A stretch of DNA of 64,000 bases, from contig JAQWTL010000041.1 in the NCBI GenBank assembly GCA_029242715.1, forward strand, positions 62,001 to 126,000, written 5' to 3'. Under the pieces are notes generated by a model. It was not told the origin of the DNA. It made no database searches and worked only from the letters and a program-made list of their open reading frames with translations. Shown here in pieces: positions 1-64,000 of the stretch. Every line of letters begins with the position of its first letter. Within the stretch, counting starts at the first letter, position 1. The position numbers and the translations under genes were made by a program. Origin of the DNA: Phycisphaerales bacterium. Its GTDB lineage: Bacteria; Planctomycetota; Phycisphaerae; Phycisphaerales; SM1A02.

Positions 1-458
1 GTCTCTGGTGAGCCGAGTCCGAACAGGCAACTCACGGAAGAGATGATGATCGTGTCGCCACGGGAAAGCAGGCTGCTTGTGGCGGCAAGACGCAGACGAT
101 CCAGATCATCATTCCGAGCGGCATCTTTCTCAATGTAGATGTCACGCTGTGGGATATAGGCTTCCGGCTGGTAGTAGTCGTAGTAACTCACGAAGTAGCT
201 GACCGCATTCCCCGGGAACAGATCTCGCATCTCTTCGTAGAGTTGGGCCGCCAGTGTCTTGTTATGGCTGATGATCAGGGTTGGCCGACGGGTCTTCTCG
301 ATCACATTGGCCATTGTGAAGGTCTTGCCGGTGCCAGTTGCACCCAACAGTACCTGGTGGTGGTGACCGGAATCAATCGATTGTGACAGCGCTTCGATCG
401 CTCCGGGTTGATCACCGGTTGGCGTGAAGTCACTGACGATCTTGAAGTTGGAGTCCAT
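1..458 (-). CDS. uvrB: UvrABC excinuclease subunit B (UvrB), N-terminal part only
   Basis: The 152 visible residues are the N terminus of UvrB, the damage-verifying helicase-like subunit of nucleotide excision repair, which receives lesions from UvrA and recruits UvrC. Seen: a Walker A motif GATGTGKT at residues 39-46, and the aromatic beta-hairpin region ([14 protein letters not shown], about residues 90-104) that family knowledge assigns to threading a DNA strand. The start [18 protein letters not shown] is typical of the family. The gene runs off the left edge, so most of the protein is missing. It lies 72 bp downstream of gcvH on the same strand and could be co-transcribed with it, but no functional link is known. 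Identification is firm. Confidence 0.95.
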
Positions 459-530
459 GGAGAGTGGTGCCTTGCGTCTGAAGACCCGGCTCCGCCAGTG
501 GACCTGGAAAGGATCTCGATGCGGAGACGG

Positions 531-914
531 TCAGATCAGCGGGTAACGCTCATCGTAGGTAGCCTGATCCATCAGGGTATCTGGAGCAGTGGCATCCACC
601 ACATTGAGGCGTACGAGCCAGCCATTGCCATAGGGATCACGGTTGAGCACAGCGGGATCCCCCGCAGCAGCTTCGTTGATTTCCGATATCTCGCCGGTGA
701 AGGGGGAGTACACGTCGCTGGTTGTCTTGACCGATTCGACTTCACCCAGGGAATCACCGGCCGTGATGGCGGTGCCCGGGGATTGCATCTCGACATAGGT
801 GATGTCGGTCAATTCGTTAGCGGCGTACTGAGTGATGCCGATAGTGACGGTTTCGCCACTCACCTGGTACCACTCGTGGCTTTCTGAATACAGTCGATCG
901 GATGGGGTACTCAT
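531..914 (-). CDS. gcvH: Glycine cleavage system H protein
   Basis: 127-residue lipoyl carrier of the glycine cleavage complex. It shuttles the aminomethyl group from the P protein to the T protein and is reoxidised by the L protein. The lipoylation site is seen as GEVESVKTTSDVYSP with the acceptor lysine at residue 63. The N terminus (SESHEWYQVSGETVTIGIT) and length match the family. I chose the ATG at 914, preceded by AGGA at a usable distance, over an in-frame start 30 bases upstream, because the family begins at this point. gcvT, gcvP and the L protein are not in the window, so the complex must be completed elsewhere in the genome. Confidence 0.95.
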   Translation of the reverse strand: MSTPSDRLYSESHEWYQVSGETVTIGITQYAANELTDITYVEMQSPGTAITAGDSLGEVESVKTTSDVYSPFTGEISEINEAAAGDPAVLNRDPYGNGWLVRLNVVDATAPDTLMDQATYDERYPLI

Positions 915-1018
915 GAGTATGAATCCTGGCTTTGGGTGTGGCATGGTAGCAGGGGGGCTGGTCCCGGGGATCGCGGCAGCGGGGGCCGAATCGATCCGGT
1001 AGACTTTCAGGACTCAAC
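915..1018. promoter_or_regulatory. Divergent intergenic region gcvH / TIM-barrel gene
   Basis: 104 bp between two divergently oriented genes, so both promoters should lie here. On the plus strand TAGACT at 1000-1005 resembles a -10 box and would give a leader of only about 7 bases before the ATG at 1019. No convincing -35 box is visible. Weak evidence. Confidence 0.3.
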
Positions 1019-1810
1019 ATGACCCTGTTGCTGACGCTTTCGACATCTTCCCTGAATGGCCTGTTCAATGACCCCGAAAAGGGGCCGGATTCGCTTTTGG
1101 ATGTCCCTCGGTTTGCCATGGATGACCTGGCGCTCAGGGGTCTCTATATCAACACCTCGATGCTGGCTGGCTGGTCCCTGAAGGAATTCGACATCCTCCG
1201 TGATCGTGCCGACAAGGCGGGCTGCCCCTGCCTGGTGCTGGCCGATGAAGAGACGCTGGCTATTGGGTCTGAGGACCCGACGGTTCGTGAAGATGCTGTC
1301 AGCCGAATCGAGCGACTTTCGGTTGCTGGCAATCGCCTGGGCTGCAACGCGGTAGCGATCAAATGTGGTGATGTGAAGGATGAAGCAGGGGCCGAGCGGG
1401 CAACTGAAGCAATCAGAGGCTTGATGGCGACGATCGAACGTCATGAGTTGAATCTCCTGTTCAGGCCGACAGATGGCCTCATGGGAACACCAGATGGCGT
1501 CACCGATCTGGTGAAGCGAGTCGGGGGATTCCGAATCGGGGTTCTGCCCATTTATGGAACAGCCCATTCCCAGGAAGAGGAAATTGAACGCCTTCGAAAA
1601 CTGGCACCCTATGCAGGGGCCATGTTCTTCCAGGTCGATTCCTACGTAGGCAAGTCAGGGCATAAGGGAGTCGACCTGTCGCTGGGTATCGAGACTCTCA
1701 AGAGGGTCGGGTATGCCAGCACGGTTGCCATCGAGTACGTAGGAAAAAATCCACTGAAGGATCTCGAAAAGGCCCGTGATGAAATGCAGGCCGCTATCGA
1801 GGCCGAGTGA
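1019..1810 (+). CDS. TIM-barrel sugar phosphate isomerase/epimerase-like protein
   Basis: 263 residues resembling the xylose isomerase-like TIM-barrel superfamily (sugar phosphate isomerases/epimerases, AP endonuclease 2 fold). Seen: alternating beta strands and helices, a late strand VAIEYVG carrying the conserved terminal glutamate, and a region ending in SLGIETLKRVGY typical of the last helices. The strand that usually carries a metal-binding glutamate reads LLFRPTD instead, so metal binding and catalysis may be altered. Substrate unknown. Its stop overlaps the cmk start (TGATG), so it is probably first in an operon with cmk and plsC. The family call is fairly safe, the function is not. 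Confidence 0.6.
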   Translation: MTLLLTLSTSSLNGLFNDPEKGPDSLLDVPRFAMDDLALRGLYINTSMLAGWSLKEFDILRDRADKAGCPCLVLADEETLAIGSEDPTVREDAVSRIERLSVAGNRLGCNAVAIKCGDVKDEAGAERATEAIRGLMATIERHELNLLFRPTDGLMGTPDGVTDLVKRVGGFRIGVLPIYGTAHSQEEEIERLRKLAPYAGAMFFQVDSYVGKSGHKGVDLSLGIETLKRVGYASTVAIEYVGKNPLKDLEKARDEMQAAIEAE

Positions 1811-2520
1811 TGGCCCAGTCCGCGTCCACACCTTCTTGCATCATCACAATCGACGGTCCTGCGGGTACGGGTAAAAGTACGATTGCCAGATCATTGGCTG
1901 AGCAATTGGGTCTTGATTGCCTTGACACCGGTGCGTTGTACAGGGCCGTCTCCTTGCTGGCACTTGAATCAGGTGTATCTGTCGAAGATGGCCCCGCCTT
2001 GGCGTCTTTGGCAAAGCAGGCTGACTTGCGATTTGACTGGTCCGATGATCCGCCAAGTCTATGGATCGGTGACCGTGTTGTTTCCGAGAGAATTCGGGAT
2101 CTTGATGTGAGCAGCCAAGTCAGTGCTGTTGCCAGTCAACCAGAACTTCGGGCGGTCCTGGATGCCACTCAACGCAGTATTGCGAAGGATCATCCTCGCC
2201 TCGTCACCGAAGGGCGAGACCAGGGTTCAGTAGTGTTCCCCGATGCCGATGTCCGCTTCTTTCTGGATGCTGATGAAGACGTGCGAGCTCAGAGGCGAGC
2301 TCGCCAGATGGCCAAGCGTGGTAATCGAGTGGATGAAGCCCTGATCAGGAGTGATATCAGGCAACGAGATCAGTTCGATCGAAGTCGGGCAGCAGCGCCT
2401 CTTGTTCAGCCGGAAGGCTCTGTTCTCATAGACAGCACAGATCTCACGATTGAACAGGTTGTTGAACGCATGGTGGACGTGGTTCAAGATACCGTTCCAG
2501 GGATCGGCACAGATCCATGA
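1810..2520 (+). CDS. cmk: Cytidylate kinase
   Basis: 236-residue cytosolic CMP/dCMP kinase that makes CDP/dCDP from ATP and CMP/dCMP. Seen: P-loop GPAGTGKS at residues 16-23, the nucleotide-binding DTGALYRA segment, the family signature EGRDQGSVVFPDAD (usually GRDIGTVVFPDA) and a lid with paired arginines. I prefer the ATG at 1810 to the GTG at 1807: GAGG at 1799-1802 lies 7 bases before 1810, and TGATG overlaps the upstream stop. The 3' end overlaps plsC by 4 bases (ATGA), implying translational coupling. A cmk-plsC pair is a recurring bacterial arrangement. Confidence 0.93.
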   Translation: MAQSASTPSCIITIDGPAGTGKSTIARSLAEQLGLDCLDTGALYRAVSLLALESGVSVEDGPALASLAKQADLRFDWSDDPPSLWIGDRVVSERIRDLDVSSQVSAVASQPELRAVLDATQRSIAKDHPRLVTEGRDQGSVVFPDADVRFFLDADEDVRAQRRARQMAKRGNRVDEALIRSDIRQRDQFDRSRAAAPLVQPEGSVLIDSTDLTIEQVVERMVDVVQDTVPGIGTDP

Positions 2521-3314
2521 CTCGCATCACGCCATGGTATCGCTTCAAACGCCGGAACAATCGTCGTTCACGATTGGCGATGTTCGTCTGGTGGACATTG
2601 GTGCCATGGTTCCTGATTCCTATCTGGCGATTGCTCTACGTTTTCAAGATCAACCATCGTGAAAAGTGCCCAAATAAAGGCCGTGTTCTAGCCGTGTGCA
2701 ACCACCAGTCGATGCTGGATCCAATGATTGCCGGCTTGGCTCTTCACTCAAGAGGTTTTCGACCTTTGGCGCGAAGTTCCCTCAAGCAAGACACGCCTCG
2801 CCTGGTGTACTGGCTGCTTTGTCGCTATGACGCGATCTTCATCAACCGCGAGAATCCTGGCCCTTCCAGCCTGAAGAAGGTTCTGTCAGAACTCGAGAAT
2901 GAACGTCTTTCAATCATCTTCCCGGAAGGAACTCGCAGCCCTGACGGCACCGTTAAAAAGCTTGAAACCGGTGTGTGGTTGTTGATTCGCCGAGGAGGTG
3001 CCCCGATTCTGCCCATGGCAGTCGACGGCGCCAGAGACGTGATGCCGCCAGGAGGCAAGTTGAAATGGCGGGGACGCTTCCAGGTGCTCTTGGGGGATCT
3101 GATTCCTTGCGAGACATTGCTGGAAATGGGCAAAGAGGCGGCCCTGGAACACCTGCGGCTTGTCATAGATGATCTTCGCATGGAACTTCGGGAAAAGATT
3201 CGCAGAGATACGAATGGTCGTTGGCCACTACCGGGTCCGGCTGATACCTCCTTGCGAGATACGCTGACTGCGGGACCTGCTGAAAAGGCACCAGCAACAG
3301 CGACGGGGGACTGA
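2517..3314 (+). CDS. plsC: 1-acyl-sn-glycerol-3-phosphate acyltransferase (PlsC family)
   Basis: 265 residues. It acylates lysophosphatidic acid to phosphatidic acid at the inner membrane. Seen: an N-terminal hydrophobic anchor at about residues 20-44, the catalytic H-x4-D box NHQSMLD (62-68), and the phosphate-binding FPEGTRSPDG (135-144). The C-terminal stretch after about residue 230 is rich in Ala, Pro and Thr and is probably a tail. The start overlaps the cmk stop by 4 bases, and the CPA2 antiporter gene begins 4 bases downstream. Acyl donor (acyl-ACP or acyl-CoA) cannot be told from sequence. Confidence 0.88.
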   Translation: MTRITPWYRFKRRNNRRSRLAMFVWWTLVPWFLIPIWRLLYVFKINHREKCPNKGRVLAVCNHQSMLDPMIAGLALHSRGFRPLARSSLKQDTPRLVYWLLCRYDAIFINRENPGPSSLKKVLSELENERLSIIFPEGTRSPDGTVKKLETGVWLLIRRGGAPILPMAVDGARDVMPPGGKLKWRGRFQVLLGDLIPCETLLEMGKEAALEHLRLVIDDLRMELREKIRRDTNGRWPLPGPADTSLRDTLTAGPAEKAPATATGD

Positions 3315-3318
3315 AGCC

Positions 3319-4971
3319 ATGGAAGCCTGGAACATTCTCGGGGATGTCGTCCTGCTCCTGGCTGCAGCAGCCATGGTCGGCATGCTGTTTGAGCGACTGG
3401 GTGCAAGCAGCATCATCGGTTGCATGATCGCTGGCATGCTCATGGGGCCCGGTGTCCTGGGTTGGGTGGCCAGTGAAGCCGAGGACATCGAGCACATTGC
3501 CGAGATCGGTGTAGCGTTGCTCTTGTTCACGATCGGTCTTGAAATATCCCGTTCAAAGTTGCGGACATTCGGTGCTCGTGGGATCGGGGCCGGAGTTCTG
3601 CAGGTCACAGCCACGTTGTTCATCGGGGCACTCCTCGCCAAACTGTTCGGGCTGTCCTGGCCATCATCGCTGGCAGTGGGCGCCATCATTACTTTGAGCA
3701 GTACGGCAGCCGTTGCACGGGTTCTGACAGAACGATCCGAGGTGGATTCACTTCACGGTCGCATGTCCCTGGCGGTCCTCATCGTTCAGGATGTTGCGCT
3801 GGTTCCCTTGCTTCTGATGGTGACCTTCCTTGGTGATTCGAGTGATTTTCAGGAAGTTGTCGGACAGGTTGGGCAGGCTGCCGGCCGAATCGTGGTCTAC
3901 ACAGTGGTGCTCTTCCTGGCGGGAGTGCTTCTGATTCCACGGGTGTTTCGTTCTTCAGCAGCTTCTGGCAATCGGGATCTGCCTGTCGTTCTGGCTGTCG
4001 TGATCTGTCTTCTGGCGACATGGATCTCCTGGAGACTGGGACTTTCACCAGCATTGGGTGCATTTGTTGCCGGGCTCGTGCTTGCTGATTCAGCATTTGC
4101 AAGGCAGATACGTTCCGACGTTGCAACCTTGAAGGCAGTCTTTCTGACACTCTTCTTTGCATCCATCGGGATGCTTGCAGATCTTCCATGGTTGCTGGAA
4201 GGATGGCATCTGCCACTGGTCCTCGCCATATCGCTGGGCATCGTTGCCTTCAAGGCGATCATTGCGACGATCGTCGTTCGATTTGTGGGAGGAACATTGC
4301 CGATTGCCGTGGCGGTCGGTGCCTGCCTCGCTCAGCTTGGCGAATTCTCCTTCGTGCTCGGTGCCGTTGCTCGCAGTAACGGCCTTTTGGACACCTTCAC
4401 TTTTCAGGTACTCACCTCATCTTCACTCATCACGTTGATGCTGGTTCCGCTGCTGGTAGGGCGAGCCCGGTGGATCGTCAAGATTGTTGACCGTTTTCAA
4501 AAAGGAGATGGGTCGATTGCACGGGCTGACGTGGGAGTAGATCTCACGGGCCATACCATCGTGATCGGGGCAGGACCTGCGGGACGATCTGTCCTTCGTG
4601 ATCTGATCGAACATGATGTGGCAACCGTCGTGATCGAGGCCAATCCTGCAACAGTCCAGCTGGTGGGCAAACTCGGGATGCATGCCGTCCTCGGAAATGC
4701 TTCCCGCCCCGAAATTCTCCGGGAAGCCGGTTTGTCCACTGCCCGTGTCGTTGTCGTGACGGTTCCGGATCCCGAGGCAGCAGCAATGGTGGTGGAACAG
4801 GTTCGAAGTTCCGCACAAGATTGCAAGTTGATCGTTCGATGCCGGTACAACGTCCATGCGGCGCGCCTGGTGGCTGCTGGTGCCGACCATGTGATTCTGG
4901 AAGAAGACAAGGTCGGTGAAGCCCTCGGATCGCTGGTTGTGGAGGAACTGGGGTTGAACCAGGAGGACTGA
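3319..4971 (+). CDS. CPA2-family monovalent cation:proton antiporter with RCK/TrkA-N domain
   Basis: 550 residues in two parts. Residues about 5-390 form a polytopic transporter with 12 or so hydrophobic segments, including LSSTAAVARVL (from about 126) and AQLGEFSFVLG (from about 335), both typical of CPA2/Kef-type carriers. From about residue 411 a Rossmann RCK_N domain starts with HTIVIGAGPAGRSV, a nucleotide-binding loop that in KefB/KefC/YbaL-type proteins gates K+/H+ exchange. A full RCK_C domain seems absent, since the protein ends at HVILEEDKVGEALGSL and a short tail. Probably last in the cmk-plsC operon. Ion specificity (K+ or Na+) is inferred only. Confidence 0.82.
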   Translation: MEAWNILGDVVLLLAAAAMVGMLFERLGASSIIGCMIAGMLMGPGVLGWVASEAEDIEHIAEIGVALLLFTIGLEISRSKLRTFGARGIGAGVLQVTATLFIGALLAKLFGLSWPSSLAVGAIITLSSTAAVARVLTERSEVDSLHGRMSLAVLIVQDVALVPLLLMVTFLGDSSDFQEVVGQVGQAAGRIVVYTVVLFLAGVLLIPRVFRSSAASGNRDLPVVLAVVICLLATWISWRLGLSPALGAFVAGLVLADSAFARQIRSDVATLKAVFLTLFFASIGMLADLPWLLEGWHLPLVLAISLGIVAFKAIIATIVVRFVGGTLPIAVAVGACLAQLGEFSFVLGAVARSNGLLDTFTFQVLTSSSLITLMLVPLLVGRARWIVKIVDRFQKGDGSIARADVGVDLTGHTIVIGAGPAGRSVLRDLIEHDVATVVIEANPATVQLVGKLGMHAVLGNASRPEILREAGLSTARVVVVTVPDPEAAAMVVEQVRSSAQDCKLIVRCRYNVHAARLVAAGADHVILEEDKVGEALGSLVVEELGLNQED

Positions 4972-4978
4972 TCCTGGC

Positions 4979-5017
4979 GTGCCCTCGGTTCCGTTGTAAC
5001 GGAGCCATGGAGGGCAC
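4979..5017 (+). promoter_or_regulatory. Hairpin that buries the ribosome binding site of the comM-like gene
   Basis: Seen: arms 4979-4986 (GTGCCCTC) and 5010-5017 (GAGGGCAC) pair perfectly, and inside them 4987-4994 pairs with 4999-5006 with one G-U wobble, leaving a 4-base loop and a 3-base bulge. The Shine-Dalgarno GGAGG at 5009-5013 is in the 3' arm, 7 bases before the TTG start at 5021. The structure could restrict translation of the downstream gene, or act as an attenuator or weak terminator for the antiporter gene, because a T-rich stretch follows. The regulatory role is inferred. Confidence 0.5.
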
Positions 5018-5020
5018 GAG

Positions 5021-6505
5021 TTGATTTGTTCTGTTTCCAGTTTCGTACTTGATGGCATCGAGGCCATGACCTGCCAGGTCGAGGTCGCGATTACGCCAGG
5101 TCAGGTTGCCGGCACATCCATCGTGGGGCTTCCGGATGCAGCGGTTCGGGAATCCATTGAGCGTGTTCGCGCAGCCGTCCTGAACAGCGGCTATGCCTGG
5201 CCTGATGGATATATCACGATCAACCTCGCTCCTGCCAGCGTTCGAAAAGAAGGTCCTGTCTACGACTTGCCCATCGCTATAGCGGTTTTGATGGCAGGGA
5301 GAACAATTGATTCAACAGGTTTGGAAAAAGCCCGTCGTATCCACATGGCAGGAGAACTGGCACTGGACGGAGCGATCCGGACAATTCGTGGTGCCACATC
5401 ACTGGCGGTACTGGGAAGCAACGGGCAGATTGACGGCATTGTCATTCCTTCTGGCAACACTGTGGAGGCCAGTACTGTTCAAGGCGTGCCTGTGTATCCC
5501 GCAGTTCACCTCAGTGAAGTTGTTGCCTGGTTGAATGACCAGGGAACATTGAAGCCAGCGGTCTACTCGCAGGTTCCAGTGAATTCACACACCGAGGATT
5601 TTGTAGACGTCTTTGCTCAGGAAGGTGCCAAGAGAGCGCTTGCCGTAGCTGCAGCAGGTTGCCATAACGTACTGCTGCTTGGTCCTCCGGGGACAGGGAA
5701 GTCGATGCTGTCCAGATGCTTGACTGGGATCTTGCCTCCTCTGACCAATCAGCAGGCAGTTGAAGTTCTGCAAGTTCGATCATGCCTCGGTCTGGCCGAG
5801 TCAAGTACCTGTACACATGTTCCGCCGTTTCGCAGTCCTCATCATTCGGCGACAGCGGCTTCAATCATCGGTGGAGGAAGCAACCCGCGACCAGGTGAGA
5901 TTTCTCTTGCTCACAATGGGGTGCTCTTTCTCGATGAGTTGCCCGAATTTCCGCGAGCTGTTCTGGAGACGCTTCGGCAGCCACTGGAGGAACATGCAGT
6001 CACCATCGCCAGGGCTGCAGGTGCCGTTCGTTACCCGGCTCGATGCCTGCTGATTGCTGCCATGAATCCGACCCGTGACGGGCGTAGCCCAGGACGACGC
6101 GGCGCGGATGCGATGGCCATGTTGTCGGCTCCCTTGCTGGATCGAATCGATCTGCATGTCGAGGTACCCAGTGTGCCGTTCAGAGTCCTTCGACAGGCCA
6201 GAAGGGGCAAATCAACCCGTGAACTTGCCAGTACGGTTCAGTCTGCGCGTGACAGGATGTGCGCTCGCCAGGGCGGTATTCTCAATGGTCACCTGACGGG
6301 GCGCGAGCTGGATCAGCAGGGTTTGTTCGATCATGATGCGCTCGATTCGCTGGAAGAGGCCATGCAGTTGCTTGACCTCAGTGCCCGAGCGTGGAATCGC
6401 CTGAGAAGAGTTGCGAGGTCCATTGCTGATCTTGATGGCTTTGAAAGAGTGAGCGTGGCACAGGTTTCAGAAGCGGTTCAGTATCGTTCCGCTTCCTTGG
6501 AGTGA
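5021..6505 (+). CDS. comM: YifB/ComM-type Mg-chelatase-like AAA+ ATPase
   Basis: 494 residues. N-terminal domain with SVSSFVLDGIEAMTCQVEVA and GLPDAAVRESIERV (ChlI/Lon-S5-like fold), then an AAA+ core with Walker A LLLGPPGTGKSMLS (about 218-231) and Walker B LFLDELPEF (about 302), and a C-terminal winged/lid region. In competent bacteria ComM is a hexameric branch-migration helicase in natural transformation. Its role in planctomycetes is unknown. Odd: where relatives carry a cysteine cluster after AAMNP (MNPCPCG and CxC), this protein reads MNPTRDGRSPGRRGAD with no cysteines. The start is TTG at 5021, backed by GGAGG, and the family N terminus begins here. Confidence 0.85.
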   Translation: MICSVSSFVLDGIEAMTCQVEVAITPGQVAGTSIVGLPDAAVRESIERVRAAVLNSGYAWPDGYITINLAPASVRKEGPVYDLPIAIAVLMAGRTIDSTGLEKARRIHMAGELALDGAIRTIRGATSLAVLGSNGQIDGIVIPSGNTVEASTVQGVPVYPAVHLSEVVAWLNDQGTLKPAVYSQVPVNSHTEDFVDVFAQEGAKRALAVAAAGCHNVLLLGPPGTGKSMLSRCLTGILPPLTNQQAVEVLQVRSCLGLAESSTCTHVPPFRSPHHSATAASIIGGGSNPRPGEISLAHNGVLFLDELPEFPRAVLETLRQPLEEHAVTIARAAGAVRYPARCLLIAAMNPTRDGRSPGRRGADAMAMLSAPLLDRIDLHVEVPSVPFRVLRQARRGKSTRELASTVQSARDRMCARQGGILNGHLTGRELDQQGLFDHDALDSLEEAMQLLDLSARAWNRLRRVARSIADLDGFERVSVAQVSEAVQYRSASLE

Positions 6506-6532
6506 CCTGGACGTGTTCTTCTATCGTGAGTA

Positions 6533-9500
6533 TCAGAGCCCGGGGGCAAAGCCGCGACGCATCGTGTTTTCACAGACAACACGAGGTACTACGAACTGGG
6601 CCAGGTAATCCCGCCCACCAGCCTTGGATCCAATACCTGACATGCCGAAGCCGCCGAATGGCTGACGGCCGACCAGTGCACCGGTGCAGTTGCGATTGAT
6701 GTACAGGTTGCCGACGCGATACTCCCGACGAGCTTGCTCGATATTGGAGGGCATGCGGCTGAAGATGCCACCCGTCAACTTGTACTGAGTCTGGTTGGCA
6801 ATCTCGAGGGCTTCATCAAGAGTCTTCACCTGGATCATTGCCAGGACCGGGCCGAAGATTTCCTCGCGAGCCAATCTGTGTTCGGCGGTGATTCCAGTGA
6901 AGAGGTGGGGACTGACGTAAGGCTTGCCCACACTGGCTTCCAGCCCATCGGGTATTGGCAGTTCAACTGCCAGAGTGCCTTCCTGCCGACCGATTTCAAC
7001 ATACGACCGAATCTTGTCAGCGGCTTCCTGATCAATGACCGGGCCGATATCCGTACCGGGAATCATCGGATCGCCAATCGTCAGTGTGCGAATGGACTCG
7101 ATGAGTCGATTCGAGAAGATTTCAGCTGCAGATTCCAGCACAATGACCCGGCTGCACGCGGAGCACTTCTGCCCCTGGAAACCGAAGGCGCTTTGGCGAA
7201 CGGCATGTACTGCTTCATCAAGGTCTGCTGAGGCATCAATGATGATTGCGTTCTTGCCACCCATTTCACACACGACGCGTTTCACGAATGGTTGATCAGG
7301 CGGTGTCGTACCAGCGGCGGAAATGATGTCCAGTCCGACGGCCTTTGAACCAGTGAAGGCAATCAATGCGGTGCGAGGATCTCGTACAAGATGAGCGCCT
7401 ACCGTTTCGCCCTGGCCAGGGAGGAAGTGGAGTACGTCCTTGGGCACACCTGCTTGATGCAGGATGTCGACGAGAAGCTTGGCAATTCCGGGCGTCTGTT
7501 CAGCAGGTTTGAGAATGACCGTGTTGCCTGTTACCAGGGCTGCAACCGTCATTCCGCAGGCAATGGCCAATGGGAAGTTCCATGGGCTGATGACTACGGC
7601 AACTCCGCAAGGCTCATGGAATTCAGAATCATGTTCACCAATGAATTGACCCAGACGACGTGGGTTGAACAGGCCCATGGCTTCACGAGCGTAGTACTCG
7701 CAGAAGTCGATGGCCTCGCAGACATCCGCATCAGCTTCACGCCAGATCTTTCCGGATTCGCGGATGATGACACCGGACAGTTCGTCCCGTTGTGAACGAA
7801 GTCGGGCGGCGGCATCAAGAAGAATCTGGCTTCGGTGAGCAGGGGATTGATCTCGCCAAGCCGGGAACGCCTTGCTGGCGCGTTCCAGGGCGTTGTCCGC
7901 ATCCTGGATCGTTCCATCATTGGCGACATGCGGGACCTTCGTATTGGCAATGGTCTTCTGGAAGGCTTCTCGTTGCGTTGATCTTGAGAAGTCATGCATG
8001 GACTCAGTGAAGAAGGGCTTGCCTTCAGCGAGTTCATCTACGACATCAGATAGAGAATGACGTTCGGATTGAGATTGAATGCGTTCGATGCCAGGGTCGC
8101 TTTCGAACTGCAGGTGCGGCGTTCCCAGAAGGGCCTCGGATGAAAGCTCTTCATCATGACTGCCACGCAACCATGATTCGTTGGATGTGTTTTCCAGCAA
8201 TCTTCGAACGAGGTAGGCCATTCCGGGGATCATCTCGCCAACGGGGACGTATTCCCGAACGCGGTGACCACGCCCTGTCATGGTGGCCTTCATTCCATCT
8301 GCCATTCCGTGAAGCATCTGGAATTCAAGTGCTTCCTTGGGAATGGACTCTCGTTCGGCAATTGCCAGGCAGCAGGCGATTGATCGAAGGTTGTGAGATC
8401 CCACGGCAAGTTTGACACCGCCTTGTTCAGTGGAACGTGGGAACTGACGCAGGAACTGGTCGGCCATGCGTTCGAAGCATGCATCCGTATCCGATTTGCG
8501 ACTCCAGACCGGGATGGGCCAGCCTTCCATTTCTGCCCGGATGGTCTCCTCATCCCAGTAGGCACCCTTGACGAGCCGTACGGTTACCTGTCTTCCGGAC
8601 TTGGCGGCCCATTCAGTGATGCGTCTGGCGTCATCATCCCCTGAACGAAGATAGGCCTGCATCGCAAGCCCCGCTGTGAAGTCATATTCTTCGCAACACC
8701 GCATGAACAGATCGAGGGTGAGGTCCTTGATGCCCTCGTGCTCCATGTCGAAGTTGACCAGGACGTTGTTCTTCTTGGCGGCTTGGAGAATTGGCGACAA
8801 TGCTTCCATGAGACCGTCAATCGAACCAGTGGAATCGATCGGATCCGTTCTCGCATAGAGCGAGCTGATCTTGATCGACACGTTCGTTCTTGGAATGGGT
8901 CCCAGATGATCTTGATCGAGCACAGGTTTCTCAGGCCACTGATTCACTTCCGATGGAAGTGTTTCGACCAGGTCCATGTAACGTGCCTGGTAGGCGGCAG
9001 CTTCGGCATCGCTGAGACAGGCCTCGCCGAGGAGATCGACCGAGAACGCCATGTCCTGATCCCACAAGGCTCGAATCTGGGGAAGGGCTGAAGTCGCATC
9101 AGTTCCCGCTATGAAACGAGCCGCCATGGATTCAATCTGTGAGCTGATCGTCTTCGTGAGCGTCTTCTTGAGCAGTCCACCGGCTTTCAGTCCAACGCCC
9201 ATCCCCGAGGGAAGTGTGACACCTGGCTGACTCAGATAGTCCATCAGGTGTGAGTGCACCTGTTCAGGAGTCTTGAGTGTCGGAAAGGTATCGATGAACC
9301 TGAAGAGCTGGACCTTGAACCCTTCATCCTTCATGGCCCAGTTCATGAGCTTGTCGGACCAGAAGGCGGAAGACATGACTCCAGTGCGTGCCTTACGGGC
9401 ATCCGCGAGGAGTTCATTTCCGATCTCTAGGATGCGTTGTTCCGTAGCCGAGTCATGGTAATCAAGGTCGACACCATGGCTGGATTCGTTCACTTGATTG

Positions 9501-9541
9501 GACTCGCTCTCGGCGGGCCGCTTACGCTTGAAGATCGACAT
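6533..9541 (-). CDS. putA: Bifunctional proline dehydrogenase / delta-1-pyrroline-5-carboxylate dehydrogenase
   Basis: 1002 residues. Oxidises proline to glutamate in two steps with channelled intermediates. The FAD-dependent proline dehydrogenase barrel is at about residues 110-440 (strands such as VSIKISSLYA, VLVNFDMEHEG, VTVRLVKGAYWD), followed by an NAD-dependent aldehyde dehydrogenase from about 510, with SPWNFPLAI, the FTGSKAVG loop and the catalytic cysteine in GQKCSAC (about 790). No ribbon-helix-helix DNA-binding domain is visible, so this is an enzyme-only PutA rather than an autorepressor. The start is supported by GAGGAAG 8 bases upstream. It stands convergent to comM, 27 bp away. 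Confidence 0.93.
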   Translation of the reverse strand: MSIFKRKRPAESESNQVNESSHGVDLDYHDSATEQRILEIGNELLADARKARTGVMSSAFWSDKLMNWAMKDEGFKVQLFRFIDTFPTLKTPEQVHSHLMDYLSQPGVTLPSGMGVGLKAGGLLKKTLTKTISSQIESMAARFIAGTDATSALPQIRALWDQDMAFSVDLLGEACLSDAEAAAYQARYMDLVETLPSEVNQWPEKPVLDQDHLGPIPRTNVSIKISSLYARTDPIDSTGSIDGLMEALSPILQAAKKNNVLVNFDMEHEGIKDLTLDLFMRCCEEYDFTAGLAMQAYLRSGDDDARRITEWAAKSGRQVTVRLVKGAYWDEETIRAEMEGWPIPVWSRKSDTDACFERMADQFLRQFPRSTEQGGVKLAVGSHNLRSIACCLAIAERESIPKEALEFQMLHGMADGMKATMTGRGHRVREYVPVGEMIPGMAYLVRRLLENTSNESWLRGSHDEELSSEALLGTPHLQFESDPGIERIQSQSERHSLSDVVDELAEGKPFFTESMHDFSRSTQREAFQKTIANTKVPHVANDGTIQDADNALERASKAFPAWRDQSPAHRSQILLDAAARLRSQRDELSGVIIRESGKIWREADADVCEAIDFCEYYAREAMGLFNPRRLGQFIGEHDSEFHEPCGVAVVISPWNFPLAIACGMTVAALVTGNTVILKPAEQTPGIAKLLVDILHQAGVPKDVLHFLPGQGETVGAHLVRDPRTALIAFTGSKAVGLDIISAAGTTPPDQPFVKRVVCEMGGKNAIIIDASADLDEAVHAVRQSAFGFQGQKCSACSRVIVLESAAEIFSNRLIESIRTLTIGDPMIPGTDIGPVIDQEAADKIRSYVEIGRQEGTLAVELPIPDGLEASVGKPYVSPHLFTGITAEHRLAREEIFGPVLAMIQVKTLDEALEIANQTQYKLTGGIFSRMPSNIEQARREYRVGNLYINRNCTGALVGRQPFGGFGMSGIGSKAGGRDYLAQFVVPRVVCENTMRRGFAPGL

Positions 9542-9623
9542 GGTGATCGCTTCCTCGGAGGTCAGCGAATCCCGCTGACCATGGCTGAGGAGTATAGCCT
9601 TCCGACAGCGGGGACCGTTCTTA

Positions 9624-11120
9624 TCAGAGGTTTACGTTGGGAGCACGCAATGAGTCGATGGCTTCCTCGTAGACCCTATGGCACTTGGCTGCTGCATCCT
9701 GCCAGGTCAGGCGGCGGACCTCCATGGAGGCATGTCGCCTGAGAGTCTGGCTCAGGGGAGGATGCTTGAGCACGGCAACCATCTTGTCAGCCATTGCCTC
9801 GGTGTCCCAGAAGTCAACTTTCAACGCATGGGTCAGGACCTCACTGACTCCCGATGACTTCGAAATCAGAACCGGGACGTCATGGCTCAGTGCCTCCAGT
9901 GGAGCAATTCCAAAGGGCTCGGATACGGAGGGCATCACGTAGAGATTGGCCATGGAAAAGACCCGGTCGATATCCCGTCCTCTGAGGAAGCCGGTGAACA
10001 GGATCTTGTGACCGATACCAAGCTCTGCTGCCAGTTCGATGCACCGCTTGTACATGTCGCCGGATCCAGCGATCACGAAACGAACGTTCTTCATGACTTG
10101 AAGGACTCGTGCAGCCGATCGGATGAAATACTCCGGCCCCTTCTGGAAGGTGATCCTGCCCATGTAGAGGACGATTTTTTCCCGTCGTCCAATGGGAGAC
10201 ATCCCCTGAGCTACGGGATCCATCTTGATGCCGTTGTAGACCACGGAGACCTTGCTTGGCGAGATGCCATATCGGGTGGTGACGATGTTCTTGGTCAGAC
10301 GACTGACCGTGATCACCCGGATGGCGCCATGCATGCCACGTCTCTCGATGTCGTACACCTGTTGGTTCACATGTTCTCCTGAGCGATCAAACTCGGTGGA
10401 GTGAACATGAACAACAAGCGGTCGTCCCGTCCGCCTTGCCAGCATCAGGCCAGCAGGAAAGGTCATCCAATCATGTGCATGAATGACGTCAAATGATTCA
10501 CGTAATCCAGCTCGTGTAGCGAACCGGGCATACGCTTCAACCTGGTCCATCAGGTTCCCACCGTAGTCACCGGATCCAGCATCAGCAGGTGGTTCCGACT
10601 CGTTCAGTTCTTCATCGGAGATATCCAGATCCCCGTTAATGATGCGTTTGGCAGTCGCGTCGTGGCCAGGTATCAGGTGGCTTCGGCCAGGAATGTGTGT
10701 TCCCGGAATGTTGATCACGTCCATGCCCTGAAGGCCAACTACCTGGTCTTCAGCGGATGTCTGGTACGGATGCGACAACGGTGTCGGAATCCGAAGGAAT
10801 CGGGTGTGGTTGAAGGTCAACTCCGAATCAGGTGTCATCGAGTCTGGTTCGACATGCAGGACATCCGGCGTGCCGGCTTGTGGCTCGGTGGCATGAGGTT
10901 CATTGGGCTTTGTTGCAGGGGGCTTGGCTTCACCCGGGAGGGCAATCTCAGGGCTGACCAGCCGAAGATGACTCACGGCTGTCGGGTCGGTTCGACCTGG
11001 CAAAACGAACAGCACCTCGACCCCTTGCTGATCGAGTGCACGCGTCAGGCCATAGCAGGCCGTTCCCAGACCTCCCGTGATGAACGGAGGGAATTCCCAT
11101 CCAAGCATCAAGACTCGCAT
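9624..11120 (-). CDS. Family 4 glycosyltransferase (GT-B fold, glycogen synthase-like)
   Basis: 498 residues. The N terminus MRVLMLGWEFPPFITGGLG has the GGLG donor-binding loop of glycogen synthase/GT4 enzymes. VIHAHDWMTFPAGL, the YNGIKMDPV hinge, the phosphate-binding IVLYMGRITFQKGPEYFI segment and the terminal SEPFGIAPLEALSHDVPV motif (two glutamates seven apart) complete the GT-B core. Odd: residues about 65-185 hold a proline/acidic insertion between the first strands and the HAHDW motif, much longer than usual. The start at 11120 is supported by GGAGGA 7 bases upstream. Could be an alpha-glucan or a trehalose-type synthase; the acceptor cannot be predicted. Lies upstream of putA. Confidence 0.8.
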   Translation of the reverse strand: MRVLMLGWEFPPFITGGLGTACYGLTRALDQQGVEVLFVLPGRTDPTAVSHLRLVSPEIALPGEAKPPATKPNEPHATEPQAGTPDVLHVEPDSMTPDSELTFNHTRFLRIPTPLSHPYQTSAEDQVVGLQGMDVINIPGTHIPGRSHLIPGHDATAKRIINGDLDISDEELNESEPPADAGSGDYGGNLMDQVEAYARFATRAGLRESFDVIHAHDWMTFPAGLMLARRTGRPLVVHVHSTEFDRSGEHVNQQVYDIERRGMHGAIRVITVSRLTKNIVTTRYGISPSKVSVVYNGIKMDPVAQGMSPIGRREKIVLYMGRITFQKGPEYFIRSAARVLQVMKNVRFVIAGSGDMYKRCIELAAELGIGHKILFTGFLRGRDIDRVFSMANLYVMPSVSEPFGIAPLEALSHDVPVLISKSSGVSEVLTHALKVDFWDTEAMADKMVAVLKHPPLSQTLRRHASMEVRRLTWQDAAAKCHRVYEEAIDSLRAPNVNL

Positions 11121-11183
11121 CGCCGTGTCCTCCATGGACGCCCACCGTCCGGCGAGAACGGGGCAGTGTATCCGAGCTTTGCC

Positions 11184-11210
11184 TTGGCAGGTTCAAGGTG
11201 GCGATACAAT
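11184..11210 (+). promoter_or_regulatory. Candidate promoter giving a leaderless prmC message
   Basis: TTGGCA at 11184-11189 and TACAAT at 11205-11210 each match the sigma-70 consensus at 5 of 6 positions, with a 15-base spacer. Transcription would begin about 7 bases after the -10 box, on or next to the GTG start at 11217, where no Shine-Dalgarno sequence is present at normal spacing. Inference from consensus matches only. Confidence 0.45.
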
Positions 11211-11216
11211 CGAGTT

Positions 11217-12131
11217 GTGAAGGATGGTGCATCTGTTCAACCCGAGGCCTGGACGACACGTCGACTGCTGGACTGGATTGGCGGTCATCTGGAGCAGAAA
11301 AGTGTTCATAACCCCACGCTGGTGGGGAGGATGCTTCTTGCCCATGTGATCGGAGGGGCCGATATTGACCTGTATACAGACCCTGATCGGCCTGCGACTC
11401 CCGAGGAATTGGACCGACTTCGCCCACTTGTTTCCAAGGCAGCAGCCCATGAGCCGGTGCAGTATCTGGTCGGGCATGCTGATTTCTTCGGTGGTTCCTT
11501 CAGAGTAAGCCCTGCGACCCTGATTCCTCGAACAGCGACCGAATCACTGGTTCAGGTGGCCCTGGACTGGTACCGGGGTCTGCCAGCCGGTGAGGATGGG
11601 CCAGGGCGAGTCAGGATTGCTGATCTGGGAACGGGCAGTGGTTGTATCGGCATCACGCTTGCCAGGCAGATCCCAGGGGCTCAAATCGTTGCCACGGACA
11701 TCATTGAAGAGGCCCTGCAACTGGCTCAGTCCAATGCGGTTGATCACAGCGTGGCCGACAGGATGGAATTCCGCAGCGGCTCATTGCTCGATCCACTGGC
11801 AGGGGAGACCTTTGACTTGATTTGCGGCAATCTTCCGTACGTTCCAGATTCGACCTGGTCTGGCCTGGATTCCAATGTCCGTGATCATGAGCCCGAAACC
11901 GCATTGAAGGGAGGCAGTGATGGACTGGATTTCGTTCGCCCCGTCATTGCCGGTGCAGCAGATCTTCTGCGACCTGGTGGATTGCTTCTCCTTGAGATCG
12001 ATCCACAGCAGTCTGGAGTTGTAATGGAAATCGCCCGGTCAATGGCCGGATTTGATTCAACATCCATTGAACGTGATGAATTCAGAGATGATCGGATCTT
12101 CAGGGCGACTATCAGTCTTCCGGGCTCGTGA
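11217..12131 (+). CDS. prmC: Peptide chain release factor N5-glutamine methyltransferase
   Basis: 304 residues. Methylates the glutamine of the GGQ motif in release factors RF1/RF2. Seen: an N-terminal helical domain ending in EPVQYLVGHADFFG and PATLIPR, a SAM-binding motif IADLGTGSGCIGI from about residue 132, and the catalytic tetrapeptide region ICGNLPYVPD. Odd: the tetrapeptide is NLPY (about 204-207), not the NPPY normal for PrmC, although the N-terminal domain argues for PrmC rather than another methyltransferase. I chose the GTG at 11217 because upstream codons are antisense to the glycosyltransferase gene and a promoter sits just before it. The 3' end overlaps the next, convergent gene by 20 bases. 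Confidence 0.83.
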   Translation: MKDGASVQPEAWTTRRLLDWIGGHLEQKSVHNPTLVGRMLLAHVIGGADIDLYTDPDRPATPEELDRLRPLVSKAAAHEPVQYLVGHADFFGGSFRVSPATLIPRTATESLVQVALDWYRGLPAGEDGPGRVRIADLGTGSGCIGITLARQIPGAQIVATDIIEEALQLAQSNAVDHSVADRMEFRSGSLLDPLAGETFDLICGNLPYVPDSTWSGLDSNVRDHEPETALKGGSDGLDFVRPVIAGAADLLRPGGLLLLEIDPQQSGVVMEIARSMAGFDSTSIERDEFRDDRIFRATISLPGS

Positions 12132-13719
12132 CCTGAGAGGCCGTCTTGATTGCATCAAGCAACTGGCCTGTTCTGAACGGCTTGAACAGAACCGCTGAAA
12201 CACCTTCTTGCGAGGCTCGCACGATTGAATGGCTCGGGTCGTAGCCAAATCCTGTCATCAGGATCACGGGGACCTCGGGAAAGTGGTTTCGAGCGCCACT
12301 GAATACTTCGTATCCATTGAGGTCTGGCAGTTTGATATCAGTGATCACGAGGTCAATTGTGTCACCGGTTGAATCAAGACGATCAATGACACTCAAGGCC
12401 TTGCGGCCTGTATCGCACAGGGTGACTCGACAACCTACCTGTGACAGGATCCGGAACATCTCATCCCGGATCCTCGGCTCGTCATCTGTGACCAGAACAT
12501 GAAGAGTGGAAAGGGCCTCATCCCGCTCCAGCCTTTTCATTTCATGTTCGGCATCCAGGATCGAACGGGGCCCGCTGACACATGCTTCAACACGCGTACG
12601 CATGCTTGATGCGGCCTGTACCAGGCGATCAACGATCTTCTGGAATTCCACGTTGTCAGTGTTCATGTTTCGCAGGGTTTCGGCGATGTCCCGCAGGTCC
12701 GTGAACGGTGCATCAAGCTCTGTCAGCACGCTCCGAGTGGCCTGTTCACGTGTCGTGAATCTCTCCACGACAAGGAGGTCGAGCATATGCATGGCATCAG
12801 CAATGTAATGAGCCAGGATTTCCGCCAGTTCCAGGTCATCCTGATCAAAGGCATTAGCAGTGAGGGATTCGACATTGAGAACCCCGATCACCTGTGTCTG
12901 CATCTTGAGAGGGACGGTCAATGAACTGGCAGCGTCATCAAGACCTTCGCGGTAACGCGGATCTGCTGCGACATCTGGACAGATGTAGGCCTGACCCGTT
13001 GAGGCGACCCATCCTGAGATCCCATTGTCTTTCTCACCAGCATGAATGACCTCGCCGATCTTCAATGGGGTGAGATTCTTGGCGATGACCAGTTCCAGCC
13101 GTTGGCTTGCTTGATCAAGAAGCCGGATCTCGAAATTGTCGAAAGACAATTCTTCGTGGATGCAACGGACGATGCGATCCTCAAGGAGCCTGAGCCGATC
13201 AGCTACCGTGAGGTCTGAGACGATTCGACGGTCAAGGTCACGCAATGCAAGTCCGGCAGATCGAAGTGAGGCACGTCGGTCACGTTGCTTCTGCATCCAT
13301 GTGATCTCGATGAGCACGATCATCTTGTGATCAAATTCAGGTGCACTGGCAGTCAATCGGTAGAAGGCCCGGCCATCAGCATTGATGGCTCCATCCTTGA
13401 TGCCACCCTCGGCAGCTGCTTGTTGGAGACCGGCCAGTACAGGATCGCGAACGGATTCTGGAAGGGCCTTGAATCGATGGTCTCCCCAGCGAACCATTCC
13501 ACTTTCATCAACGAGGATCAGGGCGTGGCCTACATGACGAAGCATGTGTACGGGAAGTCCATCCGTGAGATCGACCAGGTGGTCTCCACGGGCGGCGTCA
13601 TACTGCTTCAGGGCATCTTCTGTGGCTGCGGTCACCACCACACGCTTGTCGGCGTCGTTGGTAACTGGTGTCATGCCCTCGGGCAGGACGATGAAGATTC
13701 TTGGCTGAATCTGCCCCAT
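12112..13719 (-). CDS. GAF-domain protein with C-terminal response-regulator receiver
   Basis: 535 residues. A poorly conserved N-terminal sensor-like part (HALILVDESGMVRWGDHRF resembles a PAS core), a GAF domain at about 170-325 (IGEVIHAGEKDNGISGWV, YICPDVAADPRYREG, SLTVPLKMQTQVIGVLNVES), a helical linker, and a CheY-like receiver from about 405 (LHVLVTDDEPRIRDEM, phospho-acceptor Asp at about 459 in TDIKLPDLNG, switch region MTGFGYD, Lys in FKPF). There is no DNA-binding, GGDEF or kinase domain, so output must be through protein contacts. The start at 13719 is backed by AGGGGG. Divergent from the ABC cluster. Signal and partner kinase unknown. Confidence 0.75.
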   Translation of the reverse strand: MGQIQPRIFIVLPEGMTPVTNDADKRVVVTAATEDALKQYDAARGDHLVDLTDGLPVHMLRHVGHALILVDESGMVRWGDHRFKALPESVRDPVLAGLQQAAAEGGIKDGAINADGRAFYRLTASAPEFDHKMIVLIEITWMQKQRDRRASLRSAGLALRDLDRRIVSDLTVADRLRLLEDRIVRCIHEELSFDNFEIRLLDQASQRLELVIAKNLTPLKIGEVIHAGEKDNGISGWVASTGQAYICPDVAADPRYREGLDDAASSLTVPLKMQTQVIGVLNVESLTANAFDQDDLELAEILAHYIADAMHMLDLLVVERFTTREQATRSVLTELDAPFTDLRDIAETLRNMNTDNVEFQKIVDRLVQAASSMRTRVEACVSGPRSILDAEHEMKRLERDEALSTLHVLVTDDEPRIRDEMFRILSQVGCRVTLCDTGRKALSVIDRLDSTGDTIDLVITDIKLPDLNGYEVFSGARNHFPEVPVILMTGFGYDPSHSIVRASQEGVSAVLFKPFRTGQLLDAIKTASQVTSPED

Positions 13720-13842
13720 GGCAGCCCCCTGCAACGGGTTCCTGTTGGAAGCGTAACTCGAATATCGGCTACGGCAAGTCCCAGGAACAGCTTGTTGCCT
13801 CTTGGATCCGTGCGGCGGGATCGACCGGATCCCCTCAACAGC

Positions 13843-13870
13843 TTGACAATTGGCTTTGTGTGCAAAGAAT
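13843..13870 (+). promoter_or_regulatory. Candidate sigma-70 promoter for the ABC gene cluster
   Basis: A perfect -35 box TTGACA at 13843-13848, a 16-base spacer and a weak -10 box AAGAAT at 13865-13870, about 80 bases before the ATPase start at 13952. The -35 match is striking, the -10 match is poor. Inference. Confidence 0.4.
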
Positions 13871-13951
13871 CGCCAGGAATCCCGGCAGCAAGAGCCCGAA
13901 TCGAGGACTATGCCATTACTTGCTCCAAGGGACCCAGGTGTAAGGCCACGC

Positions 13952-14893
13952 ATGATCAGAGCTCAGCAATTGACACGTCGGTTCGGTGCCCTGACGGCCG
14001 TAGATCAGGTGAGCCTCCATGTGCCCCAAGGCAGTGTTACAGGCTTCCTAGGCCCCAATGGGGCAGGAAAAACAACGACCATGAGGATGCTCTGCGGGGT
14101 TCTCACCCCGACATCCGGAAGTGCCTGGATTGATGGGATTGATGTCACGGTTTCCCCGGAAAAGGCCCGTGCCAAGGTGGGTTATCTGCCTGAATCAGCT
14201 CCGGTCTATCCCGAAATGCGGGTAGTTGAGTATCTGAGTTTCCGAGCCGGGCTTTATCGTGTTCGTGGCTCCAAGCAGGCCATGGAGCAGGTTCTTGAAC
14301 AATGTGGGCTTCTGCAGGTTCGACATCGGATCATCGGGCAACTCTCCAAGGGATACCGGCAGCGTGTTGCCTTGGCCGCAGCCTTGCTCCATGAGCCAGT
14401 TGTCCTGATTCTTGATGAGCCAACAGCTGGCCTGGATCCCACTCAGATTGATTCGATGCGAAATCTGATCCGGAACCTGGCCGAAGATCGGGCCATTCTG
14501 ATCTCCACACACATCCTCTCGGAGGTTGAGGCCGTCTGTGATTCCATCATCATGATTGCTGGTGGTCATGTACTGGCCAGTGGCACACTGGATGATGTAC
14601 GGGGAGATTCCGGTGGTTGCTGCCTGGTTGAAACCGATCTTGAAACGGCTGCGGCGTTGTTGGAAAATCTCCCTGGAATCCAGTCGATTGACCGCATGAC
14701 GGCGGAGAGCGGGTGGTACAGGTACAAAGTCAATGTTGCAGCAGGAGAAGACCCGCGTGTGATCATTGCCGAGACGATCGGCAAGGCCGGGGGCCGTGTG
14801 CGGGAGCTTCATGCCCAGCAGCGAACCCTTGATGAGATCTTCCGGTCTGTTCTTTCGACACCAGGTGCGAAGGATCGAGAGGTGCATTCGTGA
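13952..14893 (+). CDS. ABC transporter ATP-binding protein (GldA/CcmA type)
   Basis: 313 residues. Nucleotide-binding subunit of an ABC-2 type exporter. Seen: Walker A GPNGAGKT (34-41), signature LSKGYRQRV (about 131), Walker B LILDEPTAGLDP (about 151) and switch histidine ISTHILSEVE. The C-terminal 90 residues form the accessory domain typical of GldA-like ATPases. The ATG at 13952 has TAAGG upstream and begins the canonical MIRAQQLTRRFGALTAVD. It overlaps the permease gene by 4 bases. With the next three genes it resembles the GldA-GldF-GldG set first studied in Bacteroidetes gliding, but planctomycetes carry the set without known gliding, so the substrate stays open. Confidence 0.9.
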   Translation: MIRAQQLTRRFGALTAVDQVSLHVPQGSVTGFLGPNGAGKTTTMRMLCGVLTPTSGSAWIDGIDVTVSPEKARAKVGYLPESAPVYPEMRVVEYLSFRAGLYRVRGSKQAMEQVLEQCGLLQVRHRIIGQLSKGYRQRVALAAALLHEPVVLILDEPTAGLDPTQIDSMRNLIRNLAEDRAILISTHILSEVEAVCDSIIMIAGGHVLASGTLDDVRGDSGGCCLVETDLETAAALLENLPGIQSIDRMTAESGWYRYKVNVAAGEDPRVIIAETIGKAGGRVRELHAQQRTLDEIFRSVLSTPGAKDREVHS

Positions 14894-15603
14894 ACGGTGT
14901 ACTGACGATTGCCAATCGAGATTTCAGATCGCTGTTCCTTTCACCGGCCGGTTACATCGTTGCTGCGCTCTTCATATTGATCTCTGGAATCGTATTCACG
15001 AGAGAGATCTTCCTGCCGGGTCAGCCTGCCAGCATGAGTTCGCTGTTTGATTTCGATGCTGTTCTGCTGTTGTTCATCTGTCCTGCCTTGACGATGCGAA
15101 GCATCTGCGAGGAAAGAAAGCAGGGAACATGGGAATTGCTCGTGGCCTCACCGCCAGGAATGGGCAGTATCGTTCTGGGCAAGTTCATCGCAGCGGCCTG
15201 TTTCCTTCTGATCCTCCTGCTATTGACGGTTCCGTGCGTTGTTCTGTTGGAAATCTACGGGCGGCCGGATCCAGGTGAAATCCTCAGTGGTTACATCGGG
15301 GTTGGTCTGATGGGTGGGTTGTATCTGGCCAGTGGAATCCTGGCCTCGACCATTGCCGGTTCTCAGACCATCGCGTTTCTCCTGACGGTCTTTTTCTGGA
15401 TTCTTGTTGGCTTGGCCAAGGTTGGTATTGGTGCATTCGGGGATCAACTCGCTGATGCTCTGTTTGCCGCTGAACCCTATGCCCGACTCCAGGATTTCAC
15501 TACCGGACTGGTCGATACCGCCAACATCATCTACTTCCTGTGTGGAATTGCCGTATTCCTTCTGATTGCCTCAGGCCTACTTGAGCTCGGGAGGCGACGC
15601 TGA
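14890..15603 (+). CDS. ABC-2 type permease (GldF-like)
   Basis: 237 residues with about six hydrophobic segments, starting NGVLTIANRDFRSLFLSPAGYIVAALF, the typical opening of ABC-2 exporters of the GldF/NosY kind. It should form the membrane channel driven by the preceding ATPase. The start is GTG at 14890 (GTGA overlap with the ATPase stop), and the stop overlaps the next start (TGATG), so the genes are translationally coupled. No substrate clue is present in the sequence. Confidence 0.85.
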   Translation: MNGVLTIANRDFRSLFLSPAGYIVAALFILISGIVFTREIFLPGQPASMSSLFDFDAVLLLFICPALTMRSICEERKQGTWELLVASPPGMGSIVLGKFIAAACFLLILLLLTVPCVVLLEIYGRPDPGEILSGYIGVGLMGGLYLASGILASTIAGSQTIAFLLTVFFWILVGLAKVGIGAFGDQLADALFAAEPYARLQDFTTGLVDTANIIYFLCGIAVFLLIASGLLELGRRR

Positions 15604-17615
15604 TGACAGGCCGTTCTGCAACATGGTCGACCATTCTCTACGTGGCAGGTGTCATCGTGGCAGCTGTTGCTCTGGTGGTTCTTGCTCACCTGCCCGAGAT
15701 CCGTGTGAGAATTGATGCCACCAAATCACGAGCCTATTCACTGAGCCCTCAGACAATGGAACTGCTCGATCACCTGGAAGGCGAATGGACGCTTGCGGTG
15801 ATCCTCGTCGAATCCCAGGCGGACCCGGCTACAGTCAGGCAGGTAGATGAGGTGCTGTCACGATTCAGTGCTTCCAATGAATCACTTCGCGTTCTTCGGA
15901 TTGATCCAACGCGACCAGAATCACTCCGCATCTACGAGTCGCTCCTGATTGATCTTCAGGATCGTTATCGAGAAGAGATCGAGGCGTATACGGTTGCCAT
16001 CGAGGAGGCCACAGGCGAGTTTCGCGGCCTGATCCGTTTTGCTGGTGAGATGGCCGGCCAGTTGCGTGTTCTGGCCGAGTCCAGTTCGCAGGAACTGAGT
16101 CGGAACCTGACGCCTCGTATCGGTGCGTTGTCACTGCTGGCAGGACAGGGATCATTGGTTCTCGAAGAAGTTGAAGACGCTCTGGGTATCGAGGAATCTC
16201 GTCCATTACCGAACCATGCAAGGGCCGTATCGATTCTGGCTCAGGGATTGTCTCAGTGGGCCGAGGAACTGGACGATGCCGCCCGTCTTCTTGATGACGA
16301 AGATTCCATCGAAGCAGCGCGACTTGGTGAAGACTGCATTGTCGAGGCAAGACGATTGGCGATTGCTGCGGATCGACTTGTTCGTTTGCCTCGAATGGAA
16401 TTGTCGAGGATTGGCGGTCTGTTGCAGTCAGGTGATGCCGCCATCGTGTTGGGTCCTGAACAGGCTGCTGTCATTCCTGCTGGCCAACTCTTCGCGGGGA
16501 TGGTCAGTGGCACTGAGGAACGCGTCAGTTTCGATCGCCGCTTCCGCGGCGAGCAGTTGCTGTCTTCTGCGATCAGATCGCTTGATGAAGGCATTGATCC
16601 AACAGTGATCTTTGTCCACGATCGCGATGTTTCCATGTTGAAATCAGACTCTCAGAACATTGATGTCACTGGTGCCCAGTCCATGCTGGAGGCGTCACGT
16701 GTCAATGTCATGGAATGGTCGGTGTCCACCGAGAAACGTCCTGTCATACCTCCAGGCTCCCCAGCAGTCTGGATTGTCATGGCACCGGCTCGACGAACTG
16801 GCCTGAAGCCCTCTCGTTCGGAAATGGAACTGGTTCATGTCGCCGGGAATCTTCTGGCTGATGGTGAGCCGGTACTGTTGAGTTTCTACCCGAGCCTGCT
16901 GCCTCGTTATGGGCAGTCCGATCCCTGGGCGGAACTTGTCCGTCCACTCGGTATAGAGGTCAAGACAGGCCAGGTCATCACGGAATCCAATCGGGGTCCG
17001 GACGGAGAGCATGTGGTGGGGCGGGTTCAGGTTCTCACAGAGTTCACTGAACCACACCTTGTTGCAGCAGCATTGCATGGCCAATCTCTTGCCTTGCCAT
17101 TGCCAGTGCCGGTTGGGATCTCAGAGGATGCCCGACGAGGAGACATCCTTCTGATGGCACATGTGTCACCCAGGTCAACCCGATGGCTTGAGGAGGACTG
17201 GTCCCCTCGGGACGAGGCCATGCCCATGCAGGCTGACCAGACATCGCTTGATCAACCTGCTCCGGTTATCGCAGCCGTGGAACGTCCTTCACCTGTAGGA
17301 GGTGAACCGCAGCGTGTACTGGTTGTGGGTTCAGGTGGTTGGATGCTGAATTACGTGGCTGACATGGTGATGGCTACGGGTGGAGAGCGCTACGCCTTGC
17401 TCTATCCAGGCAATCATGAACTGCTTCTTTCGGGTTCAGCGTGGTTGGCAGGATTGGATGATCGGATTGCCCCTGGCCCCTTGAGTCAGGAAGTGGCAAG
17501 ACTTGGCAGTATCCCTTCGGCCACCAGGCGACAGTGGAGTTGGTTCCTCCTGCTTGGTATTCCGGGCGTGATCACACTGGTCGGCATCGGTGTCTGGTTC
17601 AGGAGGCGATCCTGA
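15603..17615 (+). CDS. GldG-like ABC auxiliary protein, membrane-anchored
   Basis: 670 residues. One N-terminal membrane segment (ILYVAGVIVAAVALVVLAHL), a long extracytoplasmic region and one C-terminal membrane segment (LLLGIPGVITLVGIGVWF) with a basic tail RRRS. Early residues RVRIDATKSRAYSLSPQTMELL match the GldG/intraflagellar transport-like (ABC_transp_aux) family opening. Residues 130-280 are helical and charged, an insertion I cannot assign. This family always travels with the ATPase and permease found here. Role probably structural or substrate-handling at the outer face of the inner membrane. The function is inferred. Confidence 0.75.
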   Translation: MTGRSATWSTILYVAGVIVAAVALVVLAHLPEIRVRIDATKSRAYSLSPQTMELLDHLEGEWTLAVILVESQADPATVRQVDEVLSRFSASNESLRVLRIDPTRPESLRIYESLLIDLQDRYREEIEAYTVAIEEATGEFRGLIRFAGEMAGQLRVLAESSSQELSRNLTPRIGALSLLAGQGSLVLEEVEDALGIEESRPLPNHARAVSILAQGLSQWAEELDDAARLLDDEDSIEAARLGEDCIVEARRLAIAADRLVRLPRMELSRIGGLLQSGDAAIVLGPEQAAVIPAGQLFAGMVSGTEERVSFDRRFRGEQLLSSAIRSLDEGIDPTVIFVHDRDVSMLKSDSQNIDVTGAQSMLEASRVNVMEWSVSTEKRPVIPPGSPAVWIVMAPARRTGLKPSRSEMELVHVAGNLLADGEPVLLSFYPSLLPRYGQSDPWAELVRPLGIEVKTGQVITESNRGPDGEHVVGRVQVLTEFTEPHLVAAALHGQSLALPLPVPVGISEDARRGDILLMAHVSPRSTRWLEEDWSPRDEAMPMQADQTSLDQPAPVIAAVERPSPVGGEPQRVLVVGSGGWMLNYVADMVMATGGERYALLYPGNHELLLSGSAWLAGLDDRIAPGPLSQEVARLGSIPSATRRQWSWFLLLGIPGVITLVGIGVWFRRRS

Positions 17616-17616
17616 A

Positions 17617-18960
17617 ATGTCTTGGCGTGTCACCATTACGACTCTTGTGATCGCAGCCGTGCTGGCGGTACTGGCCATCTTCACGCTGGATCATCGGCAA
17701 GACGGATTCAATTCAAGTGTCGCCGGTCCACTGGAGACTTCCGAACGCTTCTCGATTCCGGAAATCAATCGACTTGAACTCATTCAGGATGAATCAAGAT
17801 GGACATTCGTCCGTGAGGAGAATGGCTGGTGGCAGACGGAGCCTTTCCGAGCACCGATAGCTGACCGGCACGTTCTATCGCTTGCGGAACGTGCAAATGA
17901 CCTGCGCGTGATTGACCGCTTCGCTTCCAGCCAAGAACTTTCGGACGCATCACTTCATCTGGACCCACCAAAGGCCTCACTGGTCTTTTCTTGGACAGGA
18001 GGCGATCGTCAATTTGATCTTGGACGCCGTGGCGTTGCTGGTCGTGGTTATCTTCAGATCGATGAAAAGCCCATGATCCTGGTTGTGAACCAGGGGTTGC
18101 ATGAAGCAGTATTGGATTCAGATCCGGCGACATGGCGAGAGCCAAGGCTGTTCCCGGGATTTGATATCGAGTCCGGCCGCGTGAGTCGTTTCGTGGGTAA
18201 CCAGGAGATGCGACTGGATCGTTCAACAGGTACCTGGCGTATCACCGAGCCAATCGAGACACGGATCAACATGGAGGCCATGGAGGCCTATGTGATCGAG
18301 TTGGCCAGAGCCAAGTCCGCCAACGTGATTCTGGACGAGCCGGAATCTCTCTCGGCATTCGGTCTGGACACACCAATAGCGGCTATCGAGGTCGTGGATG
18401 GTGACGATGTCAGTCGCAGGCTTCTGATCGGGGATCGGGTCGGAGGGCGTACCCAGGATCGTTACGTGATGATTGAAGGTATTCCTTCGGTTCTCCGCCT
18501 GGAAGCCAAGACCGTCGTGGCCTTGCTTGAGGATCCCATCAACCTGATTGATTCTCGTGCTTCAGGGATCTCCCGAGCTGGTGTCAAGGCGATTGTCATT
18601 CGGGGCTCCGGTGAAGATATCCGGTTGGAGCGAGACCTCGATCGTTGGATCGCCATGTCCCATGATGCAGTCGAGGTTCCACGTGATCGCGTGGAAGCAT
18701 TGATGGATCTCATCTTCGATGCGCCTGCCATGGAGGTTGCACTGGTTGAGACCTATCCACAGGAACTGGAGGCTGGAAGCATTACGCTCATCGGTTATGA
18801 CCAAAGGCCCATGGATACCGTCCGGGTACTGAGAGAGACGCCGGAAGATGGTCTGCGATGGGGCTTGGAGAACGGAGATCTTGTTGTCCGTATCCACCCA
18901 TCTGCGATAACGGTTCCACTAAGCGCCACGGACTGGGGATTGCGATCAAGAGATCCTTGA
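17617..18960 (+). CDS. DUF4340-domain protein
   Basis: 447 residues. N-terminal membrane anchor (TITTLVIAAVLAVLAIFTLD) followed by a repetitive extracytoplasmic region: three related units each with an RLELI/RFVGN-like strand, a WRITEP- or WWQTEPF-type strand and an ADR/MEAY helix, as in DUF4340 proteins. It begins one base after the GldG-like stop and closes the ABC cluster, the usual context of the family. Probably an accessory part of the same exporter. I chose the ATG at 17617 rather than an in-frame start 27 bases upstream inside the previous gene. Confidence 0.75.
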   Translation: MSWRVTITTLVIAAVLAVLAIFTLDHRQDGFNSSVAGPLETSERFSIPEINRLELIQDESRWTFVREENGWWQTEPFRAPIADRHVLSLAERANDLRVIDRFASSQELSDASLHLDPPKASLVFSWTGGDRQFDLGRRGVAGRGYLQIDEKPMILVVNQGLHEAVLDSDPATWREPRLFPGFDIESGRVSRFVGNQEMRLDRSTGTWRITEPIETRINMEAMEAYVIELARAKSANVILDEPESLSAFGLDTPIAAIEVVDGDDVSRRLLIGDRVGGRTQDRYVMIEGIPSVLRLEAKTVVALLEDPINLIDSRASGISRAGVKAIVIRGSGEDIRLERDLDRWIAMSHDAVEVPRDRVEALMDLIFDAPAMEVALVETYPQELEAGSITLIGYDQRPMDTVRVLRETPEDGLRWGLENGDLVVRIHPSAITVPLSATDWGLRSRDP

Positions 18961-18975
18961 TCGGGATCTTGCCCT

Positions 18976-20085
18976 TCAGTTCTCGATCTTGCAACGGAAG
19001 AGAACGTCCATGTCCCGGCGATGAACATGATCAAGTCGTACACGGCGTGCATCTGCAATCGTTCTGACGACATCTTCTGACAGGGGAGGGAATCCCTCTG
19101 AATCGGCCATCAGTCGAGGCGCCATGAAGATCGCCAGTTCATCGGCACAGCCTGAGCGAACCATGTCGCTCATCAAGCCGGTTCCGGCTTCAACCATCAT
19201 GGTCGCGATGCCGTGGGACCGGTGCAATTCCTGCATCAGGGAGGGGATGTCGAAGCGGCCGGAAACCACGTCACGTCCTACGATCACAGCACCTCGTGAA
19301 CGCAGTGCTTGAGCTTCCTGGCTCTCAAGCCTGGATCGGTCAGTGACGATCAGCAAAGGTGCCACTTCAACAGTTGAGATCAATGCGCTATTCAGTGGAG
19401 TACGCAATGCTCGATCAAGGACGATCCTGGTTGCGATTCTGCGTCTTCGGACATGTCGTGCCGTGAGTTGGGGATCGTCCTGGAGAACGGTGCCGATGCC
19501 GGTCAGGATGGCATCAACACGACCTCTTTCTCGATGAACGAGTTGACGGCTGGCCCGGGAACTGATCCAGCGGCTGTCCCCGGAACGGGTGGCGATCTTT
19601 CCATCAAGCGTCTGCGCCCATTTGACGGTGATCCATGGTCGTTTGTGCAGCAATCTGATCCGAAAAGGATCAATGAGCTTGATGGAGGGGGCATGGTTCG
19701 CAAAGTCGACATGGATGCCTGCATCACGAAGTTGATCTGCGCCACCACATGCAATGGGATTTGGATCCCTTGCACCGATGACGACTCGTGCGACGCCTGA
19801 TCGGATCAACGCCTCAACACACGGCGGAGTCTTTCCATGATGGCTGCAGGGTTCAAGGGTCACATGAACAGTGCCATTGCGAGCCAGGTCGCCTGCCTGT
19901 TGCAAGGTCAGTATTTCCGCATGTGGTCCCCCATAACATCGATGAGATGCCATGGCTCGTACGCGTCCCTTCGCATCAGTCAGTACACATCCGACCATCG
20001 GGTTGGGTTCAACCAGACCGTGTCCACGTACAGCCCAGCGGGCGGCACGATCAAGCAATCGGCGATCTGCTTCGCAGAGGGTCAT
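18976..20085 (-). CDS. ribD: Bifunctional riboflavin biosynthesis deaminase/reductase
   Basis: 369 residues. Deaminates the pyrimidine of the GTP-derived riboflavin precursor and then reduces its ribose. Seen: zinc-deaminase motif HAE (55-57) and PCSHHGKTPPC with Cys80 and Cys89, then the reductase domain from about 150 (RPWITVKWAQTLDGKIATRSGDSRW). Other rib genes are not nearby. The start ATG at 20085 has GAGGG about 10 bases upstream, and that sequence lies inside a small hairpin (see 20097-20116). It sits downstream of fusA on the same strand with a 145 bp gap, and converges on the DUF4340 gene 15 bp away. Confidence 0.93.
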   Translation of the reverse strand: MTLCEADRRLLDRAARWAVRGHGLVEPNPMVGCVLTDAKGRVRAMASHRCYGGPHAEILTLQQAGDLARNGTVHVTLEPCSHHGKTPPCVEALIRSGVARVVIGARDPNPIACGGADQLRDAGIHVDFANHAPSIKLIDPFRIRLLHKRPWITVKWAQTLDGKIATRSGDSRWISSRASRQLVHRERGRVDAILTGIGTVLQDDPQLTARHVRRRRIATRIVLDRALRTPLNSALISTVEVAPLLIVTDRSRLESQEAQALRSRGAVIVGRDVVSGRFDIPSLMQELHRSHGIATMMVEAGTGLMSDMVRSGCADELAIFMAPRLMADSEGFPPLSEDVVRTIADARRVRLDHVHRRDMDVLFRCKIEN

Positions 20086-20096
20086 CTGACGGGGTC

Positions 20097-20116
20097 CCTC
20101 AAGACGTGATTTGAGG
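20097..20116 (-). promoter_or_regulatory. Hairpin covering the ribD ribosome binding site
   Basis: A perfect 6-base inverted repeat, CCTCAA at 20097-20102 and TTGAGG at 20111-20116, with an 8-base loop. Read on the minus strand the second arm is TTGAGG, which includes the GAGG Shine-Dalgarno of ribD. The arrangement could control translation. I do not see the conserved multi-helix core of an FMN riboswitch. Inference. Confidence 0.4.
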
Positions 20117-20230
20117 CTGGGCGGACCATGCCCTCACGAACAGGTGTCTAACCGCTCGCTCGACAACCTGCGGCAAGCAGCCTCGTGGGGACCCTACCAT
20201 ACGATCCGATGTGGACGCCTCGTACGCTGA

Positions 20231-22342
20231 TCAGCGGGCGAGGACCTCGTCCCTGAGATTCGGTGGCATCAACTGGTAGTTGGCTGGCTCCATCGTGCTG
20301 CTGGCACGACCCTGGGTCAGACCACGAAGGACTGTCGTGTAACCGAACATCTCGGAGAGAGGAACCTCTGCACTGATGATCCGGACGATTCCACGGAGGT
20401 CGGACTCATTGATCTGGCCACGCCGGCTGGCAAGGTCGCCACTGAGTGCACCGAAGAAATCCTCGGGAGTCGTAATCGTGACGCTCATGATTGGTTCCAG
20501 CAAGGCCAGTCCAGCTTGCGTACAGGCTTCCCGGAAGGCGAGCGCACCAGCCTGTTCGAAGGCGATCTGGCTGGAGTCAACCTCGTGATAGGAGCCATCG
20601 ATCAGCTCGATGCAGACATTGACCATGGGGTAGCCACCCAGGATGCCTGAGCCAGCTGCCTGGCGAATGCCTGTTTCGACCGAAGGAATGTATTCGCGTG
20701 GAATGGAACCCTGTGAGATGCGGTCGACGAAACCGATGCCATCCTTCAACACGATTTCCTCAGCTTCCGCTTGATCAGGAGTCATGGGACGGACATTGAT
20801 GGTGACGTCACCGAACTGACCTCGGCCACCAGTCTGTTTCACGAACTTGCCACGGACACTTTCGGCTGGTCCAGTGATTGTTTCGCGATAACTCACACGC
20901 GGCGTGCCGACGTTGACGCCGATTTTCATGTCGCGGACGAGTTTGTTCTTGACGATCTCAAGGTGGAGTTCACCCATTCCGCTGATGATTGTCTCACCAG
21001 TTTCATTGTTGAACCTGGACTGGAATGATGGGTCCTCTCGCATGATCGTGCCCAAAGCTTCGCCAAGTTTCTTCTTGTCTTCGGTGGTCAAGGGTTCGAT
21101 CGACATCGAGATCACCGGATCCGGGAACGTCATGCGTTCCAGTACGATCGGATCATCAATCGCACAGAGCGTGTCGCCGGTGATTGAATGCTTCAGGCCG
21201 ATCAAGGCCACGATCTGGCCAGCGACGGCCTCATCAAGTGAACTTCGGTCCTTGGCATGCATCTCGAAGATGCGGGAGACGTTTTCCTTCTTGCCATTGA
21301 CGGGGTTCAGGACACGTGAACTCTTCTTGAGCACGCCTGAATAGATGCGGGCGTAGGTGAGATCACCATGGGTGTCACTGACAACTTTGAAGACGAGTGC
21401 GGAGAATGAGGCGTCCAACGTGTGTGAACGAGTCAGAGCGGTCTCCGGATCGCTTGGGTCAAGACCTTGGACCTCGGGAACTTCCGTGGGATCCGGAAGG
21501 AAGTCGATGACACCATTGAGCAGCCGCTGAATGCCGATGTTTCTGAGGGCCGCGCCACAGAAGGTGGGGCAGCATGTATGTGCAAGTGTTCCGATTCGGA
21601 GAGCGGCGATGATTTCATCCCGGGTGATCGAGGCTTCATCCTCGAGGTACTTCTCGGTGAGCGAGTCATCCAGGTCGGCAGCTTGCTCGACAAGTTGATG
21701 TCGCCAGAGCTCGGCCATGTCCTTCATGTCCTCGGGAATGTCGCGTTGTTCAACGACGGCTCCGAGTTCGTTGCTGTCGAAGTAATAGGCTTTCATCTCG
21801 AGCAGGTCGACGAGTCCTTCAAGGTCGTCACCGGCGCCGATGGGAATCTGTACGGCAATCGGGTTGGCACCCAGTCGCTCCTGGATCGAATTGAAGCTGA
21901 ATTCGAAGTTCGCTCCAATCTTGTCCATCTTGTTGATGAAGCAGAGGCGGGGTACCTCATAACGATCGGCCTGTCTCCAGACCGTCTCGGACTGGGCTTC
22001 CACACCTTCCTTGCCATCAAAGACGGCAACGGCACCATCCAGCACACGCATGGATCGCTCGACTTCGATGGTGAAGTCAACGTGGCCAGGAGTATCAATG
22101 AGGTTGACGGTGTAGGTGACACCATCCTTCTCCCAGGGGCAGGTAGTTGCCGCAGACTGGATGGTGATGCCACGCTGCTGTTCTTCCTCGAGGAAGTCCA
22201 TGGTGGCGGTGCCTTCATGCACTTCGCCCATCTTGTAGTTCTGGCCGGTGTAATACAGCACACGCTCGGTAACCGTGGTCTTGCCAGCATCGATATGGGC
22301 ACAGATGCCGATGTTGCGAACCTTGTTCAGATCAATAGACAT
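20231..22342 (-). CDS. fusA: Elongation factor G
   Basis: 703 residues, the GTPase that drives translocation on the ribosome. Seen: P-loop AHIDAGKT (15-22), switch [30 protein letters not shown], domain II, and domain IV with GGRGQFGDV and a loop ending GILGGYPMV. Full length and no frame break. It is not next to rpsL/rpsG or tuf in this window, so it is outside the usual str operon; whether it is the only EF-G or a paralogue cannot be judged here. No Shine-Dalgarno is visible before the ATG. A 450 bp region lies upstream. Confidence 0.95.
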
Positions 22343-22475
22343 GTCTGGTACTCGAGTGTGCCTGTGGCACGGGTTTGGGTGATTCGTGATGAAACACCGG
22401 CTTCAAAGAGTGCCTCCAATATCGGAGACAACTCCACTAGAACTTGCAGGATCGTGTGCTGGCTCTTCGCCGCTG

Positions 22476-22489
22476 GTGTGCATGCACAC
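22476..22489. repeat. 14-base perfect palindrome
   Basis: GTGTGCATGCACAC, perfectly self-complementary, about 135 bases upstream of fusA. It has the size and symmetry of a binding site for a dimeric regulator. No known operator is recognised. Confidence 0.4.
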
Positions 22490-22674
22490 AGCACTGGATC
22501 CGATTCCTCTGGATCGCCCGGCCGTTCGCCAGGCTCCGTGGAATCGGAGATCAGCGTGACCGGGCGGTCTCCTCTTCGTCGAACTGCATGGGTCTCTCCC
22601 TCGCAGTTGGGCCCAAGAGGCCGCTGATGGCCTGATGGGCGAGGTCCGCCAAATCTGGTACCTGCCTTCCATAC

Positions 22675-22706
22675 AAAAAAAGCAGTAACCGTGCAGGATA
22701 TCGGTT
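22675..22706 (-). terminator. Weak rho-independent terminator after the RNase HII-like gene
   Basis: On the minus strand AACCG (22706-22702) and CGGTT (22691-22687) form a 5-bp stem with a 10-base loop, followed after 5 bases by a run of seven T (22681-22675). It lies about 90 bases beyond the stop at 22793. The stem is short, so confidence is limited. Confidence 0.4.
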
Positions 22707-22792
22707 TCCGTGCCCGGGTCAATCCATTTTGGTCATGAATCGGTGCAGGAGTCCACTGGAATTATCGGAATCTGGGCTGAAAGATCGATCAT

Positions 22793-23854
22793 TCAGCAAC
22801 AACGAACGAGTTTTGCTCGATCGATGCGGTCTTCTGCAAGGACGGGTTCAATGTCTGCAAGGTACCTTCGGGCATCTTCTACGTAACCGGCTGTTGCCTG
22901 GATTCCGGGGCGACGGCCCTGAAAATAGCTGTTCATACGGCCCATCATGAGTTCCCGGACGTACTTTGCGGTCATTGAGGCCAGTGCTACAGGCAGGTGA
23001 TGCAATTCAGATTCCATGGTGAAGATCACGATCAGTTCACCTCGCCCCGGCATGGTCAATTCGTAGCGACTCATCTCAGGAGATTCGAGCATGACCTTGA
23101 TGGAAGATTCCGGCCAGGCCACCTGGAGATCTTCCCGGTAGGCGGTACGTCCGCCCTGACGGTCGACGACAACGCGTGGTCTGGCATCAGGAAAGCGTGC
23201 CCAGATCGCTTCTATCTGGCGGATCACCAACTGCATGTTGACGCCTGATTTGTTGCGTGTCTCATCAATGCTCCGGTTGAAGTCAGCTGCTCCCATGGCC
23301 TCGCATCGAAGTGCAGCACACTGAATTCCAGTCGACTGCATGGCCCGTCTCAACAGACTGGCATCGATGCGAAGACGACCGGTATCACATGCCGTGGGCA
23401 GAGGGCCTGCTGTCTGGTACCACGGATGTTCCGGAACAGTTACGCCAAGACGTTCAAACAGATCCTCTTCCGTGAGGTTCTCCAACATGCTGCTATTGGA
23501 TTCACCGGCGCCCAGGCATGCGAGGACGCCACGTTCAAGATGTCGAAGAGGATGTGAACGACCTGAACGAGCACCCTTCAGTTTCTTGGAATCCGTGATT
23601 GTGATTCGCCCTCGAGCTTCCTTGAGAGTTTTACTCAGGGCGCGTTGAAGGGAACTCCAGAGATCTGGAGCATGGCCATCTTCTGGAGGATCCTCCAGAA
23701 GAAATACGCTGCTTGCAACGCACAAGGGACCGAGCATCGGTCCATAGCCTGCTTCGTCGATTCCGGCATAGATGAACATGGGTTGGGATGGTAGCTGCTG
23801 GAGGGCCCGAAGCGATTCATCCACCGCCTGTTCAGAATCCCACGGCCTGGCCAT
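22793..23854 (-). CDS. Divergent RNase HII-like (RNase H fold) protein
   Basis: 353 residues from the chosen start. YAGIDEAGYGPMLGPLCVA (residues 29-47) matches the first strand of RNase HII, with the metal-binding Asp33-Glu34. TDSKKLK follows as in RNase HII, and VALASMTAKYVREL keeps the SxxxK helix. But the ribonucleotide-recognition loop GRG is GYG here, and the later metal-site region reads VVVDRQGGR. It is longer than RNase HII (about 200 residues). Cleavage of RNA in DNA is plausible but not secure. The start is uncertain: 23854 overlaps ggt by 23 bases, and an alternative ATG is at 23779. Confidence 0.65.
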   Translation of the reverse strand: MARPWDSEQAVDESLRALQQLPSQPMFIYAGIDEAGYGPMLGPLCVASSVFLLEDPPEDGHAPDLWSSLQRALSKTLKEARGRITITDSKKLKGARSGRSHPLRHLERGVLACLGAGESNSSMLENLTEEDLFERLGVTVPEHPWYQTAGPLPTACDTGRLRIDASLLRRAMQSTGIQCAALRCEAMGAADFNRSIDETRNKSGVNMQLVIRQIEAIWARFPDARPRVVVDRQGGRTAYREDLQVAWPESSIKVMLESPEMSRYELTMPGRGELIVIFTMESELHHLPVALASMTAKYVRELMMGRMNSYFQGRRPGIQATAGYVEDARRYLADIEPVLAEDRIDRAKLVRCC

Positions 23855-25409
23855 CTCGCCGAGAGTCGCTTGCTCCAAGCCATGAATCAGCATGACGTTG
23901 GATGGCCTGACCGCCACCGAAGCGGACAGTTCTGGCATTTGCCATGGTGATTTCATGCCCACGTGCCTCAAGGTCGGCGATCACCTGAGCAGAGATACCT
24001 GGTTCGACTTCTAAAGTGAGACCACCAAAGAGCCGCCATCGCGGAGCATCCAGTGCCTCCTGCGGATTCTGAGCAGCCATCAGGCATCGCGTGATGAATT
24101 GAAGGTGCCCCTGGGCCTGCATCGGACCACCCATGACACCAAAGGCCATCTCCGCTGCGTTATTGCGTGTAACAAAGCCCGGGATGATCGTGTGGAATGG
24201 TCGCACACCACCCCGGATGCCGCCTGGATGCGAGGGATCGGGATGGAATCCCGAGGCTCTGTTCTGCATGGCGATGCCGGTGCCATCCACGACTACGCCA
24301 CTTCCAAATCCCTCGTAGTTGGATTGGATAAATGACACGGCATTGCCCTGATGATCTGCTGTAGAGAGGTAGACGGTGGAACTCCACTGTGGCCAGGGAA
24401 AGACAATGGGTCGTGTCGTGTTGTCATCAATGCGTGCGGCGCGTGCATCCATGGATTTACTGGAAAGAACATCTTCGAGTGATTCGGGCACCAGATCTGG
24501 ATCTGCGACGATTCGAAACGCGTCTTCAAGTCCAATCTTCATCGCCTCGATCTCGCGATGAATGGTGAGCGGATCGTCGGGATCGATCTCATTGAGGCCC
24601 ATACGTTCCAGGATGCCGATCCCAATGAGGGCAGCGATCCCCTGGCCATTGGGTGGTAACTCGTGTACCTCTGCGCCGCACACGCTGGTCGTGATGGTCT
24701 CGGTTTCGATCGGCTGATGTTCATCCATGTCCTCGAAACGAAGCATGCCACCATCACGTTGTGACACTTCAGCGATCCGTTGTGCGAGTTCACCGTGGTA
24801 GAAGTCGGATCCATCTGAGTCGGCGATGCGTTGCAGGGTCAGAGCTTGATCGGGGTTCCTGAAGAGTTCACCTGCTCCAGGCGTCGCGCCATCCGGGGCA
24901 AAGACACGTTGCCACTCGGAGAACTCGGCATATTTCCTGGCGGCACGTTCCCATCCCGAAGCGGCTGTTGGAGACACCGGGAATCCGGACCGGGCATACT
25001 CGATGGCGGGTTCGAACAACTCCGTGAAGGGCAGCAGTCCAAACCGCTGCGAGAGCGAAGCCCATGAAGAAACTGCGCCGGGAACAGTTACCGCAGGCCA
25101 TCCAATCTGCGGCACCTGCCCATCTGGAAACTGCTCTGCACTCAAGCCACGTGGTGATCGGCCTGATGCATTCAAGCCATGCAATTCACCATCGTGCCAG
25201 ACAATGGCAAAGGCATCGCTTCCGATGCCGTTGGCAGTCGGTTCCACGACCGTAAGGGTGATGGCGGTGGCAATGGCAGCGTCAATGGCATTGCCTCCAC
25301 GACGCATCATGTCCAGTCCGGCCTGGGCAGCCAGAGGCTGACTGGTAGCGACCACCCTTTCCGCGAGCACGGGCTCCCGACGGGAGTCATATCGAAGTGA
25401 CAGGCTCAT
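23832..25409 (-). CDS. ggt: Gamma-glutamyltransferase family protein
   Basis: 525 residues of the N-terminal nucleophile family that cleaves or transfers the gamma-glutamyl group, as in glutathione breakdown. Seen: GLDMMRRGGNAIDAAIA near the N terminus, NGIGSDAF, and the autoprocessing/catalytic site WSSTVYLSTADHQGNAV with the nucleophile predicted as Thr345 (family TTHYSV). GGVRPFHTIIPGF and GVMGGPMQAQGH lie in the small subunit. No signal peptide, so it should be cytoplasmic, unlike the periplasmic enzymes of enterics. The start overlaps the mnmA stop by 4 bases. Could have a narrower acyl or acylase substrate than glutathione. Confidence 0.87.
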   Translation of the reverse strand: MSLSLRYDSRREPVLAERVVATSQPLAAQAGLDMMRRGGNAIDAAIATAITLTVVEPTANGIGSDAFAIVWHDGELHGLNASGRSPRGLSAEQFPDGQVPQIGWPAVTVPGAVSSWASLSQRFGLLPFTELFEPAIEYARSGFPVSPTAASGWERAARKYAEFSEWQRVFAPDGATPGAGELFRNPDQALTLQRIADSDGSDFYHGELAQRIAEVSQRDGGMLRFEDMDEHQPIETETITTSVCGAEVHELPPNGQGIAALIGIGILERMGLNEIDPDDPLTIHREIEAMKIGLEDAFRIVADPDLVPESLEDVLSSKSMDARAARIDDNTTRPIVFPWPQWSSTVYLSTADHQGNAVSFIQSNYEGFGSGVVVDGTGIAMQNRASGFHPDPSHPGGIRGGVRPFHTIIPGFVTRNNAAEMAFGVMGGPMQAQGHLQFITRCLMAAQNPQEALDAPRWRLFGGLTLEVEPGISAQVIADLEARGHEITMANARTVRFGGGQAIQRHADSWLGASDSRRDGQAVGF

Positions 25410-26572
25410 GAAGAATGAGGTCCTTCTGGACAGGCATGGTCATTATTCGGTTGGAATGCTGATTCGATCCAGCCACCGCCAAGCACGGTGTCACCGTCAT
25501 AGCAAACGACAGCCTGGCCAGGTGCTACGGCAAACTGGGGTGAGTCGAATTCGATGGTGAACTGGTCATCGGACAACTTTTTGACTCTGGCAGGCACAGC
25601 TGAGGCGTTGTAGCGGATCTGGGCATGGCAGGGGAGCCATGAACTCGGAGGCTCGATGAACCAATTCGACTGATTGGCCAGTAATCCCGTTGAGGAAAGA
25701 TCTTCTCGATGTCCGACGATGACACGATTTGTCTCAGGCTCACGGTTGATGACATACAGCGGCAGGCTGGCCGCAATGCCAAGGCCACGTCGCTGTCCAA
25801 TCGTGTAATGCTGATGCCCTTCATGTTCGCCGATCACCTTGCCATCGGTATCCACGATGTCTCCGGGTTGGAGTCGATCGGGATTTGTCCTCTTGAGCAG
25901 TCCTGCATAGTCGTTGTCAGGCACAAAGCAGATTTCTTGTGAATCCGGTTTGTCGAAGACAGGGAGATCATGATCGCGTGCAATTTCCCTGACTCGATCC
26001 TTTGTCAATTCGCCAATGGGAAGAATCATCTCATGAAGTCTGGTGGGACTGGCGCCGAAGAGAACATAGCTCTGATCCTTGCCTTGATCGACTCCACGAC
26101 AAAGCCTCAGATTGTCACCATCACCTTCCAGTCGCGCGTAGTGCCCGCTTGCAACATGGGAAGCGCCAATCTGACGAGCGTAGTCATGCAGTCGTCCGAA
26201 CTTCAGCCAGTCATTGCATCGCACGCAGGGATTGGGCGTTCGGCCGGCATGGTATTCCTCCTGGAAGTAATCAATGATGCGGCTGAAATCCTCTTTGAAG
26301 TTGAGGACGTAGAACGGGATGTCAAGACGTGCCGCAACGGTTCTGGCGTCCTGTGCATCATTGATCGAGCAGCAACCCTGGTGTCCAATGCGGATCTTGG
26401 AGGAATCACAGCTTGTGTGATCGCTCGCCAGCGTCTCATCTGGGGAACCCAGCCGCATGAAGCAACCAGTGACCTCCCAGCCAGCTTCCTTCAGCAGGAT
26501 GGCTGCTACGGATGAGTCCACTCCGCCAGACATGGCCAGCAGGACCTTGCGAGATGGATTTGAGGTGTTCAT
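25406..26572 (-). CDS. mnmA: tRNA-specific 2-thiouridylase
   Basis: 388 residues. Inserts sulfur at position 2 of the wobble uridine in tRNAs for Glu, Gln and Lys. Seen: PP-loop ATP site MSGGVDSSVAA (SGGVDS at 15-20), TPNPCVRCNDWLKFG with the first catalytic cysteine, YARLEGD, KDQSYVLFG, and QEICFVPDNDY with the persulfide-bearing second cysteine. The C-terminal beta domain is complete. Full family length. It leads a minus-strand set with ggt and the RNase HII-like gene. Confidence 0.95.
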   Translation of the reverse strand: MNTSNPSRKVLLAMSGGVDSSVAAILLKEAGWEVTGCFMRLGSPDETLASDHTSCDSSKIRIGHQGCCSINDAQDARTVAARLDIPFYVLNFKEDFSRIIDYFQEEYHAGRTPNPCVRCNDWLKFGRLHDYARQIGASHVASGHYARLEGDGDNLRLCRGVDQGKDQSYVLFGASPTRLHEMILPIGELTKDRVREIARDHDLPVFDKPDSQEICFVPDNDYAGLLKRTNPDRLQPGDIVDTDGKVIGEHEGHQHYTIGQRRGLGIAASLPLYVINREPETNRVIVGHREDLSSTGLLANQSNWFIEPPSSWLPCHAQIRYNASAVPARVKKLSDDQFTIEFDSPQFAVAPGQAVVCYDGDTVLGGGWIESAFQPNNDHACPEGPHSS

Positions 26573-26676
26573 GAGTCAAGCATCTTGAAATCCGATAGCT
26601 GCCAGGTTCGGACCACACATGGTATCGTGAGCGGCTCCTGGCCCATGCCGGGTTCTGGGATAAGAGAGGCACACTC

Positions 26677-27756
26677 ATGACCACTACAGCCCCTTCAACC
26701 GACGTTATCAACCTGCTTGGAGACGATGCCAAGAATCTCCTGAACCACGAGGCCGTGGTTGATCAGAATCTTCTGCACCTCCCTGGGGCAGATTTCATTG
26801 ATCGTTGTTGGAAGGACAGTGATCGTAATCCACAGGCGCTCCGCTCTCTTCAGTCGCTCTACGGCCATGGTCGGCTCGGCGGAACTGGGTACATGTCCAT
26901 TCTTCCGGTTGACCAGGGCATCGAGCATTCCGCTGCCGCCTCGTTCAGCGCCAACCCGCTGTACTTCGATGGCGAGAACATCATCAAACTGGCCATCGAG
27001 GGTGGTTGCAATGCCGTGGCGACGACCTTTGGTGTCCTGGGATCAGTCAGTCGGCGTTATGCCCACAAGATCCCCTTCATCTGCAAGTTGAACCACAACG
27101 AATTGCTGACGTCTCCCAACCAGTTTGACCAGGTCATGTTTGGTTCGGTCCAGGAAGCGTGGAATCTTGGTGCTGCAGCAGTCGGGGCAACGATCTACTT
27201 TGGATCAGACGAATCGCGTCGCCAGATCATCGAGGTTTCAGAAGCATTCCAGATGGCCCATGAACTGGGCATGGCAACCGTTCTGTGGTGCTATCTCAGA
27301 AATGGTGATTTCAAGATGGACGGCATCGATTACCACTCGTCTGCTGATCTGACAGGGCAGGCCAATCACCTTGGGGTGACCATCGAAGCGGACATCATCA
27401 AGCAGAAGCAGGCCACTGTGAATGGTGGTTACGTGGCGATGAACAAGGTGCATGGTCCGTATGGAAAGTATGACGATCGCATGTACAGCGAACTGTGCAG
27501 TGACCATCCGATTGATCTCTGTCGTTGGCAGATCGTTAATTGCTACATGGGACGGGCCGGGATGATCAATTCAGGCGGTGCCAGTGGCAAGGATGATTTC
27601 GGACAGGCCGTCAGGACTGCCGTGATCAACAAGCGTGCAGGTGGAACTGGCCTGATCTCGGGTCGAAAGGCATTCCAGCGACCAATGGATGAGGGCGTGA
27701 AGTTGCTCAATACCATCCAGGACGTCTATCTGGATGATCGCATCTCAATCGCCTGA
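26677..27756 (+). CDS. fba: Class I fructose-bisphosphate aldolase (FbaB/DhnA family)
   Basis: 359 residues. Interconverts fructose 1,6-bisphosphate with dihydroxyacetone phosphate and glyceraldehyde 3-phosphate through a Schiff base. Seen: [28 protein letters not shown], and a late [13 protein letters not shown] phosphate-binding segment, all typical of the DhnA-type class I aldolases rather than zinc aldolases. The likely Schiff-base lysine is in EADIIKQK. The ATG at 26677 has AGAGAGG upstream. Stands alone: divergent from mnmA and convergent with the P-type ATPase, whose stop is only 8 bp away. Confidence 0.9.
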
Positions 27757-27764
27757 TCGGTTAC

Positions 27765-29822
27765 TCAGGTTGCTGCCATCTGGCGTGAAGGTTTCGCAAC
27801 GCGGTCAGCCTCGATGCGTTGGCGAGCTTGTTCCTGTTCTGAGAATTCCTCTCCGAACCGGACCAGTCTCAGGCTGTTGGCGATGACGACCACATAACCA
27901 AGGGCGTAGTAGAACGGTGCCAACCAGAGGTTGAGGATCGTGCCAGTTGCTGCGAGTGCAAGCCCGATGATTGCCAGCATCAAGGACATCGCGATGTTCT
28001 GGCTGATGACCCTCTTGGATTTTCGGGCAAGTGAAAGCAGGAAGGGGATGTGACGAAGGTCATCATTCATCAACGCGACGCCAGCGGAGTTGGTGGCGAT
28101 ATCGGAGCCTGAGAGGCCCATCGCGACACCGACATCAGCCGTAGCGAGAATCGGTCCGTCATTGATGCCGTCGCCAACTACCAGTGTTCGGTGGCCGCGC
28201 TGGATGAGGTACTTCAGTTCCTCGTGCTTTTCCTCCGGGAGACACTCCGCCTCGATGGAGTCCACACCTACGGCCTGGCCGACACGCTTGGCAACTGAGA
28301 GGCGGTCACCAGTGAAGATGCATATACGCCTGCAGCCCAGTTCACGCAATTCCTCGACGGCTTCCGTGGCATGACGACGCAGGCGGTCCTCAAGCCCGAC
28401 TGCACCGAGATAGTGCCCATTCTGCATGACGTGTACACCGGACATTCCCGCCAGCTTTTCATCGACTGACTGGACTTCTTCGGAGACGGATGGATTCAAT
28501 TCGCCGATCCAGGCTCCTCGTCCTACATGGACATCTCCATCAGAGGCGTGCGCAACAACTCCGCGGCCGTGCAATTCCTCGTAGGACTGAATATTGCGTG
28601 CAGTGATGCGTGCTTTTTCAGCGGTTTCCAGGATCGAACGAGCCAAGGGGTGATTGGAATGTTGTTCCCCGTCTGCAGCGGCTTGTAGAAGGGCGGCACC
28701 TTCAATGCCTTCGGCAGGCATCAGTCGACTGACAGCAAACCGACCCGTGGTAAGGGTGCCAGTTTTGTCCATCACGACGGTGTCCACATCCGCAGCTGCT
28801 TCCAGGGTACGTGTCTGCTTGATCATGATGCCAAGCCTGGCAGCGGCAGCAAAGGCAGCAACCATGGCAGTGGGGTGTGAAATCAACAGGCCACCAGGGC
28901 AGGTGACTACGAGGACGGTGATCGCTCGGAGTGCAGCCTGTGAACGGATGACCTCATCTCCACTTCGGATGGTGAAGAACCAGACCAGGGCGGCAACCAT
29001 GATCACGACCCAGAAGTAATAACCAGCCAGTTGCTCGATGACTTCCTGACGTCGGGTCTTGCTCGATTCGGCTTCACGGATCAGGGCTTCTACCTTGCCG
29101 ATGGTCGTTTCTCCCGCAATGGCGGTGACCTCGACATCGATCTGTCCTGTCAGGTTTGTCGTACCGGCATAGACTTCCGATTCTTCACGAACTTCAATGG
29201 GAACAGCCTCACCCGTGAGGGAGGCCTGGTTGATGTTCGATGTACCTGCACACACTCGACCGTCAACGGGCAGGTTTTCACCTGGGCGAATCCTGACGCG
29301 GTCGCCAACAGAGACATCACTGAGTGATACTTCCTTTTCGCTACCGTCGGGTGTCAGTATTCTGGCAATGTCGGGTGTGAGATCGAGCAATTCACGAATG
29401 GCTCGCTGTGCGCCCCAAGCCGTGCGGCTCAGGACCAGGTTGGCCATCCAGAGAAAGAGCGCAAGGAAGCCAGCGGCGAGGTACATGCCCGGTGGTGTTG
29501 CCATTGCTGCAAGAACAGCAAGGGAGGCAAGGGAATCACTGGATGGGCGTCCACGACCGATTTCTCGCCAGGCACCCATCAACAATGGAATCACCAGAAT
29601 CACTGCGCCAACGAAAGCAGGGAACTGTGCAATCTGCTCGTTGATGCCCAGGAGTCCTGCAATCCAAGAGGAGCCAAGCAGCACACCACCACAAAGGGCG
29701 ACGAGCAGTTTGCGCTCCAACCCTTCAGCGCCAAGTAATGAATCAGAGGCAAGCTGGGGCTCTTGGGAGGATGTCTGTTGATTGAAGGTGGTTGAGTTCA
29801 CGATGTCACTGGGGGCATTCAT
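27765..29822 (-). CDS. P1B-like P-type ATPase with CPG membrane motif
   Basis: 685 residues from the ATG at 29822. Seen: TGEAVPIEV actuator motif, phosphorylation site with Asp352 in MDKTGTLTTG, the HP locus SNHPLARSI of heavy-metal ATPases, and GDGINDGPILATADVGVAMG. The transport helix reads VTCPGGLLISHP with Cys308-Pro309-Gly310, where classical subgroups have CPC, SPC, TPC or CPH. There is no N-terminal HMA or histidine-rich metal domain, only a polar Ser/Gln-rich lead. The last helix (YYALGYVVVIANSLRL) lacks the aspartate used by Zn/Cd exporters. Metal specificity, or even metal transport, cannot be assigned. Confidence 0.8.
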   Translation of the reverse strand: MNAPSDIVNSTTFNQQTSSQEPQLASDSLLGAEGLERKLLVALCGGVLLGSSWIAGLLGINEQIAQFPAFVGAVILVIPLLMGAWREIGRGRPSSDSLASLAVLAAMATPPGMYLAAGFLALFLWMANLVLSRTAWGAQRAIRELLDLTPDIARILTPDGSEKEVSLSDVSVGDRVRIRPGENLPVDGRVCAGTSNINQASLTGEAVPIEVREESEVYAGTTNLTGQIDVEVTAIAGETTIGKVEALIREAESSKTRRQEVIEQLAGYYFWVVIMVAALVWFFTIRSGDEVIRSQAALRAITVLVVTCPGGLLISHPTAMVAAFAAAARLGIMIKQTRTLEAAADVDTVVMDKTGTLTTGRFAVSRLMPAEGIEGAALLQAAADGEQHSNHPLARSILETAEKARITARNIQSYEELHGRGVVAHASDGDVHVGRGAWIGELNPSVSEEVQSVDEKLAGMSGVHVMQNGHYLGAVGLEDRLRRHATEAVEELRELGCRRICIFTGDRLSVAKRVGQAVGVDSIEAECLPEEKHEELKYLIQRGHRTLVVGDGINDGPILATADVGVAMGLSGSDIATNSAGVALMNDDLRHIPFLLSLARKSKRVISQNIAMSLMLAIIGLALAATGTILNLWLAPFYYALGYVVVIANSLRLVRFGEEFSEQEQARQRIEADRVAKPSRQMAAT

Positions 29823-30007
29823 GGTCGAGGTCTCAGGTGCAGGAGCCACCCCGGGGAGGGGTGAAGGTGTCACAACAATTTGCGGAGTATAGACGCGGGA
29901 ACAGGCTGGGAGCCCCGTTCCGCTACGTGATGAGGGCCCAGGAGGTTCTCCCTGGCTGGTGGAGTGGGCAGGAACAGGCAACAATGGGGCTCAGAGGAGT
30001 ACCAGCC

Positions 30008-31024
30008 ATGAGCGAACGCGTGATTACGGTCATCGGAGACGGCCAAATGGGCCTTGTCATGGCAGATGCCTTCCTGAGGGGGGGATCTGAGGTTCGGGTC
30101 TGGGGGCCGTTCCCAGATGACCTGGATTCGCTGGAGAAGACGCGACAAACCAGCCGGCTGGATGATTTTTCTCTGGATCCTGCGATCCGGGTGGAAAAAG
30201 ATCCGGAGGCGGCTGTGGCAGGTGCCAGCCTCCTGGTCAATGCGATTCCAACTCAGTTCATCAGGACGGTCTGGTCGAAGTTGGGTTCGGGCATCGGTGG
30301 CATCCCGGTCGTCAGCGTTGCCAAGGGAATCGAGAATGAAAGCCTGCTGCGTCCCACCGAGATCATTCTCGAGACCGTCGAGTCACTTGGAGTATCAGCA
30401 GGTCCTTTGTCAGCTTTGTCTGGACCAACGATCGCAAATGAATTGGTCCACCATCTACCGGCCGCCATGGTGGCAGCCTCCCTGGAAGAGGATCTCTCCA
30501 ACAAGGTGCAGGCCTGGTTGAATGTTCCATGGCTTCGAATCTATACCCACAATGACCTGGTTGGAGTGGAACTCGCGGGTGCCACAAAGAATGTCATCGC
30601 TCTGGCAGCAGGGATGGTTGATGGACTGGGGGCAGGAGACAATGCCAAGTCGGCAGTCTTGGCACGCGGGCTTTCGGAGATCACGGCCTTGGGCGAAGCG
30701 CTTGGTGCCAGGATCGAGACCTTTTTCGGTGTAGCCGGTGTCGGCGACCTTGCAACAACATGCTTCAGTCCTCATGGTCGCAACAGAACATGCGGGGAAG
30801 CGATCGGCCGTGGGATGACGCTTGAAGCGTTCCTTGAATCCTCGGGTTGCGTGATCGAGGGCGTCGCAACCACGCGTTCCATTGTCATGTTGGCGGATCG
30901 CTACAAGGTCGAGATGCCCATTACACGGGCCGTTCACGCCATCCTGTTTGACGGCATGGCTGTAGACGATGCCATACGAAAACTGATGCAGAGAGATCCC
31001 AAGGCCGAGTCGATCGGCGGCTAG
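30008..31024 (+). CDS. gpsA: Glycerol-3-phosphate dehydrogenase [NAD(P)+]
   Basis: 338 residues. Reduces dihydroxyacetone phosphate to sn-glycerol 3-phosphate for phospholipid synthesis. Seen: N-terminal Rossmann loop VIGDGQMGLVMA (GDGQMG at 10-15, usually GxGxWG), VNAIPTQFIR, SVAKGIENESL, LSGPTIANEL, the catalytic lysine region ELAGATKNVIALAAG, and FFGVAGVGDLATTC. I start at ATG 30008, where homology begins. The region upstream is leader of the divergent ATPase gene. It shares its last bases with the convergent HPr gene. Confidence 0.93.
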   Translation: MSERVITVIGDGQMGLVMADAFLRGGSEVRVWGPFPDDLDSLEKTRQTSRLDDFSLDPAIRVEKDPEAAVAGASLLVNAIPTQFIRTVWSKLGSGIGGIPVVSVAKGIENESLLRPTEIILETVESLGVSAGPLSALSGPTIANELVHHLPAAMVAASLEEDLSNKVQAWLNVPWLRIYTHNDLVGVELAGATKNVIALAAGMVDGLGAGDNAKSAVLARGLSEITALGEALGARIETFFGVAGVGDLATTCFSPHGRNRTCGEAIGRGMTLEAFLESSGCVIEGVATTRSIVMLADRYKVEMPITRAVHAILFDGMAVDDAIRKLMQRDPKAESIGG

Positions 31025-31317
31025 ACCCCCTCGACACTGTCCTCATTGAATCTATTGTTGACGAGTTCTGCCAGCTCCTCGAGAGCGGTTTCGGCATCGG
31101 GCCCGTTGGCAGTCAATGTCAATTCCGTTCCACGTACGGCTGCAAGCATCATCAGTTGCATGATCGACTTGCCGTCGACGATCGAGTCCTGGTTGCTTCG
31201 CTGGACCGTGATGTCCGAATCAAACCGCATGGCGGTTTCAGCGAACATCATCGCCGGGCGGGCATGAAGTCCCAGCCGGTTCTCGATCGTCACGATAGCG
31301 GAGGCGTTCGTGGTCAC
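31021..31317 (-). CDS. ptsH: HPr-type phosphocarrier protein
   Basis: 98 residues from the GTG at 31317; a TTG start at 31347 would add ten residues. Seen: phosphorylatable His18 in IENRLGLHARPA and the regulatory serine Ser51 in VDGKSIMQLMMLAA, so both the PEP-dependent and the HPr-kinase sites are kept. With the preceding EIIA gene it looks like a regulatory (PTS-Ntr type) phosphorelay. No enzyme I or sugar permease is in the window. The stop codon shares a CTAG with the convergent gpsA stop. The start is uncertain because no Shine-Dalgarno is seen. Confidence 0.85.
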   Translation of the reverse strand: MTTNASAIVTIENRLGLHARPAMMFAETAMRFDSDITVQRSNQDSIVDGKSIMQLMMLAAVRGTELTLTANGPDAETALEELAELVNNRFNEDSVEGV

Positions 31318-31395
31318 GTCGGGTCCGTCGCGTTGAAGGAACGGCAACTGGGGACGGATTGATTGTCCTGGAGATCCCTGTTGCCCGAATTGTTG

Positions 31396-31875
31396 TCAAT
31401 TGTTGCCGAGGGTGCTTGCGTCGGCTTCTTCAAGGAGCGTGATGACGGCCTCGACCGTATCAGCTTGGAGCAGGAAACGTCTGAAGGTGTCCTGGCTGAG
31501 GTTGCTGAACACGGCTTCCATGGCCTCCAGATGTTCTTCTGGCTTCTGTTCAGGGCTGATGATCAGGAAGATCGAGTGGACAGGATTGCCATCCAGGGCA
31601 TTGAAGTCAATGCCATCCTTGGAGACGCCGACAGCAGCGACAAGCGTGTCAATGTCAGCATGCTTGACGTGGGGTACGGCAACGCCATGGCCGAAGCCAG
31701 TGGAGCCGCGTTTCTCACGCTTGATGATTGCTTTGATGAAGTCGTCCCGGAAGTCAGCAGATACGGCCTTGGCAGTGATCAACTGATCCACAAGAACGGC
31801 AATGGCCTCGTCGCGGGTGGTGGCTTCGAGGTTGGGTTCGATCGCATTCGTAACGATGAGTTCAAGCAGTTTCAT
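31396..31875 (-). CDS. ptsN: PTS EIIA domain protein (PtsN/fructose type)
   Basis: 159 residues of the EIIA-Man-fru/Ntr fold. Seen: STGFGHGVAVPHVKH with His63 and His69, the second corresponding to the phosphorylated histidine in PtsN proteins, then VGVSKDGIDFNALDGNPVHSI and HLEAMEAVFSNLS. It should accept phosphate from HPr two genes along. Context with hpf matches the hpf-ptsN arrangement near rpoN in proteobacteria, although rpoN is not here. Regulatory role in nitrogen or potassium control is known for PtsN elsewhere, only inferred here. Confidence 0.85.
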   Translation of the reverse strand: MKLLELIVTNAIEPNLEATTRDEAIAVLVDQLITAKAVSADFRDDFIKAIIKREKRGSTGFGHGVAVPHVKHADIDTLVAAVGVSKDGIDFNALDGNPVHSIFLIISPEQKPEEHLEAMEAVFSNLSQDTFRRFLLQADTVEAVITLLEEADASTLGNN

Positions 31876-31896
31876 TCAAGATCATCCACTGTGCTA

Positions 31897-32196
31897 TCAG
31901 TTGTGTTTGTCGTCGCGAAGTTTACTCTTGTGGTCGGAGACCTGCCTGCTTGCGCGATCGACGCACTGGTCGATGGCGGTCCGGAGGTCGTCGTTGGAGG
32001 CGTGGGCAACGATGTCGCTGCTTTGTTCCACATTGACGATGATCTCGACGTCATGCTCACTCTTGGTGTGGTCAAAGATGAGCTCGATGGATTCGATTCG
32101 ATCAAAGTATTTCGTCAAACGCTCTGCCTTGGTTCGGGCATAGGTTTCCATGCTGTCGGGAATCGAACCATGGCGATTAGTGAGAATGATCTGCAT
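31897..32196 (-). CDS. hpf: Ribosome hibernation promoting factor, short form
   Basis: 99 residues. Binds the 30S decoding region in stationary phase to inactivate or dimerise ribosomes. The sequence from MQIILTNRHGSIPDSMETYARTK and the basic/acidic DVEIIVNV-SSDIVAHASNDDLRTAID pattern are typical of HPF/RaiA. The length is that of the short form, without the C-terminal dimerisation domain of long HPF. I chose the ATG at 32196 over an in-frame TTG 12 bases upstream. Lies between the DUF502 and EIIA genes on the same strand. Confidence 0.88.
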   Translation of the reverse strand: MQIILTNRHGSIPDSMETYARTKAERLTKYFDRIESIELIFDHTKSEHDVEIIVNVEQSSDIVAHASNDDLRTAIDQCVDRASRQVSDHKSKLRDDKHN

Positions 32197-32223
32197 GTCA
32201 CTGCTCAACAGAAATATGAGGGG

Positions 32224-33120
32224 TCAGTTGGTTGTTCCACTCGACATCTTGTCGTCGGGATCCGGACTCGACATCGTATCCGACCCGAGGACCTGCGTGG
32301 ACTCAGGAACTTCAGAAAGCTGTTGCGATGTCGGCCTGAGAACACCTCCACTGATGGCAAATCCGATGGCTTCTTCAACAGATATGGGCAGATCGATGAC
32401 ATCTTCCCTTGGAATAGTCACCGTATAGCCGGTAAACGGGGTCGGGGAACTGGGGATAAACACGGTGATTGAATCAGCAGAGCGGGGCTTGATGCTCTTC
32501 AAGCACTCTCCGGTCTGGAATCCAACCGACCAGATGCCACGCCTTGGGTACTCCACAGCCACAACCCGGTTGAACTTGATGGGCTTGTTCTGGTTGTTGA
32601 ACAGGAAGTCCACGATCTGCTTGATCCAGGAATAGATCTTCTTGATGACCGGAAGGGATGTCAGGAAACGTTCGAACCACCGGTAGATCCACCGCCCAAC
32701 GAGTCCACCCACCAGACGGCCAGCCACATAGACGGCTGCTATGGCGACGACCAGGCCAATCATGCGGACCAGTAGATAATCTTCCCACCAGGAACTCACG
32801 ACAGCTTGCTGGAAGGCGAAGATGAGTTCGGGATCCTGGGCGGCATCATTGCCGGGGAGATCGGCTCCAATGCGGAGTTCGATGAGTTCCTCAGGTGTCG
32901 GTATGACGCCCGTGATGTCACCGAGAGCTGGCCACTGCCCGTAGACTTGCACGATGCTGTAGCGGATGCTGCTGTTGATTGGCTGTGCGATCGAACGGTC
33001 GATCCAGAGATAGGCCTGGACCAGGACCCAGAGTGTCAGCGTCGCGGGCAATACGACGGCGAGTCCGCGAAAGAAAAATCGCTGGAAGTGACCAACCGGA
33101 CTTGAGGTGCCTGCGTTCAT
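32224..33120 (-). CDS. DUF502 family inner-membrane protein
   Basis: 298 residues. Two membrane segments: FFRGLAVVLPATLTLWVLVQ near the N terminus and VRMIGLVVAIAAVYVAGRLV at about 120-145. Then a cytoplasmic part with SLPVIKKIYSWIKQIVDFL, VAVEYPRRGIWSVGFQTG and VFIPSSPTPFTGY, the hallmark strings of DUF502. Function unknown in all bacteria. ATG 33120 is chosen because the longer frame would run into purN. It lies 19 bp after purN and 27 bp before hpf in a minus-strand operon. Confidence 0.82.
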   Translation of the reverse strand: MNAGTSSPVGHFQRFFFRGLAVVLPATLTLWVLVQAYLWIDRSIAQPINSSIRYSIVQVYGQWPALGDITGVIPTPEELIELRIGADLPGNDAAQDPELIFAFQQAVVSSWWEDYLLVRMIGLVVAIAAVYVAGRLVGGLVGRWIYRWFERFLTSLPVIKKIYSWIKQIVDFLFNNQNKPIKFNRVVAVEYPRRGIWSVGFQTGECLKSIKPRSADSITVFIPSSPTPFTGYTVTIPREDVIDLPISVEEAIGFAISGGVLRPTSQQLSEVPESTQVLGSDTMSSPDPDDKMSSGTTN

Positions 33121-33139
33121 GAGTGGTGCTCTATGGAGG

Positions 33140-33775
33140 TCATGATAGGTCGCCCAGGTTGATCGTGATGGCGGGTTGGATCTCGACGTGATCATCGACC
33201 ACTTTCACCCGGTTTTCTGCCAGAAGTCCGACAGCCTCAGGCAGAGCGATGCACTCCTCACGGAAGACACGGGCTGCAAGGCTTTCAGTCGTGTCATCGA
33301 CTCGAACCTGGCAGGCACGCTGAAGCAGGATCGGGCCGTGATCATATTGCTCGTCTACAAAGTGGACCGTGCAACCGGAGAAGGTGTCTCCAGCATCCAG
33401 CACAGCCTTGTGTACGCGTTCGCCATACATGCCCTGGCCACCATGTCTTGGAAGAAGTGCCGGGTGGATGTTGATGATTCGTTCATGCCATCCAGGTTCG
33501 AGTCGCAGTTTTCGGAGATAACCACAGAGGCAGATGACATCAGGATTGGAGGCGTTGATCAAGTTTGCCAGATCGTCGTCATAGTTCGTTGAATCGGGTA
33601 CTTGAACATCAAGTCCTGCTGAACGAGCACGCTCGATCCCGTCGCAGTCTTCCCGAGAAGCGATGACGGTGACAATCTCTGCAGAGACTTCTCCGCGGAT
33701 GATCGCCTCCTGGAGATTGCAGACCGTTCGGCCGCCGCCGCTGATGAGGGCAGTCAATCGAAGCGTTGGAGTCAC
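33140..33775 (-). CDS. purN: Phosphoribosylglycinamide formyltransferase
   Basis: 211 residues. Transfers the formyl group of 10-formyltetrahydrofolate to GAR in purine synthesis. Seen: N-terminal nucleotide-binding ALISGGGRTVCNLQEAI (usually SGxGSNLQA), catalytic Asn102 and His104 in INIHPALLP, GGQGMYG, and the catalytic aspartate in VDEQYDHGPI. The start overlaps the thioesterase stop by 4 bases (ATGA). Other pur genes are not in the window. Confidence 0.92.
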   Translation of the reverse strand: MTPTLRLTALISGGGRTVCNLQEAIIRGEVSAEIVTVIASREDCDGIERARSAGLDVQVPDSTNYDDDLANLINASNPDVICLCGYLRKLRLEPGWHERIINIHPALLPRHGGQGMYGERVHKAVLDAGDTFSGCTVHFVDEQYDHGPILLQRACQVRVDDTTESLAARVFREECIALPEAVGLLAENRVKVVDDHVEIQPAITINLGDLS

Positions 33776-34185
33776 GGTTCCTGATCTCTCGGGGTTTCAA
33801 GGGTCGGAGGATCCGAAAAGGGGATGCTCTTTCCATGTTTGTCGATGCTGACCATTGTCAGGGAACCACTGGTGACTTCCACGACTTCATCGGACTGGAA
33901 CCGATGAGCCTCAACCCTGACTCCAATTTCAACCGAACTCCTGCCGGTGCTGAGCGTCTTTGTGAACAGACTCACGCGGTCGCCAACGCGTACAGGACGT
34001 TTGAATTCGACACCATGAAAGGCCACAGTGACCCATCGATGAAGACCATGACGCCTGGCTTCGTCAAAGCCTGCCTGGTCAATGAGGGAGAGGATGACGC
34101 CACCGAAAACGGTTCCAAGGGGATTCGTATCCCGGGGCATGACCTGTACACGAAGGGCCAGGTTCTCTGATGCTTCTGCAGGCAT
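33772..34185 (-). CDS. Hotdog-fold acyl-CoA thioesterase (YciA/BFIT type)
   Basis: 137 residues. Hydrolyses acyl-CoA. Seen: PRDTNPLGTVFGGVILSLIDQAG, the conserved N/D-containing helix start of the YciA/acyl-CoA hydrolase family, followed by VTVAFHGVEFKRPVRVGDRVSL and a C-terminal VSGSLTMVSID-like strand pattern. The ATG at 34185 is preferred, since the family begins about ten residues before PRDTN and GGAGG lies upstream; an in-frame GTG is at 34230. Probably the first gene of the purN-DUF502-hpf-EIIA-HPr set. Chain-length preference unknown. Confidence 0.8.
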   Translation of the reverse strand: MPAEASENLALRVQVMPRDTNPLGTVFGGVILSLIDQAGFDEARRHGLHRWVTVAFHGVEFKRPVRVGDRVSLFTKTLSTGRSSVEIGVRVEAHRFQSDEVVEVTSGSLTMVSIDKHGKSIPFSDPPTLETPRDQEP

Positions 34186-34255
34186 GGGTGCATCATCCTC
34201 CCCAAGGGCCTGCACCACAACCCGGATCACCTGCTGGCGGTTGTCGGGACGTAGG

Positions 34256-34903
34256 ATGTCCCCAATGGCTCGACCAGATGAACAGCCCGCCTATCTCCAG
34301 CCTTATCGAGAGGCTCTGGGCCACTATGGCGCGGGTTTTGAGGCAACTCTCTGGCAGAACAGGGAGGCACAGAGGCTCCGATTTGATGTTGCTCTGGCCA
34401 TGGTGGACGTGTCAGGCCTGCGGGTTGCTGATCTGGGATGCGGCACTGGCGACCTGTTTGATCATCTCCAACAGAAATCGCTGGAGGTGGGGGCCTACCT
34501 TGGTGTTGATGCACAGCCTGAGATGATCGATCTTGCACGTTCCGATCACCCTGAGCAAGGTGCGAGCTTTCAGGCTCTGGACATCGTGACTGAGTTTGAC
34601 CAGGTGGTCTCCTGGTCGCCTGACCTCTGTCTGGTTTCAGGAACTTTGAACACGATGAGCGAGCGAATGGCTTGGCGACTGGTGAAGCAGGCATTCCTGA
34701 ATTCAAGCCGTGGAGTTGTCTTCAACTTCCTTTCGAATCGGCCTCATCCGCGATGGGCGGCCAAGGACCTTCGACCAGCTCGACGTTTCAATACGGTCAA
34801 GTGGCTGGAGCGATGCTTGCGTGAGACGAGCCAAGTTGCTTTTCGGCAGGATTACATGGATGGCCATGATGCCACGATCGCAATGCTCAAGGATTCCGGT
34901 TGA
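34256..34903 (+). CDS. Class I SAM-dependent methyltransferase, substrate unknown
   Basis: 215 residues. SAM-binding motif I LRVADLGCGTGDLFDHL at about 57-72, followed by YLGVDAQPEMIDLAR (acidic loop after strand 2) and VSWSPDLCLVSGTLNTM. No further family signature to identify a substrate. The C-terminal third (GVVFNFLSNR and after) is as in small-molecule methyltransferases. Start at ATG 34256; a second ATG at 34265 is possible. Divergent from the thioesterase (70 bp) and convergent with the amidotransferase gene. Confidence 0.7.
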   Translation: MSPMARPDEQPAYLQPYREALGHYGAGFEATLWQNREAQRLRFDVALAMVDVSGLRVADLGCGTGDLFDHLQQKSLEVGAYLGVDAQPEMIDLARSDHPEQGASFQALDIVTEFDQVVSWSPDLCLVSGTLNTMSERMAWRLVKQAFLNSSRGVVFNFLSNRPHPRWAAKDLRPARRFNTVKWLERCLRETSQVAFRQDYMDGHDATIAMLKDSG

Positions 34904-34930
34904 TCAAAGGCCGGCCGGTTCCGTCACGGA

Positions 34931-35683
34931 TTAGTGATGGACTTCTCGTACCTTGCCAGTGCCGATGGAGCGTTGTTCCAGAGGGAACAGGAGTAACGCA
35001 CAGGCCTTGAAGAGCCGCTCTGTGAGTCTCTCGAAGCTGGGCCACTCTGCCTCTGTGCGTCCCATGACCTCAGCCTTCGTGGTACCAGCTTGTTGCAGGA
35101 CATCAGGCTCATCATCAATCCAGTTTTCCAGGATCGCTGGGCTGACTTCCGGGTGAAACTGGTAGGCATAGGTTCTCACGCCATGTCGCCAGGCATGAAC
35201 ATCACCATCCTGGTTCGAGGCAAGCACCTGAGCATCCTTGGGAAGGGAGTCCACCTGCCAGCTGTTCCAGAATGCGGTGGTCCAGTTCCAGGGAAGTCCT
35301 GCGAAGAGCCGATCTTCGCGGCCCTCCGGTGTCAGACGGGTCTCTTGCCATCCGATGTTGGTACCGGAGGGTCTCTTGTGAACAGAGCCACCCAGTGCTC
35401 GGGCAAGTAACTGGCAGCCTAGGCAGATGCCCAGGACGGGCAGGTCCAAATCAATTGCTTTGGACAGGCACTCAATTTCTGCATTCATCCAGGCGTGGCT
35501 GTCATCATCCGGGGCCATTGGTCCGCCGGCAGAGATGATCCCATCAATGCCTTCGAGATCCTCCGGGATGCTGTCGCCGTCATTGAGCCTGCGGATATCC
35601 AGGACATGCCCGTGATCACGCAGGGCTGACGCCAGCCTGCCGCAGCGGCAGCGATCCGAGTGTTCAAGTACGAGAATCGACAT
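34931..35683 (-). CDS. Class I glutamine amidotransferase (GMP synthase glutaminase-like)
   Basis: 250 residues. Stand-alone GATase domain: nucleophile Cys87 in GICLGCQLLARALGG, and His177/Glu179 in YQFHPEVS. The oxyanion strand SAGGPM at 51-56 fits. There is no synthetase half, so it is not GuaA; such proteins often act on or transfer ammonia to unknown acceptors. Begins MSILVLEHSDRC at ATG 35683, 7 bases after the dxs stop, so it is co-transcribed with dxs. A role tied to isoprenoid synthesis is not indicated. Confidence 0.8.
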   Translation of the reverse strand: MSILVLEHSDRCRCGRLASALRDHGHVLDIRRLNDGDSIPEDLEGIDGIISAGGPMAPDDDSHAWMNAEIECLSKAIDLDLPVLGICLGCQLLARALGGSVHKRPSGTNIGWQETRLTPEGREDRLFAGLPWNWTTAFWNSWQVDSLPKDAQVLASNQDGDVHAWRHGVRTYAYQFHPEVSPAILENWIDDEPDVLQQAGTTKAEVMGRTEAEWPSFERLTERLFKACALLLFPLEQRSIGTGKVREVHH

Positions 35684-35690
35684 GGTGAGC

Positions 35691-37640
35691 TCAGCGGTGC
35701 GTTGCGACTGCCTGTGCCGCAGGAGAGGCCTTCGTGGTCTTCTGCAGACAGGTCTGGATGGTTTCCACGACGCTGTCCAGATCCAGGCCCGCTTCCTCAA
35801 GTTGGCCGGTGCGTGAACCCTGATAGATCCAGGCATCAGGCAGGGCCATTCTGTGGACAAGGCTGGTGTCCAGGTCCATCTCCGTAGCAGCCTCGATGAC
35901 AGCAGCCCCAAAGCCACCATGGATGCCGTGATCTTCGATCGTGATGATCGGGATCTTGCGTTCCAGAAGGCCCTTGATGAGTTCCTTGTCAACAGGCTTG
36001 GCAAATCGAGCGTCATAGACGTCCACGACAGCTTCTTTACCAAGGCGTTCGGCAGCATCCATTCCAGTCAACGCCATCACACCAAATCCAAGGATTGCGA
36101 TATCCGGGTTGTCATGAACTCGAAGGCCCCGAGCACGTCCCAGTTCAAACGGAGGACAAGGTTGATTGCTGAATCGATCACTCACATCGTCACGCGGATA
36201 ACGCACGGCGCTGAGGCCTTCGTCGTAGGTCCGCATGAACTCAAGGGAAGCACGCAGGCTGGCTTCGTCCATGGGTGCAATCAATGCAGCCTTTGGCAGG
36301 ACACGGAGGAGGCTGATGTCACAGAAGCCATGGTGTACTGCACCATCGCCACCTACCAGGCCAGCACGATCAAGGCACAGGCGGACCGGCAGTCCCTGGA
36401 GTGAGACCTCCTGGAAAGCCTGGTCGAATGCGCGTTGCAGGAAGGTCGAGTAGACGGCAAAGAAAGGCTTGTAGCCAGTCTTGGCAAGGCCAGCCATCAT
36501 GTCCATGGCATGTGATTCACAGATGCCGGTATCCCAGACGCGGTCCGGATAGGTATCCAGAGCCTTTTTGACGCCCGTCCCATCAGGCATGGCTGCCGTG
36601 CAGGCAACGACCGATTTGTCCTGCTCCATCATGTCAAGCAGGGCATCTGAGAAAGCCGAGGTGAAGCTGCGGCCCGATGATTTCAGTTCGACACGGCATC
36701 CATTGACCTCAAATGGCTTGGGTGAATGGAATGTCGTGGCATCGCCTTCGCTGAACTCGTAGCCCTTGCCCTTGACTGTATGGGCGTGCAGCACGATGGG
36801 GCGATTGATGTCCTTGACGGTCATGAGCATGTCGACCAGTGTCGGCAGATCATGTCCATCGATGGGTCCGATCGTGAGGTGGCCGAATTTCTCGAACCAG
36901 GCATCCTCGCATACGGCATCCTTGGCCATTTCACTCAGGCGGTGCGACATGTCCCGAAGGGTGGAGCCACCGGGGATCTGAGCCATGACGTCCTGTGCGG
37001 CGCGTTTCACCGCACGGTAGGTACCGCTGGTTCGCAGGCGATCAAAATAACCGGCAACTGCGCCCTGCGGCTTTGCAATACTCATTCCATTGTCATTGAG
37101 AACGACCAGGAACTGGCGGTCAAGTGTGCCCGCATTGTTCAGGCCTTCCATCGCCACACCATTCACGATGCTGGCATCGCCGATGATGGAAACGACATGT
37201 CGGCCATCCGGGTTCTCTGCTGAGCAAGCTTCTCCCTTGAGGAGGTCGCCACGTGCCATTCCGACTGCAGTGGAAATGGCAGTGCCTGCATGCCCAACCG
37301 AGAAGAGGTCATATGAAGATTCGCGTGGTTCAGGGAACCCCGCCATTCCATCACTCTGTCGCAGCCGATCAAGCAGGTCAAAGCGACCTGTCAGAAGCTT
37401 GTGGGGGTAGCACTGGTGACCGACATCAAAGAGTAGTCGGTCATATCCGAAATCAAATACGTAGTGAAGAGCGATGGTCAGTTCAACGACCCCCAGGTTG
37501 GGAGCCAAGTGCCCACCTGATCGACTTACCTGTTCACAGATGGCGTGTCGGATCTCCGCTGCCAGTTCAGGCAGCTGGTCAACCGAGAGCGCTTTGAGAT
37601 CGGCGGGTGATTGAATACCCGGCAGAAGACGAAGTTCCAT
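35691..37640 (-). CDS. dxs: 1-deoxy-D-xylulose-5-phosphate synthase
   Basis: 649 residues. Thiamine-diphosphate transketolase-like enzyme, first step of the MEP isoprenoid pathway (pyruvate + glyceraldehyde 3-phosphate). Seen: SGGHLAPNLGVVELTIALHYVF, FDVGHQCYPHKLLTGR, TPP motif SIIGDASIVNGVAMEGLNNA (GDA in place of the usual GDG), DGHDLPTLV and the transketolase domain DRAGLVGGDGAVHHG. Complete. It follows ispA by 81 bp and precedes the amidotransferase. Confidence 0.95.
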   Translation of the reverse strand: MELRLLPGIQSPADLKALSVDQLPELAAEIRHAICEQVSRSGGHLAPNLGVVELTIALHYVFDFGYDRLLFDVGHQCYPHKLLTGRFDLLDRLRQSDGMAGFPEPRESSYDLFSVGHAGTAISTAVGMARGDLLKGEACSAENPDGRHVVSIIGDASIVNGVAMEGLNNAGTLDRQFLVVLNDNGMSIAKPQGAVAGYFDRLRTSGTYRAVKRAAQDVMAQIPGGSTLRDMSHRLSEMAKDAVCEDAWFEKFGHLTIGPIDGHDLPTLVDMLMTVKDINRPIVLHAHTVKGKGYEFSEGDATTFHSPKPFEVNGCRVELKSSGRSFTSAFSDALLDMMEQDKSVVACTAAMPDGTGVKKALDTYPDRVWDTGICESHAMDMMAGLAKTGYKPFFAVYSTFLQRAFDQAFQEVSLQGLPVRLCLDRAGLVGGDGAVHHGFCDISLLRVLPKAALIAPMDEASLRASLEFMRTYDEGLSAVRYPRDDVSDRFSNQPCPPFELGRARGLRVHDNPDIAILGFGVMALTGMDAAERLGKEAVVDVYDARFAKPVDKELIKGLLERKIPIITIEDHGIHGGFGAAVIEAATEMDLDTSLVHRMALPDAWIYQGSRTGQLEEAGLDLDSVVETIQTCLQKTTKASPAAQAVATHR

Positions 37641-37721
37641 CTCTTCTCATTCCTCAGAAGCCTGTATGAGCCGGCTCCGTCCATCGGAGGGGGGCATCTT
37701 CAGGTTGGAACAAGTGTATGT

Positions 37722-38627
37722 TCATCTGGTCCTAATCGCCATATAACAACAAAGATCCCGCAGGGAGACGCCTGCAGGGCCCAGGGGTTCCAGGGCCTCA
37801 CAGGCTTGATTCCGGAGTTGGTCCACGACCTGCTTGGAACCTTCGATTCCCAGCAGGCCCGGGTAGGTTCGCTTTCCAAGAGCAGAATCCTTGCCAGTTG
37901 CCTTGCCAACATGCTCCGTGGACTGGGTCACATCCAGCAGGTCATCGACGACCTGGAACATGAGCCCCACGGTTTCGCCGTACCGAGTGAAGATCTGGTG
38001 TGTCGGTTCATCAGATCCGGCACAGATGGCCCCCATTCGACAGGCTGCCCTCAAGAGGGCTCCAGTCTTGTTTCGGTGGACCAACTGCAACTGCTCAAGA
38101 GCGGGTTGTTCTGCAGGTAGGCCCCCAAGCGTGTCATAGACCTGGCCGACGACCATGTCACGCGTTCCGGTAGCCAGTTCATCTACAAGGGAATTGACCT
38201 GTTTCGGAGACATCTTCATCCGAGTGAGTTCACCAAAGGCCATTGCCAGCAGAAGATCGCCGGCCAGGATCGCCATTGGCTCACCGGCATGGACATGCAG
38301 TGTCGGGCGTCCTCGCCTCAGCGAATCGTCATCCAATGCGGGAAGGTCATCGTGGATGAGGCTGAAGCAATGAACAAGTTCCAGGGCGGCTGCGGCTGGA
38401 AGAGCATCTTCGGCTCGACCACCGGCCGCTTCACAGGAGAGAATGACCAGCACTGGCCTGAGACGTTTTCCGCTTCCAAGAGTTCCATATCGGGCCGCTT
38501 CCGCCAGGTTCTCAGGGAGGAAAGACCAGTCGATGGAGGATTCGAGATATTCCTCGATCATCTCGGAGGGCCGGGTGATGACGTCCATTCCTGGGTGGGC
38601 AGTTTCGGGGGAGGGTGATGAATGCAT
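37722..38627 (-). CDS. ispA: Polyprenyl diphosphate synthase (IspA family)
   Basis: 301 residues. Short-chain prenyltransferase making farnesyl or geranylgeranyl diphosphate. Seen: GKRLRPVLVIL, first aspartate motif at residues 93-99 (DDLPALD), RGRPTLHVHAGEPMAILAGD, and second motif MFQVVDDLLDVTQ with GKATGKDSALGKRTYP. All catalytic aspartates are present. Product length cannot be decided. Head of the ispA-dxs-amidotransferase set, divergent from the ExbB-like gene. Confidence 0.92.
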   Translation of the reverse strand: MHSSPSPETAHPGMDVITRPSEMIEEYLESSIDWSFLPENLAEAARYGTLGSGKRLRPVLVILSCEAAGGRAEDALPAAAALELVHCFSLIHDDLPALDDDSLRRGRPTLHVHAGEPMAILAGDLLLAMAFGELTRMKMSPKQVNSLVDELATGTRDMVVGQVYDTLGGLPAEQPALEQLQLVHRNKTGALLRAACRMGAICAGSDEPTHQIFTRYGETVGLMFQVVDDLLDVTQSTEHVGKATGKDSALGKRTYPGLLGIEGSKQVVDQLRNQACEALEPLGPAGVSLRDLCCYMAIRTR

Positions 38628-38695
38628 TTCGGCTCGCTCTTTGGCAGGGTGCCCCGGTTTTACGGCTGACGATACAGGTCCGTATGATAGCGGTC

Positions 38696-39349
38696 ATGGA
38701 AGAATTCTTCGGCAATCTCGGCACCCTCTTGAACCGGGGTGGGTATGTGATGATTCCGCTGCTCCTGCTGAGCATCTGCAGCGTCACTTTGATCATCGAA
38801 CGATCAGTTTTCTGGTTGACCGTCAATGGCCGAGCCAGCCTCAGGCGTCTCTCGGAGATGAATGCTGCTCTGCGGCGTGGTCAGAACGACCGTGTCCAGG
38901 AACTCATCAAGGTTGATCGGACTCCATACGGTCGTGTCGCCAAGCGGCTGATCGATGACGGGGCGGGTGATGCGGTCTCCCTGGAGGCAGTCGACGGAGA
39001 ACGCCGCAAGTTCAATCGCTTCATGGTGACCATGTCCACGATCATCACGGCGTCCCCGCTCCTGGGCATCCTTGGCACGGTCATCGGAATTATCCAGAGT
39101 TTCGAATTGCTTGGCGGTGATTCGACCTTGACGGATCCTCGTGATGTGGCCGGTGGTATTGCCGCAGCGTTGTTGACGACGGCTTTCGGCCTCATCGTCG
39201 CATTGATCACACTCTTCCCGTACATGCTCTTCAAGGGGCAATCCGCCAGTGCTGTCGATCGTCTTGAGACACTCATTGCGTCGACTCAGGAGGGATACAA
39301 GGAAGTTCAGAAGGTGGCTGTGCATGTCGGCGTGTCGGATCCATCCTGA
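38696..39349 (+). CDS. MotA/TolQ/ExbB proton channel family protein
   Basis: 217 residues. Three membrane segments: YVMIPLLLLSICSVTLIIERSVF near the N terminus, then TIITASPLLGILGTVIGIIQSF and AGGIAAALLTTAFGLIVALITLF, the TolQ/ExbB channel pair with the conserved Gly/Thr/Pro-bearing helices. No ExbD/TolR partner follows, unusual for this family. Instead the next gene is a TraB/TIKI-type protein coupled by TGATG. The ATG at 38696 has a TATGAT box at 38683-38688 only 7 bases before it, so the message may be leaderless. An in-frame ATG lies 12 bases upstream. Confidence 0.82.
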   Translation: MEEFFGNLGTLLNRGGYVMIPLLLLSICSVTLIIERSVFWLTVNGRASLRRLSEMNAALRRGQNDRVQELIKVDRTPYGRVAKRLIDDGAGDAVSLEAVDGERRKFNRFMVTMSTIITASPLLGILGTVIGIIQSFELLGGDSTLTDPRDVAGGIAAALLTTAFGLIVALITLFPYMLFKGQSASAVDRLETLIASTQEGYKEVQKVAVHVGVSDPS

Positions 39350-40569
39350 TGCTTACACTTCTCTTATCCCTGGCGTTGCTCAGCTTTGACAAGGGCGAAG
39401 CGCAGCATTCTGCCTGGTTGCAATCTGAAGTTGTTGCGGACAAGTCTGCTGATCTGAAAATGGCGTCACGTCGATACACGCCACCTGAAGGCAAGGTCGG
39501 GGATGTCTGGCTGGTTGGGGTATCCCATATCGGCAACACTTCGTTCTATGCCGGCATCGAGGAACTGGTCTCATCCTGCGATCTGGTTCTCTACGAGTCG
39601 GTGATGCCCGAAATCACGCGTGGGCCTGAGGGTGAGACGCCCCAGGAGAAGCGAGAGTCCACCAGGGCCGCCATGGAATGGCTTGCCGACATCGTGATGA
39701 TGACCGATGCACAAGAAGAGACCGCGGCAACCTCCCTTGATGAAGTCGAGGTTCGCGTCGTCAAGGTCGACAGGAGGCTGGTCGATGCGGTCAGGGCCGT
39801 ACGGGAAGATGCCTGGGGTCATCCCGTAGGGTTGGCGTTCAACGACAACAGGACGGTCCTGGTCAGCATGGGGGCCGATGGTCTCTCGGGAGGACAGGAT
39901 GAGTCGGAAGACCTGCAGGTAATCGTTCCACTTCCAGAGACATCCTCTTCCACACAAGGCATTCAGCAAGCGCTCGCGACTGCCTTGAAACTTGATTTCC
40001 AACTCGCCGTTCTCCCATACGAGCGAGAGGATTGGGTTGTCAGTGACATGACCTGGGAAAACCTCGAGTCGAGATTCCAGGCTGAAGGCATCGACATCGA
40101 AGGGTTGTCTGGAATGCTTGAAGGTTCCAGCTTGCCGGCCGGGATCGTCAAGTTGTTCCTTCGCATGCTTCCAGCCTTGGACATGCTGACCGGCGGGGCG
40201 ATTACAGATGGCGTCAAGGTGATGCTTGTGGAACTTCTTGGACGGGAAGATGCCATCGATCTTGCCTTGCGTGAAGTCGGTGGTGCTGGCGGCACCATTC
40301 TCATCAATGATCGCAATGCGGTCGTGATAGAAGATCTCAACACCTACCTGGAGAGCGGTGAGCACCCGTGCATTGCCGTTCTGTACGGTGCGGGTCACAT
40401 GGTCGACATGGCCCATCGCCTTGAGGACATGGGCTGGAGAGAGGCTGAAGTCCGCTGGCTTCCCGGGATTTCAGTTGATCTTGAGAACTCCAGGCTCAGC
40501 AAGATGCACATGGCCATGATCCGGACATCGATCAACCAGGCACTGGAACGCTTGAAGAACCGGGACTGA
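39349..40569 (+). CDS. TraB/PrgY/GumN (TIKI-like) superfamily protein, secreted
   Basis: 406 residues. N-terminal signal sequence (MLTLLLSLALLSF). The TIKI/TraB layout is seen: the first GxxH motif in WLVGVSHIGNTSF, an acidic YESVMPE (ExxE type) on the next strand, INDRNAVVIEDLNTYLES with conserved Asn-Asp-Arg, and the second GxxH motif in AVLYGAGHMVDMAHRLEDMGW. Family knowledge predicts metalloprotease-like folds and, in PrgY, pheromone regulation. Function here unknown. It overlaps the ExbB-like gene by one base and likely is translated together with it. Ends 2 bp from the convergent prepilin gene. Confidence 0.75.
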   Translation: MLTLLLSLALLSFDKGEAQHSAWLQSEVVADKSADLKMASRRYTPPEGKVGDVWLVGVSHIGNTSFYAGIEELVSSCDLVLYESVMPEITRGPEGETPQEKRESTRAAMEWLADIVMMTDAQEETAATSLDEVEVRVVKVDRRLVDAVRAVREDAWGHPVGLAFNDNRTVLVSMGADGLSGGQDESEDLQVIVPLPETSSSTQGIQQALATALKLDFQLAVLPYEREDWVVSDMTWENLESRFQAEGIDIEGLSGMLEGSSLPAGIVKLFLRMLPALDMLTGGAITDGVKVMLVELLGREDAIDLALREVGGAGGTILINDRNAVVIEDLNTYLESGEHPCIAVLYGAGHMVDMAHRLEDMGWREAEVRWLPGISVDLENSRLSKMHMAMIRTSINQALERLKNRD

Positions 40570-40571
40570 CC

Positions 40572-41504
40572 TCAGGGTTCGGTATAGCGGTAATCAGATC
40601 CGGTGAATCCCAATTGGCCCGAAGCTCTGTCGATCCAAAGGCGTTGATCCAGTAAATCCGTGAAGGAATAGGTCTCGACATGGCCATCAGGGTGCCAGCT
40701 GACCGGTGGTCCTTCGTGTCGCCCGAGAGGCGCTGAATCACCTTCGGCAAATTCAATGTCCAGGCCAGGCGTGAGGTTCCACTGGGGTTCGTCAGCGAGT
40801 CGATGCGGCACGGCCAGCCAGTGCCCGGGTCCACTGTCGAGCCGTTCTGGAGTACTACCAGGCTCGCCCCTGCCATTGGAAATGAAAGCAATGACGCGGG
40901 AAGGGTTCGTCAGCATTGTCTGTGAGGTTGTTGTCAGGTTGACCGTCCTCTGGTTGGCATCCTGAACCTTTACGAACCGGGGATGGCTTCGACGAATATC
41001 GCTGTACCAACGATCCCAGACGCCACCAAGGAAATAACCGTTGAGGCCGAAACTCGGCGACTCGGCAATCTCCAGCTTCCAATCATCGTCCATTTCATCC
41101 CAGTTGTTGATGGTCTCGCGATCCAGGTGCCCGCGAACCAGTCGCATGTCATTGTCCATGTAGGGAAGCAGTCTCCATGTCCATGGGCCGGCGACATTGG
41201 GCTGGCTCGTGCCATACGAGGGCGCAGGTGGAATGAGAGTGCCATCCGGGTAGGTCAGTTCCATTTCCCACTGTGATTGTGTTGAAGGAGAGAGCCAGCC
41301 TGGTGCGATTCGTTCTTTGTGCACCTGGGAATACTTCAGCCACGCATTACCAACCTGTCGGATCTCGTTCTTCTCAAGCGCCTTGCGACCCTGTTGGCGA
41401 ATAGCGATCAAGGCTGTCATGACCACCCCGATCAGCAGGCTGATGATGCCGATCACAATCAGCAACTCGATGATGGTGAACCCAATTGGGTCTCGTCGTC
41501 GCAT
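40572..41504 (-). CDS. Prepilin-type N-methylation domain protein (planctomycete DUF1559-like)
   Basis: 310 residues. Class III prepilin leader: MRRRDPIG-FTIIELLIVIG, with the peptidase site after Gly8, the methylated Phe9 and Glu13 at +5, followed by a 20-residue hydrophobic helix. The C-terminal part carries WHPDGHVETYSF, close to the H-x9-DG motif of planctomycete pseudopilins. The middle, rich in Trp and Asp, is unfamiliar. Probably inserted in the membrane by a PilD-like peptidase (not in the window). It follows ispG on the same strand after 68 bp. Confidence 0.78.
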   Translation of the reverse strand: MRRRDPIGFTIIELLIVIGIISLLIGVVMTALIAIRQQGRKALEKNEIRQVGNAWLKYSQVHKERIAPGWLSPSTQSQWEMELTYPDGTLIPPAPSYGTSQPNVAGPWTWRLLPYMDNDMRLVRGHLDRETINNWDEMDDDWKLEIAESPSFGLNGYFLGGVWDRWYSDIRRSHPRFVKVQDANQRTVNLTTTSQTMLTNPSRVIAFISNGRGEPGSTPERLDSGPGHWLAVPHRLADEPQWNLTPGLDIEFAEGDSAPLGRHEGPPVSWHPDGHVETYSFTDLLDQRLWIDRASGQLGFTGSDYRYTEP

Positions 41505-41572
41505 GGTCAGCTCCTCGCATGATCATACGAGCAGGCTGCTGTTCAAGACGCATCGATCTTGTTTGATCGGGC

Positions 41573-42826
41573 TCAGGTCTGGTCGATCGTGAGTTGCTCG
41601 ACCTGTCCTGCTGCGATCTTGCCCTTGCCGCTGCCCAACTCTCCAATGGGATCTGGCGGGACGATATCCACGGCTTTTTCCCCGAGGGTCGCTTCTCCCG
41701 CGTTTACCTTTGCTTCAAAGGCCAGGCACTCAGCCAGCAGGCGATCCAGGATTTCCTCTTCAGGAACGTTGGCTACACGGACGCCCTGCACGTAGATGAT
41801 GCCTCGGCGATCTCCGGCAAAGACGGCGACATCAGCACCTTCTGCTTCACCTGGGCCGTTCACGATGCAACCCATCACAGCGACTTTGACCGGGAGTTTG
41901 ATGACATTCGTCAGTTTCTTGCGGACGGCCTGGATCAGTTCGAAGAGATCTACCTGAATCCTGCCACACGTAGGACAGGCGATGAGTTCAACGCCTTTCC
42001 GTTCACGAAGTCCCAGGCAGTAGAGCATTTCCAGACCATCTTCGACTTCATAGATCGGATCGTTGGCATAGGAAATACGAATCGTGTCACCAATGCCACC
42101 GGCAAGGAGCGTTCCCAGTGCGACCACTGTTCGAATCGTTCCGGTTTCCTTCGGTCCGGCGTGTGTCACGCCAAGATGCAGGGGGTAGTCGAAACGCTTG
42201 CTGATCTCTGCGTACACATCCATCACCAGTCGGGGATCAATCGATTTCGCGCTGATGCAGACGTTGTGAAAATCTCGCTGCTCGAAGATTTCCATGTACT
42301 CCTCGAGCTTTGCGATCATCAAAGCGATCATGTGACCTTGTCGGCGATCTGCGAAGAACTTGCCGAGTTCCTGGAGTCGGCGTTCCTTGTCTTTTCGCTC
42401 GATGATCGAACCCTCGTTGACACCAACTCGGATCGGAATGCCTCGCTCGCTGCAGGCATCGATGACGCTGTTGACCTGGTCACGATCCGAGATGTTCCCG
42501 GGGTTGAGCCTGATCTTGTGTACGCCCGACTCGATGGCTTCAAGTGCACGCTTGTAGTGGAAGTGCACATCAGCAACGATCGGTACTCGAGTCTGATCGA
42601 GAATCTCAACAAGCGCCTCGGTGTCTTTTCGCTGAGGTACGGCGACCCGGACGATATCCGCCCCGGCATCACTGAGCTTGTTGATTTCCGCGACACAGGC
42701 ATCCACGTCCCAGGTATAACCAGCCGTCATCGTCTGCACGGAGACGGGGGCGTCTCCGCCGATCTTGATGATGCCGGTTCGCTCGTTTCCAATCGTGAAC
42801 TGTCGTGTTGGTCGACGTGTCGTCAT
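41573..42826 (-). CDS. ispG: 4-hydroxy-3-methylbut-2-en-1-yl diphosphate synthase
   Basis: 417 residues. [4Fe-4S] enzyme converting MEcPP to HMBPP, the penultimate MEP-pathway step. Seen: VSVQTMTAG and RVAVPQRKDTEALVEIL, VADVHFHYKRALEAI, NPGNISD, then the cluster ligands in ACPTCGRIQ and MGCIVNGPGEAEGAD. The ATG at 42826 is chosen over a GTG 18 bases upstream. Length matches the short bacterial form. It lies 38 bp downstream of the TetR gene. A second MEP-pathway gene, dxs, is 4 kb away, but in a separate cluster. Confidence 0.95.
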   Translation of the reverse strand: MTTRRPTRQFTIGNERTGIIKIGGDAPVSVQTMTAGYTWDVDACVAEINKLSDAGADIVRVAVPQRKDTEALVEILDQTRVPIVADVHFHYKRALEAIESGVHKIRLNPGNISDRDQVNSVIDACSERGIPIRVGVNEGSIIERKDKERRLQELGKFFADRRQGHMIALMIAKLEEYMEIFEQRDFHNVCISAKSIDPRLVMDVYAEISKRFDYPLHLGVTHAGPKETGTIRTVVALGTLLAGGIGDTIRISYANDPIYEVEDGLEMLYCLGLRERKGVELIACPTCGRIQVDLFELIQAVRKKLTNVIKLPVKVAVMGCIVNGPGEAEGADVAVFAGDRRGIIYVQGVRVANVPEEEILDRLLAECLAFEAKVNAGEATLGEKAVDIVPPDPIGELGSGKGKIAAGQVEQLTIDQT

Positions 42827-42864
42827 GAGCCTGGATTGTAGCACTGGCTTGCGGGCTGTCAGCT

Positions 42865-43332
42865 TCAGTCCTGGCTGATTCGCTCCAGAACCACTTCACC
42901 GAGCCTCCTGCAGAGTTCTTCTTCGCCTCGTTTTCCCGTTGCTGCGGCGAAAGCGGAGTCCAAGGCTGTCCGTCGAGCCCTGACCAGCCCCGTTATTTTC
43001 TCGACATCCGCGGCGGTATCGATCAGGAGCAGCGATTCCATCATCCGTCGCATGGCACGTTCCTGGTGTTCAGGGCGGTCGCTGGCGGCAAGGTCCTGAA
43101 TGCCCTGGTCGAGCATGCGAGTCACGACCTCGATGAAGAGGGATTCCTTGCTGGGGAAGTGCCGGTAGAGCACGGGCTCCGTGACGCCACAGGCTTTGGC
43201 AAGATCCCGTGTTCCAGTAGCGTGAAAGCCTGCTTGTACAAAGAGAAGTTCGGCGGCATCAAGGATGGATTCCCGTCTTGCCGGGGCATCCAGTCGTGTG
43301 GTCGGACGTGAAGGAGTCGAGTCAGTCGTCAT
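42865..43332 (-). CDS. TetR-family transcriptional regulator, short form
   Basis: 155 residues. Helix-turn-helix at about 20-65: RRESILDAAELLFVQAGFHATG, then TRDLAKACGVTEPVLYRHFPSKESLF, the family consensus with recognition helix. The C-terminal ligand/dimer part is only about 90 residues, shorter than usual (TetR proteins are about 190-220). The ATG at 43332 lies inside the end of topA (11-base overlap), so expression may be coupled to topA. No target operator was identified; its nearest downstream gene is ispG. Confidence 0.82.
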   Translation of the reverse strand: MTTDSTPSRPTTRLDAPARRESILDAAELLFVQAGFHATGTRDLAKACGVTEPVLYRHFPSKESLFIEVVTRMLDQGIQDLAASDRPEHQERAMRRMMESLLLIDTAADVEKITGLVRARRTALDSAFAAATGKRGEEELCRRLGEVVLERISQD

Positions 43333-45922
43333 TGTTCTCTTGCTGTTCCGCTGCAGCTTCAGGATGGATCGGAAGATCCGCCTCCTGCCCAGGAAGCAGG
43401 AGCTCCGATGACGGGGTTCCTTCTGGAATCGGAGTGCCGTCCCGTCGCGCGGGAATGTGCTGAGGGTTGGCCTTCTCGTGAGCAGCCAGATTCTTCTCGA
43501 GCGTTTCGCGAACGCCATCTTCCAGTTCCTTCCACTTGCCACGACCTCGGCATTTGGGGAATCCGGAACAACCGAGCCACGGGCCACGTTTGCCATTACG
43601 AAGGTTCAGAGTTCGATCACATTTCGAGCAGGGGAGATCCGTCTCAAGTGGGGGGATCGATGGATATTTCACGCCACCGTTCTTGTCGAGATTGACCACG
43701 TATTTCACGTCGGGGTACTGGGTGGACGCGATGAAGGGACCAAAGCGACCATTGCGAAGGACCATGTCGGAACCTTCTTCGCAGGCAATATCGACGGTTT
43801 GCTGAAGCAGGGGACGGCCCTGGCGATCGATGGTCGTGGCGAAGTCACAGTCTGGGTAGGTGCCGCAGGAAAGGAACTTGCCGTTGCGGCCAAGCCTGTA
43901 CGCGGTACGCGCGCCGCATTCGGGGCAGGTATAGGGAGCGGGCTCCAGTTCAGCTCGGGCGTGCGACATGTTTTCGAGTGCATGGTCAAGCGCGTGGGCA
44001 AAGGGACCATAGAACTCATGGAGCTTGGCGATCCAGTTGGCATCACCCGTTGCAATCCGATCAAGATCAGCTTCCATCGATCGGGTGTAGCCGAGGTCCA
44101 TCAACTGGGGAAACGCTTCGATGAGCTTGTCGGTGACAACTTCGCCGATGTCGGTGGGATGGAACGCCCGTTCAATCTTCTCGACGTATTTTCTCTTCTG
44201 GATCACCTCGATGATGGAGGCATAGGTGGATGGCCTTCCGATGCCTTCGTGCTCCATGTTTTTTACCAGACTTGCTTCATTGAAACGCGAAGGTGGTGCG
44301 GTGAAGCGTTGTTCTGGATCCATGCTGAAGGGCGTGAATTCCTGTCCTTCTTCGACAGGTGGGAGCGTTTGTTCACGATCGGAGGAAGGTACGCCGGCGA
44401 TCTTGTAGAAGCCATCGAACACCAGAGTTCGTCCACTGCAACGGAAGGAAACACCAGTTTTCCTGTCATCTCGAAGGAGCTTGATGTCGGTGCGATCCCA
44501 TACTGCAGGCACCATCTGGCTTGAAACAAACTGCTTCCAGATCAACGTGTACAGCTTTCGCAACTCTTCCTTGACGGTTGAAGGCAGAGAACTTGGGTGC
44601 CGCGTTGGATCTGTTGGCCGAATGGCTTCATGCGCTTCCTGTGCATCCCGGTTGGATGTGGAGTACTGGATTGGCTTGTCCGGGAGGTATTCCGGTCCAC
44701 AGTTGGCCTTGATGTAATCGCGGGCAGCATCCATCGCTTCAGGCGACAGGTGCGTTGAGTCCGTTCTCATGTACGTGATCAGGCCGACTTCATCTTCGCC
44801 GGGCAACTTGATTCCCTGGTACAGGGCCTGGGCTGCGCCCATTGTTCGGGATGCCGTGAAACCAAGCGTATTGGCTGCGGCCGCCTGCAGTGAAGTTGTA
44901 ATGAAAGGTGCGTGTGGTCGTGATCGGGACTGCTTTTTCCCAATGCTTGAGACGCGGTAACGAGCCGCGGGATCAATAGCGCCACGGATCATGATCTTGC
45001 GTTTCGCGGGTCCCTTGCCATCCGGATCTGGCGTGACATCCAGTGTGGCATCACTGAGCCCGATTCGATCAGCCAGGTCGAGAAGTTGCTCTTTGTGGGC
45101 CTCGTCCCCAGTCCCCTTGGCCTCGAAGCCATCGGCTGTCACGCGAAGATCAAATCGCGTGCCATCGACTTCGTGGAGTGTTCCCGAGATCGCGGCTTGT
45201 TTACTGAGCCACTCGTTCTGTTTCTTCTTGCTCGGTGGATTATCGCGTTCATCCCGTTGAGCCAGGAAAGTGGACCAGTCATCCGCGAGTTTGCCGGCAT
45301 CCTCGGCTTTCGGCGTGAACCTGCCGTTGACCTGCCAGTACTCATCAGGAATAAAGGCTCGAATCTGTCGTTCTCTTTCGACGACCATTCGTACGGCGAC
45401 GGATTGAACCCGGCCTGCACTGAGTCCTCGGGCTACTCGTTTCCAGAGCAGCGGAGAGACCTGGTAGCCGACGATTCGATCAACAATTCTGCGAGTCTGT
45501 TGTGCATTGACCCGGTCAAGATCAATTGACAGAGGTTCTTCGAAGGCCCGGGCGATCTCCGCCTTGGTGATGGCGTTGAACTTCACGCGTTTTGCGATTT
45601 CCGGTTCGACCCCAAGGCACTCGGCCAGATGCCATGCAATGGCTTCACCTTCCCGATCAAGGTCAGTTGCAAACCAAACAGTGTCAGCAGCCTTGGCCAA
45701 CTTCTTCAGGTGGGTGATGACCTTCTTGGCATCCTTGGTGACTTCATAGGTCGGCTTGAAGTCGTTCTCGAGATCCACTCCCGGGACGGCTTCCCCCTTC
45801 GCAGACCTCGGGAGATCACGAACGTGCCCGATGGAGGCCTCGACGACGAAGTCGGAACCGAGGTACCGGGCAATCGTCTTGGCCTTGGCGGGTGATTCGA
45901 CAATGACGAGGTTCTTGGACAT
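43322..45922 (-). CDS. topA: DNA topoisomerase I
   Basis: 866 residues. Type IA enzyme relaxing negative supercoils. Seen: Toprim MSKNLVIVESPAKAKTIARYL, DLDREGEAIAWHL, active-site Tyr in GLITYMRTDSTHL, and C-terminal zinc-ribbon repeats. The first (CPECGARTAYRLGRNGKFL then SCGTYPDC) and the last (CSKCDRTLNLRNGKRGP then LGCSGFPKC) keep four cysteines, while the middle one has lost partners (ACEEGSDMVLRNGRFGPF). The acidic N-terminus of the C-tail is usual. Complete. Its 3' end overlaps the TetR gene. Confidence 0.95.
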   Translation of the reverse strand: MSKNLVIVESPAKAKTIARYLGSDFVVEASIGHVRDLPRSAKGEAVPGVDLENDFKPTYEVTKDAKKVITHLKKLAKAADTVWFATDLDREGEAIAWHLAECLGVEPEIAKRVKFNAITKAEIARAFEEPLSIDLDRVNAQQTRRIVDRIVGYQVSPLLWKRVARGLSAGRVQSVAVRMVVERERQIRAFIPDEYWQVNGRFTPKAEDAGKLADDWSTFLAQRDERDNPPSKKKQNEWLSKQAAISGTLHEVDGTRFDLRVTADGFEAKGTGDEAHKEQLLDLADRIGLSDATLDVTPDPDGKGPAKRKIMIRGAIDPAARYRVSSIGKKQSRSRPHAPFITTSLQAAAANTLGFTASRTMGAAQALYQGIKLPGEDEVGLITYMRTDSTHLSPEAMDAARDYIKANCGPEYLPDKPIQYSTSNRDAQEAHEAIRPTDPTRHPSSLPSTVKEELRKLYTLIWKQFVSSQMVPAVWDRTDIKLLRDDRKTGVSFRCSGRTLVFDGFYKIAGVPSSDREQTLPPVEEGQEFTPFSMDPEQRFTAPPSRFNEASLVKNMEHEGIGRPSTYASIIEVIQKRKYVEKIERAFHPTDIGEVVTDKLIEAFPQLMDLGYTRSMEADLDRIATGDANWIAKLHEFYGPFAHALDHALENMSHARAELEPAPYTCPECGARTAYRLGRNGKFLSCGTYPDCDFATTIDRQGRPLLQQTVDIACEEGSDMVLRNGRFGPFIASTQYPDVKYVVNLDKNGGVKYPSIPPLETDLPCSKCDRTLNLRNGKRGPWLGCSGFPKCRGRGKWKELEDGVRETLEKNLAAHEKANPQHIPARRDGTPIPEGTPSSELLLPGQEADLPIHPEAAAEQQENNDD

Positions 45923-46009
45923 CAGGCTGAGGCTTCCGGGTAACGGCGTGGTAAGGAGTGGGTCGGATACGCTCGTCTATAGAGGTATGAAATTGGCTCG
46001 GGGCAGTAT

Positions 46010-46035
46010 TGAAGCGGCCGAACGGGGGCTGTCAA
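46010..46035 (-). promoter_or_regulatory. Possible topA promoter
   Basis: On the minus strand TTGACA (46035-46030), a perfect -35 box, is followed by poor -10 candidates (CAATAC or AATACT, 18-19 bases later). It lies about 90 bases upstream of the topA start in a 161 bp gap after miaA. Weak call. Confidence 0.3.
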
Positions 46036-46083
46036 GCCACATTTTTCCAATTCGGCTACCTGGGTGGTTCTTCTCGGACCCAA

Positions 46084-47040
46084 CTAGGACACCACAGAAG
46101 GGTGCCCAAGAACCTCTTTAACTGCTTTGTCAACAAGGGTTTGCGTATCGTTATCCTGGCAGTCCAACCAGCAGCCGCCAACCTGTGCCTGAAATCTTTT
46201 CAACCAGGTCCTTTGTTGCTTGGCAAATCGTCTTGTCCGGATTTTGATCTGCTCAACGGCTTCTTCCAGAGGCAGGCGGCCTTCGAGGTGATCGACAAGT
46301 TGTCGGTAGCCCAAGGCCTCCATGGCCTGTGGCCCAAGTTTGTTTGCCTTGTGAAGCTTTTCAACTTCTCCGAGCAGTCCCTGATCCATCATTTCACGGA
46401 CCCGTGCATTGATTCGTGGATTGATGATCTCAGCCGGGTAGTTCAATCCAACCAGCAGGGTGTTGGCTCGTGTCGTGTCGGTATCCCACTGCGACTGTCT
46501 GTTGGAGATTGGTTCCCCGGTCAGTTCATGAAACTCCAACGCGCGGATGGTCCGACGCCGATCGTTGGCATGTATGCGCCGGGCAGAAACAGGATCAGCC
46601 TGTTCAAGGGCTGCACGCAATGTTGGTGTATCAAGAGCATGGAGCCGCTCACGCACCATTTCATCGGGTTCGGGGCCATCCATCATGCCGGAAAGGAATG
46701 ACTGGATGTAGAGATTTGTTCCACCAACGATGATGGGGTGGCGATTCCGGCTCTGAATTTCAAGGATGGCTTGCTCGGCCAGGGCGAGCCAGTGATCAAC
46801 ATTGAAGGGTTGATCCGGTTCTGCGATATCCAGCAAGTGATGAGGCACGCCTCCTTGTTCCACGGAAGTTGGTTTGGCCGTACCAATATCCATCCCGCGA
46901 TAGACCTGCATCGAATCCGCAATGATGCATTCGCCGCCAAGGGGCAATGCCCTGGCGAGCGCGATGGAGATGGCGGTCTTTCCACCAGCGGTCGGGCCAG
47001 TGATCAGAATGCAGGCCGGCTTGGAGGCATCTGGGTTCAT
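46084..47040 (-). CDS. miaA: tRNA dimethylallyltransferase
   Basis: 318 residues. Adds dimethylallyl to A37 of tRNAs reading codons that start with U. Seen: P-loop ILITGPTAGGKT (GPTAGGKT at 15-22), IIADSMQVYRGMDIGTAKP, DQPFNVDHW, IVGGTNLYIQSFLSG, and RIHANDRRRTIRALE. The ATG at 47040 begins at the homologous position. Divergent from pgk (91 bp), which must hold both promoters. Depends on the isoprenoid pathway whose genes lie nearby. Confidence 0.94.
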   Translation of the reverse strand: MNPDASKPACILITGPTAGGKTAISIALARALPLGGECIIADSMQVYRGMDIGTAKPTSVEQGGVPHHLLDIAEPDQPFNVDHWLALAEQAILEIQSRNRHPIIVGGTNLYIQSFLSGMMDGPEPDEMVRERLHALDTPTLRAALEQADPVSARRIHANDRRRTIRALEFHELTGEPISNRQSQWDTDTTRANTLLVGLNYPAEIINPRINARVREMMDQGLLGEVEKLHKANKLGPQAMEALGYRQLVDHLEGRLPLEEAVEQIKIRTRRFAKQQRTWLKRFQAQVGGCWLDCQDNDTQTLVDKAVKEVLGHPSVVS

Positions 47041-47131
47041 GAGGGGGGGAGGTTTCTTTTCATGGCTGGATTCACCACTTTCGCAGGCGGCGGACCGGGA
47101 AGACGTTACCGTACGCTGCCGGAGCTTCACC

Positions 47132-48340
47132 ATGTCAAAGCAATCCGTCAAAGACATTTCTCACAAGGACCAGAAGGTCCTCATGCGAGTGGACTTCAAT
47201 GTCCCTCTGGATGCCAAGGGTCAGATCATCGATGACCGCCGGATTCGGATGGCATTGCCCAGTATCCAGCATGTTTTGAAAGAGGGTGGGCGCCTCATCC
47301 TCATGAGCCATTTGGGGCGGCCTTCTGGCAACGGGCCGGAGTCTGCTTACAGCCTCAGACCTGCTGCTGAGCGGCTGGATGACCTGCTCGGTAAAGATCA
47401 TGACGTTCAATTTTCAACGGATTGCATTGGCCCTGTTGCCGAGGAGGCGGTGAACGCGGTCGAGCCGGGGCATGTGCTCGTTCTGGAGAACCTTCGATTT
47501 CATTCCGGTGAGAAATCCAATGACCCTGCATTTGCAGCAGCCCTTGCGGACCATGCAGACATCTACGTCAATGATGCCTTTGGCACGGCTCATCGCAACC
47601 ATGCCTCCATGGTCGGTGTTCCTGAAAAGATGACAGGCAAGCCGCATGTCGCAGGCCTGCTGTTGATGAAGGAACTTGAATTCCTTTCTTCAGCGATCAC
47701 CGAAGCCAAATCTCCATTCTTTGCTGTTCTGGGTGGTGCCAAGGTTTCCGACAAGCTTGGTGCCATTCAATACCTGCTGGACCGTGTAGATGTAATTCTC
47801 GTTGGCGGCGCAATGGCTTATACCTTCCTGGCATCTCAGGGGCATGTCACAGGCAACAGTCTGGTTGAAAAGGACATGATCGAAACAGCGGGTGAACTAC
47901 TTGGCCGCGCCAAGGATTCCGGCAAGACGATTTTGTTGCCTGAGGATCACCAGTGTGCGAAATCGCTTGAAGATGCCGAGGGCGTACGGATCTGTGAAAT
48001 CGGCGTCCCTCCGGATTACATGGGGCTGGATATTGGTCCAGAGACAGCGAAGGCCTGGAAGTCGGAGATCTCCAAGGCGAAAACGGTGGTGTGGAATGGA
48101 CCGTTGGGTGTGTTTGAAACACCTCCCTTTGACCAGGGCTCGCGTGAAGTGGCAGAGGGCGTCGTGACGGCGACTCGTCACCATGCGGTGAGCATCGTCG
48201 GAGGTGGAGAAACTGCCGCTGCCGTGGAATCCTTTGGCTTGGCTGGACGCTTCAGTCATGTCTCAACCGGTGGCGGGGCCAGTTTGAAGATGCTTGAGGG
48301 TGTTTCTTTCAGAAGTGTGGAATTGCTTGATGATGCATGA
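47132..48340 (+). CDS. pgk: Phosphoglycerate kinase
   Basis: 402 residues. Transfers phosphate between 1,3-bisphosphoglycerate and ADP in glycolysis. Seen: KVLMRVDFNVPLDAKG, RLILMSHLGRPSGNG, LENLRFHSGE, NDAFGTAHRNHASMVG, AVLGGAKVSDKLGAI, and the C-terminal SIVGGGETAAAVE and STGGGASLKMLEG. GGAG lies 7 bases before the ATG. Not clustered with gap or tpi. Followed by a terminator-like stem. Confidence 0.96.
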   Translation: MSKQSVKDISHKDQKVLMRVDFNVPLDAKGQIIDDRRIRMALPSIQHVLKEGGRLILMSHLGRPSGNGPESAYSLRPAAERLDDLLGKDHDVQFSTDCIGPVAEEAVNAVEPGHVLVLENLRFHSGEKSNDPAFAAALADHADIYVNDAFGTAHRNHASMVGVPEKMTGKPHVAGLLLMKELEFLSSAITEAKSPFFAVLGGAKVSDKLGAIQYLLDRVDVILVGGAMAYTFLASQGHVTGNSLVEKDMIETAGELLGRAKDSGKTILLPEDHQCAKSLEDAEGVRICEIGVPPDYMGLDIGPETAKAWKSEISKAKTVVWNGPLGVFETPPFDQGSREVAEGVVTATRHHAVSIVGGGETAAAVESFGLAGRFSHVSTGGGASLKMLEGVSFRSVELLDDA

Positions 48341-48348
48341 GTTCTTCG

Positions 48349-48367
48349 CGCTCCCCTCGGGCGTTTT
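48349..48367 (+). terminator. Possible rho-independent terminator after pgk
   Basis: CGCTC (48349-48353) pairs with GGGCG (48359-48363) with one wobble and a 5-base loop, followed directly by TTTT (48364-48367). It begins 9 bases after the pgk stop. Confidence 0.4.
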
Positions 48368-48439
48368 CAGCCCTGCCAGCTATACTTGAGTGCTTCAGAA
48401 TGTCAGACCAGCCTTAGATTTGGTTTGGAGGAAAGCGAC

Positions 48440-49510
48440 ATGATGCGTCCCAGTTATTTGTTTGGATTCTTATTCGGCCTCATCTTCTTGCTGGGCACGA
48501 GTGCGTCCTATGGCGGAGAGGAAGCCGTGGAGATCGGGGACGATGCTCCAGAGGGCTATCTCGATTCCATAACCTGGATCAAGGAGTTGTACGATGGAGG
48601 ACCAACGATTGCAGACACGCCTGTAGTTCTGGAATTCTGGGCGACCTTCGACAGTGGCAGCAAGCGAGCCATCCCGGAGTTGACTGAATTGCAAGCGAAG
48701 TATGGCCAGGATCAACTCACGGTCCTGTCAGTCACATGGCCAGTTGAGGGCCAGACCGACTCTGACATCAAGCGGTTTGTTCAACGCCAGGGCAAACGCA
48801 TGAACTTTTGGGTCGGAATCGATGAAGAAGGCGGCAAAGCATCAAAGGAACTGTTTGAGTCCAGCACCGTTCCCGTGCCATTTGCCTTCATCATCGGCCG
48901 TGAAGGTCGACTTCAGTTCCTTGGACATCCCACTTCGGACAAATTCACAGAGGTTCTCGAAAAGGTGGTCTTGGGTCGTTACGACCACAAGAGTTTCGAG
49001 AAAGCAAAGCGGCATCTTCAAGAGGTCAAGCGGGCTCGTTCACTCAAGAACTGGGATCAGTATTACAAGCTGTCCAACGATGTTCTGGAGATAGATCGCC
49101 GCATCTTCTACACCATCTACATTGAACGATTCGACGTGGAACTCATGGATCGAAACAACCCCCAGAAGGCTTATGCCGACGCACAGGCTCTGATCGTTGA
49201 GAGAGCAGACGATCCGGAGATGCTTGGGTGGCTTGGTTTGCACATCGCAACAGATCCATCCATTCCTGATGAGAAACGAAATCTTGATGTTGCGCTTCAG
49301 CTCACCAAGGCAGCCAGGCTGACCGGTGGCATGCGGAAACCAATGTTGATGGCATTGGAAGCCCGGGTGCTGCTTGAGCGTGGTGAGATTGCGGAAGCGG
49401 TAGCCTTGCAGCGAGACGCGTACAGGACAGCCTCTACGGGTCGCAAGGAGGCTTACAAGCGTGTTTATCAGGAATACAGATCACAGCTCAAACGTACTCA
49501 GGCTGAATAG
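48440..49510 (+). CDS. Exported thioredoxin-fold (TlpA/AhpC-like) protein lacking CxxC
   Basis: 356 residues. Signal peptide MMRPSYLFGFLFGLIFLLGTSASYG. Residues about 35-175 form a thioredoxin/AhpC-type domain: VVLEFWATFDSGSKRAIPELTELQAKYG, VLSVTWPVEGQTD, STVPVPFAFIIGREGRLQFLG. The active-site WCxxC is absent, replaced by WATFDSGS, so classical disulfide exchange is not possible. The C-terminal 180 residues are helical and may be TPR-like. ATG 48440 is preceded by GGAGGAAAG. The rpe start follows its stop directly. Confidence 0.7.
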   Translation: MMRPSYLFGFLFGLIFLLGTSASYGGEEAVEIGDDAPEGYLDSITWIKELYDGGPTIADTPVVLEFWATFDSGSKRAIPELTELQAKYGQDQLTVLSVTWPVEGQTDSDIKRFVQRQGKRMNFWVGIDEEGGKASKELFESSTVPVPFAFIIGREGRLQFLGHPTSDKFTEVLEKVVLGRYDHKSFEKAKRHLQEVKRARSLKNWDQYYKLSNDVLEIDRRIFYTIYIERFDVELMDRNNPQKAYADAQALIVERADDPEMLGWLGLHIATDPSIPDEKRNLDVALQLTKAARLTGGMRKPMLMALEARVLLERGEIAEAVALQRDAYRTASTGRKEAYKRVYQEYRSQLKRTQAE

Positions 49511-50215
49511 ATGAAGAGTGCACCCTCGATGGTCAACAGCAAGATGGCATCACTTTTTTCGGCGGCACGTTCCATGCCGATGGTTGCGCCCTCGATACTT
49601 TCAGCGGATTTCGGAATCCTTGCAGATGAATGCAAGGCAGTGATGGATCAGGGTGCAGATCTTCTGCATCTGGATGTCATGGATGGACATTTTGTTCCCA
49701 ATCTGTCCATGGGGCCTTCGCTCTGCAGTGCCGTTCGAAATCATCTTCCTTCTACTTTTCTTGATGTCCACATGATGGTGACCAACCCCGGGGCTTTCAT
49801 CGTGCCCTTTGCCAAGGCTGGTGCCAACAACTTCACCGTACATGTGGAGTGTGATGAGGATCCCATCGAACTTGCAAATGCAATCCATGAGGCAGGTATG
49901 ACGGCCGGGCTGGCGATCAAGCCTGAGACGGACTTCGGGCTCATGGAACCACTGGTCGAGTCCTTTGATCTGCTGTTGGTGATGAGTGTTCACCCTGGCT
50001 TCTCAGGCCAGGCCTTCATCCCTGAAGTCCTGGAAACCACCAAGCGGCTAGATGGCATGATTGGCCCGAATCAGCACATCCAGATGGATGGTGGCGTGGA
50101 TCCAGAGACAGGTCTTCTCTGCCGCGAAGCGGGTTGTGATGTGCTGGTCTCAGCTTCTGCAATCTTCAAGCAGCCGGATTATGGTCGCACGATCGAGTTG
50201 ATCCGCGGCTCCTGA
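49511..50215 (+). CDS. rpe: Ribulose-phosphate 3-epimerase
   Basis: 234 residues. Interconverts ribulose 5-phosphate and xylulose 5-phosphate. Seen: APSILSADFGILADE, LHLDVMDGHFVPNLSMGP, FLDVHMMVTNPG, VMSVHPGFSGQAF, QMDGGVDPETG and VLVSASAIFKQPD. The extended N terminus before MPMVAPSIL is unusual and the true start could be the ATG at residue 7, 12 or 22. The first ATG lies immediately after the preceding stop, so coupling is possible. A terminator with T8 follows. Confidence 0.93.
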   Translation: MKSAPSMVNSKMASLFSAARSMPMVAPSILSADFGILADECKAVMDQGADLLHLDVMDGHFVPNLSMGPSLCSAVRNHLPSTFLDVHMMVTNPGAFIVPFAKAGANNFTVHVECDEDPIELANAIHEAGMTAGLAIKPETDFGLMEPLVESFDLLLVMSVHPGFSGQAFIPEVLETTKRLDGMIGPNQHIQMDGGVDPETGLLCREAGCDVLVSASAIFKQPDYGRTIELIRGS

Positions 50216-50223
50216 GGGGCCCT

Positions 50224-50260
50224 CCAGGCCCTTTGGGGCAACTTGCGGCTGGTTTTTTTT
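50224..50260 (+). terminator. Rho-independent terminator after rpe
   Basis: CCA (50224-50226) and GCC (50228-50230), separated by one bulged base, pair with GGC (50247-50249) and TGG (50250-50252), followed at once by eight T (50253-50260). Located 9 bases after the rpe stop. accD probably has its own promoter further on. Confidence 0.6.
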
Positions 50261-50354
50261 CACCAATCTGGACGGCTGAGCCCTGTTGGAGGACGATGTT
50301 GCCTGCATGGCTCGTGTCCCTGTTGGTCACCAGCCGTGATGGAGACAAGAAACC

Positions 50355-51206
50355 ATGGCTGAGGCCACGCAGCGATCCTGGACAGACGTTGAAGCTGGGA
50401 CCCCAACGGGAAAGAAGCCCGTACCTGAGGGCCTCTGGCTTCGGTGTCCTGACTGTGGAGCGATTCTCTTCCGACGCTCTCTTGAGAACAACCAGCAGGT
50501 CTGTCCAGAATGTGCGCACCACTTCAGGTTGCCTGCGATGGATCGCATCCGGCTCCTGGTGGATCCCGGAAGTTTCGTCGCGATTGATGAATCGCTTCAG
50601 TCACAGGATCCACTTGAATTCGTCGACCTCAAGTCCTATGCCGATCGCTTGGAAGCGACCATGGCGAAGACTGGAACCAATGAAGCCGTGCACTGTGGTA
50701 CAGGTTTCATCAAGGGTCGAAAGGTCATTCTCGCTGTCATGGATTTCACATTCCTTGGCGGCTCCATGGGATCAGTCGTAGGAGAGAAGATCGTTCGGGC
50801 CGTGGAAGCGGCGTCCAGTGAAGATCTCCCATTGATCGTTGTGTCTGCATCTGGCGGAGCCAGGATGATGGAATCCGGTTTTTCCTTGATGCAGATGGCC
50901 AAGACATCCGCGGCTCTGGCACGCTTCGATGAAATGGGTGGGTTGTACATCTCTGTTCTGACCGATCCGACAACTGGTGGTGTGACCGCCAGCTTCGCCA
51001 TGCTTGGTGATGTGATCCTTGCAGAACCCAAGGCATTGATCGGCTTTGCAGGACCGCGGGTGATCCAGCAGACGATTCGACAGGATCTTCCGGATGGCTT
51101 CCAGCGATCCGAGTTCCTGATGCAGTGTGGTTTCCTTGATCGCGTTGTGGATCGAAGAGATCTTCGAAGCGAGATCAGCAGTCTCATTGACTATGCCGGA
51201 AAGTAA
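50355..51206 (+). CDS. accD: Acetyl-CoA carboxylase carboxyltransferase subunit beta
   Basis: 283 residues. With AccA it transfers the carboxyl group from biotin to acetyl-CoA, the committed step of fatty acid synthesis. Seen: N-terminal zinc ribbon with Cys31, Cys34, Cys50, Cys53 (LRCPDCGAILF and QQVCPECAHHF), then the crotonase-like core FLGGSMGSVVGEKI, SASGGARMMESGFSLMQMAKT, TDPTTGGVTASFAMLGDV and EPKALIGFAGPRVI. GGAG lies 11 bases upstream. The 3' end overlaps lnt by 14 bases. Confidence 0.94.
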   Translation: MAEATQRSWTDVEAGTPTGKKPVPEGLWLRCPDCGAILFRRSLENNQQVCPECAHHFRLPAMDRIRLLVDPGSFVAIDESLQSQDPLEFVDLKSYADRLEATMAKTGTNEAVHCGTGFIKGRKVILAVMDFTFLGGSMGSVVGEKIVRAVEAASSEDLPLIVVSASGGARMMESGFSLMQMAKTSAALARFDEMGGLYISVLTDPTTGGVTASFAMLGDVILAEPKALIGFAGPRVIQQTIRQDLPDGFQRSEFLMQCGFLDRVVDRRDLRSEISSLIDYAGK

Positions 51207-52872
51207 CGCTGCTTGTTCGAAAGTGACCAGGCGAAGTGATTCGCTTCTGTACACGCTTGTGTTGCTGGCATTGTCAGCAGCAGCGTGGTTGATGTCGTGG
51301 CCTCCGCTGGATCTGTGGCCAATGAGTTTTCTGTGGGCTGCCCTGTTGATTCGCGCTGCCATCGGCGCTCGGAATCACTGGTGGCTGGGTCTGATCTGCC
51401 TGATTGTCTTTGCCGCCTGTTGGGCCTGGTTACTGAGATGGAGCATGGATGTCTCCACGGCGGGGTATCCAGCGATGGTGATCTATTCTGCGATCTGGAT
51501 GGTGCTCTTTGCATGGTTGTTTCGATGGTTTGAAGATCGAAAGCCTTTCGCCAGAGTGCCGCTGGCTGTCCTGGCACCAGTCATCTGGATTGCACTTGAG
51601 TACTTGCGGGCAGAGGTTGTCTTTGGCGCCTGGCCTTGGTATTTGGCGGGTCACCCTCTGATCGAGTGGCCTCTGATCTGTCAGGTTGCAGATCTTGGAG
51701 GGGTCTGGGTAGTCAGCATGCTGGTCCTCTGTATCGGCGGCGCTATTGCAGAGTGGATGCGGCGGCGGCCCATGATCCGCCATGCGGCGGTTTCTTCGAT
51801 TGTGGCTGGGTGCTTCTTGTTGCTGTCGATCGGCTGGGGATTGCTGGCGGTCTCCCGGGAACCAGGTCCAGTGATGGGGAAATTCCTGCTGCTGCAGACC
51901 AATATTCCCCAGGACAACAAGCTTCGATGGTCTGTTGAGGAACAGATTGAGGATCTTGGTTCATTCATGGAGTTGACCGCGGAGGGTCTCAGGGACTTCG
52001 GTGGGGCAGACGTGGTGGTCTGGCCGGAATCGATGCTGCCGGGGATCGGATTTGAAAGTTCCGTACACGAGTCACTGGATGCCCACGGCATGACCTTCGG
52101 CGGTCTTCCACCGTCATTCTGGCGAGATGCAATCCTGCGGTTCGCTGAAGCAACCATGACGCCAATGCTCATCGGGACCAATACATGGGCTGGAAATCTG
52201 GAGGTCAAGGAAGATTCAACGTCCAGCTATGTCGATCCCCAATGGCAGTACAACAGCGTTGTCCTTCTGGAGCCTGAAGCCGTTCAGCAGTACCACAAGG
52301 TGTTCCCGACACCGTTCGGCGAACGCCTTCCCTGGATTGATGCCTGGCCATGGTTGCGGGAGCAACTTCTCTCCTTGGGGGCCAGAGGACTGAGGCTCCA
52401 GCTCGATGCCGGCCCAAGAATGGACCCCATTGAAATCAGTCTTGAGGACGGTTCAGTCCTGCCCATGGCGACGCCCATTTGTTTTGAAGCTACCGTTCCG
52501 AGTCTCACTCGCGACCTGGTGCTGGGCGACGGCATTCCAACGGACTTGATCATCAACATTTCAAACGACGGCTGGTTTGGTGATGTCGATGGGGGCCGGT
52601 TGATTCATGCTCAATCTGCCCGATTCCGATGCATCGAATTGGGGCGGCCCATGCTCCGATGTGCCAACACGGGCCAGACCGGCTGGTTTGATTCACGTGG
52701 TCGCCTCGTTGCCTCCCTGCCATTGCAGGAAGCTGGGACCATGATTGCCGAGCCAAGACTCGATTCACGGCGTACGCTGTATGGAATTGTCGGCAACCTG
52801 TTGCCGGTTGCCTGCCTTGTCCTTGTAATCGTGTGTTTCCTACTTTCACTGGGAGCGAAGAGGCTCAAATGA
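51193..52872 (+). CDS. lnt: Apolipoprotein N-acyltransferase
   Basis: 559 residues. Adds the third acyl chain to the N-terminal cysteine of lipoproteins at the outer face of the inner membrane. Six or so N-terminal membrane segments, then a nitrilase-fold domain from about 235 (MGKFLLLQTNIPQDNK). The catalytic triad is seen as Glu279 (VVWPESMLP), Lys369 (QYHKVFPTPFGE) and Cys430 (PICFEATVPS). The ending NISNDGWFGDVDGGRLIHAQ is typical. I start at ATG 51193. The stop overlaps the next gene by 4 bases. Presence of Lnt supports a diderm. Confidence 0.93.
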   Translation: MPESNAACSKVTRRSDSLLYTLVLLALSAAAWLMSWPPLDLWPMSFLWAALLIRAAIGARNHWWLGLICLIVFAACWAWLLRWSMDVSTAGYPAMVIYSAIWMVLFAWLFRWFEDRKPFARVPLAVLAPVIWIALEYLRAEVVFGAWPWYLAGHPLIEWPLICQVADLGGVWVVSMLVLCIGGAIAEWMRRRPMIRHAAVSSIVAGCFLLLSIGWGLLAVSREPGPVMGKFLLLQTNIPQDNKLRWSVEEQIEDLGSFMELTAEGLRDFGGADVVVWPESMLPGIGFESSVHESLDAHGMTFGGLPPSFWRDAILRFAEATMTPMLIGTNTWAGNLEVKEDSTSSYVDPQWQYNSVVLLEPEAVQQYHKVFPTPFGERLPWIDAWPWLREQLLSLGARGLRLQLDAGPRMDPIEISLEDGSVLPMATPICFEATVPSLTRDLVLGDGIPTDLIINISNDGWFGDVDGGRLIHAQSARFRCIELGRPMLRCANTGQTGWFDSRGRLVASLPLQEAGTMIAEPRLDSRRTLYGIVGNLLPVACLVLVIVCFLLSLGAKRLK

Positions 52873-53972
52873 AGAGTTCTTGTCCTCAAGCAATAGCGAC
52901 TCTGGCTCTGGCGATTCTGGTTGTTTTTTTCGGAGCCTGTTCGAACGAAGGAAAGCCCACCAAGTGGAGCACTCGTGGCCAGAGCATTGTTCCGACGACT
53001 ACGACGCCTGCTTCCTTGAATCCCAGCAAGCCGAAGCGTGCTCCACTTTCAGTGAAAAACGACGACCTTCAGTTTGCGGCCGTTGAGGTTCTGGATCAGG
53101 CGTCCTTGTCAGATGACGCGCTTATGCGGGCCAATGCGATCGAGGCGTTGCAGCCCACAACCGAGCCCCTGAGAGCAGCGGTACTTCGAGGACTTGTAGA
53201 TCCGAATGAGGGCGTTCGGTTTGTTGCCGCAATGTCCATTGGCCGGCGAAATCTCTGTGGTGTGTCCCACCTGCTGGGGCCATTGCTGAAAGATCCATCC
53301 AATTCGGTTCGTGCAGCAGCAATCTACGCCTTGGCGACATGTGGCGAAGAGGTCGACATCAACCCACTCGCGGCTTACATCATCAGCGAACGTGCAGCTG
53401 ATCGTGCCAATGCCGCCATGGTGCTTGCAGAAATGGGAAATGATTCTGCCATCCCCGTCGTTCGAAACGGCCTGGGCCGAGGATTTGAATCCTATGACCC
53501 GGCACGTTCGCGGACGATCGATCTGCTGATGGCCGAGTCCCTTGTCCGGCTGGGTGACCGACGTGAACTCGAAGCCATCCGGGCAGCGTTGTTTGCTCCA
53601 CCAGAGCACAGTGAGATGACGGCTCTGGCCTGTCAGATGCTTGCAAGACTCGATGATCGGGCCGCCATTCCAAACATGCATGATCTGGCTACAGGCGAGG
53701 GGCCTCGCAAGGCCGGCCCAGAGCTCCGCCTGGTGGCTGCTACGGCCTTGGCCGAGCTTCAGCCGGATCTTGTCCCCATGGATCTGGTGATCTCACAGAT
53801 TGGCTCAGAGCAGCCTGGGGTCAGGATGCAGGTTGCCAATGTCCTGGGAGGGCTGGCCAATCCTGCTTACGAGCCCCAACTGGCCATGCTTTTGAATGAC
53901 GAGGATCCTCATGTCCAGGTTGCCTCGGCAGCGGCAATCCTCAAGATCAGCCAGAAGGTCGCCTCCCGGTGA
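52869..53972 (+). CDS. HEAT-repeat lipoprotein
   Basis: 367 residues. Lipoprotein signal MKSSCPQAIATLALAILVVF-FGAC with the modified cysteine at residue 24. After a low-complexity Thr/Pro linker, at least six HEAT/PBS-lyase-like helical repeats are visible (for example NEGVRFVAAMSIGRR, SNSVRAAAIYALA, ERAADRANAAMVLAE, GVRMQVANVLGGLA, PHVQVASAAAILK). These form a protein-binding solenoid, partner unknown. It overlaps lnt by 4 bases, so the enzyme that finishes lipoproteins is coupled to a lipoprotein. Confidence 0.78.
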   Translation: MKSSCPQAIATLALAILVVFFGACSNEGKPTKWSTRGQSIVPTTTTPASLNPSKPKRAPLSVKNDDLQFAAVEVLDQASLSDDALMRANAIEALQPTTEPLRAAVLRGLVDPNEGVRFVAAMSIGRRNLCGVSHLLGPLLKDPSNSVRAAAIYALATCGEEVDINPLAAYIISERAADRANAAMVLAEMGNDSAIPVVRNGLGRGFESYDPARSRTIDLLMAESLVRLGDRRELEAIRAALFAPPEHSEMTALACQMLARLDDRAAIPNMHDLATGEGPRKAGPELRLVAATALAELQPDLVPMDLVISQIGSEQPGVRMQVANVLGGLANPAYEPQLAMLLNDEDPHVQVASAAAILKISQKVASR

Positions 53973-53988
53973 CCCCCAGCCATGGGGG
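53973..53988 (+). terminator. Short GC hairpin after the HEAT lipoprotein gene
   Basis: CCCCC (53973-53977) and GGGGG (53984-53988) form a perfect stem with a 6-base loop immediately after the stop. There is no T run, so termination is uncertain. Confidence 0.35.
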
Positions 53989-54026
53989 ACTGCGGAATTT
54001 CGCCTTGCTCTTATCAGGCGGTATGA

Positions 54027-54056
54027 TTGACAGATGCCCCGTTGAGGGGCTACAAC
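54027..54056 (+). promoter_or_regulatory. Candidate promoter with an inverted repeat in its spacer
   Basis: TTGACA at 54027-54032 (perfect -35 box), an 18-base spacer and TACAAC at 54051-54056. The spacer holds the inverted repeat GCCCC-gttga-GGGGC at 54036-54050, placed where a repressor or MerR-like activator would bind. It would drive the MreC-like gene and perhaps the mre operon. Inference. Confidence 0.4.
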
Positions 54057-54134
54057 CGCAGCCCATCCAGCTCGTATTGAGCCCGGAAGGACCGTGTTGG
54101 CGAACTGTTGAATAGGAACTCAGCGAGGCTTCCA

Positions 54135-55025
54135 GTGCACATTCTCACCAAGGTATTCATTGTTCTGATCACGTTGTTGGCCATCTTCCTGGTGCCTCTC
54201 GTGGTTGTTTCTGCGAAGAATCAGGTTGCTTGGAAAACCAAGGCCCTGCAGACCGAGACGGATCGGGAATCCGCCCGTCAACAACTGGTGCAGGCGCGTA
54301 GTGCTCACCAGGATGAAATTGCACGGCTGACTTCCGAGGCCAGCAGTTACTCACAACAATTGGCAACGAAGGACGCTCAGCTGACTTCCATTCAGGAAGT
54401 CCGTCGAAGCATGGAAGACGATCTCCTGGCAAGCCGCTCATCAGCAGCCAACCAGGGCGCAATGAACCGATCACTCTCAAAGAGCCTTCAGGCCAGTACT
54501 GATCTGACCCAAGGTCTGGTCGGTCGTGTTGGTGAACTGCGAACGCGTGCTTTGACAGCAGAAGAACGCAGAGTGGAACTTGATGAAGCCTTGAGAGATC
54601 TCAACAGCCGTCTTGAAACAGCTGTTGCAGCACAGAGATCCCTTCAGGAAGAGATCTCGAAGCTCAAGGATGAAAAGGACAATGCCAAGTCGCGCATCGC
54701 GGCATACGTTGCCCGCTTTGGCGCACTTGAAGACCAGGCTGCTGATACCGACGAAGGCTTGGCACCGGACAGGACTCTTGATGCAACGATCCTGGACGTT
54801 CGACGTGTAGGCGATCGAACTCTTGCTGAGATTGATGCTGGTTCACGAGATGGTGTCCAGGCCGGTTGGGTCATGACGATCGGTGACAACGGTATTTTCA
54901 TCGGTCGCCTCAGGATCACTCATGTGGATATCAATCGTTCCACAGGCGTCGTCACTCTGGAAGATCCCACACGCGGACTGGTTGAGACCGGTCAGCGAGC
55001 CTACTCACTGCTGGGCCAGAACTGA
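54135..55025 (+). CDS. MreC-like membrane-anchored coiled-coil protein
   Basis: 296 residues. One N-terminal membrane helix (VFIVLITLLAIFLVPLVVVSA), a coiled coil over about residues 35-205 with Gln/Glu/Arg heptads, and a C-terminal beta domain. In that domain AEIDAGSRDGVQAGWVM and IGDNGIFIGRLRITHVD recall the MreC pattern GSxDGVxxGxxV and LVGRV. The true mreC lies two genes downstream of mreB, so this is a second protein with MreC architecture. Start: GTG at 54135 with GAGG 6 bases before it, or TTG at 54108. Not in any family I can name with certainty. Confidence 0.6.
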   Translation: MHILTKVFIVLITLLAIFLVPLVVVSAKNQVAWKTKALQTETDRESARQQLVQARSAHQDEIARLTSEASSYSQQLATKDAQLTSIQEVRRSMEDDLLASRSSAANQGAMNRSLSKSLQASTDLTQGLVGRVGELRTRALTAEERRVELDEALRDLNSRLETAVAAQRSLQEEISKLKDEKDNAKSRIAAYVARFGALEDQAADTDEGLAPDRTLDATILDVRRVGDRTLAEIDAGSRDGVQAGWVMTIGDNGIFIGRLRITHVDINRSTGVVTLEDPTRGLVETGQRAYSLLGQN

Positions 55026-55046
55026 GCCCACTTGGAGGAGTCCCCG

Positions 55047-55247
55047 ATGGCGAGTCGATTTGGCAATTCTTCAGGTCAAGCCAGTCAAGGCGGCCAGGTC
55101 AACGTTTACACGGTCCTGACGCTTGTGGGCTTCCTGATCATGCTCGTCGGCGTGGTATGGATGATCTTCCATAACATGGACTACTCCAAGGACTTCACGA
55201 ATGGTTCCGAGGGTGGGGTTTTCGCCATCCTTGACCAGGGCCGCTGA
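55047..55247 (+). CDS. Small single-pass membrane protein
   Basis: 66 residues. A polar Ser/Gly/Gln-rich lead, one membrane segment (VYTVLTLVGFLIMLVGVVWMIF) and a short polar tail ending ILDQGR. The ATG at 55047 has GGAGGAG upstream, a strong ribosome site. It sits 21 bp after the MreC-like gene and 89 bp before mreB. No family recognised. Context suggests a helper of the cell-shape proteins. Confidence 0.65.
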   Translation: MASRFGNSSGQASQGGQVNVYTVLTLVGFLIMLVGVVWMIFHNMDYSKDFTNGSEGGVFAILDQGR

Positions 55248-55336
55248 TCCCCGTTTAACTCACTGATTGCACCGTCCTCATGCTCCGGCGGTGGTTGTCG
55301 TATGATGCCTTGTCCGTCAGGAAGCAGGGGATCGCG

Positions 55337-56383
55337 ATGTTGGATCGAATTTTGAATTGGTTCAGTGTGGACATGGGGATTGACCTCGGCACCTGCAACA
55401 CCTTGGTGGCCGTGAGGGGTGAAGGCATCATCCTGAACGAGCCTTCAGTTGTTGCAGTCAAGCGTGGTACGAATCGTGTCCTGAACAATGGAAACGCTGT
55501 TGGATGGCAGGCCAAGGAGATGCTTGGCAAGACGCCGGGATCAATTAGCGCCATTCGTCCGTTGAAAGACGGCGTGATCAGTGACTTTGAGATCACTGAA
55601 GCAATGCTCAGCTACTTCATCCGTAAAGCGACAGGCAAGCGGATCGTCAGCCCACGTGTCGTGATTGCAGTACCCAGCGGAATTACCGCAGTTGAAAAAC
55701 GAGCTGTTCTTGATTCTGCGGAACGTGCCGGGGCGAGACGTGTGTATCTGGTCGAGGAACCGATGGCCGCAGGCATCGGCGCCGGTTTGCCGATTGTCGA
55801 GCCCACTGCATCGATGGTGGTTGATATTGGTGGTGGTACCACTGAGGTGGCCATCATGTCGCTTGCCGATATTGCGACCTGCGAATCAGTTCGAGTGGCG
55901 GGTGATGATTTTGATGAAGCAATCATTCATCACATGAAGAAGACATATAACCTCACCATCGGTGAACAGACCGCAGAACGGATCAAGATCGAAATCGGTT
56001 CTGCTGCTGACGTCGGTGAGGACACGGTCAAGGAGGTTCGAGGCCGCGACAACCTCTCCGGTTTGCCCCGGAAGACCGAGGTGACCAGTGCAGAAGTACG
56101 CGAGGCCCTCCAGGAGCCGGTGAAAGCCATCGTCGATGCCGTGAAACGGACGCTGGAGCGTGCTGAGCCAGAACTCGCTGCAGATCTTGTTGATAACGGA
56201 ATCAGCCTTGTCGGGGGCGGTGCCCTTCTACGAGGTCTGGATGTCATTATCCACGAGGACACTGGCCTTGATGTTTCCATTGCTGAGGATCCACTGACTT
56301 GTGTTGCCCGGGGCACCAGCATCTACCTCGAGAATCTCGAGGAGTGGAAGTCGACGATGGAATCCGACATGGACGACCTGTGA
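55337..56383 (+). CDS. mreB: Rod shape-determining protein MreB
   Basis: 348 residues. Bacterial actin that positions wall synthesis. Seen: phosphate-1 loop MGIDLGTCNTLVAVRGEG, EPSVVAV, IAVPSGITAVEKRAV, EEPMAAGIGAGLP, VDIGGGTTEVAIMSL and the adenosine loop LVGGGALLRGLD. The ATG at 55337 has AGGGG upstream and a TATGAT box at 55301-55306. Start of mreB-mreC-mreD. Some planctomycetes lack MreB, so its presence here argues for an order that keeps it. Confidence 0.96.
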   Translation: MLDRILNWFSVDMGIDLGTCNTLVAVRGEGIILNEPSVVAVKRGTNRVLNNGNAVGWQAKEMLGKTPGSISAIRPLKDGVISDFEITEAMLSYFIRKATGKRIVSPRVVIAVPSGITAVEKRAVLDSAERAGARRVYLVEEPMAAGIGAGLPIVEPTASMVVDIGGGTTEVAIMSLADIATCESVRVAGDDFDEAIIHHMKKTYNLTIGEQTAERIKIEIGSAADVGEDTVKEVRGRDNLSGLPRKTEVTSAEVREALQEPVKAIVDAVKRTLERAEPELAADLVDNGISLVGGGALLRGLDVIIHEDTGLDVSIAEDPLTCVARGTSIYLENLEEWKSTMESDMDDL

Positions 56384-56396
56384 TCCACCTCGCGGC

Positions 56397-57269
56397 ATGA
56401 GGATTCGATCACGACATGTCCTCAGCCTTCTCATGGCTCTGACACTGCTCCTTGCAGTTCTACCGACGCGTTGGCTCGGTTGGACGGGAGATGCTGCCGA
56501 CATCATTCGAATTCCAATCATGCCTCTGGCGGGCGTTGGAAGTCGCGTGGCAGGTGCCATGCGACCGGTGAATGTGCAACGAGGTGCTGCAGGAAATGTT
56601 GAAGACCTGCTCCATGTCGAAGGGCAGCGGGATCGACTTGAGCGTTTGCTGCTCCAAGAGCAGTTGCGATCTGCCGAGATGGAAGCGCAGCTTCGACATA
56701 TCCAGGGGCTGCCACCTCGAACTTCCAGTTCACAGCCACCCTTGCTGATCGAGTTGGATGTCACGGGACGTCGACCTGACCATCCAGTTTCAGGCGTGGA
56801 ATTGCATGTACCTGCGGAATCAACAGGACGCGTTCAGGTAGGCGATGCCTTGACATGGGATGGTCGATGGCTCATTGGTCGTATCACGCGTGTTTCTGAC
56901 ATCCGACTCTCTGCATTGCCAATAACACATCCCGATGTCGGTCCCCTCATGGGTGTGCTGTTGCCAGAAGGCGTGAAGGCAAATGCCGCATCTGCGCCAG
57001 CTGTGCGATTACGACAGAACGGCAGAGGCCAGTTGCTGGGCGAGATTGATCGACGGACCGATGCGAAGATCGGCGACCGGATCGTGCTTGCTGATCGTGC
57101 ATGGCCAGTATCCCTGCAGGCTTTCCGAATAGGTCGAGTCACGGCTGTAGAGGATCTTGATGAGGCGCCCCTCCGCCGACGTCTGGTGGTGGAGCCGGAG
57201 GTACATCTCTATGAGTTGCCATGGGTCGTCGTGGTTGGTCCAGATGGACCTGATGGGGTGGTCCAGTGA
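56397..57269 (+). CDS. mreC: Rod shape-determining protein MreC
   Basis: 290 residues. Periplasmic scaffold of the elongasome linking MreB/MreD to PBP2. Seen: N-terminal membrane helix HVLSLLMALTLLLAVLP, a short coiled coil (VEGQRDRLERLLLQEQLRSAEMEA as a leucine-rich stretch), then two beta-barrel halves with GRVQVGDALTWDGRWLIGRI and AKIGDRIVLADRAWPV. The sequence is divergent but position in the operon supports the call. Overlaps mreD by 4 bases (GTGA). Confidence 0.82.
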   Translation: MRIRSRHVLSLLMALTLLLAVLPTRWLGWTGDAADIIRIPIMPLAGVGSRVAGAMRPVNVQRGAAGNVEDLLHVEGQRDRLERLLLQEQLRSAEMEAQLRHIQGLPPRTSSSQPPLLIELDVTGRRPDHPVSGVELHVPAESTGRVQVGDALTWDGRWLIGRITRVSDIRLSALPITHPDVGPLMGVLLPEGVKANAASAPAVRLRQNGRGQLLGEIDRRTDAKIGDRIVLADRAWPVSLQAFRIGRVTAVEDLDEAPLRRRLVVEPEVHLYELPWVVVVGPDGPDGVVQ

Positions 57270-57832
57270 GGTGGCTTGTATTCATCATTGCGGCATTGAT
57301 TGCCGTCGGGCTCGATTCGGGATTCAGCGGAATCTTCACATTGCGTGGAGCTGGCTTCCTGACGCCCAGCTTCGCAGCCTGCCTGCTCGCATTTGTCGCA
57401 TTGCTGGCCCCACCGGTTTCGGTGATCTGGGCAGCCTGGTTCCTTGGATTGTTGGCAGATCTTTCCCCAGGCCTTGGTGAGGCGGGGGGCGGCATTCAGT
57501 TGATCGGGCCGCACGCCTTGGGTTACCCACTGGGTGCCTGGGTGGTATTGAACTTCAGGACCTGGATGTTCCGGCGACGTGTTTTGACCATTTCTCTGCT
57601 TACGTTCCTGTGCGTGCTGGTTGCGGGGCTGGTTCAGACGGCAATTGGGATCTTGCGATTCTGGCTGCCATGGGCTGGAGGAGAACTGGTGCCGTTTGGT
57701 GCCGGAGAGATGCTGCATGAAACGGGCAACGCTGCTTACTCGGCGCTTCTGGCCATCCCTCTGGGCTGGATTCTTATTCAGACCCTGCCGCTGTGGCGGT
57801 TCGACTATGGTACTTCTCGCCGATCCGGCTAA
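57266..57832 (+). CDS. mreD: Rod shape-determining protein MreD
   Basis: 188 residues with five or six hydrophobic segments and no soluble domain. Identified by place after mreC, with RWLVFIIAALIAVGLDSGF at the N terminus and ISLLTFLCVLVAGLVQTAIG in the middle, fitting MreD. The GTG at 57266 overlaps the mreC stop. The family is poorly conserved, so the call rests on context and topology. Confidence 0.7.
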   Translation: MRWLVFIIAALIAVGLDSGFSGIFTLRGAGFLTPSFAACLLAFVALLAPPVSVIWAAWFLGLLADLSPGLGEAGGGIQLIGPHALGYPLGAWVVLNFRTWMFRRRVLTISLLTFLCVLVAGLVQTAIGILRFWLPWAGGELVPFGAGEMLHETGNAAYSALLAIPLGWILIQTLPLWRFDYGTSRRSG

Positions 57833-57862
57833 ACGCGATCGGCTCACCAGGAATTCTCCCCC

Positions 57863-59062
57863 ATGGCAGAACTGATCATCTTTGACGACGGTCGCGGACA
57901 GATGGGACCACTGGATGATTTGTGTCCGGTTTTTTCACTGCGAACAGGTGGCTTTCAAACGTACGAGCGCATTGAGCGATCACTCGGGCAGTTTGTGAGT
58001 GGTTGGTGGGTCACAACCCGGCATCAGGCATCCTGGTCGGCGAGCAATACGCGCCCCGTCAACACGCTTCCAAAGGGTGATCAGTTGCTTTGCGTCAACG
58101 GAAGGTGGTCGGGCTGTGGTGATCTGCCTGTCCCTGGAGTCGGTCATGCAATCCTGGATGAAGCAGGCGATGTCCTCATCGCATGCCTTTCTCGTGAGGA
58201 TGCAAGCATGCTTCTTGAGCAGGGTCAACTTCCTGATGGGATCAAGTCAGAGGTTGTCCCGGGTGTTCCGATCTACAGGAAGGCATGGGATCTTCTGAAC
58301 TGGCTTTCGGAGACTCTGGCTGATGACCTGGAAGCCGAGCCTTTCTCGCCCAATGCAGCGGATCGCGCCGAGTGCGCAGGTGAACATCCCGTCAGCATTG
58401 ACGATACGTCTGTCGTCTTCCCAGGCGTTGTATTTGATACGCATGCAGGACCGATCTTCATCGGACCTGAGGTGACGATTCGACCCAACGCAGTTCTCGT
58501 CGGCCCTTGCTGGATCGGGCGAGGAAGTGTGGTATCGGAAGGCGCCGTGATTCGAGGAAATACAGCAATTGGCCCTCATTGCAGGGTCGGTGGAGAGGTT
58601 GGCGCATCTATTTTCCAGGGCTGGAGCAACAAGGTGCATGATGGCTACCTGGGCGACAGCCTGGTAGGCCAATGGGTCAATATCGGCGCCGATACTGTGA
58701 CATCCAACTTGCTCAATACCTACGGGGAGATCTCCATGAGACTGGAGCCTGATGGTCCCCGGCAGCGAACTGGTCGCATGTTCCTTGGAACTCTGTTTGC
58801 AGATCATGTCAAGACAGCCATTGGAACTCGTTTGATGACTGGAACAGTGCTGGGTACGGGTTCGATGATTGCCAGAACCAGCCCGCCGCCGTCGACCGTA
58901 TCCCGGTTTGCCTGGCTTACCGATGACGATGATCGTGTCTATCGATTGGACAAGTTCATTGAAATGGTTCGTCTTGTCATGGCCCGTCGTGATCAATCAC
59001 TAGGAGATGCCGACGAGGCAATACTCCGAGCCTTGCACGGCAAGGTATCCCTAGATAGTTGA
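57863..59062 (+). CDS. Alternative GlmU-like UDP-GlcNAc synthesis protein
   Basis: 399 residues. N-terminal nucleotidyltransferase-like part opening AELIIFDDGRGQMGPLDDLCPVFSLRTGG, the pattern of the alternative bacterial GlmU family (first described in Bacteroidetes), without the usual GxGTRM signature. From about 190 there is a left-handed beta-helix with hexapeptide repeats (IFIGPEVTIRPNAVLVGP, VVSEGAVIRGNTAIGPHC) ending in a long loop, as in the acetyltransferase part. If functional, it makes UDP-GlcNAc for wall and LPS synthesis, fitting its place after mreD. Substrate inferred. Confidence 0.72.
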   Translation: MAELIIFDDGRGQMGPLDDLCPVFSLRTGGFQTYERIERSLGQFVSGWWVTTRHQASWSASNTRPVNTLPKGDQLLCVNGRWSGCGDLPVPGVGHAILDEAGDVLIACLSREDASMLLEQGQLPDGIKSEVVPGVPIYRKAWDLLNWLSETLADDLEAEPFSPNAADRAECAGEHPVSIDDTSVVFPGVVFDTHAGPIFIGPEVTIRPNAVLVGPCWIGRGSVVSEGAVIRGNTAIGPHCRVGGEVGASIFQGWSNKVHDGYLGDSLVGQWVNIGADTVTSNLLNTYGEISMRLEPDGPRQRTGRMFLGTLFADHVKTAIGTRLMTGTVLGTGSMIARTSPPPSTVSRFAWLTDDDDRVYRLDKFIEMVRLVMARRDQSLGDADEAILRALHGKVSLDS

Positions 59063-59073
59063 GGGCCGACAGC

Positions 59074-61872
59074 ATGTCGGACACGCTCTACATCATTGAT
59101 GGCTACTCGCAGTTTTTTCGCGCTTACTACGCACGCAGGCCATATCAGACATCTCCAGTAACGGGTGAGCCTACGAAACTCGTAGCTGGTTTCGCTGACA
59201 TTCTCATGAGCCTCATTCGCAACCAGGATCCCACCTGGCTCGCAGTGGCACTCGATGTCTCTGGTGATTCGGGCACGTTTCGCAGTGAGATCGATGAGGA
59301 GTACAAGGCGAATCGAGAGAAGGCTCCAGACGATTTTGGTCCACAGGTCGAGCGTTGCTTCCAGATGCTGGAACTCATGGATGTTCCGCTTCTTGGTGTG
59401 GAAGGTGTTGAAGCAGATGATGTGATTGCCACGCTTGCACGACGTTTCACAGAATCCAGGCAGGACGTCAAGATACGGATCATTTCAAGTGACAAGGATC
59501 TCACGCAGGTCTTGAACGACCGGGTGGAGCTCTTTGATCCATCAAAAGGTGTTCGGACCCCGGATGATGTCTTCAAGTCTGAGGGAGTCCTGCCTGGCCA
59601 GGTCATCGACATCCTCAGCCTGATGGGTGACACCGTTGACAACATTCCGGGTGTTCCAGGTATTGGGCCCAAGACGGCTGCCAAGTTGATTGGCCAGTAT
59701 GGAAGCATCGAGGGCATCTTCGAACACATTGATGAAATGACTCCCAAGCGGCGCGAGAACCTGGAGGGCGCTCTGGATCGCCTGCAGCTCAACCGCGATC
59801 TCGTTCGCCTTCGAGACGATCTTGATTTCAACTTCGACCTGGAAGACGCCCGCATCGACCCGGGCAAACTCGACATGCCAGGGCTGGAAGCTTTCTGCAG
59901 ACAACAGGGATTCACCAGACTTCCTGCCCAGCTTCATGAACTCGTTGCTGCATCACGTACCGAGGATGCAGAGGATGAAGATGCCAGAGGAACGCTCTGG
60001 GCTTCTGAACCAGGCTCGCTGGAGCTACGGCCTGCCGACGCCTCTGCGGACTACCAGCTTGTTGCGGATGAATCGTCGCTCAAGGACTTCATGAAAACCA
60101 TCCGCAAGGCGGGGCGAGTCAGTTTCGATGTAGAAACAACGGGTCTGGATGTCATGCGAGCAGATCTGTGTGGAGTGTCACTATCAGTGAAGGCCGGTAG
60201 TGGTGTGTACATTCCTGTTCGATCGCCTCAACCAGACGAACATCTCGATGAGTCCAAGGTGGCCAGTCTTATCCGGGATGTCATGGAAGACGAATCGATC
60301 GACAAGATCGCTCACAATGCCAAGTTTGACATGAAGATGTTGCGTCGCGTGGGGGTTCAGGTGAAAGGTCCGATCAAGGACTCGATGATTGCCTCATACG
60401 TCGCCAATTCCTCACGATCACGTCATCGGCTTGATGATCTGGCGTTGGGCCTTCTTGATCTGGAGTGTATTTCAATCAAGTCTCTCATCGGTTCAGGGGC
60501 TTCTCAGCGGACCTTTGACACCGTCGATCTTGACAAGGCTGTTCCGTATGCAGCAGAGGATGCTGACATCACATTACGACTCTGGGATGTCCTTTCGGGC
60601 GAGGTTGCGGCAGAAGGCCTCGAGCCATTGCTTGACGATCTCGAGTTGCCTCTCGTATCCGTACTGGCAGACATCGAATACAAGGGTGTTCGTGTTGATC
60701 CAGGCGAACTTGATCGGCAGCGTGAAACGCTTGAAACCGAACTGTCCCGCCTTCGAACGGAAATCCTTGAGGCGGCGCCTGGTCCACTGAATCCAGATTC
60801 ACCCAAGCAACTGGCTGTTGCGTTGTTCAATGATCCAGAAGCAGATCCTCCCGGGCTGGGCTTGAAGCCAGTGAAGAAGCGGAAGACAGGTCCTTCCACT
60901 GATCAGGAAGTTCTTGAAAAACTGGATCGTGATCCGGATGTCCACACGCCTCTGCCAGGTCTCATACTGGCCTATCGCCAATTGACCAAACTCGTTGGGA
61001 CCTATCTGGTCTCCTTGAAGGAAGCGATTAATCCTCGGACTGGCCGCATTCACAGCAAGTTCAATCAGGTTGGTACCGCAACAGGACGGCTCAGTTCGAA
61101 TGATCCCAACCTGCAGAATATCCCGATCCGTTCGGCGACAGGTCGTGAGATTCGACGGGCTTTCATTCCTGCTGACGGTTGCCTGCTCGTTACCGCGGAC
61201 TACTCCCAGGTCGAACTGAGACTGCTGGCGCATCTCTCAGGTGACAAGGCGATGCAGGCGGCTTTTCATGCGGGCGAGGATATTCATCGTGCTGTTGCTG
61301 CCGAGGTCTTCGGGATTGAACCTGACGAAGTCACCAAGGAGCAGCGAGGCGCAGCAAAGATGGTGAACTTTGGAATCGTCTACGGCGTGACTCCGTATGG
61401 ACTGGCCAGGAGATTGAATCAGGACGTGGCGTGGGCCGCAGGCATCATCAATGATTACAAGTCACGTTTTAAGGGCATTGAGACATTCCTTGGGGCTTGT
61501 GTGGAGCAGGCTCACCAGGAGGGTTATGTCGAGACGATGAGCGGGAGACGCCGCACCATCAATGACATCAATTCTCCCAATGGCCAGACGCGTGCACTTG
61601 CGGAACGACTGGCTATCAACTCTGTCGTGCAGGGCAGTGCCGCCGATCTGATCAAGATCGCCATGATCAATGTTCACAGAGATCTTGCTGGTGTCGATGC
61701 TTCTGCATCGTTGATACTCCAAGTGCATGACGAACTGGTTCTGGAAACACCCGAGGTGACTGCAGAGGCGGCAAGAGATTTCCTCGTGGAGACGATGGAA
61801 TCAGCAATGGATCTTGAAGTGCCACTGGTTGTGGACGCCTCGATTTCCTCCAACTGGTTTGATGCCAAGTAG
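59074..61872 (+). CDS. polA: DNA polymerase I
   Basis: 932 residues, all three activities. 5'-nuclease domain at about 1-295 (DGYSQFFRAYYA, YKANREKAPDDFGPQ, GVEADDVIATLARR, GIGPKTAAKLI). 3'-5' exonuclease from about 350 with FDVETTGLD, HNAKFDMKMLRRVG and YAAEDADITL, so proofreading residues are present. Polymerase motifs A TADYSQVELRLLAHLSGD, B RGAAKMVNFGIVYG (Phe, not Tyr) and C LQVHDELVLE. Start at ATG 59074, after GAGGG, rather than TTG 59059, which would be inside the preceding gene. Confidence 0.96.
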   Translation: MSDTLYIIDGYSQFFRAYYARRPYQTSPVTGEPTKLVAGFADILMSLIRNQDPTWLAVALDVSGDSGTFRSEIDEEYKANREKAPDDFGPQVERCFQMLELMDVPLLGVEGVEADDVIATLARRFTESRQDVKIRIISSDKDLTQVLNDRVELFDPSKGVRTPDDVFKSEGVLPGQVIDILSLMGDTVDNIPGVPGIGPKTAAKLIGQYGSIEGIFEHIDEMTPKRRENLEGALDRLQLNRDLVRLRDDLDFNFDLEDARIDPGKLDMPGLEAFCRQQGFTRLPAQLHELVAASRTEDAEDEDARGTLWASEPGSLELRPADASADYQLVADESSLKDFMKTIRKAGRVSFDVETTGLDVMRADLCGVSLSVKAGSGVYIPVRSPQPDEHLDESKVASLIRDVMEDESIDKIAHNAKFDMKMLRRVGVQVKGPIKDSMIASYVANSSRSRHRLDDLALGLLDLECISIKSLIGSGASQRTFDTVDLDKAVPYAAEDADITLRLWDVLSGEVAAEGLEPLLDDLELPLVSVLADIEYKGVRVDPGELDRQRETLETELSRLRTEILEAAPGPLNPDSPKQLAVALFNDPEADPPGLGLKPVKKRKTGPSTDQEVLEKLDRDPDVHTPLPGLILAYRQLTKLVGTYLVSLKEAINPRTGRIHSKFNQVGTATGRLSSNDPNLQNIPIRSATGREIRRAFIPADGCLLVTADYSQVELRLLAHLSGDKAMQAAFHAGEDIHRAVAAEVFGIEPDEVTKEQRGAAKMVNFGIVYGVTPYGLARRLNQDVAWAAGIINDYKSRFKGIETFLGACVEQAHQEGYVETMSGRRRTINDINSPNGQTRALAERLAINSVVQGSAADLIKIAMINVHRDLAGVDASASLILQVHDELVLETPEVTAEAARDFLVETMESAMDLEVPLVVDASISSNWFDAK

Positions 61873-62115
61873 CAGCTCATTGACTGAAACCAGTCAAATG
61901 GCACTGGATGCACCAAGAAATTCGCCGGGTAGCCCGATAAGACCGTTTTTCTCTAGTTCAAGGGGATTGCAGGCCAAATGAACACGTATCAGTGTTCAGA
62001 TTAAGTGTGGGCATTGTTCAGGCCTGTGGTAGCTTGAAATGTTCCTTCTTGATGTTCATAAGGGGGTTTGGGGTCAATTTCTGCTTCCTGCTCGGAAGCC
62101 TGGAGTGATTCGTAC
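61873..62115 (+). other. 243 bp gap before the VTC gene: hairpins and inverted repeat
   Basis: Holds a perfect stem TGACTG-AAAC-CAGTCA at 61881-61896, possibly part of the polA terminator although no T run follows it directly, a short CGGG-TAG-CCCG stem near 61925 followed by TTTTT nine bases later, and the perfect inverted repeat at 61979-61998. No gene is seen. Confidence 0.4.
61979..61998. repeat. Inverted repeat TGAACAC-N6-GTGTTCA upstream of the VTC gene
   Basis: A perfect 7-base inverted repeat with a 6-base spacer, about 120 bases before the VTC-domain gene. Size and symmetry fit an operator for a dimeric regulator. No matching family was recognised. Confidence 0.4.
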
Positions 62116-62883
62116 GTGGTGGACAGACTTCAATCAAGCCGATTTGAATTGAAGTACGTGGTCAGTGAAGAGATGGCCTGTGCGATCCGTGAGTCCATTC
62201 GAATCAAACTGGTGCCTGACTCCTTCACCATGGAAGACGGCACTGGATACAACGTCCATTCCCTCTACTTGGATTCCCAAGGGCTTGATCTGTGTAATGC
62301 GACTGTCCAAGGGCAGAAGAATCGTTTCAAGCTTCGTATTCGCTGGTATGACGGCGACGATTGCAGGCCCTACTTCATGGAAATCAAGAGGCGGATCAAT
62401 GAGCAGATCCTGAAACGACGAGCGGCAGTTCAGTTGCAGGGCGTGCGTGAGCTTCTTGGCGGTCACCTCCCCAAGAAGGAGTATTTGCACAATCCATCCA
62501 GTCAGCAGGCTGGACTTGGAGTTCTTGAGGAATTCTGTCGCCTTCGAAACTCACTGCAGGCATCCGGAGCCGTCTACGTCCGTTACAACCGAGAGGCATG
62601 GGTTCCGGATGAAATGGAAACTGCCAGACTGACGTTTGATCGGGCATTGCATGGGTCGGTATTCAATGGTGACTTTGGCGTATCACAGGCTGACTGGTCA
62701 TCCGCTCAGCCCCGCGGCACCATTCTCGAATTGAAATTCACGGACCGCATCCCTGGCTGGATGCGACGACTCGTTCAGGATTTCAATCTGAATCGGGAAT
62801 CGGTTCCCAAGTACGTTTCCTGTGCAGCAGGGATCAACAGTTGCCGTAACCGCTTGATGCTCGCCTATGGGGAGTCTTCCTGA
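62116..62883 (+). CDS. VTC-domain polyphosphate polymerase
   Basis: 255 residues. Seen: the VTC tunnel signatures in order: SRFELKYVV at the first strand, VHSLYLDSQGLDLC, RFKLRIRWYDGDD, PYFMEIKRRINEQILKRRAAV, VYVRYNREAWVPD, ARLTFDRAL and TILELKFTDRIPGWM. The basic and acidic residues that line the tunnel and bind metal in VTC proteins are all present, so it probably makes polyphosphate from ATP. Start uncertain: GTG at 62116 with GGAG 10 bases upstream is preferred over TTG 62068. Overlaps the DUF4956 gene by one base. Confidence 0.82.
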   Translation: MVDRLQSSRFELKYVVSEEMACAIRESIRIKLVPDSFTMEDGTGYNVHSLYLDSQGLDLCNATVQGQKNRFKLRIRWYDGDDCRPYFMEIKRRINEQILKRRAAVQLQGVRELLGGHLPKKEYLHNPSSQQAGLGVLEEFCRLRNSLQASGAVYVRYNREAWVPDEMETARLTFDRALHGSVFNGDFGVSQADWSSAQPRGTILELKFTDRIPGWMRRLVQDFNLNRESVPKYVSCAAGINSCRNRLMLAYGESS

Positions 62884-63575
62884 TGGATGGCATGTTTGGC
62901 TCAATGTTTGAACGCGGCATGGTTTCTGGAACGCCCCTTGAAACTGTCTTGCTGTCACTATTGCTGGCTTTCGCCATCGGTCACGTCATCGGTTGGATTT
63001 ACACCTGGACGCATCATGGTCTGAGTTACTCGCAGTCCTTTACAGCATCGCTGGTCGTGATGCCCGTACTGGTCTGCCTGGTCATGCTGCTGATGTCAGA
63101 CAACCTTGTCGTCGCGTTCGGATTATTGGCAGTGTTTGCAGTTGTACGTTTCCGAAACGTGCTGAAGGATACACGTGACACGACCTTTGTCTTGTGGAGC
63201 ATCGTCGAAGGCATGGCCTGCGGAATCCTCAAGTTCGAACTGGCCATTGTCGGTTCGATTGTTGTCGCACTGGTGATCGCCTATCTCCGGGTGACCGTAT
63301 TCGGCGGTCGTCATCGATTCGATGTCGTGCTTTCATTGCAGTTGACCGGTGACCTGGTAGGTGCCGTATCAAATCACCGAAGTATTCTTCATCGACACAG
63401 TCGCCGTATTCATCTGGCCAGTGAGCGACGGTTGACAGATGAGGGGCTGGATCTTTCTTATCGTTTGCTGCTGCGAGATCCTGAGCGTCGAGAAGAACTC
63501 CTGAACGCGTTGGAGGATGCTGAAGGCGTCCAAAACGTGTCCCTGTACATGCGTGATGATGAGTCGGAGTTCTGA
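62883..63575 (+). CDS. DUF4956 family membrane protein
   Basis: 230 residues with four or five membrane segments over 20-150, including SLLLAFAIGHVIGWIYTWTH, VVMPVLVCLVMLLMSD and GSIVVALVIAYLRVTVFGG, and a soluble C-terminal domain (RRLTDEGLDLSYRLLLRDPE) with a small alpha/beta pattern. VRFRNVLKDTRDTTFVLWSI is the family hallmark. DUF4956 genes usually accompany VTC-domain genes. Function unknown; it may export or sense polyphosphate. The ATG overlaps the VTC stop (TGATG). Confidence 0.82.
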   Translation: MDGMFGSMFERGMVSGTPLETVLLSLLLAFAIGHVIGWIYTWTHHGLSYSQSFTASLVVMPVLVCLVMLLMSDNLVVAFGLLAVFAVVRFRNVLKDTRDTTFVLWSIVEGMACGILKFELAIVGSIVVALVIAYLRVTVFGGRHRFDVVLSLQLTGDLVGAVSNHRSILHRHSRRIHLASERRLTDEGLDLSYRLLLRDPERREELLNALEDAEGVQNVSLYMRDDESEF

Positions 63576-64000
63576 TTTGGGTCAAGAACGACGCATCCCG
63601 ATTCCGCTGAAGCACCGTTGGCGATTGCTGCGATTGCAGTGGCTGCCATTGTGCATGTTCCTGATGGCAAGTACTGGTGTGATCATTCTGATTAATGGTC
63701 AGACTGGAACCCCGTTTGCCACGGGGCAGGTCAATGCTCAGCTCTATTCTGCTACCAGTGGCTCTGAAGGAGTCCTTGTTGAAACCGGTCTTGGCGCTCT
63801 TGAGCCATTTCAGCGTGTTCAGGAAGGGCAGGTCATAGCCAGGTTGGACAACAGGCCCGTTCTGGCAGCATTGGATGTACTCAAGGCGGAATCTGGACGA
63901 CTGCGACTGGAAGTTGCTTCGGCCCGCGCTTCCTGGGAACAGGCCAATAGCCGGCTTCTCGTTGATTCGCAAAGTGAATGGCATCGCCGAATGCTCCAGG
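63559..64000 (+). CDS. HlyD-type membrane fusion protein, truncated by the window edge
   Basis: 147 residues visible. N-terminal membrane segment LCMFLMASTGVIILI, then an efflux adaptor start: the biotinyl/lipoyl-like half AQLYSATSGSEGVLVETGLG and VQEGQVIARLDNRPVLAAL, followed by the beginning of a coiled coil (ESGRLRLEVASARASWEQAN). This is the layout of HlyD/EmrA adaptors. The ATG at 63559 overlaps the DUF4956 stop by 17 bases; a TTG at 63577 is also possible. It may form an export unit with a gene beyond the edge. Confidence 0.72.
   Translation, partial: MSRSSDLGQERRIPIPLKHRWRLLRLQWLPLCMFLMASTGVIILINGQTGTPFATGQVNAQLYSATSGSEGVLVETGLGALEPFQRVQEGQVIARLDNRPVLAALDVLKAESGRLRLEVASARASWEQANSRLLVDSQSEWHRRMLQ

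Follow-up and report, generated by a model that had tools for sequence, protein, structure and literature searches.

X and S are two adjacent genes that lie directly before mreB in a 64,000-nucleotide stretch of DNA (the window) from a Phycisphaerales bacterium. They represent a real, phylum-wide gene pair of the Planctomycetota for which no described function was found, and X is not a second MreC. X encodes a protein predicted to have an N-terminal membrane anchor, a long coiled coil and a C-terminal beta-barrel, whilst S encodes a very small single-pass membrane protein. The conservation of X, its pairing with S and the length of the X coil are well supported, and the mechanism with the best support is a membrane-anchored spacer of constrained length with a small partner, linked through gene order to mreB and to lnt. 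No paper describing X-S was found in searches of an open-access library, planctomycete coiled-coil genes neighbouring mreB included. The loss of ftsZ from planctomycetes is described in a passage of PMC10632474, and a passage of an earlier survey reports no RodZ in these bacteria (PMC5147048). X-S is a concrete phylum-wide gene pair, usually found near mreB, that bears on what organises planctomycete wall growth and the variable periplasm.

The locus and its products

The source genome assembly, which is of the Phycisphaerae type, comprises 3.2 Mb in 46 contigs. All the genes considered here are on the plus strand of the window, in the order lnt, a HEAT-repeat gene, X, S, mreB, mreC, mreD and an alternative glmU. 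The apolipoprotein N-acyltransferase gene, lnt (51196..52872; TIGR00546, 2.7e-66), is a frequent upstream neighbour of X. It is followed by the gene for the HEAT-repeat protein (52869..53972; PF13646, 4.1e-23), which synteny shows to be retained 5' of X in many Phycisphaerae loci. X occupies 54135..55025, with a GTG start and a TGA stop at 55023-55025, and S occupies 55047..55247, with an ATG start and a stop at 55245-55247. The start of S is 21 nt past the X stop and 7 nt behind a ribosome-binding site, GGAGGA, at 55034..55039. Downstream are mreB (55337..56383; PF06723, 4.9e-137), the genuine mreC (56397..57269; PF04085, 1.7e-6, 28.3 bits with a cut-off of 28), whose start was placed at MRIRSRH inside the frame 56301-57269, and mreD (57266..57832; PF04093, 3.7e-5, 24.3 bits with a cut-off of 24). 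The preliminary description of this region, as an anchored coil and beta-domain protein followed by a tiny single-pass protein with a ribosome site ahead of mreB, mreC and mreD, is confirmed.

A promoter scan returned no site, and a terminator scan returned four where 3.1 were expected. The window mreD is recognisable by PF04093 with a score barely above the cut-off; a passage of the 2016 survey places MreD in no PVC proteome (PMC5147048). Directly 3' of mreD, at 57863-59062, is a gene for an alternative bacterial GlmU (TIGR03991), a placement that recurs in many named relatives.

The X reading frame opens at 54135 with MHILTKVFIVL and specifies 296 residues. An alternative TTG at 54108 would add nine residues, and the start at 54135 is supported by close relatives, which begin with MHILTK; the nearest of the named relatives is 89% identical in X. 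Three parts can be delineated within the protein: a transmembrane anchor at residues 7-25 (54153..54209), assigned by hydropathy, a coiled coil at residues 29-195 (54219..54719), assigned from the AlphaFold2 helix, from constancy of length and from periodicity (heptad-like, z 5.5), and a six-stranded beta-barrel at residues 213-296 (54771..55022), assigned from AlphaFold2, fold searches and Pfam matches of relatives. The AlphaFold2 model of X, built with 28 sequences, has a helix over residues 4-195, a mean pLDDT of 88 and a pTM of 0.33, and its barrel strands span 215-225, 228-233, 245-251, 254-264, 269-274 and 288-291, with pLDDT values of 75-92 in the barrel block. Modelled alone with 49 sequences the barrel adopts the same fold (pLDDT 85.6, pTM 0.72), and in both models it is a single six-stranded barrel.

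Neither X nor S has a Pfam or NCBIfam match above cut-off, and the weak matches of X are mostly cross-matches between coiled coils. A PDB profile search with full-length X placed myosin at the top and gave only coils among the 60 matches listed. A crescentin-like rod was considered and rejected; at E<=0.1 PF19220 matches 23 of the 60 proteins, but unrelated coil families match likewise. For S, the best Pfam match is to TMEM252 (E 0.0008; 19.5 bits, below the cut-off of 27) and was judged to be noise.

Distribution of the pair and its gene neighbours

The window X sequence has matches in 250 of the 298 class genomes, and a profile of 28 X sequences finds 264 of 294 genomes of the phylum, so the X frame is not a product of chance. 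A profile of the barrel only gives a similar 265 of 294 at E<=1e-6, and 136 of 155 when only the better genomes are counted. The X-S module is phylum-wide and not confined to the Phycisphaerae. MreB is present in 273 of the 294 genomes (E 1e-30). Family f68 forms a clear exception, with MreB in 15/15 genomes and the barrel match missing in 14/15, the sole match being in G568 at 5.4e-7. The full-length profile, which includes the coil, does give weak matches in several f68 genomes, none better than 1.9e-6. The full-length profile of alignment A3 (60 X sequences, see below) matches all 69 of the weak or negative genomes, but since the listed matches in f68 and f96 cover the coil only, such matches were not counted as presence and the barrel profile was used instead.

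X is also found without a proper MreB, in three genomes that are each 99% complete (G455, G490 and G552). S follows X in the first two of these (loci L183 and L182, respectively). At E 1e-3 the matches to the MreB model in the three genomes are all partial and fall in frames of 519-981 aa, which are probably Hsp70-type proteins.

The pairing of X and S was examined in two samples. The first consisted of 80 named relatives, mostly close, from Phycisphaerae or other Planctomycetota metagenome-assembled genomes, with a few entries under misapplied or uninformative names (Candidatus Kuenenia, Limnohabitans, uncultured bacterium). Enough sequence was available in 71, of which 70 have S behind X, and mreB lies no more than 1.5 kb downstream in 65/65. 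The second sample consisted of 60 loci, mostly one per family, 52 taken phylum-wide and eight from the class, in which an S-like gene was defined as a small single-TM frame beginning between -60 and +200 nt from the X stop. Such a gene follows X in 52 of the 60 loci, or 55 when frames of up to 200 aa are allowed. The same test gave 1/29 after lnt, 2/41 after mreB (3/41 up to 200 aa) and 0/17 after mreD, a sum of 3/87 in these controls; the HEAT-repeat gene, used likewise, provided two cases only, one of them positive, which are kept outside the 3/87. In this broader sample mreB is within 1.5 kb of X in 42 of 57 loci. The proposal that the pair adjoins mreB in relatives has consequently stood up in both samples.

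The linkage to mreB has been lost in some members of the class families f2, f4, f5, f10, f12 and f18. S still follows X in most of the mreB-unlinked class loci examined, although at L207 it was seen only in a wider scan, and S hence tracks X rather than mreB. Inspection by eye of 14 mapped loci without a nearby mreB revealed no other common gene, bar the extra X-like copies of family f50.

The S sequences themselves are widely divergent. In the Phycisphaerae form the motif [DN]-[VI]-[YF]-T stands ahead of the transmembrane segment, as NVYT in the window protein of 66 residues, whilst many other S proteins have a tail of the type Y-G-x-G-x-F. Sequence searching finds S in only 11 of the 298 class genomes, and recognition needed position together with hydropathy.

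The second frequent neighbour of X, lnt, is upstream in 27 of 55 loci, and it raises the alternative that X-S acts in outer-membrane biogenesis, in the transport of lipoproteins or lipid A, and that mreB is a frequent but incidental neighbour. Three loci, L024-L026, speak for this alternative in that mreB was not found in the 1.5 kb downstream, yet the HEAT-repeat gene is still upstream, joined in two of them by a piece of lnt. A lipid A acyltransferase gene is moreover found after a paralogue of X (described below) in 11 of 30 loci. As mreB is the more frequent neighbour and neither X nor S belongs to a transport family in Pfam or NCBIfam, we regard this explanation as very unlikely.

Affinity of the barrel

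X had been put forward as a second MreC-type scaffold on account of MreC-like core motifs in its beta domain. The motifs are indeed present, but the GSxDGVxxG pattern is common to MreC and to barrels of the FlgT_C/TsaP type, and thus does not by itself identify MreC. The order of anchor, coiled coil and barrel found in MreC is also that of X, and the two have in common an N-terminal anchor, a predicted six-stranded barrel and mreB as a neighbour. MreC has two six-stranded barrels, according to a passage of PMC8804602, and a variable span from anchor to barrel, whereas X has one barrel and a longer coil of constant length. On the MreC interpretation X would be a divergent paralogue that has lost one barrel and acts as a second elongasome scaffold, docking on PBP2/RodA near MreB and MreD.

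Family profiles point elsewhere. When the 49 X barrels of alignment A4 (A3 minus 11 of its 60 rows, these being truncated matches or sequences with C-terminal extensions) were compared with Pfam at E<=1, the C-terminal domain of the Vibrio flagellar H-ring protein FlgT (FlgT_C, PF16538) was matched by 32, with a best value of 1.1e-5, and the MreC family (PF04085) by 3, with a best value of 0.047; the window barrel itself matched neither at this threshold. The neighbouring MreC proteins matched PF04085 in 26/26 cases at E<=1, although this positive control holds partly by construction, since the set (A5, made up of the window MreC and 25 of 30 frames, with uncurated starts) was drawn from frames that already had an MreC-profile score after MreB. 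FlgT_C is absent among the 25 families listed for these MreC proteins. With whole X proteins FlgT_C is matched by 16 of 60 at E<=0.1. Assignment of X to MreC by family was rejected on the contrast between 3/49 and 26/26. A six-frame search of the source genome with PF04085 gave nothing at E<=0.001, a search that is insensitive since the MreC protein itself scores 1.7e-6.

FlgT_C is the closest to the X barrel by Pfam, but X differs from FlgT in its build of anchor, coil and barrel, in the lack of any Pfam match to the FlgT N-terminal and middle domains in the window protein at E<=1, and in its position outside a flagellar locus. Weak profile similarity also extends to TsaP (PDB 3jc8), a LysM protein of the type IV pilus machine. 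In a PDB profile search with the barrel TsaP has a whole-sequence E of 2.6e-4, made up from two weak stretches of which the stronger has only 0.18, and a further LysM protein appears at 0.026. Unlike TsaP, the window X has no Pfam match to LysM and carries an anchor and a coil.

Several comparisons do lead to MreC. An hhalign alignment of the X barrel with MreC has a probability of 88.9 and an E of 2.4e-6 over 54 columns. The NCBIfam MreC models each reach one or two X barrels (E 0.0025-0.06), that of the window included at 0.017, and the NCBIfam library gives no FlgT_C match. An iterated profile seeded by the window MreC gathers 167 X frames among its 270 matches, and the X profile in turn reaches three MreC frames weakly, at E 5e-6 to 3.6e-4. 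Foldseek of the X barrel places MreC structures in the top three positions (2j5u, 2qf4 and 7eft; E 0.010-0.014) and FlgT 40th (E 0.066); no structure has an E under 0.001.

The VIA comparison ranks FlgT first. With the full model the leading structure is an LPHT-ring chain, 8z5n, presumably FlgT itself (Z 10.6, rmsd 1.7, 73 aligned), followed by FlgT 3w1e (Z 9.8, rmsd 1.9, 74 aligned). With the barrel-only model the two have Z values of 10.6 and 10.5 and rmsd values of 6.5 and 6.4, which are high because a helix was drawn into the alignment. MreC follows with 7eft at Z 9.5-9.6 (rmsd 2.6-2.7 over 72-73 residues) and 6zm0 at Z 9.2-9.4. The MreC alignment matches 73 residues between positions 116 and 273 of the chain, and would appear to use one MreC barrel and skip the second. 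F1-ATPase barrels (9.7) and MreC are within about one Z unit of FlgT and must be counted as tied. With this tie, and with Foldseek placing MreC first, the fold cannot choose the family.

From these profile comparisons we conclude that the X and MreC barrels probably belong to a remote common superfamily within which X, as a family, would be nearer to FlgT_C. The expectation of the preliminary description that the predicted C-terminal domain would resemble the MreC barrel agrees with the fold comparisons (Foldseek MreC first; VIA Z 9.6, rmsd 2.7 over 73 residues), in which FlgT and F1-ATPase barrels are tied with MreC. Its classification of X as MreC-type was not supported, given profiles nearer to FlgT_C, one barrel in place of two, a coil that is longer and far more constant, and a pair that is kept in genomes that lack MreB or encode it at a distance. 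A true MreC is, in addition, present in the window and at many other loci. Descent of X from MreC as a second elongasome scaffold is accordingly quite improbable. X-type barrels are also found in tandem, in a 412-aa frame (G405:C819:3111-4130) with four consecutive barrel matches.

The coil, its side of the membrane and a possible role

The distance from the end of the transmembrane segment to a conserved barrel glycine is 203 +/- 4 residues in 60 X proteins (range 191-212). The same span in 26 MreC proteins, measured to a comparable barrel column from uncurated starts, is 109 +/- 36 residues (range 50-260). In A3 the coil region has 165.8 +/- 2.5 residues with a mean pairwise identity of 14.0%, compared with 34.3% in the transmembrane part (residues 1-28) and 30.4% in the barrel. 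This alignment contains 53 of the 60 loci L152-L211, the window sequence and six class members, the loci having been fetched from better-scoring X matches, a bias against which the barrel-only search of the 294 phylum genomes serves as the check. Seven loci (L160, L178, L187, L191, L195, L196 and L200) were left out for mis-trimmed or odd ends, none of which is among the listed length outliers. As a guard against selecting by length, the measurement was repeated with the barrel-only profile, which leaves the coil unused. Of 224 unique TM-bearing frames, 198 are within 10 residues of the median distance from transmembrane segment to barrel end; nine of the other 26 are at 310-319, where the long frames are second genes of family f48, seven at 190-249 or 280-299 and ten just beyond the 10-residue band. 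Identical frames were removed from the 224 and close relatives kept, and some genomes are entered under two locus ids.

The length of the X coil hence looks constrained, and a constant length combined with a divergent sequence is the pattern that a molecular spacer would be predicted to have. With a rise of about 0.15 nm for each residue, it would extend for some 25 nm. Little variation in length is usual among coils, 3.6 times lower than that of a comparator named outside the passage concerned (PMC5082667), and constancy is for this reason weak proof of a ruler. A passage of the same source (PMC5082667) provides an analogy in Omp-alpha of Thermotoga, where a coiled-coil rod acts as a spacer between membranes. 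Omp-alpha, however, belongs to the outer membrane and measures about 50 nm, whereas X is anchored at its N-end and would be about 25 nm long.

The periplasmic or cytoplasmic placement of the rod has to be judged mainly from the residues around the anchor. The ATP synthase b subunit resembles X in its short N-tail, single transmembrane segment, long coil and similar content of K+R in the C-flank, and differs in that X has a barrel and no acidic residues in its N-tail. Tethers of the ATP synthase b type face the cytoplasm, whereas the barrels of FlgT, TsaP and MreC are periplasmic. AtpF of the same phylum was therefore used as a C-in control; a usable transmembrane segment was obtained in 23 of 30 AtpF frames, some of doubtful choice (e.g. 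L309), and in 24 of 26 MreC frames. The N-tail of X has six residues, with a K at its end that is nearly invariant at the start of the transmembrane segment in relatives. Acidic residues per eight in the N-flank number 0.00 in X, 0.17 in MreC and 0.83 in AtpF, and K+R in the N-flank of MreC is 2.46. In the C-flank the net charge is +0.68 in X, +0.12 in MreC and +0.39 in AtpF, and K+R per 15 residues is 2.52, 1.29 and 2.65, respectively. The charge bias (C minus N, with the amine counted) is -1.15 for X, -1.50 for its paralogue X2, -3.17 for MreC and -0.52 for AtpF. The test is a weak one because all four biases share one sign and that of X is nearer to AtpF than to MreC. A periplasmic rod is preferred because the N-terminus of X is without acidic residues, so that the charges weakly favour the periplasmic side.

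The alternative is that X is arranged N-out and C-in, as a b-like tethered rod that spaces MreB filaments or the nucleoid from the membrane. The short N-tail and the K/R-rich C-flank, both similar to AtpF, fit this arrangement, as does the adjacency of mreB, whose product is cytoplasmic. A single unpaired Cys in 19 of 60 X barrels could be read in the same way, although beyond residue 30 the Cys content of X is only 0.14% (MreC 0.64%, MreB 1.1%), coils being Cys-poor anyway. The strongest reason to keep the alternative comes from the paralogue. X2 of the source genome (G000:C41:66351-67748; L273:745-2145) has 466 residues and the same build as X, its barrel resembling FlgT_C (E 0.0019; 19 bits, below the cut-off of 27), and relatives are present in 81/81 class genomes sampled (L275-L304 among them). 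A BRCT domain follows the barrel in 16 of 22 X2 proteins (set A6; PF00533 at E<=1, best 2.6e-6), though the X2 of the source genome taken alone has no PF00533 match, and a PDB profile search gives RFC1 at 3e-4 and DNA ligase at 6.5e-4. Known BRCT domains are cytoplasmic or nuclear. X2 has either its C-end inside the cell or a domain of BRCT fold outside it, and either is unusual. Its N-tail is, however, basic and non-acidic, much like that of X, and together with the non-acidic N-flank of X, its nearly invariant K, the periplasmic location of the related barrels and the retention of X-S in genomes without MreB, this leads us to consider a cytoplasmic X unlikely.

We would thus prefer to see X-S as a two-protein module of the inner membrane, with X anchored by its N-terminal helix and projecting into the periplasm. 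The coil, of some 165 residues, may self-associate and so set the distance of the barrel from the membrane at about 25 nm, where the barrel would touch envelope enzymes, the outer membrane or peptidoglycan. The S gene comes directly behind X, and its product would be the small membrane partner of X; the mreB neighbourhood would tie this spacer or scaffold to wall growth and cell shape. Taken whole, the statement that X-S is a planctomycete envelope spacer/scaffold pair, periplasmic and usually beside mreB, seems to us evenly poised between right and wrong. That X-S acts in the unusual envelope of planctomycetes is plausible, and of the earlier idea of a cell-shape module with two MreC scaffolds the association with mreB stands, whilst the assignment of X to the MreC type does not.

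A stricter version, in which X-S is a periplasmic ruler of about 25 nm that fixes the spacing of the inner membrane to the outer membrane or peptidoglycan at growth sites marked by MreB, is somewhat unlikely. For comparison, the distance between inner and outer membrane in E. coli is given as 30-32 nm in a passage on tomography under hyperosmotic conditions (PMC8824477). The planctomycete periplasm is described, in the part of PMC5394234 concerned, as variable and capable of great enlargement, and a single fixed strut everywhere fits poorly with this variable width. If X is a spacer, a change in the number of heptads should alter the geometry of the envelope, an idea that is directly testable in the genetically tractable Planctopirus limnophila, provided that its genome holds X-S.

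The lipid A acyltransferase gene (PF03279) that follows X2 in 11 of 30 loci (L275-L280, L282, L284, L285, L298 and L303) is restricted, within the 1.5 kb flank, to the taxonomic order from which the window comes, where it is found in 11/11 loci as opposed to 0/19 in others. Further X-like copies occur at some X loci. Family f48 (L231, L232 and L234-L241) has a longer X paralogue, of about 317 residues from transmembrane segment to barrel end, downstream of the normal X. In family f50 a shorter X-like copy is found upstream of X (L175, L198, L199 and L200), and at L181 and L186 a second X-like copy lies downstream of X.
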